A stretch of 41,815 nt of DNA from Spartobacteria bacterium. GTDB lineage: Bacteria; Verrucomicrobiota; Verrucomicrobiia; Chthoniobacterales; Terrimicrobiaceae. Below, in pieces: positions 1-41,815 of this stretch. A model generated the notes under the pieces. That model ran no database searches and was not told the origin of the DNA. It saw only the letters and a list, made by a program, of their open reading frames with translations. The stretch spans positions 1 through 41,815 of the forward strand of contig CANMQB010000004.1 of assembly GCA_947499885.1 (NCBI GenBank), read 5' to 3'. Position 1 is the stretch's first letter, and the number at the start of each line of letters is the position of its first letter. Position numbers and translations under genes: made by a program.

Positions 1-74
1 CGAAAAGATTCGCGGACGAGATGGGAGGTGTAGGTTTTGCCGTTTTTTCGAGATTTGGTGGCTTGAACAAACAT
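1..74 (-). mobile_element. 5' fragment of an IS transposase (IS1634/IS4-like N-terminus), cut by the window edge
   Basis: Reverse complement of 1-74 reads ATG...: MFVQATKSRKNGKTYTSHLVRESF, typical of the N-terminus of IS1634-type transposases; ORF is open to the window edge. Confidence 0.55.
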
Positions 75-293
75 GTGCTACAAAAATACCTAACAAAAAC
101 ATGGTGTCAAGTATAAAAAACATAAAATTAGTAAAATTTACTTGCTACAATTATACGCACTTTTGTTGAATGGCAATGGATTACAAAAAAATTAGAGGGA
201 AGTTAGGTTAGCGATAGTTGGAGGCTACGGCTAGCAGGAGAGTGCTTATGATTAGCGCACGCTTGATTTGGAATGAAAAAAGTTGAGCATGAA

Positions 294-1904
294 TCATTCT
301 GAGGTCAGCGCAAAGCGTTCGGAGCCGAGGAGTCCAGATTTTTCGAGGAAGTAGTCGTAGCCGCCGGGGTAGGAGTTTACTTGTCCAGCGTTGATGTGGA
401 GGATGCGGTTGGCGAGTTTGCGAAGAAAGTGGACGTCGTGGGAGATGAAGACCAGTGTGCCCTCGTAGGCTTCAAGCGCGAGGACGAGGGATTCCACGGT
501 GAGGATGTCGAGGTGCGTCGTGGGCTCGTCCATGAGGAGGAGGTTGGGGGGATTGACGAGAAACTTTACAAGGTTGAGTCGGGTTTTCTCTCCGCCGCTG
601 AGGACAGCTGTCTTTTTGTGGATGTCGTCACGTTTGAAGAGGAACGAACCAAGGATGCTGCGGGCTTCGTCCTCGCGGAGCGTGCCATTGGAGGCGAGGA
701 TTTCTTCAAGAATCGAAAAATTCGGGTTGAGTGTGGCCGCGCGGTGTTGGCTGAAGTAGCCGACCTTGGAATTGCTGCCGAAGGTGCATTTTCCTTTTTG
801 AAATTCTACGACGCCGGCGAGGATTTTGATGAGGGTGGACTTGCCGGAACCGTTTGGTCCTACGAGGGCGACGCGCTCGCCCCGCTCAATGATGAGGTCG
901 AGGTGTTTGTAAACGATGTGGTTGTCGTAGGCCATCTGCACGCCATCGAGGAGAGCGGCGCGCTGGCCGCCGCGTTCGGGTTGCGGAATGCGGAAGCGGA
1001 ATGGTTTCTTCGGCGGCTCAGGCCGCTCGATTTTTTCCATGCGTTCGATCTGCTTGATTTTGCTCTGGGCTTGAGCGGCTTTTGAGGAGACCGAGCGGAA
1101 GCGGTCAGCGAATTCCTGTAGAGCGGTGATTTCCTTTTGTTGGTTCTTGTAGGCTGCTGCTTGGATTTCGTAGTTGCGCTCGCGTTGTTCCATCGCGGCG
1201 GAGTAGTTGCCCTTGTAGTGAATGAGCTTGGGATTTGCGATTTCGTAAACGCCGTCGATCAGGGCATCCATAAACTCGAGATCGTGCGAGATGAGCAGTA
1301 ATGCGCTGGAACAGGTCTTTAAATACTGCTGCAGCCAAAGCAAGGAGAGGAGGTCGAGGTGGTTGGTCGGTTCATCGAGGAGTAGAAGATCGGGCTCCAT
1401 CACGAGCAGGCGGGCTAGGTGGGCGCGCATCACCCATCCTCCACTCAGCTCGCGTGCGGGGCGGCTCCAATCAAATTCTCGGTAGCCAAGGCCGGTGAGC
1501 ATTTTCTTGGCTTTGGCGTCCACATGTGGGCTGCTGAGTGTCTCGTGTTTCGCATGGGCCTCGAGGTATTCCGCTCCCTCCACATCGCCTGCGGCTTCGA
1601 GGATGGCGAGCTGTTTTTCGAGGGCCTGAAGCTCTCCGGCACGTCCACAGGCGATGTCGAGTGCCGTCTCAGAATGAACGGCTTCGGCTTCCTGAGGCAG
1701 GTAGCCGACGGTTGTCCACTCGTCCCGTTGCACAGTGCCTGCATCGGGTTCGTCTTTTTTCAGGATGAGGGAAAAGAGAGTGGACTTGCCGGCACCATTG
1801 GGACCTACCAATGCGATGCGTTCACCGTAATTAACCTGCATGTCGGCTTCCTCAAAAAGGAGGCGTCCACCGTGGGATTTTTTCAGATTGCGGATAGTAA
1901 GCAT
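294..1904 (-). CDS. ABC-F family ATP-binding protein (duplicated ATPase domains)
   Basis: Two Walker A motifs (GPNGAGKST, GPNGSGKST), two LSGG signatures, LLLLDEPTNHLD and LLLMDEPTTHLD, no TM segments. Confidence 0.95.
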   Translation of the reverse strand: MLTIRNLKKSHGGRLLFEEADMQVNYGERIALVGPNGAGKSTLFSLILKKDEPDAGTVQRDEWTTVGYLPQEAEAVHSETALDIACGRAGELQALEKQLAILEAAGDVEGAEYLEAHAKHETLSSPHVDAKAKKMLTGLGYREFDWSRPARELSGGWVMRAHLARLLVMEPDLLLLDEPTNHLDLLSLLWLQQYLKTCSSALLLISHDLEFMDALIDGVYEIANPKLIHYKGNYSAAMEQRERNYEIQAAAYKNQQKEITALQEFADRFRSVSSKAAQAQSKIKQIERMEKIERPEPPKKPFRFRIPQPERGGQRAALLDGVQMAYDNHIVYKHLDLIIERGERVALVGPNGSGKSTLIKILAGVVEFQKGKCTFGSNSKVGYFSQHRAATLNPNFSILEEILASNGTLREDEARSILGSFLFKRDDIHKKTAVLSGGEKTRLNLVKFLVNPPNLLLMDEPTTHLDILTVESLVLALEAYEGTLVFISHDVHFLRKLANRILHINAGQVNSYPGGYDYFLEKSGLLGSERFALTSE

Positions 1905-2036
1905 GTCAGCAGGACTTCAGTTCAAAAATTGGCACCCCATAGAAATGACACGCCACGAGGGATCTGACAATCCGCAGATGCTAGAGGCCCTTGCCTGTGG
2001 TCGTTAAGACCGAAGGTGAGTGGTATCGGCTTGTGC

Positions 2037-4085
2037 CTACGCAGGGGCTGCGGCAGGGAGGCCTCCGGATGGAAACTCTGGTTTGATTGGTGACTGAGGC
2101 TCGTGGGCCGAGTCTGAAGGAGGCGGAGGCAGAGGTGGTGGCGCGACCTCGATGACCGGAGGATTTTGGATGTTCCCATGCTCGAGGATTTCTTTAACGT
2201 GCGAAGCGTCCAGCGTCTCGTATTCGAGCAGGGCCTTGGCGAGTGTCTCGACTGCTTGTCGGCGTTGTTCAAGCAGGACACGGGCGCGTTCGTAGGCTTC
2301 GTCAATGATACGCTTCACCTCGGTGTCGATCTGTTGGGCCGTGTGTTCGCTGTATTCGCGGGGACGGGAAATATCACGTGCTAGGAAGACGTGCTCGCCG
2401 CCCTCGGCGAAGCTGATCATGCCCAGCGAGCTCATACCCCATTCGCAAACCATTTTGCGGGCTAGGCTGGTGGCTTGTCGGATATCGCCTGAGGCTCCAT
2501 TCGAGATATCTTTTGTGAACATCTCCTCGGCGATCCGGCCGCCCATGGTCACGGCGAGGAGGTCAAGGGCCTCTTTTTGCTGGGTAGAGTACTTGTCGCC
2601 TTCGGGGAGATACATTGTCGCTCCCAGATACGGGCCGCGCGGGATGATCGTGACTTTATGCAACGGGCTGGTGTGTTCGAGGAGAACATTGAGAATCGCA
2701 TGTCCGGCCTCGTGCCAAGCGGTAGAGATTTTTTCCCGTTCGCTCATGGCCATGCTGCGGCGTTCTTTGCCCCAGCGCACTTTGTCTCTTGCTTCCTCCA
2801 GTTCCCGCATGCCAACGGCTTTCATTCCTTTTCTAGCTGCGAGGAGAGCAGCTTCGTTGAGGACGTTGGCCAGTTCCGCACCGGAGTAACCTGGTGTGCC
2901 ACGTGCGAGAACGGCGAGGTTCACGCCCTCGGCAATTTTTACTTTTTTAGCGTGGACTTTAAGGATTTCCTCACGTCCTTTCACGTCTGGAAGAGAAACG
3001 GTGACTTGGCGGTCAAAGCGGCCTGGACGCAGGAGGGCAGGGTCGAGGACGTCTGGGCGGTTTGTGGCTGCGATGATGATGACGCCTTCTTGAGTGTCGA
3101 AGCCGTCCATCTCGACGAGGAGTTGGTTGAGAGTTTGCTCCCGTTCGTCGTGTCCGCCGCCCATACCGTGTCCGCGGTGGCGACCCACGGCGTCGATTTC
3201 ATCAATGAACATGAGGCATGGAGCAGATTTTTTCCCTTGTTCAAACATATCACGAACGCGGGAGGCCCCCACGCCAACGAACATTTCCACGAAGTCTGAG
3301 CCGCTGATCGAGAAGAACGGCACGTCTGCTTCACCCGCAATGGCGCGGGCGAGGAGGGTTTTGCCGGTTCCCGGCGATCCGACCATGAGAATCCCCTTGG
3401 GAATTCGGCCTCCCAGTTTTTGAAACCTTTTCGGATCCTTCAAAAATTCCACGAGTTCTTGGACTTCGTCCTTTGCCTCTTCGACGCCTGCGACGTCTTT
3501 AAATGTGATGCGGTTTTTATCCTTCGAGAGCATGCGGGCTTTCGACTTGCCAAAGTTCAATGCGCCTTTGCCGGCCATTTTGATTTGTGAGCGGAAGAAG
3601 AAATAGAGGATCACCAAGAAAAACACGATCGGGAGGAAGCTGACGATGGCCGAGGCCAACAGATCAGACTTAGGCGAGATCGCCGGAGTGATGCCTGCCT
3701 CGCTGAGAACTTGCTCGATTTCTGAGCCATTGAACTGCGTGAAGATTGGCGTGTGGAAGGAGATGGGAATCTCTTCACCTGTGGTTGGCGAGGGGAGCTT
3801 GAATTTGCCTTCGAAATACTGCGTGTTGCGGCCCTCCTCCACCACAAGCTGGAGTGGCGACTCGGGGGTCACAACGAGTTTGCCCTGTTTCACCAATTGG
3901 ATGAAGCGCGGGTATTGGATTTGCTGGATTTGAGCAAAATTATTTCCCCGGAAGAGAAAGGCTCCTCCGATAAGAGCGAACGCGATGGCGAAGAGCACGA
4001 GTCCGCGCCAGTTGAGTTGTGGGTCTTGACCTCCGCCCTGCCGCTGGCGGTTGTCGTTCGATGGCTTCTGGTTTTCGTCTGACAT
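2037..4085 (-). CDS. ftsH: ATP-dependent zinc metalloprotease FtsH
   Basis: N-terminal TM segments, [21 protein letters not shown] Walker A, SRH region, HEAGH zinc motif, Pro-rich C-terminus. Confidence 0.97.
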
Positions 4086-4120
4086 TGCCCTAAGCTTCGC
4101 GCAAGATACGGACTTGGCAA

Positions 4121-4885
4121 ATGCAAAAAGTAATGACTAACCGCGCTTTGGTAGTGTCCATTCATGATGTGAGTCCTTTGACCATGAGGCAGACCGATAG
4201 GATTCTTGATGATCTAAAGGCTCTTGGCTGCGTGCCGATATCCCTGCTCGTTATTCCGGATCACCACAAGCGAGGTAGGATTTCGAATGACGATGCGTTC
4301 GTTGAATGGCTCCAGAAGAGGGTTGCTGAGAGTCATGAGGCTGTTCTGCATGGCTACTACCACTTGCGGGAGCGTAGAGCTGGAGATGGCTTTTTTAAGA
4401 AGCTCGTGACGCAATCCTACACAGCAGGGGAAGGTGAGTTTTTTGATTTGACTGAAAGCGAGACGTCGCGCCGCCTCGCGATGGGGCGCGCGGAATTTTC
4501 TGCATGCGGGCTTTCCTCGAGTGGTTTTATTGCGCCCGCATGGTTGCTCGGAAGCGATGCGGAAGTGGCAGTGCGAGGCGCTGGCTTTGAATACACAACT
4601 CGCATTTCGACGGTGAGCGATTTCCCCTCGGGGTCGGTTTACATGGCAAGGAGCTTGGTTTGGAGTGTTCGATCCGGTTGGCGGCGTGTCTGCAGTCTGG
4701 CTTGGAATGCCCTTCTTTCAAGGGCGCTGGAAAAGTCACCGCTTTTGCGTATCGGGATTCATCCTCCGGACTGGAACTACGACTCGATCCGGAGTCAGAT
4801 TCTGCAGCTCGTTGTCACCGCGCTTGCGGGGCGACGCGCAATGACCTATCAGCAATGGCTCGCAAGCAAGCGAGGCCAAAAATGA
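4121..4885 (+). CDS. DUF2334 / polysaccharide deacetylase-like protein
   Basis: [11 protein letters not shown]-terminus and VLHGYYH motif typical of the family. Confidence 0.8.
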
Positions 4886-7293
4886 GTCGATTCACAACAC
4901 GCGCCGATCTGCATATCCACAGCCGCCACAGCGCACGGGCGGCAGACTGGGTTTTGCGCCGTCTGGACTTCCCCGCCAGCGCATCCGATCCATTCGACCT
5001 CTACAGCAAATTGCGATCCGCCGGGATGCGGTTTGTGACGCTCACGGATCAAAATACCATCGATGGTTGTTTGGAAATCGCGCATCTTCCGGACGTGATC
5101 ATCGGCGAGGAGGTCTCCACGGTTTTTCCCGAAGACGATTGTCGCGTGCATCTTCTCGTCTGGGGAATCAATGAAAAACAGCACTGTGAGATTCAGCAAG
5201 CAAGGGAGAGCGTTTACGACCTCCAGAAGTATCTGTTTGCAGAAAATATCGCTCACTCCGTAGCCCACCCTTTTCAAAGCCTGAATGGAAAGCTGACCGA
5301 CCTGCACCTGCAAAAGATTGCTCTGCTTTTCCGGCATTTTGAAGGGATTAATGGTCGGTGTTGTGCGTTGTTGAGTGACACGGCTCGCGCTGTACTGGGA
5401 GATCTCACGCCGCGTCGGATTGAGATATTCAATGCACGCACCGGTATTGACCCGACCCATTCGGAGCCATGGAAAAAAGTCTTCACCGGCGGGTCCGATG
5501 ACCAGGGTGGGACGGGTCCGGCATCCGCTTTCACTCAGACTCCAGCTTGCGCCGATGCGCGGGGTTTCTTGGAAAACATTCGTTCAGGTCGCTGTGAAGC
5601 CGTTGGTCAATCAGGCACTCCGCTCGCGATGGCTCATGGCACTTACAGCACAGCGATCGAGTATGCGAAGGTTCGCTTGCCATTGAAGCCCGGGGATCCG
5701 GCATCCGCTTTAGTTGAAAAAATCACCTCCCGATTCATGGAGGGGCGCGATCCCACTGAATTTTCGCTCTTGGACAAGTTTGGCTTCCTCACTCAGGGGA
5801 TACTGACGGGAAAACTCTTCGAAATTGCAAAGTCGGGGAGCATGTCGCTTTGGAAGCAACTTTCCGAAGCGCTCAACCAACGCGATCTCAAGGCGGCTAT
5901 GGCTCGGGACACAGCTGGGGTTGTCGAGGCTGAGAGGCGCGCATTTCTGATGGCCAATCTTATTGCAAACAAGATCGGCTACCGTCTCGTTACGGAGTTC
6001 ATTCAACAGATTTCCAAAGGGAAATTTCTTGAGAGCATTCAGACGATTATTCCCTTGGCGCCCGTTGTTGCTCTTCTGAGCCCGTACATTCACGCTTTTC
6101 GCCTTCCCAAGCGGGAGTGGCTGCGCCAAGTCGCACTACCGGTTTCGGGATCTGTTCCAGCATTTCTCAAGAACAACAAGCGCGCTTGGTTCACTGACAC
6201 GCTGGAGGATGTGAATGGTGTGGCCACCACGATCCGCAAGATGACCGCTGCCGGAGTCGCCACAGGCCACGATGTGACCATCATGACCTGTCGATCGGAG
6301 ATTGCAGACCATGGTGTGCCACTGAAAAACTTTGAGCCCATCGGCGAATTTGAGCTGCCTGAATACGAATTGCAGCGTCTGAGTTTCCCCCCGGTGCTCC
6401 AAATTTTCGACCACCTGCAGCGCGAAGGTTTTTCCGAGTTGATCATTAGCACGCCTGGTCCTACCGGCTTGTGTGCTCTTGCTGCCGCAAAAATGCTGGG
6501 CCTGCGAGCCGTCGGCATTTACCACACGGACTTTCCGCAGTACGTCCGCATTCTTACGGACGATTCGTTCATGGAAACACTCACGTGGAATTACATGCAC
6601 TGGTTCTACAGCCAGCTCGATGTGCTTTATGTGAACTCCGAGGACTATCGCAAATGTTGGATCGAACGAGGTATTCCTCGAGATCGTCTCCGCATCTTGC
6701 CGCGTGGTCTCGACACACATCTCTTCCATCCCGACAAGCGAGACCGAGGCTTTTGGGAATCGCGCGGTCTTCGCAAGGGTGAGCTTGCCATGCTCTTTGT
6801 TGGCAGGGTTTCGAAGGAAAAAAATCTTGATCTCCTTGTGGCTGCGACGCGGCGTTTGGCGGAATCGAAAACGCCCGTGCGTCCAATCATCGTTGGGGAT
6901 GGGCCTTACCTTGCCGAGATGAAGAGGCTCTTAAGCGATGCAATCTTCACAGGCTACTTAGGCGGGGAGAGCTTGGCCATCGCTTATGCCTCCGCCGACT
7001 TTTTTGTTTTTCCAAGTACGACCGATACTTTCGGAAACGTGATTCTTGAAGCCCAGGCGAGTGGAATTCCTGTGATCGTTTCAGATATCGGAGGCCCTCG
7101 TGATCTCGTCGAGCAAGGCGTGGAGGGCTACATTACCAAGGGCCAAGACGCCGCCGACCTAGCGGAGGCGATCCGGAAACTGGCGGGAGATGCCGTGTCG
7201 AGGAAACGCATGGGTGAGGCTGGCAGAGTGCGCGTGGAAACTCGCGATTGGGCTGAGGCATTCAGCAGGTTCTGGAACGAATCACCGGAGTAA
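4882..7293 (+). CDS. PHP-domain protein fused to a GT4-type glycosyltransferase
   Basis: ORF track starts at 4660, but ATG at 4882 overlaps the upstream stop (ATGA). N-terminal DLHIHS PHP motif; C-terminal LFVGRVSKEKNLDLLVAA and FPSTTDTFGNVILEAQASGIPVI GT4 motifs. Confidence 0.85.
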   Translation: MSRFTTRADLHIHSRHSARAADWVLRRLDFPASASDPFDLYSKLRSAGMRFVTLTDQNTIDGCLEIAHLPDVIIGEEVSTVFPEDDCRVHLLVWGINEKQHCEIQQARESVYDLQKYLFAENIAHSVAHPFQSLNGKLTDLHLQKIALLFRHFEGINGRCCALLSDTARAVLGDLTPRRIEIFNARTGIDPTHSEPWKKVFTGGSDDQGGTGPASAFTQTPACADARGFLENIRSGRCEAVGQSGTPLAMAHGTYSTAIEYAKVRLPLKPGDPASALVEKITSRFMEGRDPTEFSLLDKFGFLTQGILTGKLFEIAKSGSMSLWKQLSEALNQRDLKAAMARDTAGVVEAERRAFLMANLIANKIGYRLVTEFIQQISKGKFLESIQTIIPLAPVVALLSPYIHAFRLPKREWLRQVALPVSGSVPAFLKNNKRAWFTDTLEDVNGVATTIRKMTAAGVATGHDVTIMTCRSEIADHGVPLKNFEPIGEFELPEYELQRLSFPPVLQIFDHLQREGFSELIISTPGPTGLCALAAAKMLGLRAVGIYHTDFPQYVRILTDDSFMETLTWNYMHWFYSQLDVLYVNSEDYRKCWIERGIPRDRLRILPRGLDTHLFHPDKRDRGFWESRGLRKGELAMLFVGRVSKEKNLDLLVAATRRLAESKTPVRPIIVGDGPYLAEMKRLLSDAIFTGYLGGESLAIAYASADFFVFPSTTDTFGNVILEAQASGIPVIVSDIGGPRDLVEQGVEGYITKGQDAADLAEAIRKLAGDAVSRKRMGEAGRVRVETRDWAEAFSRFWNESPE

Positions 7294-7308
7294 AAACACG
7301 GCTGAGAG

Positions 7309-8121
7309 TCAGGAAAATTTGACGAATTCGCGGAGAAATTGTCCCCACAGAAAAAACATTCCACGCACCGAGTAGCGGATCATCTCGTTTTGGTCGCGGA
7401 CAAGGATTCCCTTGGCGATGTTATGCTCCATTTGGTTAAGAAGTTCCCTCTCGATTTCGGAGCGAAGATTTTCAGACTCCAGCACTACAAGATCTGTGCG
7501 GGCTTGGGTATTCAGGAAACACTCATGGGACGAGGCCAATTCCTCAATGTCCAAATTCTCATCAACCTTGTTTATGAGCATCTGAGGGGCGAATTGCATG
7601 CCGTAGGAGTAAGGGTAGTTCCATGTCATGAAAACGCGTCCATCGGCCGTGCGGGAGGTGAAGGTCACATAAAAAAAAGAGAAGTGATCCTGCTCGAGCA
7701 GGCAAATCGAACCCATCACTCTTTTTTCGGCATTGTAGAAAAGGCGGTAAAAATGCCGCGTGTCATCATGGCTCCAGTCAACGTCCTCGGCGTACTCAAA
7801 CCCGATGCATTCGATTTCGTCGGAGAGTGAGGAAAAAGCTGGAAACTTACTCGATGGGGGAGGGGGGCAATTTTCTAGTGAGCGATGCAGAGGCATACGG
7901 AGACGGCGTACGCGCGTCAGAATTTCTAGCCATGGAAGGAGGAACCAACTGGATGCAAAGAGAATTCCAACCAAATAGCTGCCCCCTAGGAGCCAGCCTG
8001 CTAAGAACGACGTTGCGATAAAACCAAGCGTTCCAATTCGGAAAAGAGCCTGATTTTGATAGCTGCGAAGGGCGAGCGAGATAACGGCAAGCGCCGCAAC
8101 AAGGCACAAGTTGGTAATCAC
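7309..8121 (-). CDS. Conserved hypothetical membrane protein
   Basis: Long ORF with N-terminal hydrophobic helices; 3' end of the glutaredoxin gene overlaps its start by 4 bp. Confidence 0.6.
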   Translation of the reverse strand: MITNLCLVAALAVISLALRSYQNQALFRIGTLGFIATSFLAGWLLGGSYLVGILFASSWFLLPWLEILTRVRRLRMPLHRSLENCPPPPSSKFPAFSSLSDEIECIGFEYAEDVDWSHDDTRHFYRLFYNAEKRVMGSICLLEQDHFSFFYVTFTSRTADGRVFMTWNYPYSYGMQFAPQMLINKVDENLDIEELASSHECFLNTQARTDLVVLESENLRSEIERELLNQMEHNIAKGILVRDQNEMIRYSVRGMFFLWGQFLREFVKFS

Positions 8122-8357
8122 CGAGACTCCCTCGCTTTCAGAAAACGCTCGAGTTGCTCAACATCGAAGTCCGCCAGCACTTCGCCATCCGGCATCTCCA
8201 GAGTGGGAGCCTTTGTTTGCCCGGAAATCGTTCGCATGCGGTCAAAGGCTTGGCTGTCGGCCGATACATTCCGCACCGTATGGGCGAGGCCTTGGGTCCT
8301 GAGCCAAGTCAGGGCATCGCTGCACCAAAAACAACCGGTTTTCACGTATACGATCAT
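8118..8357 (-). CDS. Glutaredoxin family protein
   Basis: MIVYVKTGCFWCSDAL CxxC motif, short thioredoxin-fold length; internal ATG at 8357 preferred over the 8393 start. Confidence 0.85.
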   Translation of the reverse strand: MIVYVKTGCFWCSDALTWLRTQGLAHTVRNVSADSQAFDRMRTISGQTKAPTLEMPDGEVLADFDVEQLERFLKARESR

Positions 8358-8426
8358 AATAAAATCCCTGCTGGAGCAGAAGAACCGCAGCACTTTCTCG
8401 ACATCACCGATCGCGTCAAGACGTAA

Positions 8427-9008
8427 TCACTCGCCAGACTTGCTTTTTAATTTCTCCAGCTTTGGCGCAATGACCGATTGGACATATGGGTGGTTCGGAT
8501 TTCTTGCCGTAAAATCTTGGTGGTAGCTCTCGGCAGGAAAAAATTCTGTCGTGTCAATGATCTCGGTTACGATCGGATCACGGAAACGAGCCTGCGCCGA
8601 TGTCTTAGCAGTTTCGGCTGCGACGCGTTGGGCGGGACTTTGCGCAATAATGATCGAGCGATATTGGGTGCCTCGGTCGGCTCCCTGCCGGTTGAGGGTG
8701 GTTGGGTCATGCGCATCCCAGAAAAGGTCGATGATCTTTTCATAGGAAATGACAGAGGGATCGAAGGCGATTTTTACGACTTCGGCGTGACCTGTCTGTC
8801 CGGTACAGACCTCCTCGTATGTCGGGTTTGGATTCGCGCCGGCGGCGTAGCCGCTCACAACTGATTTAATGCCTGGTTTGCCTTGGTACACAGCCTCGAC
8901 GCACCAGAAGCAACCCCCGCCTAAGACTGCAAAATCTTCATTCATAGTCTCAGCAAAGCACATTGAGGACCCTAGGGCGAGGATCGTGAGTAAAAGAAAA
9001 TGTCTCAT
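8427..9008 (-). CDS. msrA: Peptide-methionine (S)-S-oxide reductase MsrA, probably exported
   Basis: GGGCFWCVEAVY catalytic motif; signal-peptide-like MRHFLLLTILALGSSMCFA from ATG at 9008. Confidence 0.93.
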   Translation of the reverse strand: MRHFLLLTILALGSSMCFAETMNEDFAVLGGGCFWCVEAVYQGKPGIKSVVSGYAAGANPNPTYEEVCTGQTGHAEVVKIAFDPSVISYEKIIDLFWDAHDPTTLNRQGADRGTQYRSIIIAQSPAQRVAAETAKTSAQARFRDPIVTEIIDTTEFFPAESYHQDFTARNPNHPYVQSVIAPKLEKLKSKSGE

Positions 9009-9150
9009 GAGTTTGAGCCCCCCAAGATATCGCGGAAATTTTGACTGAGTCGCATAACAAACAAGTAACTCCGAATTCGTCGTGCGCAAACCCTGCAAGT
9101 GATGACAGGTTCTGCTTTGCGTTCCCTGTTTTCTATGAGGTTAATGTTGT

Positions 9151-10389
9151 GTGGTCACGCATTCGCATCTCAAATTGGTCGTTGTTGGAGGAGGAGCCGC
9201 AGGCTTTTTTTCTGCCATTGCGGCCGCTGAGTCGAATCCGAAGGCCGAAGTCTTCATTTTGGAAAAAGGGCCGCGCACGCTGGCCAAGGTCCGAATTTCA
9301 GGGGGCGGGCGCTGCAATGTGACTCATGCGTGTTTCGATCCACGACAACTTTCCCAACGCTATCCGCGAGGCGCTCGGGCGCTCATCGGCCCATTGACTC
9401 GATTCGGACCCGCCGAGACGGTTTCATGGTTTGATTCCCGAGGTGTTCCCCTCAAGACAGAGGCCGATGGTCGCATGTTTCCTGTTACGGATTCCTCGCA
9501 GACGATCATCGATTGTCTGATGGATGCTGCCGGGCGTTCGGGTGTTCGGATTTTGACTGCCACTGGCTTGGATACCATGACGAAGCGGGAGGGTGGGGGA
9601 TTTGCACTTGAGCTTTCCACCGGTGCACGAATGGATTGTGATCGCGTCGTTTGGGCGGGTGGAGGATGTAGGTCCGAAGGGCATCCGGCTGTCGCGCTCG
9701 GGCACTCGCTTGTTCCGCCGGTGCCATCACTTTTTACCTTTCACATCGATTCACCTTGGCTTCGAGAGTTGCCTGGAGTTTCCGTCCCATCCGTCCAGCT
9801 ATCCGTTCCAGGAACCGATTTAAAAGAACGCGGGCCATTGCTTGCTACGCACACCGGCCTCAGCGGTCCCTGCGTTTTGAGGCTTTCAGCTTGGGGCGCT
9901 CGAGAGTTGCATGGCCTTGGCTACAATTTTCCATTGAAAATCAATTGGCTTCCGGATGGCAGCCGCGATGCCGTAGCCCAAGAAATTCAGTCCCGCCGTG
10001 AAACATCTGGCGTGCAAACTATCCTGCGCTCGCGGTGGGCCCCACTCCCTGCGCGTCTTTGGGAGCAGTTGGTTGCAAATGCCGGGATATCGCCTGAAAC
10101 AAAATGGGCCAGACTTGCACGACCCCAGATTCTTGAGCTGATCAATCTCCTCGTCGGCACAGAACTCATGGTGCGGGGCAAGAGTATGAACAAGGAGGAA
10201 TTTGTGACATGCGGGGGGATTCCGTTGTCAGAGGTAGATTTCAAAACGATGGAAAGCCGGATCGTTCCTGGTTTGCATTTCGCCGGTGAGGCACTCGACA
10301 TTGATGGCATTACCGGGGGATTCAATTTCCAAGCCGCTTGGACGACAGGTTGGATCGCTGGCCAAGCCATCGGTTCTGCCGCCCATTAG
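9151..10389 (+). CDS. NAD(P)/FAD-dependent oxidoreductase, HI0933/YhiN-like flavoprotein
   Basis: VVVGGGAAGFFSAI dinucleotide-binding motif, SGGGRCNVTHA, C-terminal FAGEALDIDGITGGFNFQAAWTTGWIAG. Confidence 0.92.
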   Translation: MVTHSHLKLVVVGGGAAGFFSAIAAAESNPKAEVFILEKGPRTLAKVRISGGGRCNVTHACFDPRQLSQRYPRGARALIGPLTRFGPAETVSWFDSRGVPLKTEADGRMFPVTDSSQTIIDCLMDAAGRSGVRILTATGLDTMTKREGGGFALELSTGARMDCDRVVWAGGGCRSEGHPAVALGHSLVPPVPSLFTFHIDSPWLRELPGVSVPSVQLSVPGTDLKERGPLLATHTGLSGPCVLRLSAWGARELHGLGYNFPLKINWLPDGSRDAVAQEIQSRRETSGVQTILRSRWAPLPARLWEQLVANAGISPETKWARLARPQILELINLLVGTELMVRGKSMNKEEFVTCGGIPLSEVDFKTMESRIVPGLHFAGEALDIDGITGGFNFQAAWTTGWIAGQAIGSAAH

Positions 10390-10496
10390 AGAGTCGACAT
10401 GGCATCATGGCGATCCATCGATAGAGTGAAGGCGCTCGGTCACTTGGAAGGCGTGCGCGCCAAGCTCCCCCTTCATTAAGGAGAAGCGCACTAAAA

Positions 10497-11207
10497 TTAC
10501 AGACCCTTTGAAATGTTCTCTGCGCATTCTTTTAATGCGGGAAGCAATTCTTTAACACTCTGCTTCGCGTTTTTCATTCGGAGCGATGAGACGGTGAGCG
10601 CGGCGGCAATTTGTCCTTGCCCGTCGAAAACGGGAACGCCGATATCGGTGATTCCAACAACCTGAGAGCTTGCGGCATGCTCGTAGCCATCCGAATGGAT
10701 TTTTTCCAACACCGCACGCGTTTTATGATTGATGTCGGAAGGACGCAGCGCTTCGAAGCTCGAAAGGATACGCCCAGATACAGTTTTCAAAGCATCCAGT
10801 CGTGCACTTTGCTGCAAGCTCAGGCGTACAAGGCCCCCTCCCGGCACATCCAGAAGAAGGAGAGCGCAATCCCCATCGGGAACGCAAAGATGCACAGACT
10901 CCTCCTGCAAACGCGCAAACCCGGTCATCGCTCCAAGTGCCGCCTGCTGCAACCTCAAATGCGGTGGGTAGCTCTGCACCAGAGCTGAGAGGCGCCCAGA
11001 AAGACAATAAGTGCCAGCCTCCGAGCGGTTCAAGTAACCCCGTCGGTGCAGGCAGGCCACTGGGCGCTGAATCTCGGAGACGCTGAGACCCAGACCTTGT
11101 GATATTTGGGTGAGTGTGACCGATTCCATACTGCTTGCCATCCACTCCAGAAGGTCGATGCCTCGATCCAATGCGGGAATTTGCGCCTGATTTTTCTTTT
11201 TATCCAT
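10497..11207 (-). CDS. IclR family transcriptional regulator
   Basis: N-terminal winged HTH (LDRGIDLLEWM...LTQISQGLGLSVSEIQRPVACLHRRGYL) and IclR effector-domain pattern (IGVPVFDGQGQIAAALTVSS). Confidence 0.9.
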   Translation of the reverse strand: MDKKKNQAQIPALDRGIDLLEWMASSMESVTLTQISQGLGLSVSEIQRPVACLHRRGYLNRSEAGTYCLSGRLSALVQSYPPHLRLQQAALGAMTGFARLQEESVHLCVPDGDCALLLLDVPGGGLVRLSLQQSARLDALKTVSGRILSSFEALRPSDINHKTRAVLEKIHSDGYEHAASSQVVGITDIGVPVFDGQGQIAAALTVSSLRMKNAKQSVKELLPALKECAENISKGL

Positions 11208-11218
11208 AATAAATGTTA

Positions 11219-11244
11219 TTGCATCTGATAACTAAAGGATGCAA
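11219..11244. promoter_or_regulatory. Inverted repeat TTGCATC-N12-GATGCAA between the divergent iclR and rraA-like genes; candidate operator
   Basis: Perfect 7-bp arms at 11219-11225 and 11238-11244 in the divergent intergenic space. Confidence 0.45.
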
Positions 11245-11254
11245 GGTTTGTGAA

Positions 11255-11935
11255 ATGCAACACGTGCCAGCCGAAGAAATCAACTACGCCGACAGCTTTG
11301 GCGATCGTCTCGAAAAATGCTACTCCGGGGCGGTCTACGACACACTCCGCGCCATGGGCTATCCGGATCAGATTCTTCCCCGCACCATCCGCCCCCTCGA
11401 TCCAACACGTCCGCTGGCTGGACGCATTTTTACAATCAGCGGACATGCTGATCACACGGTGGACGGTCATACCACCTTGCTCGAGTGGACTCGCATGTTG
11501 TCTCGCGCCCCGCAGAACAGCGTCGTGGTATGCCAACCTAATGACGACACGCTGGCGCATATGGGCGAACTGTCGGCGGAGACATTTGTTTACAAGGGTG
11601 TCCGGGGGTATCTCTGCGACGGAGGATGCCGTGACACCGTTCGAATTTTGGAAACAGGTATGAAAACGTGGTTTCGGTATCATACGCCGCGCGATGTCGT
11701 CGGGCGTTGGGTGCCGGACCGCTTCGGCGAACCAATCGTCATCGGCAATGTGAGCATACGAACCGGAGATTACCTGATGGCTGACCGTGATGGCGCCCTT
11801 GTCATACCTTGTGAACTCATTTCCGAAGTCACTGAAAGGGTGGAGGAGGTGCTCCGCACCGAAAACAAGGTTCGGACTGCAATTCTCGAGGGCATTGATC
11901 CTGTGGAAGCCTATTTGCGTCACAGAAAATTTTAA
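11255..11935 (+). CDS. RraA-like (HMG/CHA class II pyruvate aldolase-type) protein
   Basis: GVRGYLCDGGCRDT carries the family G-x-R...DGxxRD signature; ATG at 11255 preferred over 11213. Confidence 0.85.
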   Translation: MQHVPAEEINYADSFGDRLEKCYSGAVYDTLRAMGYPDQILPRTIRPLDPTRPLAGRIFTISGHADHTVDGHTTLLEWTRMLSRAPQNSVVVCQPNDDTLAHMGELSAETFVYKGVRGYLCDGGCRDTVRILETGMKTWFRYHTPRDVVGRWVPDRFGEPIVIGNVSIRTGDYLMADRDGALVIPCELISEVTERVEEVLRTENKVRTAILEGIDPVEAYLRHRKF

Positions 11936-11940
11936 TCCCC

Positions 11941-12246
11941 ATGCAGCCAGCCATCCGACTATCCCCGACAGATAACATCCTCGTGCTCGCGCGCAGCCTC
12001 AATGCTGGGGAGGAAGTGCTCATTGGGGGAGTTGTCCATGCTATGAATACCCCCCTCGGTTTGGGCCACAAAATTGCCGCACACAAAATTGCTGCCGGTG
12101 AAAAAATTCTCAAATACGGGGCCCCCATCGGTTCGGCAACCGCCGAAATCCAACCTGGTGAACACGTTCATTTGCATAACATGAAGAGCGACTACCTGCC
12201 CACATTCACGCTCGACGAGGGCCACGAGTTTCACAAACACGCATGA
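11941..12246 (+). CDS. UxaA-type dehydratase, N-terminal (SAF domain) subunit
   Basis: LGHKIAAHKIAAGEKILKYGAPIGSATAEIQPGEHVHLHN, typical SAF domain of altronate dehydratase family. Confidence 0.88.
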   Translation: MQPAIRLSPTDNILVLARSLNAGEEVLIGGVVHAMNTPLGLGHKIAAHKIAAGEKILKYGAPIGSATAEIQPGEHVHLHNMKSDYLPTFTLDEGHEFHKHA

Positions 12247-13460
12247 CTCACTACCCACCCCTTACGAACAAGGCCGTTCTTCGTTCGGATGGCCGCAAAG
12301 GCATTCGCAACGTCGTCGCGGTCGTCTATCTGGTTGAATGCGCTCACCATGTCGCCCGGGAAGTCCAGTCTGCATTCCGCGAGCAAGGCGTGCATCTTTT
12401 GGGGTTCAGCGGATGCTATCCCAATGAATATTCCTTTCGCATGCTGCGGAGCCTTTGCACCCATCCCAATGTGGGAGCGGTTCTCCTTGTCTCACTGGGA
12501 TGTGAGGGATTCAACCGCAAGGGTCTTTTGGAAGCCATTCATGAAACTGGACGTCCTGCGGACTTGCTCGTGATCCAGCAAACCGGTGGGACCCGTTCAA
12601 CGATCCAAGCCGGTCGCAATTGGGTGCAAAACGCGATCAAGGAACTGGAATCTGCTCCGCTCACCTCCATGTCCATGAATGAACTTGTCGTGGGAACAGT
12701 CTGTGGCGGCAGTGATGGCACCAGCGGGATCACCGCCAATCCAGCGATTGGAAGGGCCTTCGATCGCTTGGTCACGGAAAAAGCGAGCTGCATCTTTGAG
12801 GAGACCGGTGAACTCATCGGCTGCGAGCAGATCATGGTTTCGCGTGCCGTGACACCCGAGCTTGGCGAAATCCTGAACGATTCGGTTGCAAAAGCCGCGC
12901 GTTATTATTCCATCCTTGGCCACGGTAGTTTTGCACCTGGCAATGCCGATGGCGGTTTGACCACCCAGGAGGAAAAAAGTATGGGAGCCTACTCGAAGAG
13001 TGGATCCTCGGCGATTTCCGGGCTCATCAAGCCCGGAGACATTCCTCGCATGGGAGGCCTTTACCTGCTCGATGTGGTGCCTGATGGCGACGTGCGCTTC
13101 GGATTTCCCAATATCAATGACAATGCCGAAATCGCCGAACTCATCGCCTGCGGCTCGCACGTGATCCTTTTTGCAACCGGGCGAGGTTCTGTTGTCGGCT
13201 CTGCCATTTCGCCTGTGATTAAGGTCTGCGCCAACCCGGAAACATTTAGAAACCTGCCTGAGGATATGGATGTCAATGCCGGGCGCATCCTTGAAGGCCT
13301 TGCAAGCCTTGATGAGGTCGGCGATGAAATTCATCATCTCATCACCCGCATTGCGGACGGTCACCGAACGGCGTCGGAATCTCTCGGCCATCAGGAATTT
13401 GTTCTTGGCTATAAAAGCTTCGAACCCATCGGTCCCACCTGTCACCCCACCTACCAATGA
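12243..13460 (+). CDS. UxaA-type dehydratase, large (C-terminal) subunit
   Basis: GTVCGGSDGTSGITANPAIGRAFD and C-terminal EPIGPTCHPTYQ; 4-bp overlap with upstream subunit. Confidence 0.9.
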   Translation: MTHYPPLTNKAVLRSDGRKGIRNVVAVVYLVECAHHVAREVQSAFREQGVHLLGFSGCYPNEYSFRMLRSLCTHPNVGAVLLVSLGCEGFNRKGLLEAIHETGRPADLLVIQQTGGTRSTIQAGRNWVQNAIKELESAPLTSMSMNELVVGTVCGGSDGTSGITANPAIGRAFDRLVTEKASCIFEETGELIGCEQIMVSRAVTPELGEILNDSVAKAARYYSILGHGSFAPGNADGGLTTQEEKSMGAYSKSGSSAISGLIKPGDIPRMGGLYLLDVVPDGDVRFGFPNINDNAEIAELIACGSHVILFATGRGSVVGSAISPVIKVCANPETFRNLPEDMDVNAGRILEGLASLDEVGDEIHHLITRIADGHRTASESLGHQEFVLGYKSFEPIGPTCHPTYQ

Positions 13461-14263
13461 ACCTGGAACTCACTAACAAAGTCATCCTCATCACCGGCGG
13501 CGCAAAAGGTATCGGCGCTGCAATCACAAGAGCCTTCGCCAAGGAGGGGGCTATCGCGTGTATCCTTGGTCGCAATGCAAAAGAGGCGGACGAGATCATC
13601 GCCGAGCAGGCAATCAAAGGAAACCGGGTGGAGTCGTATTCCATCGAAATGACTGACGAGACCACGATTCAAAAGGCCATTGAAGAAATAATGGCAGCAC
13701 ATGGACACATCGACGCTGTCATCAACAATGCCGGGGGCAACGACGCCATCGGGCTACGCCACGGAACGAGCGACTTCCGCCAATCCCTTGAGAAAAACAT
13801 CGTCTCTTGCTTCGCTCTCGTGCATCACGCCCTTGACCCCCTTATTGCCTCTCGCGGTGTGATTGTTAATATCGGATCGAAGTGTTCGGTGACCGGCCAG
13901 GGTGGCACCAGCGGCTATGCAGCTAGTAAGGGCGCGATGAACGCGCTCACTCGCGAGTGGGCGTTGGATTTGGCCAAATACGGAATTCGCGTGAATTGTG
14001 TGATCCCTGCCGAAGTCATCACTCCCCTTTACGAGCGTTGGCTGGCCCAGGCTCCCGATCCTGCCATGGCCCGGGAGCAACTCAACCAAACCATTCCTTT
14101 CGAGCGACGAACAACAACTGTGGCGGAAATCGCCGACTCCGTGGTTTTCCTCACTTCTCCGAAATCCTCGCACACCACCGGACAGCTCATCTTTGTGGAT
14201 GGCGGATACGTCCACCTCGACAGGGCCTGCACACAGTCCACATCCCATTTAAAAGCCTCTTGA
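13457..14263 (+). CDS. SDR family oxidoreductase (candidate L-fucose dehydrogenase)
   Basis: TGGAKGIG cofactor motif, NNAGG, YAASKGAM active-site YxxxK; 4-bp overlap with upstream gene. Confidence 0.88.
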   Translation: MNLELTNKVILITGGAKGIGAAITRAFAKEGAIACILGRNAKEADEIIAEQAIKGNRVESYSIEMTDETTIQKAIEEIMAAHGHIDAVINNAGGNDAIGLRHGTSDFRQSLEKNIVSCFALVHHALDPLIASRGVIVNIGSKCSVTGQGGTSGYAASKGAMNALTREWALDLAKYGIRVNCVIPAEVITPLYERWLAQAPDPAMAREQLNQTIPFERRTTTVAEIADSVVFLTSPKSSHTTGQLIFVDGGYVHLDRACTQSTSHLKAS

Positions 14264-14274
14264 GGCCCCCCAAC

Positions 14275-15129
14275 ATGATCGATACCCACCAGCACCTTAT
14301 CTATCCTGAAAAGTTCACCTACTCATGGGCGAAGGAAATCCCCGCACTGCAGGGAGCCTTTCGTCTTGAGCAATACAATGAAGTTATAGGCTCGGCTCCA
14401 ATCGAGGGAACCCTCTTCATGGAGGTCGATGTGGATGAAGAATTCTCAGCCGATGAAGCTCGATTTTTCTGTGATCTTGCAGACACCTCCACCAACCGCA
14501 TCTTGGGTGTGATTGCCGCAGCCAGACCCGAGCAGGATGGCTTTGAAGATTACTTGGACTCCATTGCACACAAGCGCCTTCTTGGTATCCGGCGGGTGCT
14601 TCACACCCAACCTGATGTGCTTTCGACGGGTTCTCTTTTTCGAAAAAACATCCGCAGTCTGGCTGCTCGGAACCTCACCTTCGACCTCTGTGTTCTCCAG
14701 CGGCAACTCCCCCTAGCCTTGGAACTCATCCAGTCCGCCCCTGAAGTATCCTTTGTTCTCGACCACTGTGGTGTGCCCGATATCGCCAGCAACAATCCTC
14801 CTGAAGGGGAAGGATGGTTGCATTGGAAATCCAACATCCATCGTCTGGCAGCTTGTCCCAATGTTTTCGGGAAAATCTCCGGCATCACCGTGTATGCTCC
14901 CGGGGATCAGCGCAATGCATCGGCCCTCACCTGCTATGTCCAAACGATGATCGATGCCTTCGGGCCGGATCGCCTGGTTTGGGGGGGAGATTGGCCCGTC
15001 GTAAATCTCGGCTCCGGTCTTCCGGGCTGGATCGACATGACTACCGAGCACCTCTCGCACCTGACTCCCGAAGAACGCGAAAACATTCTCTCCATGAACG
15101 CCCGCACCATTTATCACATTCCATCATGA
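14275..15129 (+). CDS. Amidohydrolase family protein (candidate L-fuconolactonase)
   Basis: MIDTHQHLIYP N-terminus, FVLDHCGVPDI, LVWGGDWPVVNL; ATG at 14275 preferred over ORF-track start. Confidence 0.88.
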   Translation: MIDTHQHLIYPEKFTYSWAKEIPALQGAFRLEQYNEVIGSAPIEGTLFMEVDVDEEFSADEARFFCDLADTSTNRILGVIAAARPEQDGFEDYLDSIAHKRLLGIRRVLHTQPDVLSTGSLFRKNIRSLAARNLTFDLCVLQRQLPLALELIQSAPEVSFVLDHCGVPDIASNNPPEGEGWLHWKSNIHRLAACPNVFGKISGITVYAPGDQRNASALTCYVQTMIDAFGPDRLVWGGDWPVVNLGSGLPGWIDMTTEHLSHLTPEERENILSMNARTIYHIPS

Positions 15130-15893
15130 TCACCCCACGATTCCTCCACCAGATCGCTGTCGTCACTGGCGGAGGCTCCGGCATTGGCCGAGCCGTTGCG
15201 CTTCGCTTGGCCTCGGAAGGGGCCGAGGTGCACATCCTCGAGTTATCCTATCAAGCGGCTGAAGAAACTCAGGCACTGATTCAAAAAGCAGGTGGCATCG
15301 CCCACGTGATCGAAGCCGATGTCTCAAACACGGAATCCGTGCGCAACGCCTTCTCAGGGCTGTCCCGCCTCGATATCCTGGTCAACAATGCGGGCATCGC
15401 CCATATCGGCAATGTTCTCCAGACAGCACCCGAGGATCTCGATCGTCTCTACAACATCAACGTGCGCGGCGTTTACCATTGCCTCTATTTTGGAATCCCG
15501 CTCATGCAAAAAAATGGCTCGGGCAGCATCGTCAACCTCGCCTCCATCGCCTCCAAGGTGGGCATCCCGGATCGCTTTGCCTACAGCATGACCAAGGGCG
15601 CTGTTTTTTCCATGACCCTCTCAGTCGCCCGGGATTTTGTGGACAAGGGTATTCGCTGCAATTGCGTTTGCCCGGCCCGCGTCCACACTCCGTTTGTGGA
15701 CGGCTTTATCGCCAAAAACTACCCAGGCAAAGAGGCCGAAATGTTTGCCAAGCTCTCGGCAGGACAGCCTATCGGTCGCATGGGGCAACCTGAGGAAATC
15801 GCTACGCTCATCGCCTTCCTCGTCTCTCGCGATGCCGAGTTTATCACCGGCTCCGCCTATGATATAGACGGTGGCTTCACTCTCCTACGTTAA
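15126..15893 (+). CDS. SDR family oxidoreductase
   Basis: VTGGGSGIGRAVALRLASEG, LVNNAGIA, YSMTKGAV; ATG at 15126 overlaps previous stop by 4 bp. Confidence 0.88.
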   Translation: MITPRFLHQIAVVTGGGSGIGRAVALRLASEGAEVHILELSYQAAEETQALIQKAGGIAHVIEADVSNTESVRNAFSGLSRLDILVNNAGIAHIGNVLQTAPEDLDRLYNINVRGVYHCLYFGIPLMQKNGSGSIVNLASIASKVGIPDRFAYSMTKGAVFSMTLSVARDFVDKGIRCNCVCPARVHTPFVDGFIAKNYPGKEAEMFAKLSAGQPIGRMGQPEEIATLIAFLVSRDAEFITGSAYDIDGGFTLLR

Positions 15894-15898
15894 AAAAT

Positions 15899-16744
15899 AT
15901 GAAACTCATCAAATTCGGAGACCCCGGCTCGGAAAAGCCCGGCGTGATCCTTGAAAACGGAAAATCCCTCGACGTCTCGGCATTCGTTCCAGACTACAAC
16001 GAAGCCTTCTTTGAATCCCAAGGGCTGGAGCGCCTCAGTTCTTGGATCAAAGACAATGGCGCTTCTGTTCCCGAAGTTCCAGCTGGAACTCGCCTCGGCT
16101 CACCGATCGCGCGGCCCAGCAAGATCATTTGCATCGGACTCAATTACAGCGACCACGCCAAAGAAAGCGGGATGGCTGTGCCGAAGGAGCCGATTATCTT
16201 TTTCAAATCCACCACAGCCATTACCGGCCCAAACGACGGACTCGTCATTCCTGCGGGATCGGTAAAGACCGACTGGGAAGTCGAGCTTGCTGTGGTGATC
16301 GGAAAAACCGCCCGATCTGTGAAGGAGGATCAGGCTCTGTATCACGTCGCGGGCTACATGCTCCACAACGACTACAGCGAACGCGAGTGGCAGCTCGAGC
16401 GTGGCGGACAATGGGTCAAAGGAAAGAGTGCCGATACCTTCGCTCCCTTCGGTCCATGGCTGGTCACAACGGACGAAATTCCCGATCCCCACCACCTTCG
16501 CCTCTGGCTGAGCGTGAACGGAGAAATGAAACAGGATGGCAACACGGAAAACCTTATTTTTAAAATCCCGCACCTCATCAGCTACCTCAGCCACTTCATG
16601 ACCCTGCTCCCCGGCGACGTCATTTCCACAGGCACTCCTGCAGGTGTCGGCCTTGGCTTCACTCCTCCTCAATACCTCCGTGCGGGTGATGTGATTGAAT
16701 TGGGAATCGACGGCTTGGGAACCCAAAAGCAAACGGCTAAATAA
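15899..16744 (+). CDS. Fumarylacetoacetate hydrolase family protein (candidate 2,4-diketo-3-deoxy-L-fuconate hydrolase)
   Basis: IICIGLNYSDHAKESG, DWEVELAVVIGK, DVISTGTPAGVGLG motifs of FAH family. Confidence 0.9.
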   Translation: MKLIKFGDPGSEKPGVILENGKSLDVSAFVPDYNEAFFESQGLERLSSWIKDNGASVPEVPAGTRLGSPIARPSKIICIGLNYSDHAKESGMAVPKEPIIFFKSTTAITGPNDGLVIPAGSVKTDWEVELAVVIGKTARSVKEDQALYHVAGYMLHNDYSEREWQLERGGQWVKGKSADTFAPFGPWLVTTDEIPDPHHLRLWLSVNGEMKQDGNTENLIFKIPHLISYLSHFMTLLPGDVISTGTPAGVGLGFTPPQYLRAGDVIELGIDGLGTQKQTAK

Positions 16745-16825
16745 CGCCTCCCGGCAAGAAGGTTTCAAAACCGACCGCGCCAGAATCAAAGCTGGCGACG
16801 GCAGGGAGCGCATTTATTAAATAGA

Positions 16826-16870
16826 AGCTCCGCCCATCAACAGATCTTGAGGATCAGGTTGGGCGGAGCT
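16826..16870. terminator. Hairpin between convergent operons, possible bidirectional terminator
   Basis: AGCTCCGCCCA (16826-16836) and TGGGCGGAGCT (16860-16870) form a perfect 11-bp inverted repeat between convergent CDS ends at 16744 and 16903. Confidence 0.6.
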
Positions 16871-16902
16871 GATTGTTTCTTAAAGGCCGGAGGGAGTCCT
16901 TT

Positions 16903-18123
16903 TTATTTCAGCTCGCACGAAGAGCCCGGCAGGCGCGGTGTTGTGTAATGTGCGCCGACGATCTGGACTGGCTCGGTGAAGCGATCCTGCAGATGCGGGA
17001 TGTGTTCGAGGAAGATGGCCTCGTGGTCGAGAGCGATGTGGTTGAAGAGCACTAGGTGCTGGTGGAGTTGGCCCATGTCGCCGACATGAGGGATCACTGG
17101 GACTCCGAATTTTTTTGCCAGGAGGCTGATGACTAGAAATTCACTCACGCCGGCCACGCGGACGGCATCGACTTGGCAGATGGCCATGGCTCCCGCCTGA
17201 AGGTAATTTTTGAAGAGGATTCGATTCGGCACATGCTCGCCGGCGGCAACTCTTACAGGGGCGATGGCCTCGGCGATGGTGCGATGGCCGAGCACATCAT
17301 CGGGATGCGTGGGTTCCTCAAGCCAGAAGAGGTTCAGGTCGCGGGTGGCTTCGGAGAAGGCGAGGGATTGGTCGATCGTCCATTGTTGGTTGGCATCGAC
17401 CATGAGGCGCACGGAGTCTCCCGCAGCCTGCCGCACGAGGCGTGTGCGGCGCACATCTCGGGCGATATCCGGCGAGCCGACCTTGAGTTTCATGGCCGTG
17501 AAGCCCTCCGCCGCGGACTTGGCGACATTAGCAGCTACTTGCTCGTCGCTGTAGTTGAACCAACCGATCGAGGTGTCGTAGCCGGGGTAGCCGGTTTCCA
17601 AAATGCTTTCGCGGAGGTGGCGGGTGGCTCGAGGTGACTCGATCAAGTTGCGTGCTGCATCGAGCGCTAGTACATCGGTGACATACGAGAAATCCAGCGT
17701 GGCAAGGAGTTCATCGGTGGAGAGGTCTAGCAGAAGTTCCCAAAGTGGTTGGCCACGCTTGCGGGCCCAGAGGTCCCAGCAGGCGTTGGTCACCGAGGCC
17801 AGTGCGAGGTGGACCAAGCCCTTGTGCGGCCCGAGCCAACGGAATTGCTGTTCGTCGGAAAGCTTGCGCTGGAATTCGCCGAACCCAGCCATGACCTCCT
17901 CGATGTCGCGGCCCACAAGTTGCCGCGCGTAAAAATCGGCGGCTTTGCAAACGAGGTCGTTTCCCTCGCCGAGGGTGAAAGCGAGGCCGGTGCCGACGAG
18001 ACCCGAGTCGTCGTGGAGATAGGTGGCGGCGTAGGAGTAAATGGGATCGCGGTGAATGGCGTCGCTTCCGTGGCCGGAGCCAATCGGGAAACGCGCGTCG
18101 CGGGTGGTGATGTTTTGGATCAT
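16903..18123 (-). CDS. Enolase/mandelate racemase superfamily protein, probable L-fuconate dehydratase
   Basis: TTRDARFPIGSGHGSDAIHRDPIYSYA...GLVGTGLAFTLGEGNDLV, MKLKVGSPD, MVDANQQW; resembles the FucD subgroup; ATG at 18123 preferred over 18366. Confidence 0.85.
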   Translation of the reverse strand: MIQNITTRDARFPIGSGHGSDAIHRDPIYSYAATYLHDDSGLVGTGLAFTLGEGNDLVCKAADFYARQLVGRDIEEVMAGFGEFQRKLSDEQQFRWLGPHKGLVHLALASVTNACWDLWARKRGQPLWELLLDLSTDELLATLDFSYVTDVLALDAARNLIESPRATRHLRESILETGYPGYDTSIGWFNYSDEQVAANVAKSAAEGFTAMKLKVGSPDIARDVRRTRLVRQAAGDSVRLMVDANQQWTIDQSLAFSEATRDLNLFWLEEPTHPDDVLGHRTIAEAIAPVRVAAGEHVPNRILFKNYLQAGAMAICQVDAVRVAGVSEFLVISLLAKKFGVPVIPHVGDMGQLHQHLVLFNHIALDHEAIFLEHIPHLQDRFTEPVQIVGAHYTTPRLPGSSCELK

Positions 18124-18133
18124 AGTAAAAATT

Positions 18134-18919
18134 TCAGCGCCGGTAGCCGAGTTCCGCGCCGCCTGTGACATGCATGAGGTGGCCGGTGACAAAACGAGCT
18201 TTTTCCGAAAGGAGATAGACAGAGGCTTCCGCAATGACATCGCCCTCGGGGCAAAATGCGAGCGGGTGGATTTCATCGAGGTAGCGAGAGATTCTAGTGG
18301 GATCTGGTTGCTCGGAGGCCCACTGGCGAAGCATCGGAGTCCAAACTCCGGCCGGGCAGACGGCATTCACCCGGATGCCGTGGGTGGCGTAATCGAGGGC
18401 CATCGATTTTGTCAGTGCGTTCATTGCGCCTTTGGTGGCCGAGTAGGCAGCGTGGATTTCCTGACCGATCTCCCCGACCAGACTGCTGGTATTCAGAATG
18501 CATCCGCGCGAGGCTTTGAGAGCCTCGAAGCCGTGCTTCGCTGTCCAGTAAACACCCTTCACATTGATTGCGAAGAGGCGGTCCCACTCGGCCTCGGTGG
18601 TTTCGTGAAGCGTGGAGGATGGAGAGGCGATTCCAGCATTGTTGTGAATCGCATCCAAGTAGCCAAACTGGGCGAGAACCTCATCGATCGCAGCACGTAC
18701 CTGCGGGCCGTTGGAAACATCGCAACCCAGCCCGATGTGTGTCTCGCCAAGTGAGCTCGCGACTTTTTTGGCCTCCTCGATATCGGGGCAGCAAAGAGCA
18801 ACCCTCGCCCCCTCGCGTGCATAGGCCTTGGCGCACTCGAGACCGATTCCAGTTGAGCCTCCTGTCAGAAAAATTGTTTTGTTGGTCAAAAGACCGTGCA
18901 TAGATCCAAGAGTTTCCAT
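18134..18919 (-). CDS. SDR family oxidoreductase (candidate 2-keto-3-deoxy-L-fuconate dehydrogenase)
   Basis: TGGSTGIGLECAKAYAREGA, NNAGIA, YSATKGAM; located between fuconate dehydratase and mutarotase genes. Confidence 0.87.
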   Translation of the reverse strand: METLGSMHGLLTNKTIFLTGGSTGIGLECAKAYAREGARVALCCPDIEEAKKVASSLGETHIGLGCDVSNGPQVRAAIDEVLAQFGYLDAIHNNAGIASPSSTLHETTEAEWDRLFAINVKGVYWTAKHGFEALKASRGCILNTSSLVGEIGQEIHAAYSATKGAMNALTKSMALDYATHGIRVNAVCPAGVWTPMLRQWASEQPDPTRISRYLDEIHPLAFCPEGDVIAEASVYLLSEKARFVTGHLMHVTGGAELGYRR

Positions 18920-18925
18920 GTGGAT

Positions 18926-19330
18926 TTAGTCGAGATGCATGATTTGTTCCATAGGCTGCCATTGGCTTCCCTCCAAGGCTCCCGGGAGGCGGATCTGGCA
19001 GGCATCGGTGAGCGGCCACCATTTGGCCTTGGTTGTGGGATCCTTCGCGATAGAGGCAAAATCCGTGTCGGGGTTGGTGCCAATGTATTCAAAATGGCTT
19101 ACGATGAAACGTCTGCCGGCGATCTCGGTGACATAAATGTTATAGTTGCGGATATTCGCTTTGGTGATCGCAGCGCGCACTTCCGGCCAGACATTGGCGT
19201 GGAGCTCGCGGTATTCCTGCTCCTTTTCGGGGCGGAGTTCGACGGTGGCACAGTAATATTTCACCTTGGCCTTTGCGGCGTCTTCGAGGTTCGGGTTGGT
19301 AGGGCCGTAGAGGGGTTGGGCTTTGGGCAT
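18926..19330 (-). CDS. L-rhamnose/L-fucose mutarotase family protein
   Basis: KEQEYRELHANVWPEVRAAITKANIRNYNIYV...RRFIVSHFEYIG...WWPLTDACQ typical of RhaM/DUF718. Confidence 0.88.
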   Translation of the reverse strand: MPKAQPLYGPTNPNLEDAAKAKVKYYCATVELRPEKEQEYRELHANVWPEVRAAITKANIRNYNIYVTEIAGRRFIVSHFEYIGTNPDTDFASIAKDPTTKAKWWPLTDACQIRLPGALEGSQWQPMEQIMHLD

Positions 19331-19478
19331 GGTTTGTTAAGAGTGCGGGGTTTGTCTCGACAATGTTGGTGGGAGGTAGGTTTTTTGCATGCGAGGACTC
19401 CGCAGCGAAAGGCAATAAATTAAGCGCAATGCTCAATTTGTTTCTTGCACGTTCATTCACCGAATAATATTGAACACA

Positions 19479-20549
19479 ATGCCTCGTTCTTTTGAACCAC
19501 TGTACAACGCGGGAGGAGCGCGCTTTGGCGTGGATTCTTGTGCCCCTCAGTTTGCTGCCATGCGTGATGGAAAAATCCATCTCCGCGCTTTGACCAAGGG
19601 CCACTATCCTGGAATCCCAATGAATCCGGCACAACTTCCAGGTATCACGAGCATCGGATATTGGAGCTGCACTGGCGCGCAGAATTGGGGCACGGAATCC
19701 CACCGAAACGAGGGGCTGGAAATCACCTTTTTGGAAACGGGGTCGATGGCATTTTCGGTGGATGCGAAGAATTATGAACTTTCCCGAGGTCATTTCACAA
19801 TCACGCGTCCATGGCAACTGCACAAGCTAGGGGCTCCACACATTATGCCAGGAAAACTCCACTGGCTGATCATGGATCTCAGGGTGCGCAGGCCAAATCA
19901 GGAATGGCGTTGGCCGCGTTGGCTCTCGATGACGGATGAGGACCGCATGGAATTGAGCAAAAAACTCCGTCACAATAAGAATCCTGTGTGGGATGCCTCG
20001 CCTGCTATCAGCGAGGCCTTCCGTGACATTGGCGAATGCGTTGCACGCTGGCCGGGGCCCCAACTCGAGTCTCGCATGATTGCTCTCCTCAATCGTCTAT
20101 TTGTCGAGATTCTCGTGGTACTCGGGGCGCAATGCCCTCCTAAAAATCCACACCTGGCATCACGTCAGCGCACGGTGGAATTCTTTTTGCGAACTCTGGC
20201 GGAGAAGCCCGGCATTGCTAGAGAGCCATGGACCCTGCCACAGATGGCCAATCAGTGTGGCATGGGAATAACTGCCTTCAGCGGTTACTGCCGATCCCTC
20301 GTTAATGCCGGAGGCATCGATTACCTCAACCAGTGTCGTATTGATCACGCTGCGAAAGAAATCAGGCAAGTCCCCGAGCGCCCGATCACTGAGATCGCCT
20401 TTGGCAGCGGCTTCAACTCCAGTCAGTATTTTGCAACAGTCTTCGGCAAGCGTTTCAAGATGACGCCAAGCGCCTACAGAAGGCATCCGCAACCGATAGT
20501 CCCAGTCATCGAGAACGCTCACGAGGCAAGCTTAACGGTCGGCGAATAA
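19479..20549 (+). CDS. AraC family transcriptional regulator
   Basis: N-terminal sensing domain and C-terminal HTH (ITEIAFGSGFNSSQYFATVFGKRFKMTPSAYRR); divergent from the mutarotase operon. Confidence 0.9.
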   Translation: MPRSFEPLYNAGGARFGVDSCAPQFAAMRDGKIHLRALTKGHYPGIPMNPAQLPGITSIGYWSCTGAQNWGTESHRNEGLEITFLETGSMAFSVDAKNYELSRGHFTITRPWQLHKLGAPHIMPGKLHWLIMDLRVRRPNQEWRWPRWLSMTDEDRMELSKKLRHNKNPVWDASPAISEAFRDIGECVARWPGPQLESRMIALLNRLFVEILVVLGAQCPPKNPHLASRQRTVEFFLRTLAEKPGIAREPWTLPQMANQCGMGITAFSGYCRSLVNAGGIDYLNQCRIDHAAKEIRQVPERPITEIAFGSGFNSSQYFATVFGKRFKMTPSAYRRHPQPIVPVIENAHEASLTVGE

Positions 20550-20640
20550 GGCACTGCCCAGGACTTTGGGATGCCTTCGGTTCTGGGAGGTTTGTTGGAT
20601 TTAAGTGAACCTGACCTCAGAAAAAACACGCGGCATCATG

Positions 20641-21486
20641 TTAAGGAAGATCTGGTGTCGCTTGTTTACGGAATATTTTCGGCGAGATGCCGTAGTTTAG
20701 CTTGAATGCGTGACTGAGATGGAAGCCATCTGAAAAACCACATCGGAATGCGATGGTATCGAGTTTCTCGTTGGAGCGGATCAAAAGCCGAGCAGCTAGC
20801 TCAAGTCGCATTTTTTTGACGTAATGCATGGGGCCGCAGTCGAAAGCTAACTGGAAGAGAGAGTGAAATCTTGGCCGCGAAAGCCCTGCGATGCGACATA
20901 GCTTCTCAATCGAAATCGGGTTTTGCAGGTTTTCACGTACGAATTGCAAAACCGGCTGAAGGCGTTGCTTCGAGATCGAGTCCGGGCGCTCGTCTTTTTT
21001 GTGGGATGCTCGGCATAAGAGGTCGAGCATTTGTGCGGCCAGCGATTGGCGAGTTGCAAGAATCTTGATGTCGCCGGCTGGCGATCGGCAAAGGCGCAAG
21101 GCAGCCTCAAGCAGCAGGCTCGCACTGCGAGCGGTTTTCTTGGGAACTCGTACCGGCGTCTCGAATAATGCCAGGAAGTCCAACTGCCCCCCATACAGGA
21201 AAGTGAGATGCATCCACCGGGCGCGCATTTTTCCGCGTCGCCCGTTGAAATGACGAAATTCGACAGTGGTGTTCGGAGGGACAAAGGCGATTTCTCCCGC
21301 CACGATTTTTTGTGTTTGTTCGAGATAGGCCACTTCGTAGTGGCCTTCAAGGACCTCAACCACGATCGCGTAGGGAACTGTTTTGCGGTGCACCACACCC
21401 TTGCAATCGAGATGAAGCTCGCTGGCACTAAAAAAATCCAGACTCAAAAGTGAAGTCACCGGACTGCTATCAAGAGAAACTGACAT
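20641..21486 (-). CDS. AraC family transcriptional regulator with cupin-like N-terminus
   Basis: C-terminal HTH (LDTIAFRCGFSDGFHLSHAFKLNYGISPKIFRK). Confidence 0.9.
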   Translation of the reverse strand: MSVSLDSSPVTSLLSLDFFSASELHLDCKGVVHRKTVPYAIVVEVLEGHYEVAYLEQTQKIVAGEIAFVPPNTTVEFRHFNGRRGKMRARWMHLTFLYGGQLDFLALFETPVRVPKKTARSASLLLEAALRLCRSPAGDIKILATRQSLAAQMLDLLCRASHKKDERPDSISKQRLQPVLQFVRENLQNPISIEKLCRIAGLSRPRFHSLFQLAFDCGPMHYVKKMRLELAARLLIRSNEKLDTIAFRCGFSDGFHLSHAFKLNYGISPKIFRKQATPDLP

Positions 21487-21620
21487 GGCGAGAAGAAACG
21501 ATGAAAGGGGGCGGCTGTGAACTCAAAATGGAAAGGCAATATTTGCATGTCGTCTTTCTCAAGCATTCAAGCCAGAAACGCGAATAAGCCTTTCTTGTCA
21601 TTAAACAACTAACAAGATTA

Positions 21621-21639
21621 TTAGACATGTTTTTTAGAC
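21621..21639. promoter_or_regulatory. Direct repeat TTAGAC-N7-TTAGAC, candidate AraC-type operator
   Basis: TTAGAC at 21621-21626 and 21634-21639, in the intergenic space between the divergent AraC gene and the isomerase gene. Confidence 0.3.
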
Positions 21640-21685
21640 GCCTAAGCATGGTGTCTATTCCTGTGCTTGAGTAATTGCGTTTTCG

Positions 21686-22525
21686 ATGAGAATCGGTGGA
21701 CCAGTCACAAGAGCGGGCAGCAATCCAGACGAGTGGATTCTAGCTGCCAAGGAAAGGAACTATTCAGCTTGTGAAGTTCCATTCAATCACGAAGCCTCGC
21801 CAGACTGGATACGTGCATTCGCTGAGTTGGCATCAAAGGAAAACATCGTCATTGCAGAAGCCGGTGCTTGGTCGAACCCGATTGATCCAGATCCGGTAAA
21901 GGCTAAAAAGGCGCTACTCTTCTGCCAGCAACAATTGGCTTTAGCTGAGCAGATCGGAGCCCGCTGCTGTGTCAACATAGCCGGGTCGCGCAATCCCAAC
22001 CAATGGGATGGCCCTGATTCCGAAAATTTCAGTGAGGCCACTTTTGATCTCATCGTGGAAAGTGTCCGTAAGATTGTGGATGAGGTGAAGCCCACCAGGA
22101 CATTTTATACCTTGGAGACCATGCCTTGGATTTTTCCTTCTTCCCCGGACGAGTATCTAGCGCTGATCAAGGCCATCGACCGGCCCGCCTTTGCCGTGCA
22201 TTTGGATCCGGTAAATATGTTGAGCACACCGGCGCGGGCTTACCGTAATGCCGATTTCCTTCGTGAATGCTTTGAAAAGTTGGGGCCTTGGATCAAAAGC
22301 TGCCACGCTAAGGACATCATCCTGGAGCCCAAGCTGACCGTTCATCTCAGCGAAGCACGTCCTGGAACAGGGCTTCTCGATTACGGGGTCTTCTTAAAGG
22401 AAATCTCCAAGCTGGGTATCGATTGCCCACTGTTTCTTGAGCATTTGGCGACTGACGAGGAATACGCCGCAGGAGCGAATTACATCCGCGAAGTGGCCGC
22501 AGCCCACCATATAGAAATCCATTAA
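21686..22525 (+). CDS. Sugar phosphate isomerase/epimerase (xylose isomerase-like TIM barrel)
   Basis: FYTLETMPWIFPSSPDEYLALI, FAVHLDPVNM, KSCHAKDI, LFLEHLATDEEY. Confidence 0.85.
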   Translation: MRIGGPVTRAGSNPDEWILAAKERNYSACEVPFNHEASPDWIRAFAELASKENIVIAEAGAWSNPIDPDPVKAKKALLFCQQQLALAEQIGARCCVNIAGSRNPNQWDGPDSENFSEATFDLIVESVRKIVDEVKPTRTFYTLETMPWIFPSSPDEYLALIKAIDRPAFAVHLDPVNMLSTPARAYRNADFLRECFEKLGPWIKSCHAKDIILEPKLTVHLSEARPGTGLLDYGVFLKEISKLGIDCPLFLEHLATDEEYAAGANYIREVAAAHHIEIH

Positions 22526-22529
22526 TCCT

Positions 22530-23495
22530 ATGCGTAAAATCCTATTCACTGCTTATGAGCGGGCTGAGCTCTGCGATGTGCCAGAACCCCATGGCAACCT
22601 TGATCCGGGGAAAATCCGCTGCCGATCCGAAGTGTCGCTTGTAAGCCCCGGTACCGAGCTAAACTGGGGATTTCGAGGCAAGACATTCCCCATCCATACT
22701 GGCTACACGAATGTCTCTGTGATCGAAGAGGTGGGCGCAGAAGTCACCGATCTCAAGCCGGGTGACACCGTTTTCAGCCATGGTGCCCATGTGGAAAAAT
22801 TTGATTTTGATGCAAAAAAAGTGATCAGGGTTCCAGAGGGCCTCAAGCCAGAAGTGGCGGTTTATGCACGGCTGATGGGCATCAGCATGAGCACACTGAA
22901 TACTGCAGCGGCTCACCCGCCGTCTGTTGTTCTCGTTACGGGACTCGGACCGATTGGAAACTTGGCGGCTCAAATCTTTTGCCGATGCGGCTACAGTGTG
23001 ACTGGAGTCGAGCCGGATGCATCGCGTCGCAAAGACGCTTTGGCATGTGGACTGCAGGATGTCCGGGCCAATGCGGATGAAGCCTGTGCAGATTTAAAGG
23101 ACAAGGTGGCTCTTCATGTCGAGTGCAGTGGGCATGAGCAAGCCAGTCTCCAAGGGTGCCGCTTGGTTAGAAAACGCGGGGAAGTCGTGCTTCTCGGTGT
23201 GCCATGGAAAAGATTAACCGACCTTTACGCGCATGAAATCTTACACGAGGTTTTTCATCGCTTTGTAGTTTTAAGGAGTGGTTGGGAGTGGGAAATCCCA
23301 TTGGATCCACGCGATTTTTCATTTTACTCAATTGCCGATAATGTCGCCTGCGCGATGGAATGGCTACGTGACGGCTCCATACAAACCGAACCTCTTGGCT
23401 CGGTGTATTCTCCCGCCGATTGCCACAGGGTTTACGAGGGGCTTCTCAATAAAACCTTGTCGACATCGACAGCCCTCTTTGACTGGCGCCACTAA
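22530..23495 (+). CDS. Zinc-type alcohol dehydrogenase-like (MDR) oxidoreductase
   Basis: RSEVSLVSPGTELNWGFRG, LVTGLGPIGNLAAQIFCRCGYSVTGVE Rossmann motif. Confidence 0.82.
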   Translation: MRKILFTAYERAELCDVPEPHGNLDPGKIRCRSEVSLVSPGTELNWGFRGKTFPIHTGYTNVSVIEEVGAEVTDLKPGDTVFSHGAHVEKFDFDAKKVIRVPEGLKPEVAVYARLMGISMSTLNTAAAHPPSVVLVTGLGPIGNLAAQIFCRCGYSVTGVEPDASRRKDALACGLQDVRANADEACADLKDKVALHVECSGHEQASLQGCRLVRKRGEVVLLGVPWKRLTDLYAHEILHEVFHRFVVLRSGWEWEIPLDPRDFSFYSIADNVACAMEWLRDGSIQTEPLGSVYSPADCHRVYEGLLNKTLSTSTALFDWRH

Positions 23496-23547
23496 TCTGT
23501 CTTTTCAAAAGAACTGCCGACCAGTAGGAATTCGTGTTTTTAAACGT

Positions 23548-23561
23548 CAAGTAAATACTTG
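23548..23561. promoter_or_regulatory. Palindrome CAAGTA-AA-TACTTG upstream of the sialate O-acetylesterase-like gene
   Basis: Perfect 6-bp arms; the 10-mer GTAAATACTT recurs inverted (AAGTATTTAC) upstream of the autotransporter. Confidence 0.3.
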
Positions 23562-23629
23562 CATGATTTTATGCGCTTGATACTTCAGGGTTCCGCCTCA
23601 AATCCTCCTTCCCAGTGCCGCCAGTCCTC

Positions 23630-25132
23630 ATGAAAAGCTTACTAATTTATCTCGTTCTTTTTACAACATCCGCTTCGGCCAGTGTCACTCTGCCGCATTT
23701 GTTTTCCGACGGGGTTGTGCTTCAAAGGGAGAAGCCGGTTCTTGTGTGGGGATGGGCGGACTCAGGCGAAGAGGTGACGGTCTCCATTTCGAGTCCAGAA
23801 TATCCTGAACAATTCAAGACAACGACTGCAGACAAATCAGGAAATTGGTCGCTGTGGCTCGATCCTCTGCGACTCGGGGCGCCTGTTTCCATGCGGGTTT
23901 CTGGAAAAACGAACGTCATTAATGTGTCCGATATCCTAGTGGGAGACGTTTTCCAGATTTCTGGCCAGTCAAATGCGGCGATGTCCATGGGCAGTTGCGC
24001 TGCACGATTGCCAGAAGCAAAAGAGAACATGGCCCAAGTCACACTGCCACAGGTTCGCATTTTTGAAGTTCCTTGGGCACTTTTTAAAGACACTCCCCAG
24101 ACAGATGTGCCGGAATCCTGCAAATGGAAATCCCTCAGTCCACAAACAAATCCGGGCTTTGCCGCATTGGCTTTTTACTTCGCTCGCAGCCTCCATGAGC
24201 ATCTCGGCGTGCCAATCGGCATCGTGCGAGCTTCACATGCCGGCGGTAGGGCCGAGATCAAAATGTCCAAAGAAGCGCTCCTATCCTTTGAGGTGGGTCG
24301 CAAGTCCTATGATGCCTCGATCCAGGCTTATGAAACCGCCAAGGCAAAAAAAGAAGCAGAGAAACCGCAATCAAATACACCTGATGGACTCCCCCCGGAG
24401 CCTGTAGTCACTGGAACGGTCAATGGCGGCTATCCATCCTCCGATTGGAACGCGGCCATAGCACCAGTGATTCGTTTCACCAAGCGCGGAATCGTCTGGT
24501 ATCAAGGCGAGCATAATGCCGGAGATGGAGCCAAGTACACCGAAACGCTTGCCGTGCTCCTGCAGAGTTGGCGGGAGGCTAGCGGCGATGACAATATGCC
24601 GATCCTTCTCGTTCAACTTCCTCGTCACGAAGCAAAGGGCTGGTCAATGCTCCGCGAATCTCAACTCACAGCCCATCGCAATACACCCAACACGGGGTTT
24701 GTGGTAACGATCGATCTCGGTGAAAAAGACAATATTCACCCTGTGGATAAGAAGGAAGTAGGCGCACGACTTGCACTCGAAGCCAGGCGTCTGATTTATA
24801 ATGAAGATGCGAGCGGATGTGGCCCACTCTATCAAAATATGACCATCGAAGGAAATCAGGCCGTCATACGATTCACCAACATAGGAACCGGTCTAAAAGC
24901 AGCAGAGGGCACTTCGCTCGAGGGGTTCCAGATCGCTGATTCCAAGCGCAACTTTTTACCGGCTCAAGCTCAGATCGTAGGAAATACGATTGTCGTCCAA
25001 TCTCCTGAAATTACCCGCCCGGAGGCTGTGCGATACCTTTGGGAATCGTTTCCCCCTACGATCAGCCTTTTCAGCAACGAGGGGCTTCCGGCCTCCCCTT
25101 TCCGGACTGATGCTTGGAATGACAAACTCTAA
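23630..25132 (+). CDS. Exported sialate O-acetylesterase-like (SASA/SGNH) carbohydrate esterase
   Basis: Signal peptide MKSLLIYLVLFTTSASA, SGQSNAAMSMG, IVWYQGEHNAG, DKKEVGARLA; ATG at 23630 preferred. Confidence 0.88.
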   Translation: MKSLLIYLVLFTTSASASVTLPHLFSDGVVLQREKPVLVWGWADSGEEVTVSISSPEYPEQFKTTTADKSGNWSLWLDPLRLGAPVSMRVSGKTNVINVSDILVGDVFQISGQSNAAMSMGSCAARLPEAKENMAQVTLPQVRIFEVPWALFKDTPQTDVPESCKWKSLSPQTNPGFAALAFYFARSLHEHLGVPIGIVRASHAGGRAEIKMSKEALLSFEVGRKSYDASIQAYETAKAKKEAEKPQSNTPDGLPPEPVVTGTVNGGYPSSDWNAAIAPVIRFTKRGIVWYQGEHNAGDGAKYTETLAVLLQSWREASGDDNMPILLVQLPRHEAKGWSMLRESQLTAHRNTPNTGFVVTIDLGEKDNIHPVDKKEVGARLALEARRLIYNEDASGCGPLYQNMTIEGNQAVIRFTNIGTGLKAAEGTSLEGFQIADSKRNFLPAQAQIVGNTIVVQSPEITRPEAVRYLWESFPPTISLFSNEGLPASPFRTDAWNDKL

Positions 25133-25142
25133 AAGCAGGAGA

Positions 25143-25275
25143 TATACAAAAAATCAGCACCTCGCCTGGTGGCGGGAAGCCTGTTTTGGGATGAGGATCA
25201 TGCGGGGGGATTTACATTCTCAAGGCCGCAGGCGGGTGTTTGCAATACACTCGGCGCACTTGAGGAAATCAATTT
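25143..25275 (+). pseudogene. Decayed N-terminal remnant of a GH29 alpha-L-fucosidase
   Basis: [21 protein letters not shown], then after a frame change GIYILKAAGGCLQYTRRT-stop, matches the intact GH29 N-terminus at 41.4 kb ([39 protein letters not shown]). Confidence 0.85.
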
Positions 25276-25582
25276 AGGCATCCTGAGCGAGAGGGAAAAT
25301 GGATCACCTGATTAGGCGGCAGACGAGGAGTGGGGGAAATGGCAGATTTCTTTGGCGTCGTGGATTTCGACGTGCAGCACGGCGGCTCTGAGGTCGTTGA
25401 CACTCGTTCGCAGCCTCCTCCAGCTGATCCCCGCACGAACGCTTCAGTGGCCACGGCTACGCCCGTCGCAGCAAGCTATTTGAAAATTTCCCATAAAGGA
25501 AATTTATCTAAAAATAAAAAATAAGTATTTACATTATCGAAAAATAGGTTTTTATCGCGCCTCGAAATCCAACCTTGAAATC

Positions 25583-28500
25583 ATGAAAGTAATTACACAA
25601 ATCATCGGATGCGCGATTATCGCAGCTGCGCTTTATCTGGGAAGCAACGCACAGGCTCAAAGCACCCTGTATTGGGATAGCAATGGAGTGTCATCCGGGG
25701 CCGGAGTCTCTCCAAGCGGAACATGGGGGAGCGATTCTTTTTGGAACACAAGTGCCAATGGAACGGCTGGAACATTTTCGATTTCGCTTGATCCCGGTGC
25801 TGGCAATCCAACGAGCCGCGGAATTTTTTCAGCAGGGAACGACGCGACCAGCAGCTATGTAATCACCGTGAGCGGCACTCAGACTGCCAGTGGGCTCACA
25901 TTCAAAAATGGAACACCGACCATGACTGGTGGCACCATTTTGATGACTGCCAATTCATCGATATCAAACAACTCCACACTAGGTGGCACACTCAGAATCG
26001 CATCGGAACTTATCGGATCCACTTTGCTGGGAAACTCAACATTGAATCTCAACACTATGAACGGAACCGATGCCGTTGATTTCTTGGTAACGGGGAACAT
26101 AACGACGGATGGCAATAATCGATTGGCCCTTCGGCTCGGAGGAAATGGAACCGGTAGGATCGAAGGAGCCATTAAAAGGCACTATGGAAACATAGGAAGC
26201 GGGACGAGCTCTTGGACCGGCGTTTGGACGATTGCTGGCAATCAATCTTTGGTTGGGGATGACGGGACTGGATATACTAATTATACAGCGTTAACTCTTT
26301 CCGGAAACAATCACCTTGTGATGGGAGATAGCATCAATGATCGACAATCTTGGACGCATAGCGGTGTCACAAGCGCGAGGGCCACTCTAACAATTAACTC
26401 CAATGCAACGCTCACGGGAAGCACTCAAGTAAGTGGTAATGGTGGAACTATTTATATCAACGGGGAATATCAAAGCAAAAAACTGGTTTTAGGAGAGACC
26501 GACAATACATATGGAACCCTATCGCTCAACGGAACCCAAGCGACTTTTAATGAACTGGATTGTCGCGGTACCGGGATCAGTAAAATCGTTGGCTCGAATT
26601 CCAACTATGCCACGCTAACGATAGATAACAACATTACTGGAGTGCAAACTTTGACGTCGAACATCCAACTGGGTGGAAGCGATCCCAATCAAAACAATAT
26701 TCATGTGGTCAAAAGCGGAAGTGGCCATCTACTGATTGAAAGCATAAATAACACCTACACAGGTAATACAACAATTAAATCTGGCATTTTTGAAATCAGT
26801 TCAGACTCACGCCTTGGTAATGGTCTCTATGCGGCTTCGATCATCAACGATGGAAAAATTTTCTATAATGGAAATTTGGATCAAACCATCTCCGGATCGA
26901 TTTCAGGGAGCGGTGAGCTTGTGAAAAACAACACGAGTTCACTCATCCTAACGGGCAACAACACCTACACCGGTTTAACTTACGTAAATGGAGGTTCATT
27001 GGTAGCCTCCACAAGAAGTGTGATTGGAGATATTCATAATTATCGCACCGTCACCTTCGCTCAAGATTTCGACGGAACTTATGCTGGATCGATGAGCGCA
27101 ACCGGAGCTTTCATAAAAACGGGCACAGGGGCTCTCACATTGGCCTCTCCCAATTCCTACACCGGCGGCACTACAGTGAGCGCAGGTAGTCTCATTGGAA
27201 CAACAACTTCCGTGCAAGGAAATATCCTGAATAATGCCCTTGTGACATTCAACCAGAATTTCGATGGCACATTTACTGGATCCATGAGCGGCAATGGTTC
27301 TCTCCTCAAACTTGGAAGCGGCACCTTGACGCTTGCCACAGCCAATTCCTACAGAGGAGGCACGATTGTCACCGCCGGAGGTCTTACCGGCACAACAGAC
27401 TCCTTGCAGGGAAACATCCTTAATAACGCCTTGGTCACTTTCGACCAGAGTTTTGATGGGACATTTACTGGATTGATGACCGGCAATGGAACCCTCACCA
27501 AGTCGGGTTCTGGAAAAGTCACTATCATTAATTCTGTTCCAACGATCAGCACTACTATTTCAAAGGGTGATTTAAATGTGAACGGCGTGTTGGCGTCTCC
27601 GCTGATAACAGTCGAAAATACTGGTGCCTTGAGCGGTTCCGGTTTGATCATTGGAAATGTTATGAGCAAAGGCGTTGTCTCGCCTGGCAACTCTCCTGGA
27701 ATACTCACCGTTTTAGGTGACTACACGCAAGTTTCTGGTTCTACACTCAGGATAGAAATCGTCGATCATTCGAACTACGATAAGTTGATCGTTGGTGGAA
27801 AAGTCTCCTTGGGAGGTGGGTTGCAGGTTGTTCCTAGCCAGAGTCTCGCGGTAAAATATGGTGATCGTTTTGACATCATTCTCGCCGATCAAATTACCGG
27901 TGAATTCGAATCTATTGCCATCCAATCCGAAGCTTTTCGGGCGCAATTTGTCAATTTTGGAACGATCGGCGCTCTATTAATCACACCATCGGATCTCACT
28001 GAAATGGCAGTAACTCCGAACCAGGAGGAAGTTGCATCCGCATTAAATAACTATCGTAGAAGTGCTTGCCTGGATAGTGCCCGTGTAACTCTGGCTTTGG
28101 ATTTGCTCACTGCTGAGCAGTATTCAGCCGCTTTTGATCAAATTATGCCATCTATTTATGAAAGCTATACGGATCTCTCTGTCGAGCAGTCTTTCATTAA
28201 CATGCAAATGATCAATCAACGATTGGGTTCGGTCAGATTCGGAAGAACCGGATTTGCTTCATATGGGATAGACCAACCCATCAAATATGATCGCAATGGA
28301 CGAAGCGCCTCGGAACCATCGGATTTGAAGTCGCATGTTGAGGGATTCCAGGAAAAGGATTGGAATGTATGGGTTATGGGAACTGGAATCTTTTCAAATT
28401 CCCGAAACATGAACAGCATCCCCGACTATCGCAGCAATTCCGGAGGATTCATTGCAGGATCGGATTATGCTTTGTGTGATGAATTCACTGTAGGCCTCTA

Positions 28501-29206
28501 CTCTGGATACCAATACTCCTACACGCAATACGAGAATGACAGTTCGCTGGAAGCGAATACTCTGCTTTATGGCCTATACTCGAGTTTCGTAAAGGATGGA
28601 TATTTTGCAGATGCCGTACTTGGAGGTGGTTACACGGGGGGACAAGCCAACAGGGACATTCAGTTTGGCACACTGGATCGAACGGCAAAGTCCGACCCAA
28701 ACAATGTGTTATTTACTGCAGGGCTTAACCTTGGAAAAGATTGGAATCTCAAGAATTTCATCATTACGCCGATGGCTGGAGCGCAATATACTTATGTGGC
28801 ATGCCCTGAATTTACGGAAACTGGAGCTGAGAGTCTCGATCTCACTCTCAATCAACAAAATGTCAGCAGTCTCAGAACAACTTTGGGCGGCAGGATTGCC
28901 TATTCCTGGAAAGCCCCAATCAAGCTCTTCAGTCAAGCACTTCTCATCACGCCAGAAGTGAGAATGTTTTGGGTTCACGAATTCCTAGATGATGCGCGCA
29001 CCATGCAAGCATCCCTGAATGGATGTGAAGTTCAGTCTTTTGAGTATGTAACAAATGAGCCTATTCGAAATAGCGTTTTCGCAGGTGTGGGATTCTCAGC
29101 TCAAATCGGGGAAAATTGGAATTGCTCCGCATTCTACAATGCCGCATTTAACAGTAATAATCTGACAACAAACATTGTGAGTCTTGGATTGGGATTTTCA
29201 TTTTAG
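25583..29206 (+). CDS. Autotransporter with PATR-type beta-helix passenger and C-terminal autotransporter beta-domain
   Basis: Signal peptide MKVITQIIGCAIIAAALYLGSNAQA; repeated NNTYTG-T-V-GGSL/NSYTGGTTVSAGSL motifs; C-terminal barrel ending LGLGFSF. Confidence 0.92.
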   Translation: MKVITQIIGCAIIAAALYLGSNAQAQSTLYWDSNGVSSGAGVSPSGTWGSDSFWNTSANGTAGTFSISLDPGAGNPTSRGIFSAGNDATSSYVITVSGTQTASGLTFKNGTPTMTGGTILMTANSSISNNSTLGGTLRIASELIGSTLLGNSTLNLNTMNGTDAVDFLVTGNITTDGNNRLALRLGGNGTGRIEGAIKRHYGNIGSGTSSWTGVWTIAGNQSLVGDDGTGYTNYTALTLSGNNHLVMGDSINDRQSWTHSGVTSARATLTINSNATLTGSTQVSGNGGTIYINGEYQSKKLVLGETDNTYGTLSLNGTQATFNELDCRGTGISKIVGSNSNYATLTIDNNITGVQTLTSNIQLGGSDPNQNNIHVVKSGSGHLLIESINNTYTGNTTIKSGIFEISSDSRLGNGLYAASIINDGKIFYNGNLDQTISGSISGSGELVKNNTSSLILTGNNTYTGLTYVNGGSLVASTRSVIGDIHNYRTVTFAQDFDGTYAGSMSATGAFIKTGTGALTLASPNSYTGGTTVSAGSLIGTTTSVQGNILNNALVTFNQNFDGTFTGSMSGNGSLLKLGSGTLTLATANSYRGGTIVTAGGLTGTTDSLQGNILNNALVTFDQSFDGTFTGLMTGNGTLTKSGSGKVTIINSVPTISTTISKGDLNVNGVLASPLITVENTGALSGSGLIIGNVMSKGVVSPGNSPGILTVLGDYTQVSGSTLRIEIVDHSNYDKLIVGGKVSLGGGLQVVPSQSLAVKYGDRFDIILADQITGEFESIAIQSEAFRAQFVNFGTIGALLITPSDLTEMAVTPNQEEVASALNNYRRSACLDSARVTLALDLLTAEQYSAAFDQIMPSIYESYTDLSVEQSFINMQMINQRLGSVRFGRTGFASYGIDQPIKYDRNGRSASEPSDLKSHVEGFQEKDWNVWVMGTGIFSNSRNMNSIPDYRSNSGGFIAGSDYALCDEFTVGLYSGYQYSYTQYENDSSLEANTLLYGLYSSFVKDGYFADAVLGGGYTGGQANRDIQFGTLDRTAKSDPNNVLFTAGLNLGKDWNLKNFIITPMAGAQYTYVACPEFTETGAESLDLTLNQQNVSSLRTTLGGRIAYSWKAPIKLFSQALLITPEVRMFWVHEFLDDARTMQASLNGCEVQSFEYVTNEPIRNSVFAGVGFSAQIGENWNCSAFYNAAFNSNNLTTNIVSLGLGFSF
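26960..27535 (+). repeat. Three tandem 192-bp (64-aa) repeats inside the autotransporter passenger
   Basis: Units start at 26960, 27152 and 27344 with NTYTG/NSYTG/NSYRG and share QGNILNNALVTF-Q-FDGTFTG-M-GNG cores; units 2 and 3 are most similar. Confidence 0.85.
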
Positions 29207-29441
29207 ACTCAACTTTTAAAATCGCAAAAAATTTGGTACCTCGCCGCTTCCCGTTGGAAGCTGATCTTGGGAGGCGGCCACATCCAAAGTTTAGGATGCG
29301 AGATGCGTGAACCTAGAAAAAGCATTTGAACCACAGATGCCAGATAAGCACAGATTACCAAGGCATAGCAGAGTGCGAGGCATCCATCCTGCGGGTGCGT
29401 TGTGGTCGAGGTGTATTTGATACATAACGAATTTAATCTGT

Positions 29442-29459
29442 GAAGTATGCGGATACTTC
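29442..29459. repeat. Inverted repeat GAAGTAT-GCGG-ATACTTC
   Basis: Perfect 7-bp arms (29442-29448 and 29453-29459). Confidence 0.5.
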
Positions 29460-29520
29460 CTACTGCCGATTTCCGGGTGAAATATGTTCATCGTAATCGT
29501 CCTGTTCAGTCCAAGTTCCG

Positions 29521-29541
29521 ACTGAAAATGTCATTTTCAGT
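29521..29541. repeat. 21-bp palindrome ACTGAAAATG-T-CATTTTCAGT
   Basis: Perfect 10-bp arms around one central base, in apparently non-coding debris. Confidence 0.7.
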
Positions 29542-29790
29542 GGGACAACCTGATCGAGGAGGTGGGGGCGCCCTGGAGAAGGAGTCAAAGTAAATCTCCA
29601 TGCCCACACGGAAGAGTTGGTTTGGAGACATCTCGATGTGTTTGCATGTTGGGGTAGGCGAAGCCCCTCTTCGTCATCTCATGCGGCGTCATCGCCAAGA
29701 CTGGCTTGCCGGTGGTGAATGTTGCTTGGCAGAAAAAGCAGCTGGCTTCTTTTGATTTATGGGCTCCTAAAATCGATCGAAATCATCTTC

Positions 29791-31527
29791 TCACTGCTCC
29801 GGCTTTCCCACAATCCGTTCTGTCTCCAAAGGCAGGGCGTAGGGCTGAACGGATGAGTCGCCGCGGGCCTCCTTCACCATCTGGGCGCAGACCAAACGCA
29901 ATTCCTTGAGTTTCCCTGCGTATTTCAAATCATCGGCCAGATTGGCGGTTTCTCCAGGATCTGTCTTCAAATCGAAGAGTTCCTCGTGAACGGGCATCTC
30001 ACCGTGGAGCGAAGCATCCAGCCACTCGAGGTAAGCCTGTGCCTGGCGGTCGGTGACGCGTTGTTGGGCTTGATCAGTCATGCCCTCAAACAGCGAGGCA
30101 TCGTTCGAAAAATAACGGATGTATTTCCAACCATTACCCCGCACGCTTTCGCATCGTGGGTTCCCATAGCGCGTGCACCAAAGATTTTCCGAAAAGGCAT
30201 ATTCGCGCCATGGCACCTGTTCGCCCCTGATCAAAGGGCGAAGGGAGCGGCCACTCATCGCTGGGGGAATCTCCATGCCGGCGTAATCGAGAAGGGAAGC
30301 GGTCAGATCGATCGTTTGGACCGGCTCGGAGCAGCGCTGGCCGCGCGCCTTCGAGCGCGGGTCGTAGGCGATCAGCGGGACTCTGAGACTTGGATCATAG
30401 CAAAACCCTTTGCCCCCCAGTCCGAATTCTCCGAGCTGAATCCCATGGTCGGAGACGAAAAGGATAACAGTATTTTTCTCCAAGCCAGCCTCAAGGAGGG
30501 CTGATCGAAGGTTGCCGACAAAGTTGTCGATGCTGGTGAGTGTTTGATATCGGCGCACGATGCGTTCCACGATTTCCTGAGGCGTATCGACATAGTTGTA
30601 GGATTTTTGCCTGTGCTGCGAACGCAGAAGCTCCGGAGGAAGTTTCGGATTTGTTATGTCCGCCTTCGCCGTGTAAGTGACGGGAAGATTCGCCCGGATG
30701 GCATCGCGATCGCGGTGATAGGCCGTTTTATACAAGTCGGAGTCCGAGGGGCGATCCGCCATGCTTCCCGTGCCGGCGTCGTGGGGGAGATTGAAACAGA
30801 TCGATAGACAAAATGGACGGTCGTGTGGACGCTTCTCCAAAAACCGCGCTGCGCGGTTGAAGAAGTCTTGGTTTGGGTTCAGGAAATTCTGCACGCCTTC
30901 TTGCAAGACTTCGATTTGGGTATCTGCCTTCGCATTGTCGAAGAGGCGCTCATCGATTCCTTTCACCCTCATCGCCCACGCCGGACGGTTTTTCGGATAA
31001 AAGAGCAGGTGCTCGTGTCCCCCATACCAGTAGTCGAAACTGGCATCCATCAGGCCTGTCTCGTAACCCCTCGCGCCGACCGGCACATGGTTTTTCCCGA
31101 TGTAGCCGATGAAGTAACCTGCCTTGCGGAGAAGCATCGGATAGGTTTGCTGCCAGGCGGCCGGCGAAAGTGCCGTGCCGGAATTGAAGTTGATTCCATG
31201 GCGGCGCTCGTGCATCCCCGTGAAGATCGAGGCGCGACTCGGAGTGCAGACCGGGCTCGTCACAGTGGCTTCGGTGAAAAGCGTCCCTTCAGCCGCCAGT
31301 CGGTCGAGGTTCGGTGTTCGCACGACGGGATTGCCGCTGCATCCGAGTTCATCGGCACGTTGGTCGTCTGTCACGATAAGGATGAGATTGGGGCGTCCAT
31401 CGGAGTTGGACGGGAGCTCAGATTTCGGCGAGAGGCTTGAACTCTGCAGTGGCGATTGCTCAACGGCCTGGAGGCTCGCCGTTGAAATGAGGACAAGGGT
31501 GGTTAAAAATGTGAATGGTTTTTTCAT
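29791..31527 (-). CDS. Exported S1-type sulfatase
   Basis: Signal peptide; LILIVTDDQRADELGCSGNPVVRTPNLDRLAAEG; C-x-P-S-R formylglycine motif in VTSPVCTPSRASIFTG; FVSDHGIQLGEFGLGGKG. Confidence 0.93.
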   Translation of the reverse strand: MKKPFTFLTTLVLISTASLQAVEQSPLQSSSLSPKSELPSNSDGRPNLILIVTDDQRADELGCSGNPVVRTPNLDRLAAEGTLFTEATVTSPVCTPSRASIFTGMHERRHGINFNSGTALSPAAWQQTYPMLLRKAGYFIGYIGKNHVPVGARGYETGLMDASFDYWYGGHEHLLFYPKNRPAWAMRVKGIDERLFDNAKADTQIEVLQEGVQNFLNPNQDFFNRAARFLEKRPHDRPFCLSICFNLPHDAGTGSMADRPSDSDLYKTAYHRDRDAIRANLPVTYTAKADITNPKLPPELLRSQHRQKSYNYVDTPQEIVERIVRRYQTLTSIDNFVGNLRSALLEAGLEKNTVILFVSDHGIQLGEFGLGGKGFCYDPSLRVPLIAYDPRSKARGQRCSEPVQTIDLTASLLDYAGMEIPPAMSGRSLRPLIRGEQVPWREYAFSENLWCTRYGNPRCESVRGNGWKYIRYFSNDASLFEGMTDQAQQRVTDRQAQAYLEWLDASLHGEMPVHEELFDLKTDPGETANLADDLKYAGKLKELRLVCAQMVKEARGDSSVQPYALPLETERIVGKPEQ

Positions 31528-33209
31528 TGTATTCTTCCAGTGGTGAGTTTGGCGATGAGGGAAGCCCGCATGCGTTTTCGGATTTGCTCATGCGTCACAT
31601 CAGGCGATTCGGAGTAAACCAGTTCGCACGGCACATCGAGTTGCCGGAGGCGTTCTTGGAGTTTTACGCCGAAGTTGGCGGAGTGGGTGGGGTCCTTTTG
31701 TTCGTGGCCGATCTTTGGCGCGTCGCCGTAATACAAAGCCACCGGCGGCGCATCAGAGGCGGCCAACGCGTAGGGCGAGTATTCCGCAATCCAAGACAGG
31801 ATCGACTCGCGTTGTTCGAGGAATCCCTCGAAACCGCCTTTCACGCCGAAAGCATGGCTGCCGTAGCGGCTGTTGGGGATCCATTCCTTCATCTGTTGCG
31901 GATCAAGCGTGGTCTGTGCCGCCCACACGGCTGCGCAATACGGACGTGTGCTCTCGCGCGCCACCGGATCGGGGCTGTTCGGGTCGGCCATGTCTTTGTG
32001 AAATGCCAGCCAGAGCGAAGAGCATGCGCCAGCTGACCCGCCGGTTAACGCGATGCGGTCTTTGCGAATGCCCCATTCATCCGCCTTGCTGCGCACGAAC
32101 TGCAAGGCTCGTGCGGCATCGTGCATGGGCCCGCGCACCGGGGGGACGATGCCCTCGGCGTTTGCTTGGGCGATGAAACGATAATCCACCGACACCACCG
32201 AGATGCCGGCATTCAAATAGTCCTCGAGACCCTCGACATCGCGCCGGGTCCCAGTGCTCCAACCTCCGCCATGAATGACCAAGACGGTCGGCGTGGGGTG
32301 TGGCGAATCGGCTCTCCAAAAGTCAAGGACCTGTTTGTCATGCGGCCCGTAGGCCACCAAGCTCTGTGTGGGAGGAACCGCGTAAGTGTTCTGGCGAATG
32401 AATCGCACGATCTCCGCTGGGTCCGACAGCCCGTGCGGATGGTGCCCTTCGTCGGGTTGCCTGAGGAGGCGAAAGAAGAGCCCCCTGCTCTCGTAGAACT
32501 TTTGCAGCACCGCGCCATTTTCGCTGTAGGGCACGACCTCGTCCTTTCCCCCAGCGACATAAACAATACCCGCCCGGGTGGCTGCGAGCTCCTCGGTGAG
32601 GTCCACCGGATTTTGCTTGTAGGCCAACGCCTCCGCCTCGCTGGCAAAACCATAAACTTTCCAGAGTTCCTCCCAATCCTTCGGGCTTCCCGCACCCTTG
32701 CCGAGCTTACCGCCCGGCCAGCTTTTGAAATCGCAGACCGCTTTGTCGAGATAAAGGCACGAGACCTTGCCAGGATTCTCCGCCGCCCAACGCAAGGCCC
32801 CAAGGCCCTCGTGGCTTAAACCCATCAGCGCCACCTCGCGCGACAGGCTGTATCGCTCCGTCATCTCCCGATAAGTGGCATCCCAGCGCTTATCCGGATC
32901 GGGTGCCCCCAGAATGGCCCCAGGTGCCATTGCCACAACATGGAACCCTTGTTTGACAAGTTCGGATTGCGTCCGCGCCAAGTTTGCCACCGGAGCGCTA
33001 CTCGGATCGTAAAGTCCGGGCGCAAGCACCCAGGGCCGCCCTGAGGCAGGCTTGTCGGGAACCAATACCTGCGCTTGCGCCGCGCCAACCGGCACCTTGG
33101 ACAGAGGCACACCAAGGTGTGTGCTCTGGGGAGAGGGAAACGATCCCCCCGCGCACAAAAGAATCATTGAAGCCGGTAGCATGGTCAAAATTGTGAGGAA
33201 CTGTTTCAT
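31524..33209 (-). CDS. Exported protein with two alpha/beta-hydrolase (esterase) domains
   Basis: N-domain GLSHEGLG nucleophile-type elbow; C-domain VIHGGGWSTG and GGSAGACSS; 4-bp overlap with sulfatase start; ATG at 33209 preferred. Confidence 0.85.
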   Translation of the reverse strand: MKQFLTILTMLPASMILLCAGGSFPSPQSTHLGVPLSKVPVGAAQAQVLVPDKPASGRPWVLAPGLYDPSSAPVANLARTQSELVKQGFHVVAMAPGAILGAPDPDKRWDATYREMTERYSLSREVALMGLSHEGLGALRWAAENPGKVSCLYLDKAVCDFKSWPGGKLGKGAGSPKDWEELWKVYGFASEAEALAYKQNPVDLTEELAATRAGIVYVAGGKDEVVPYSENGAVLQKFYESRGLFFRLLRQPDEGHHPHGLSDPAEIVRFIRQNTYAVPPTQSLVAYGPHDKQVLDFWRADSPHPTPTVLVIHGGGWSTGTRRDVEGLEDYLNAGISVVSVDYRFIAQANAEGIVPPVRGPMHDAARALQFVRSKADEWGIRKDRIALTGGSAGACSSLWLAFHKDMADPNSPDPVARESTRPYCAAVWAAQTTLDPQQMKEWIPNSRYGSHAFGVKGGFEGFLEQRESILSWIAEYSPYALAASDAPPVALYYGDAPKIGHEQKDPTHSANFGVKLQERLRQLDVPCELVYSESPDVTHEQIRKRMRASLIAKLTTGRIQ

Positions 33210-33219
33210 CAATTCAGTG

Positions 33220-34284
33220 TCAACCACCCGCTCCCGTTCCACAGACCTCTGCCGGCCGATTGAGCGCGAGGATGAGCAGGAAAGAATCCTGTGAATTCAC
33301 AGGCTGGGCAGCCAAGCTCAAGAGTTGGGGACAGCCATTTTCAAGCAGAAGTTTTGGCATTTCCAGCCTCTGGAAATTTTGTTGCACTCCGTCTTCCCAC
33401 GCGATTGAGAAGTCTTTGACGAGCAGATGTGGAGACGGGTGCCAATCGAGCCCGTCGGGCGATTCGAGCAAGAGGAGGCTTCGGCCATGCGGCGTTAAAA
33501 ATGGCTCGTCATGATCCTTCACAATTGCGTAGTAGCGGTCGTTTTGGAACCACTCGAAGTGATCGTCGATGTGGAATTGGAAGTGATGGTCAACCTCAAG
33601 CCACTTGCGTTTATCCACCATCGGTGTCGGATCACGCTGGAATGGACCGAGCGGACCCGGAGCCGTTGCAGAATAATGGAAAACGCCTCCTCCGAAATTT
33701 CCCGGCCCGGGAGCGAGTGTTTTGTAATAAAGGCGCACGCGGCCGTCCGGCAACACGAGGGCATTAGGCACGGCGGTGATGCCGTATCCAAAGTCAGGTC
33801 CAACATCGAGCAGGGGCCCCTCGCATAGCTTCCATGGCCCTTGGGGAGCATCAGCGACAGCTACACCGATTCGTTGGTTGTTGCGGTGCACCCACCATTC
33901 TTCCGATGAGATATCGATCTTCCGGTCAGGACGCCACGCATCGGACCCGCAGTTGCCGGTGTAATAGAGATAGAATTTGTCGCCGTAGGGGATGACGCAG
34001 ACATTGTAAACCGAGTGGGCGTCCCAAGACATATTCGTTTGAGCGGATAAAACAACGGAACGGAATTCGTAGGGGCCGGCTGCCTCGGTTGCCGTGGCCC
34101 ATGCGATTTCAGCATGTGTGGCCCATGCGTCAAAGCCGAGGGACCTTTTCCAGCGGGAATAGAAAAGATGATGATGTCCATCTGAACTGCGGATCACGCA
34201 AGGATCCCAAAGACACCAACCCTCCTGCTGGAAAACCGCCTTGCGGGGCACTCTTGCCGGAATCAGATTTGCGAAGTCGATCAT
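33220..34284 (-). CDS. Glycoside hydrolase-like five-bladed beta-propeller protein (GH43/GH117-like fold)
   Basis: WCLWDPCVIRSSDGHHHLFYSRW, MSWDAHSVYNVCVIPYGDKFYLYYTGN; ATG at 34284 preferred over 34350. Confidence 0.65.
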   Translation of the reverse strand: MIDFANLIPARVPRKAVFQQEGWCLWDPCVIRSSDGHHHLFYSRWKRSLGFDAWATHAEIAWATATEAAGPYEFRSVVLSAQTNMSWDAHSVYNVCVIPYGDKFYLYYTGNCGSDAWRPDRKIDISSEEWWVHRNNQRIGVAVADAPQGPWKLCEGPLLDVGPDFGYGITAVPNALVLPDGRVRLYYKTLAPGPGNFGGGVFHYSATAPGPLGPFQRDPTPMVDKRKWLEVDHHFQFHIDDHFEWFQNDRYYAIVKDHDEPFLTPHGRSLLLLESPDGLDWHPSPHLLVKDFSIAWEDGVQQNFQRLEMPKLLLENGCPQLLSLAAQPVNSQDSFLLILALNRPAEVCGTGAGG

Positions 34285-34389
34285 GCCTTGCCTTTCAAGA
34301 TCTCGCTCCCAGAGGGCACCGCAGGGTGTTTTCCAGCAAGCAGACCACACGGAATGTCATTTTTTGGACAATCTCAGATTTCATCCTTT

Positions 34390-36468
34390 TCAAGGCGAGG
34401 GATTCTCATGCTCGGTGACCAGCTTGGCGGTGACCAATCGCGGGAAACCGCCGCTTTCCATTCTTGGAAACGACAGGGTCAGGGTATTCTCACCTTCCCT
34501 CAGGCTGGTAAGCGGGACCTTTCCCACGGCAAGACCATGAAAATTCTTCACGTCTTTGGACCAGGTGACATCGAAGTCCGATAGGGCGACCCCGTTGACT
34601 TTGACCTCGGGATTCTCGGCAAAGCCACCATCCCGCGCGAGGCCGAGGGAGACACGGGCCCCCACGATGCGACCGGGCCATTTTGTCAGCGGCAGCTTGA
34701 TCTCAAGGGGTTCGCCAGGCTTGATCTCCAGAAGCGTGGCGGGAGCATAGCTGAAGATTTCCGTGACACGCGATTCTGTTTGCGGTTCGGCTGAAAGCGT
34801 CAGTCGCACGATGGCGGTCTCTTCTCCGCGCAGTTCCAGTTTCGACAAATCCGCGAGCGGTTGGTAGTCGGCGATTTGCTCGATGTGCAGGCCGCCGGAG
34901 GCGGTTTCATCGCGTTGGGGGTCGGGAATATTGCCCTCGTAGTAGAGCCTGCGGACCTCTGTGCTCACGATGCGGATGGGCTGACCCTTCGCATCCAGCC
35001 CAAGGTTTGCCTCGATCGAAGCGACGGCTGGGTGCCGTGGAAATCCCCGACTGTTGTGAATGAGAAGGTAGGCGACCTTGCCATCTAGGAAACTTCGCAC
35101 GCGCAGTGCGTCGCCCTGCTGGCCATCGGCAACCTGCGTTGGAACCCGACGGCCCTTAAGCTCCTTGAAAAACTCGTAAAACTCCCGGAAGCGCGTCACT
35201 TTCACTGAGAAGTCATCCGGCGCATCGGGGCGGGTGTAGATGGCCATACCACGCTGAGGTGCATGGCCTTTGGCAGACTCACCCAAGATGAACGGCACCG
35301 TCAGCTCCACTTCGGGCCGTTCCATGTAGGTCAGCCACTGGCGAATCACGGTCGTCATATAGAGCCATGGTTTAAAGTCGTTCTTCCATGGACCAAATTG
35401 CGGATGAACTGTCTGGTGGCCGAACTCCGAGATGATCATCGGCTTGGGCTGCGACACCTGAAAATACTGCATGTGGTACGCGGCGAAGAGATCGAGATAA
35501 GCGTCAAGCCGTCCGTATTCCCAAACCGTGCCGATGCCCAGCCGCTGGGCTTCATACAAACTCGGCTCGGGCACGCGCTTGGCCTGCCATGCCGGATCCG
35601 GTGGCAACGACCAGTGGCCTTTGCTGTAGAAATGCAAGTCGTAAGCGCCGACGCAATCGCCCGCCTGCTCGATGAACGGTTTCTGCGTATTCTCCCAGCT
35701 TTTCCAATCCGCTCCGGGATACGGCCACGCGCTACAGGGACCGCTCACCTTCACCTCTGGATGATTCTTGCGTAGGCCATCCGCCACCACGCGGGTGAGA
35801 TTTGCCAAGTGGTCATCCCATTCCCCTCCCGGTTCATTCTGGATCGTCCACCAACTGGGTGGCGAGCAGTTCGAGGCTTTCAGGGTGTCGAACCATGCAG
35901 AAATGATCTCGGCACATAGCGGATAAAATTCCGGGCGCGGCACCTCTTGCAGGAACTTCTCATGGTCTTCGAGAAGTTCTTTCTTCGGTGCACCCGGCTT
36001 TGGCGCGCGCATCCATTCCGGGTAACCAGAGAATGCCATGGCGTGTTTGGCGCCGGGATATTCCCACGCCGCGTTCTGAAATGCGCTCACATAGCTGTTC
36101 AAGGTATTCTTGAGCGACTCCGGCGTTGGTCGCCCCGGATGCTCCGCGTCCTGCTGCAACCCGCCAAGGTTTTTCTCATCGACAGAGGAGTTGAAGACGA
36201 GAATGCCACGGCCAGGCACCGCGCCGATCTCACCGAGTTCGCGATTCCGCTCCGCGCTGAATGATCCCGGTGGATAGTAGCTGCGGAAGTAAATGTTCCG
36301 ATCGAGATGTGATTTTTCGAACGCTCCGACACGAATGGCGCGGTCCTTGGTCAGGTCGATTTGGATCGTCGCCGAGTAAGGCGCTTGATGTGCTGTTTGA
36401 TCTTCCGCGTTCAGAGCTCCGCAGAAAATGAACAGGCAGGTGGAAAGCAGGGGAACAAATGACCTCAT
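34390..36468 (-). CDS. Exported glycoside hydrolase, clan GH-A-like (possibly GH86-related)
   Basis: Signal peptide; WWTIQNEPGGEWDD (candidate acid/base NE), PMIISEFGHQTVHP (candidate nucleophile E), C-terminal beta domain; family assignment is tentative. Confidence 0.6.
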   Translation of the reverse strand: MRSFVPLLSTCLFIFCGALNAEDQTAHQAPYSATIQIDLTKDRAIRVGAFEKSHLDRNIYFRSYYPPGSFSAERNRELGEIGAVPGRGILVFNSSVDEKNLGGLQQDAEHPGRPTPESLKNTLNSYVSAFQNAAWEYPGAKHAMAFSGYPEWMRAPKPGAPKKELLEDHEKFLQEVPRPEFYPLCAEIISAWFDTLKASNCSPPSWWTIQNEPGGEWDDHLANLTRVVADGLRKNHPEVKVSGPCSAWPYPGADWKSWENTQKPFIEQAGDCVGAYDLHFYSKGHWSLPPDPAWQAKRVPEPSLYEAQRLGIGTVWEYGRLDAYLDLFAAYHMQYFQVSQPKPMIISEFGHQTVHPQFGPWKNDFKPWLYMTTVIRQWLTYMERPEVELTVPFILGESAKGHAPQRGMAIYTRPDAPDDFSVKVTRFREFYEFFKELKGRRVPTQVADGQQGDALRVRSFLDGKVAYLLIHNSRGFPRHPAVASIEANLGLDAKGQPIRIVSTEVRRLYYEGNIPDPQRDETASGGLHIEQIADYQPLADLSKLELRGEETAIVRLTLSAEPQTESRVTEIFSYAPATLLEIKPGEPLEIKLPLTKWPGRIVGARVSLGLARDGGFAENPEVKVNGVALSDFDVTWSKDVKNFHGLAVGKVPLTSLREGENTLTLSFPRMESGGFPRLVTAKLVTEHENPSP

Positions 36469-37976
36469 GGATTCGCCCCTTTCTGAATTGGCCGCAGAGT
36501 GAACTCATGAGGCATTGGCTGAGCCGCCTTCCGGGCGGCTTGCATAGCGGCCTCGGCTTCTTGCTGGATTGCGTCCTCATTAGGTTTCATCTCCAGATAT
36601 TGCCGGTGGGCCTGCTCGATAACCGGATTCTGTTTGGCCCGTTCGAGACGGGCATCGAGCTTGGCGGTCATTTGCGTCTGGTCGATCGGTCGTTGTGCAT
36701 CCGGCCAGGCGGCGTGCTCGCAGACAGCCAAATTGCGGAGCTTGGCCACAGCATCCCACTTCATTTGAAGTGCAGCCAACACTGCCAGAGACTGCTGCGC
36801 CTGTGGAGTATTGGCTTCCTCTGCGAGATTCACCCCCTGAGCCAATTCCGCAGCCGTCAAATCGCGGATTTTCTTTCCGTCAATCTTCAACTCGTAACCG
36901 CCGGGGGGGAGGCCTCTGACCGTGAGAAGTTGCTGGTTGAACTCTTGCTTGAACGGCACCCAATCCAATGCGGCTTTGGCTGATGCTTCGAACGGAAATG
37001 GCAAGGCATTTTCCATACAGGTGAAAACGATCCCCCCATCGTCAACTTTCAAGTCACTCACCGAGCAGTTTTTCAATTCGCCAACCTTCTTCGCGGCCGC
37101 GTCAATCGTGATGCTGGAAACCACACCAGCCAAACCCTGGGCACGGAGAAATTCGTAGGCCATCACAAAATGACCGGGAGGTGTCGGGTGAATCCGGTCA
37201 CCGCCAACTATGGTAAAGCGGGGATTTTCCTTCTGCTTTTCCACATTGATCGCCGCCATGGGGCCATTGAAGTCAACACAGGGCAATTGGAACTCGCCAG
37301 CCATAGCCCGCACACGCTGGGCAAACCCAGCCAAAGCAGGCCCGCAGCCCGGATAATTGGTGCCCGTGACATCCGCTGTATCATCAAAAATCGATGGGGT
37401 GATGAGAATGACTTTCACTCCCGACTCCAGCAATGACTTCGTCAATTGGCGCATGGCCACTTCGTAGGTTTCCGCAGCCTTGGCACGACGGCTTTCGTCG
37501 CCTCCGGGCGCGTAAAGACCTGGAGAGACATCATTCATCCCAAGCATCACAGAAACCGATGTTGGCTTCGCATCCAGGCAGTCCCACTGCAAACGCCGCA
37601 GCGCTCCTGGTGCGGTGTCGCCGGAAATGCCGCAGTTGATGACATCCAGCTTCTGCGAGGGGAATCTGGTCAGGTAGAATAGTTCGACGTAGCGGTGATA
37701 CTGGCCGCTGCGCGTGATGCTGTCGCCCAGCACACCCCATCGCTCTCCGTCGATGAAAGGTGCGGGAGCAATGGGACGGGGTTCCGTGGCCCACAAGGTC
37801 GAGCTGGACGTCACTCCCATGCCGAAGGCGATCAGGGCAAGAACGGCGAAGAAATTTCGACGAGGTGAATCTATTGCCGTTCGATCAGGTGTGCCGATCG
37901 GTAGGGCGATGGGGATCGGCCTATTGGGTTTCTCTGGATTGGTTGGGCATTCTGTGCTGTTGCTTCGTGTTTTCAT
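36465..37976 (-). CDS. Exported SGNH/GDSL hydrolase
   Basis: WGVLGDSITRSG, INCGISGDT, MLGMNDVS, DRIHPTPPGHFVMA. Confidence 0.88.
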   Translation of the reverse strand: MKTRSNSTECPTNPEKPNRPIPIALPIGTPDRTAIDSPRRNFFAVLALIAFGMGVTSSSTLWATEPRPIAPAPFIDGERWGVLGDSITRSGQYHRYVELFYLTRFPSQKLDVINCGISGDTAPGALRRLQWDCLDAKPTSVSVMLGMNDVSPGLYAPGGDESRRAKAAETYEVAMRQLTKSLLESGVKVILITPSIFDDTADVTGTNYPGCGPALAGFAQRVRAMAGEFQLPCVDFNGPMAAINVEKQKENPRFTIVGGDRIHPTPPGHFVMAYEFLRAQGLAGVVSSITIDAAAKKVGELKNCSVSDLKVDDGGIVFTCMENALPFPFEASAKAALDWVPFKQEFNQQLLTVRGLPPGGYELKIDGKKIRDLTAAELAQGVNLAEEANTPQAQQSLAVLAALQMKWDAVAKLRNLAVCEHAAWPDAQRPIDQTQMTAKLDARLERAKQNPVIEQAHRQYLEMKPNEDAIQQEAEAAMQAARKAAQPMPHEFTLRPIQKGANP

Positions 37977-38012
37977 GGGTCTTTCTGGGTTTTCTGGGGA
38001 GGCCGTTGGATT

Positions 38013-39239
38013 TCAGTCGCTCTTTCCTTGGCTTTTTCGTTGAGGTGAAGAGCCCGTTTCGACTTGGAGCATCATTTGTTTGACCTCCTCACCGGGATCA
38101 AATTTCCAGACCGCCTTGCCGAGGACATCTTTTCGTTGGATGACCACCTCCGGATGGGTGGCGACGGATCCAAGCATCGTGAGTTGCTCTCCCTCGGTCT
38201 TCAGGACGCGGCTGAATCGCAATCCGCCTTTGCTGTCGCGATAGATCACGACATCGGTTGGCCGCACCTCTTCCAATTGAAATGCGAGACCGCGCTTGTA
38301 GATCACAAAATCTCCGGTGCGATACTCCGGCGCCAGAAAGTCGCTCCCGAGTTTGGCATAGCCAAAACAGGTCGTGCCACCGAGCAGGAGAAGCACGCAG
38401 ACTGCGCCACCAACCGAGGCGACGCGGAGCGCTCCACCCCGCATCAAGTCTGGAGCGGCTGCGAGCGGAGACGGTGGGGATGTCGCTCCCCGGGTGTGGC
38501 AAATGAACTCCCAGAGTAAAAACACGAACAGAACGGCCAGGCCGACATCCACCCACAGCGGGGTGGAGAATGAGGCCCCGCCGAAATAAAGCAGAAGGAC
38601 TGCGAGCGAGTTATTCAGCGCGTGCCAAAGAATCGCAGGATAAATCGACCCCGTCCGCCATGCAATAAACCCGATCCCGACGCCGAAGAGAATTGGCCCG
38701 ACAAAGTTGAAGGGATTCAGATGAATCAGCCCGAACATCAAAGCACTGAACGCAACGGCCCGCACCGGTCCGCGCTTTTCAAGCGTGCCTTGGAAGGCCC
38801 CCCGGAAGAGCACTTCCTCGCAAATCGGCGCAGCAATTCCGATCACGCAAAGATTCTGCAACAGGTGCTGGGGTGTTTTCGGTGTCACGATTTGCATCAA
38901 GGCTTCCAGCGCGGGAATCCAATCGGGAAAGAAATGGAGCGCAAGCGGCCGTGTCGCCTGATCAACCAAGGTGGCCAAGCCCATGCCCGTAACGGCAAGA
39001 AGCACCACACGCCACAAGACTCCGGCGGATACCGGACGCAGGCGCAATGCCTCTTTGATCCCGGCTGTTTTCCATTTCGCATAGACCAAGGAGGGCAAAA
39101 ATAGGCCCAGCACTTGCGCGGTGAGCACACCACCGATGATCGAAAAACTTTGGAGAAAGATCGACGCGCCGATGTAGAGCGTCGTGGCGAGGCACAGCAG
39201 CACCCACGCATCACGCGTGGGTGCCTGTGTTCGTGGCAT
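38013..39239 (-). CDS. CPBP family intramembrane metalloprotease fused to an S26/S24 signal-peptidase-like C-terminal domain
   Basis: CPBP motifs ICEEVLFRG, FGLIHL, WHALNN; C-terminal LAPEYRTGDFVIYKRG...RPTDVVIYRDSKGGLRFSRVLKTEGEQL...RKDVLGKAVWKF resembles the signal peptidase fold. Confidence 0.85.
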   Translation of the reverse strand: MPRTQAPTRDAWVLLCLATTLYIGASIFLQSFSIIGGVLTAQVLGLFLPSLVYAKWKTAGIKEALRLRPVSAGVLWRVVLLAVTGMGLATLVDQATRPLALHFFPDWIPALEALMQIVTPKTPQHLLQNLCVIGIAAPICEEVLFRGAFQGTLEKRGPVRAVAFSALMFGLIHLNPFNFVGPILFGVGIGFIAWRTGSIYPAILWHALNNSLAVLLLYFGGASFSTPLWVDVGLAVLFVFLLWEFICHTRGATSPPSPLAAAPDLMRGGALRVASVGGAVCVLLLLGGTTCFGYAKLGSDFLAPEYRTGDFVIYKRGLAFQLEEVRPTDVVIYRDSKGGLRFSRVLKTEGEQLTMLGSVATHPEVVIQRKDVLGKAVWKFDPGEEVKQMMLQVETGSSPQRKSQGKSD

Positions 39240-39247
39240 CAAGGGAG

Positions 39248-39718
39248 TCAATGAGAGCCTCCCGCCTTACCGGAGTGGGCTTCGATCAAAGCATCCACCA
39301 ATTCCATATTTTCCTTCGTATTCCGAACGATCAACGCACCGCCGGGAAGAACTTGAGCCAAGGCTCCCTCAGGGAAAGGGACGCCCAAAGACTCGAAAAC
39401 CTCAGTCAGCGGGGCCGACGCGTTAGCGGGCGATGCCTTTCGCAGGGAGGCAAGCAACTCCGACGAGGCGGTGTATTGTTTGGTGACAAGCGAACCTTGC
39501 GATGTCGCTGCTGGCTCAGCGGCGCTAAGGTTGGAATCCATTCCCATGCTGAAGGCGGTGAAGAGGGCAACGACTGCCAAAAGAATTCGACGAGGAAAAG
39601 ACAGGAACTGCCGGGCTTCCGTGCCGATCGGAAGGGCGATGGGGATTTTCTTTCCGTTTGCCGATTGATTCGGATGGATCATTGCAAAACGTATGTTTTG
39701 TGGCTCACGAGCCATCAT
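39248..39718 (-). CDS. Small exported protein with a secretin/STN-like short domain
   Basis: Hydrophobic leader, then LTEVFESLGVPFPEGALAQVLPGGALIVRNTKENMELVDALIE, reminiscent of short domains in Verrucomicrobia secretin-like proteins. Confidence 0.6.
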   Translation of the reverse strand: MMAREPQNIRFAMIHPNQSANGKKIPIALPIGTEARQFLSFPRRILLAVVALFTAFSMGMDSNLSAAEPAATSQGSLVTKQYTASSELLASLRKASPANASAPLTEVFESLGVPFPEGALAQVLPGGALIVRNTKENMELVDALIEAHSGKAGGSH

Positions 39719-41481
39719 TCTTTACCCATGTCGCGAACGAGGTGTACTGCGGCCAGCGTCACGCCGCAGCGGCGGAGCAGGCTCGCGGGAACGCCAGTTG
39801 CGGAGATGGTCAGGCGATGGGGGCCTTCACCGAGAGAGACTTTCCCGAGTTTCACTGGGCGCCTCTCGTAGGAGCAGAGTTTCGATTGATTGCCTTCCGG
39901 CGGATCATAAACGGCAGAGACCGTCTGGCCTTCGCATTCGGCATGGAGAGCGAACCCGACATCCCAATCGCCATAGAAAAAGGTTTGAAGAATCGCTTCG
40001 ATGGCATACTCACCGGACATTGCTGCATAAAACTCCCAAGTCAGTCGCACATCGTCGCTGAACCAGCGCTCTGTGACGCCCGACATCGATACGCAAGCGC
40101 GTGAATCCGCGTTTTTTTCAAGCACGGCACGCCGGGCTCTCATTTCGATGACTCCATTTTCATTTTCCACCAGCCGGTTATCAATCCGAGGGGCCTCGAC
40201 GAGTTCCACGCGGATCACCGCGCAGTGTGCATCCGGCGATTGCTGCGGAAGGCGCAAGCGAAGCTCCGGCGGAAGCACTCCCTTATCAATTTGCTCAAAG
40301 GCCAGATCCTCCTGGGTCGCGAGCAGGGTGCAGCGGGCAACCTTGCTCAGAAGCCCCATAAGAGAAACGCTCGCCTGCCACTCTTGGATGAAGAGATAGA
40401 GATTGTTTCCTTTGGCAGTGATTTTTCCCCATGAAGGAGGAACATCAAAAGGAGAGCCTTGAGTTCCATAGATCGCCTCGCCGTTGACTCGCAGCCAAGT
40501 GCCCATGCCCTGGAGCCGATTCTGGGCCTCGTCGGGAATTTGCCCCAATTCATCTGGGCCTACGTTGAGAAGGAAATTTCCCCCGGCACTGGCAATCTCG
40601 ACCAGCTCGGAAATGAGCTTGGAGGTGGTCCGATAGGGATTCTCCTTGTTGGTATTGTGTCCCCAACTGCGATTCATCACCATCGGGGTTTCAAAATCGA
40701 TACCCCGCTGGTCGGGAATCTCATTGTCTCCGCAGCTCAGGTAGTCGAATTCTGCACTTTCGCCGATCCGGCTATTGATGATGCACTCTGGGCAAATTTC
40801 TCGAACGATATCGATGAGTTCCTGCGCTTGATCCGGGCGGATCAGACTTGGCGTGTCGAACCAGATTAATGCGGGATTGTATTGGGTTAAAATCTCTCGC
40901 AAATGAGGTTTGGAGACCTCATCCAAGAAAACTTGGAGGTTTTTCTTCTCCTCGTCCGGATAGTCCCAAAAGTTGCCATAGTTTCCAATGTGGATCGCAT
41001 TATGAGGATCCAAGCTCTGGGCGTGAGGATGCCGCCATTCCCGCACATGGGAGAAATAGAGGCAGAACTTGATGCCCTCTTCGCGGCAGGCTTCTGCCAA
41101 CTCGGCCATGGGGTCGCGTTTGAACGGGGTTGCATCGATGATGTTGTAATCGTTCACCTTACTGCGGAACATGGCGAAGCCGTCGTGGTGTTTGGCCATG
41201 GCGACGATGTATTTCATCCCGGCATCTTTGGCGATCCGCACCCACTCGCGGGCATTGAACTCTACGGGATTGAATTGGGCTGCCAGTTGGTCGTATTCTT
41301 TAACAGGAATCCGCCGCGTGTATTGCACCCACTCTCCTGCGGCTTTGAGAGCATAGACTCCCCAGGTGATCATCATTCCGAATCGGGCTTCCCGCCACCA
41401 GGCGAGGTGTTGGTCCTTTGATTGGCTCATTTCATTGTTGGTTTTCATTGTTGGTTTTGAGAGTGGATTATGGCTTTTCAT
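39715..41481 (-). CDS. Alpha-L-fucosidase, GH29 family
   Basis: QHLAWWREARFGMMITWGVYAL, AKHHDGFAMFRS, YNPALIWFDTPS (candidate nucleophile Asp), GNFLLNVGPDELGQIP; no obvious signal peptide, exact start uncertain. Confidence 0.92.
   Translation of the reverse strand: MKSHNPLSKPTMKTNNEMSQSKDQHLAWWREARFGMMITWGVYALKAAGEWVQYTRRIPVKEYDQLAAQFNPVEFNAREWVRIAKDAGMKYIVAMAKHHDGFAMFRSKVNDYNIIDATPFKRDPMAELAEACREEGIKFCLYFSHVREWRHPHAQSLDPHNAIHIGNYGNFWDYPDEEKKNLQVFLDEVSKPHLREILTQYNPALIWFDTPSLIRPDQAQELIDIVREICPECIINSRIGESAEFDYLSCGDNEIPDQRGIDFETPMVMNRSWGHNTNKENPYRTTSKLISELVEIASAGGNFLLNVGPDELGQIPDEAQNRLQGMGTWLRVNGEAIYGTQGSPFDVPPSWGKITAKGNNLYLFIQEWQASVSLMGLLSKVARCTLLATQEDLAFEQIDKGVLPPELRLRLPQQSPDAHCAVIRVELVEAPRIDNRLVENENGVIEMRARRAVLEKNADSRACVSMSGVTERWFSDDVRLTWEFYAAMSGEYAIEAILQTFFYGDWDVGFALHAECEGQTVSAVYDPPEGNQSKLCSYERRPVKLGKVSLGEGPHRLTISATGVPASLLRRCGVTLAAVHLVRDMGKE
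41432..41457. repeat. Tandem 13-bp duplication at the GH29 start
   Basis: CATTGTTGGTTTT repeated twice immediately; on the minus strand AAAACCAACAATG x2, changing which ATG is used. Confidence 0.6.
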
Positions 41482-41482
41482 T

Positions 41483-41673
41483 TTAGGTATCCGTGGCGGA
41501 GAGCGTCTTGGTTTGTTTCCGGATAAAATCCAGAATCAGCGTGGGATCTTCGAGGTCATGTGGATGGTGGCCGGCACCTGGCTTGAGAATCACCAGAATC
41601 GGGCCGCCCATTTTTTCGTAGCGTTCTTTGACGATCGCCGCATTTTCCTCGTGGGGAACGATGGGATCGGCCG
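41483..41673 (-). pseudogene. C-terminal fragment of an alpha/beta-hydrolase (esterase-like) joined to foreign sequence at its 5' side
   Basis: ADPIVPHEENAAIVKERYEKMGGPILVILKPGAGHHPHDLEDPTLILDFIRKQ resembles GKDEVVPYSENGAVLQKFYE...DEGHHPHGLSDPAEIVRFIRQ in the 31.5-33.2 kb esterase; reading upstream it runs into CPBP-gene sequence out of frame. Confidence 0.75.
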
Positions 41674-41815
41674 AGGCCCAGCACTTGCGCGGTGAGCACA
41701 CCGCCGATGATCGAAAAACTTTGGAGAAAGATCGACGCGCCGATGTAGAGCGTCGTGGCGAGGCACAGCAGCACCCACGCATCACGCGTGGGTGCCTGTG
41801 TTCGTGGCATCAAGG
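41674..41815. repeat. 142-bp near-identical direct repeat of 39103-39244 (5' end of the CPBP protease gene)
   Basis: Base-by-base match with one mismatch (A39132 versus G41703); repeat runs to the window end. Confidence 0.95.

What the first reader, a model, noticed from the sequence alone, without database searches (positions are those of the whole stretch)
38013..39239. CPBP protease fused to a signal-peptidase-like domain that appears to have lost its Ser/Lys dyad
CPBP motifs (EEVLFR, FGLIH, HALNN) look intact. In the C-terminal S26-like domain, SDFLAPEYRTGD aligns with the usual SGSMEPTLxxGD, so the catalytic Ser is Phe; LRFSRVLKTEGE aligns with the usual KRVIGLPGD, so the Lys is Ser. This could be a peptide-binding pseudo-peptidase guiding an intramembrane protease.
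Basis: partly seen in the sequence, partly recalled or inferred. Interest (0 to 1): 0.6.

Follow-up and report, generated by a model that had tools for sequence, protein, structure and literature searches.

The report
Membrane protease with disarmed peptidase domain
One bacterial protein joins an intact-looking membrane-embedded protease to a second protease-like domain that has lost its cutting residues; a distant relative has the same arrangement, so the dead domain is probably kept to bind or position substrates, although no activity has been tested.

Summary
The minus-strand ORF at 38013-39239 (probably starting at TTG 39251) encodes a nine-helix protein. Its N-terminal two thirds is a CPBP/Rce1 glutamic protease domain (Pfam 9.5e-22) with every catalytic residue intact. 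Its C-terminal domain has the LexA/signal-peptidase fold: Foldseek's top hits are LexA, lambda repressor and the naturally dyad-less SipA, and two signal peptidases lead a panel of about 1,600 decoy ORFs in profile comparison. One full-length orthologue turned up (L063, another family of the same class, about 41% identical). It also lacks the dyad (H321/S363), yet its C-terminal domain is nearly as conserved (39%) as the CPBP part (44%). So this is a maintained pseudo-peptidase fusion, not decay. It is rare and patchy: absent from 15 congeners and from the other related genomes sampled. In the window it sits in a glycoside-hydrolase/sulfatase operon, but the orthologue's context differs, so the neighbours do not identify substrates. 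Predicted topology puts the dead domain in the periplasm. Best reading: it captures or gates exported-protein segments for the CPBP site. That mechanism is inferred, not shown.

The parts
38013..39251 (-). CPBP / pseudo-signal-peptidase fusion gene (412 codons from TTG 39251; 408 from ATG 39239)
   Evidence: TTG overlaps the upstream stop codon and has GGGAGG 6 nt before it
38590..38867 (-). CPBP (Rce1-like) core, residues about 125-217: E141 E142 R146, F169 H173, H206 N210
   Evidence: Pfam PF02517 9.5e-22; residues invariant in 32 homologues; PDB fold matches 6u0o SpdC and 4cad Rce1
38364..38438 (-). Ninth transmembrane helix (residues about 268-292), linking CPBP to the C-terminal domain; only 12.5% identical to the orthologue
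   Evidence: hydropathy, AlphaFold helix 269-300, identity
38016..38366 (-). C-terminal LexA/signal-peptidase-fold domain (residues 292-408), predicted periplasmic
   Evidence: topology
38337..38339 (-). F301 at the position of the catalytic Ser
38211..38213 (-). S343 at the position of the catalytic Lys/His
39248..39718 (-). Upstream gene in the same operon: small predicted exported protein (156 aa) with a weak secretin short-domain-like match
   Evidence: NF042912 partial 9.1e-8; stop overlaps the TTG start of the fusion gene
29791..41481 (-). Surrounding operon-like run: alpha-L-fucosidase, small exported protein, fusion gene, GDSL hydrolase, unassigned 692-aa protein, GH43-like, esterase, sulfatase
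   Evidence: several start/stop overlaps of about 4 nt

Best explanation
A CPBP-type intramembrane glutamic protease, probably active, carries a C-terminal periplasmic LexA/signal-peptidase-fold domain that has lost its Ser, Lys/His and box-D Asp but is kept by selection. The domain most likely works as a non-cutting binding or positioning module. It holds an extended segment of an exported or membrane protein (for example the end of a signal peptide or the stretch next to a transmembrane anchor) so that the attached transmembrane part enters the CPBP cavity and is cleaved there. Shown: gene, architecture, intact CPBP residues, fold class of the C-terminal domain, absence of the dyad in both known members, similar conservation of both halves. 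Inferred: periplasmic side (positive-inside rule, nine helices), CPBP activity, peptide binding, and the guiding step. I put the anatomy at about 0.9 and the guiding mechanism alone at about 0.35.
For: CPBP residues invariant and CPBP fold matched to SpdC and Rce1. C-terminal domain matched to LexA, lambda repressor, SipA and signal peptidases and to signal peptidases by profile, with controls. Dyad replaced by F301/S343 here and H321/S363 in the orthologue. C-terminal domain 39.4% identical between the two against 44.2% for the CPBP part and 12.5% for the linking helix: the domain, not the linker, is constrained. Loops rich in Lys/Arg lie on one side and place the domain on the other, where signal-peptidase domains normally sit. 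Precedent: SipA keeps the cleft, lacks the dyad and is essential for pilus polymerisation (PMC4049620).
Against: No activity or binding data. The domain model has modest confidence (mean pLDDT 68.5 from two sequences; TM about 0.5; no Foldseek hit below E=1e-3), and in the full-length model the domain is poorly placed. Some CPBP proteins are not proteases (SpdC, LnsB; PMC7387801), although those lack catalytic residues that are present here. Peptide binding was not detected for SipA either (PMC4049620). With two members, conservation of a binding cleft cannot be assessed.
Confidence: 0.45

Rival explanations
1. The C-terminal domain is a gate or size filter rather than a specific binder. Like the periplasmic PDZ domains of site-2 proteases, it blocks large ectodomains from reaching the CPBP site and admits only already trimmed substrates.
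For: Same anatomy: an extracytoplasmic domain tethered by one helix to an intramembrane protease. It does not require a conserved cleft. The site-2 protease comparison is from general knowledge.
Against: A pure steric gate would not need to be a signal-peptidase fold. The domain is nearly as conserved as the catalytic half, though two sequences cannot separate fold from surface conservation.
Confidence: 0.25
2. The CPBP part is not used as a protease. The protein is a membrane scaffold or chaperone whose two protease-like halves both act without cutting, as proposed for SpdC and LnsB.
For: SpdC is the best PDB fold match, and CPBP proteins of S. aureus act in cell-envelope and surface-protein roles without catalytic residues (PMC7387801).
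Against: Unlike SpdC and LnsB, all CPBP catalytic residues are present and invariant here and in the orthologue.
Confidence: 0.15
3. The C-terminal domain is still an active peptidase through other residues, such as S299, S343 or conserved K375/K379, or through a swapped Ser/His pair.
For: S299, S343, K375 and K379 are conserved in both members. The orthologue has His at the Ser site and Ser at the Lys/His site (H321, S363).
Against: The His of a swapped pair is F301 in the window, so the pair is not conserved. No conserved Lys aligns at the base position. Box-D Asp is also missing.
Confidence: 0.07
4. The gene is a decaying or chimeric artefact, for example an assembly join or a degenerating fusion.
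For: The contig end carries a 142-nt near-copy of the gene's 5' part (41674-41815), so an assembly problem exists nearby, and the genome is a draft of 277 contigs.
Against: An orthologue in another family aligns over residues 7-395 with the same fusion and no internal stop. GC3 matches the neighbours.
Confidence: 0.04

Closest known systems
CPBP/Rce1-like glutamic intramembrane proteases (Pfam PF02517)
   Same: Fold, all motif residues, eight-helix core.
   Different: Extra ninth helix plus a periplasmic LexA/signal-peptidase-fold domain.
ABC_perm_CPBP (NCBIfam NF041647)
   Same: Closest NCBIfam match for the CPBP part (1.8e-40).
   Different: Far below the family cut-off (139 vs 435 bits); no ABC permease domain.
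Streptococcus pyogenes SipA (PDB 4n31, PMC4049620)
   Same: Signal-peptidase fold without Ser/Lys, extracytoplasmic; among the top PDB fold matches.
   Different: SipA stands alone, in a Gram-positive pilus operon; not fused to an intramembrane protease; its dyad positions are Asp/Gly, not Phe/Ser.
Archaeal/SipW-type signal peptidase I (TIGR02228), including Bacillota proteins with an N-terminal multi-helix domain (L202, L203, L204)
   Same: C-terminal domain related by profile; similar overall layout of helices followed by an S26 domain.
   Different: These keep Ser and His. Their N-terminal membrane domain could not be shown to be CPBP-like once controls were run.
SpdC/LyrA and LnsB (S. aureus CPBP proteins)
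   Same: CPBP fold; cell-envelope roles.
   Different: They lack CPBP catalytic residues (PMC7387801) and have no signal-peptidase domain.

Membership tests
CPBP/Rce1-like protease | EExxxR, FxxxH and HxxxN catalytic motifs | tested here: met
   E141, E142, R146, F169, H173, H206, N210 invariant in 32 sequences
CPBP/Rce1-like protease | CPBP fold | tested here: met
   AlphaFold helices pLDDT about 90; PDB matches 6u0o and 4cad, probability 1.00
CPBP/Rce1-like protease | Proteolytic activity | not testable with these tools
   needs an assay
Type I signal peptidase (S26) | LexA/signal-peptidase beta fold | tested here: met
   moderate confidence (TM about 0.5)
Type I signal peptidase (S26) | Catalytic Ser | tested here: not met
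   F301 here, H321 in the orthologue
Type I signal peptidase (S26) | General base Lys or His | tested here: not met
   S343 here, S363 in the orthologue
Type I signal peptidase (S26) | Box-D GD(x)N acid residue | tested here: not met
   GSVA here, GRNN in the orthologue, against KGDNN
SipA-like pseudo-signal-peptidase | Fold with dyad absent | tested here: met
SipA-like pseudo-signal-peptidase | Conserved peptide-binding cleft | tested here: inconclusive
   only two sequences; no coordinates available to map the cleft
SipA-like pseudo-signal-peptidase | Sortase/pilus gene cluster | tested here: not met
   no sortase or pilin gene in the window neighbourhood
ABC_perm_CPBP NF041647 | Score above the curated cut-off and ABC permease domain | tested here: not met
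   139 vs 435 bits; only profile positions 420-635 matched
Myxosortase-type CPBP (MrtS, MrtJ, Mrt_core) | Score above the curated cut-off | tested here: not met
   45 vs 130, 34 vs 75, 19 vs 100 bits

The most novel reading that the evidence does not exclude
A signal-peptide-directed intramembrane protease: a disarmed signal peptidase binds the end of a signal peptide (or of a tail anchor) without cutting it, and the fused CPBP domain then cuts the peptide inside the membrane. This would be a protease whose substrate reader is a retired protease of a different catalytic class.
Probability: 0.15. Interest if true: 0.72.

Novelty: new variant of a known kind. Interest (0 to 1): 0.47.

Why it matters
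How bacterial CPBP intramembrane proteases choose their substrates is largely unknown. A natural fusion to a signal-peptidase fold that cannot cut is a direct, testable hint that the two kinds of protease can share a substrate, with one half binding and the other cutting. It would also add a second, unrelated setting, next to SipA, in which a dead signal peptidase is kept. The literature searches made here found no description of such a fusion; the library is incomplete.

Tried and rejected
1) Idea that Bacillota SipW-type signal peptidases with an N-terminal multi-helix domain (L202-L204) are mirror images with a dead CPBP and a live S26: an untrimmed profile comparison gave 51%, but trimmed profiles scored no better than reversed sequences or unrelated membrane proteins. 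Rejected as unsupported. 2) Weak C-terminal-domain hits in the order: those inspected were unrelated proteins such as a cupin-type dioxygenase-like family. 4) phmmer against PDB sequences: nothing. 5) Operon neighbours as substrates: not supported by the orthologue's context. 6) The rank-9 decoy-panel hit to the genome's own LepB (L198) aligned the wrong region and is not counted as support.

Full report
What is there. The minus-strand ORF at 38013-39239 encodes 408 residues from ATG 39239. A TTG at 39251, overlapping the stop of the upstream gene and preceded at six bases by GGGAGG, is the likelier start and gives 412 residues. Residue numbers below count from the ATG. Hydropathy and the AlphaFold model show nine long membrane helices followed by a soluble C-terminal domain.

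CPBP part. Pfam PF02517 matches at 9.5e-22. In 32 aligned homologues the residues E141, E142, R146, F169, H173, H206 and N210 are invariant. The full-length model matches SpdC (6u0o) and Rce1 (4cad) in the PDB with probability 1.00. NCBIfam's nearest model is the CPBP half of an ABC-permease/CPBP family, far below its cut-off. So this half looks like a competent CPBP protease; activity is not shown.

C-terminal domain. Sequence evidence is weak by single-family search (TIGR02228 E=0.018, below cut-off; no S26 or S24 match in Pfam) but consistent by other routes. A profile built from the two known members, run on ORFs of the fetched loci, gave as one of its best non-self hits (E=0.065, second by E-value) a signal peptidase aligned through SSDSMSP/GSDFLAP. 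Profile-profile comparison with five archaeal/SipW-type signal peptidases gave E=1.4e-5, 80%. With the membrane helix trimmed off it gave E=6e-5, against 0.74 for the reversed profile. Against 1,614 unselected ORFs the two best non-self matches were signal peptidases, and a third ranked eighth. A model of the domain from two sequences reached pLDDT of about 67-87 over the core, and its best PDB matches were LexA, the lambda repressor C-terminal domain, SipA and signal peptidases, nearly all at probability about 1 but with E just above 1e-3 and TM about 0.5. Together I take the LexA/signal-peptidase fold as established at about 0.9.

Dyad. Gapless alignments around the Ser box put F301 opposite the catalytic Ser in L144, L200 and L206. 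In L206, a bacterial-type enzyme with VKRVIG, S343 falls on the catalytic Lys. The A3/A4 alignment shifts the second position by a few residues because of a gap, so S343 is slightly less certain. The box-D GD.N acid is also gone. S299, conserved in both members, lies two residues before the lost nucleophile, where E. coli signal peptidase has Ser88, an oxyanion-hole residue (from general knowledge).

Is the loss maintained? A full-length orthologue exists in another family of the same class (G368, locus L063: about 41% identity, aligned over residues 7-395, no internal stop). Its equivalents are H321 and S363. The C-terminal domain is 39.4% identical between the two, the CPBP part 44.2%, and the helix that links them 12.5%. 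A domain that was merely rotting would not keep pace with the catalytic half. The gene therefore encodes a stable pseudo-peptidase fusion, and the chimera or pseudogene reading is very unlikely. GC3 of the gene matches its neighbours.

Distribution. It is absent from all 15 congeners, from the rest of the order and class sampled, and from the 73-genome genus of the orthologue apart from G368 itself. Genome searches totalled 1,768 with overlaps, so roughly a thousand or more distinct genomes. Most hits elsewhere are CPBP-only proteins. Sampling was even, not exhaustive, and some searches used strict cut-offs. The gene is accessory and patchy.

Context. In the window the gene sits in a minus-strand run: fucosidase, small exported protein P0002, this gene, GDSL hydrolase, an unassigned 692-aa protein, a GH43-like protein, an esterase and a sulfatase, several with about 4-nt overlaps. 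The orthologue instead lies beside a PMT-type glycosyltransferase and an efflux system, at a contig edge. The neighbours therefore do not identify a substrate, and P0002 is not an obligate partner. The genome has a separate canonical signal peptidase and a second CPBP gene.

How it probably works. The Lys/Arg-rich loops (53-64, 149-158, around 195, 247-267) lie on one side; counting nine helices puts the C-terminal domain on the other, the periplasmic side, where signal-peptidase domains normally face. A binding domain there, tied to a CPBP cavity in the membrane, would suit capture of exported-protein segments. SipA is the precedent for a dyad-less signal peptidase with an essential non-catalytic role, although its peptide binding was not detected (PMC4049620). 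CPBP proteins without catalytic residues (SpdC, LnsB) show that the fold can also serve as a scaffold (PMC7387801). Guiding is my first choice; a steric gate and a pure scaffold are real rivals.

Limits. Two members only, modest model confidence for the domain, no coordinates to map the cleft, no biochemical data, and a draft genome with a suspicious 142-nt repeat at the contig end.

Noticed in passing
41674-41815: The contig end carries a 142-nt, 99% identical copy of 39103-39244 (5' part of the fusion gene) joined to an alpha/beta-hydrolase-like tail. Probably an assembly artefact at a contig end, but a real partial duplication is possible.
   Followed up: partly
37894-37976 and 39624-39718: The GDSL hydrolase and P0002 share a similar N-terminal leader (PIALPIGT ... 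signal peptide) with a near-identical 20-nt core found only at these two places in the genome and in none of 15 congeners. They flank the fusion gene.
   Followed up: partly
39248-39718: P0002 is a small predicted exported protein whose C-terminal part weakly resembles a short domain of the Amuc_1098 pilus secretin family (partial match).
   Followed up: no
L202:661-1899, L203:1477-2676, L204:1477-2739: Bacillota SipW/archaeal-type signal peptidases (Ser and His present) with a roughly 270-residue multi-helix N-terminal domain that matches nothing in Pfam; relation to CPBP tested and not supported.
   Followed up: partly
L135:112-1689 and L155 (526-aa ORFs): Chloroflexi/Anaerolineae CPBP proteins with a further roughly 310-residue C-terminal part without a Pfam match: another unassigned CPBP fusion.
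   Followed up: no
25583-29206: 1207-aa autotransporter with PATR repeats on the plus strand, next to the carbohydrate operon.
   Followed up: no
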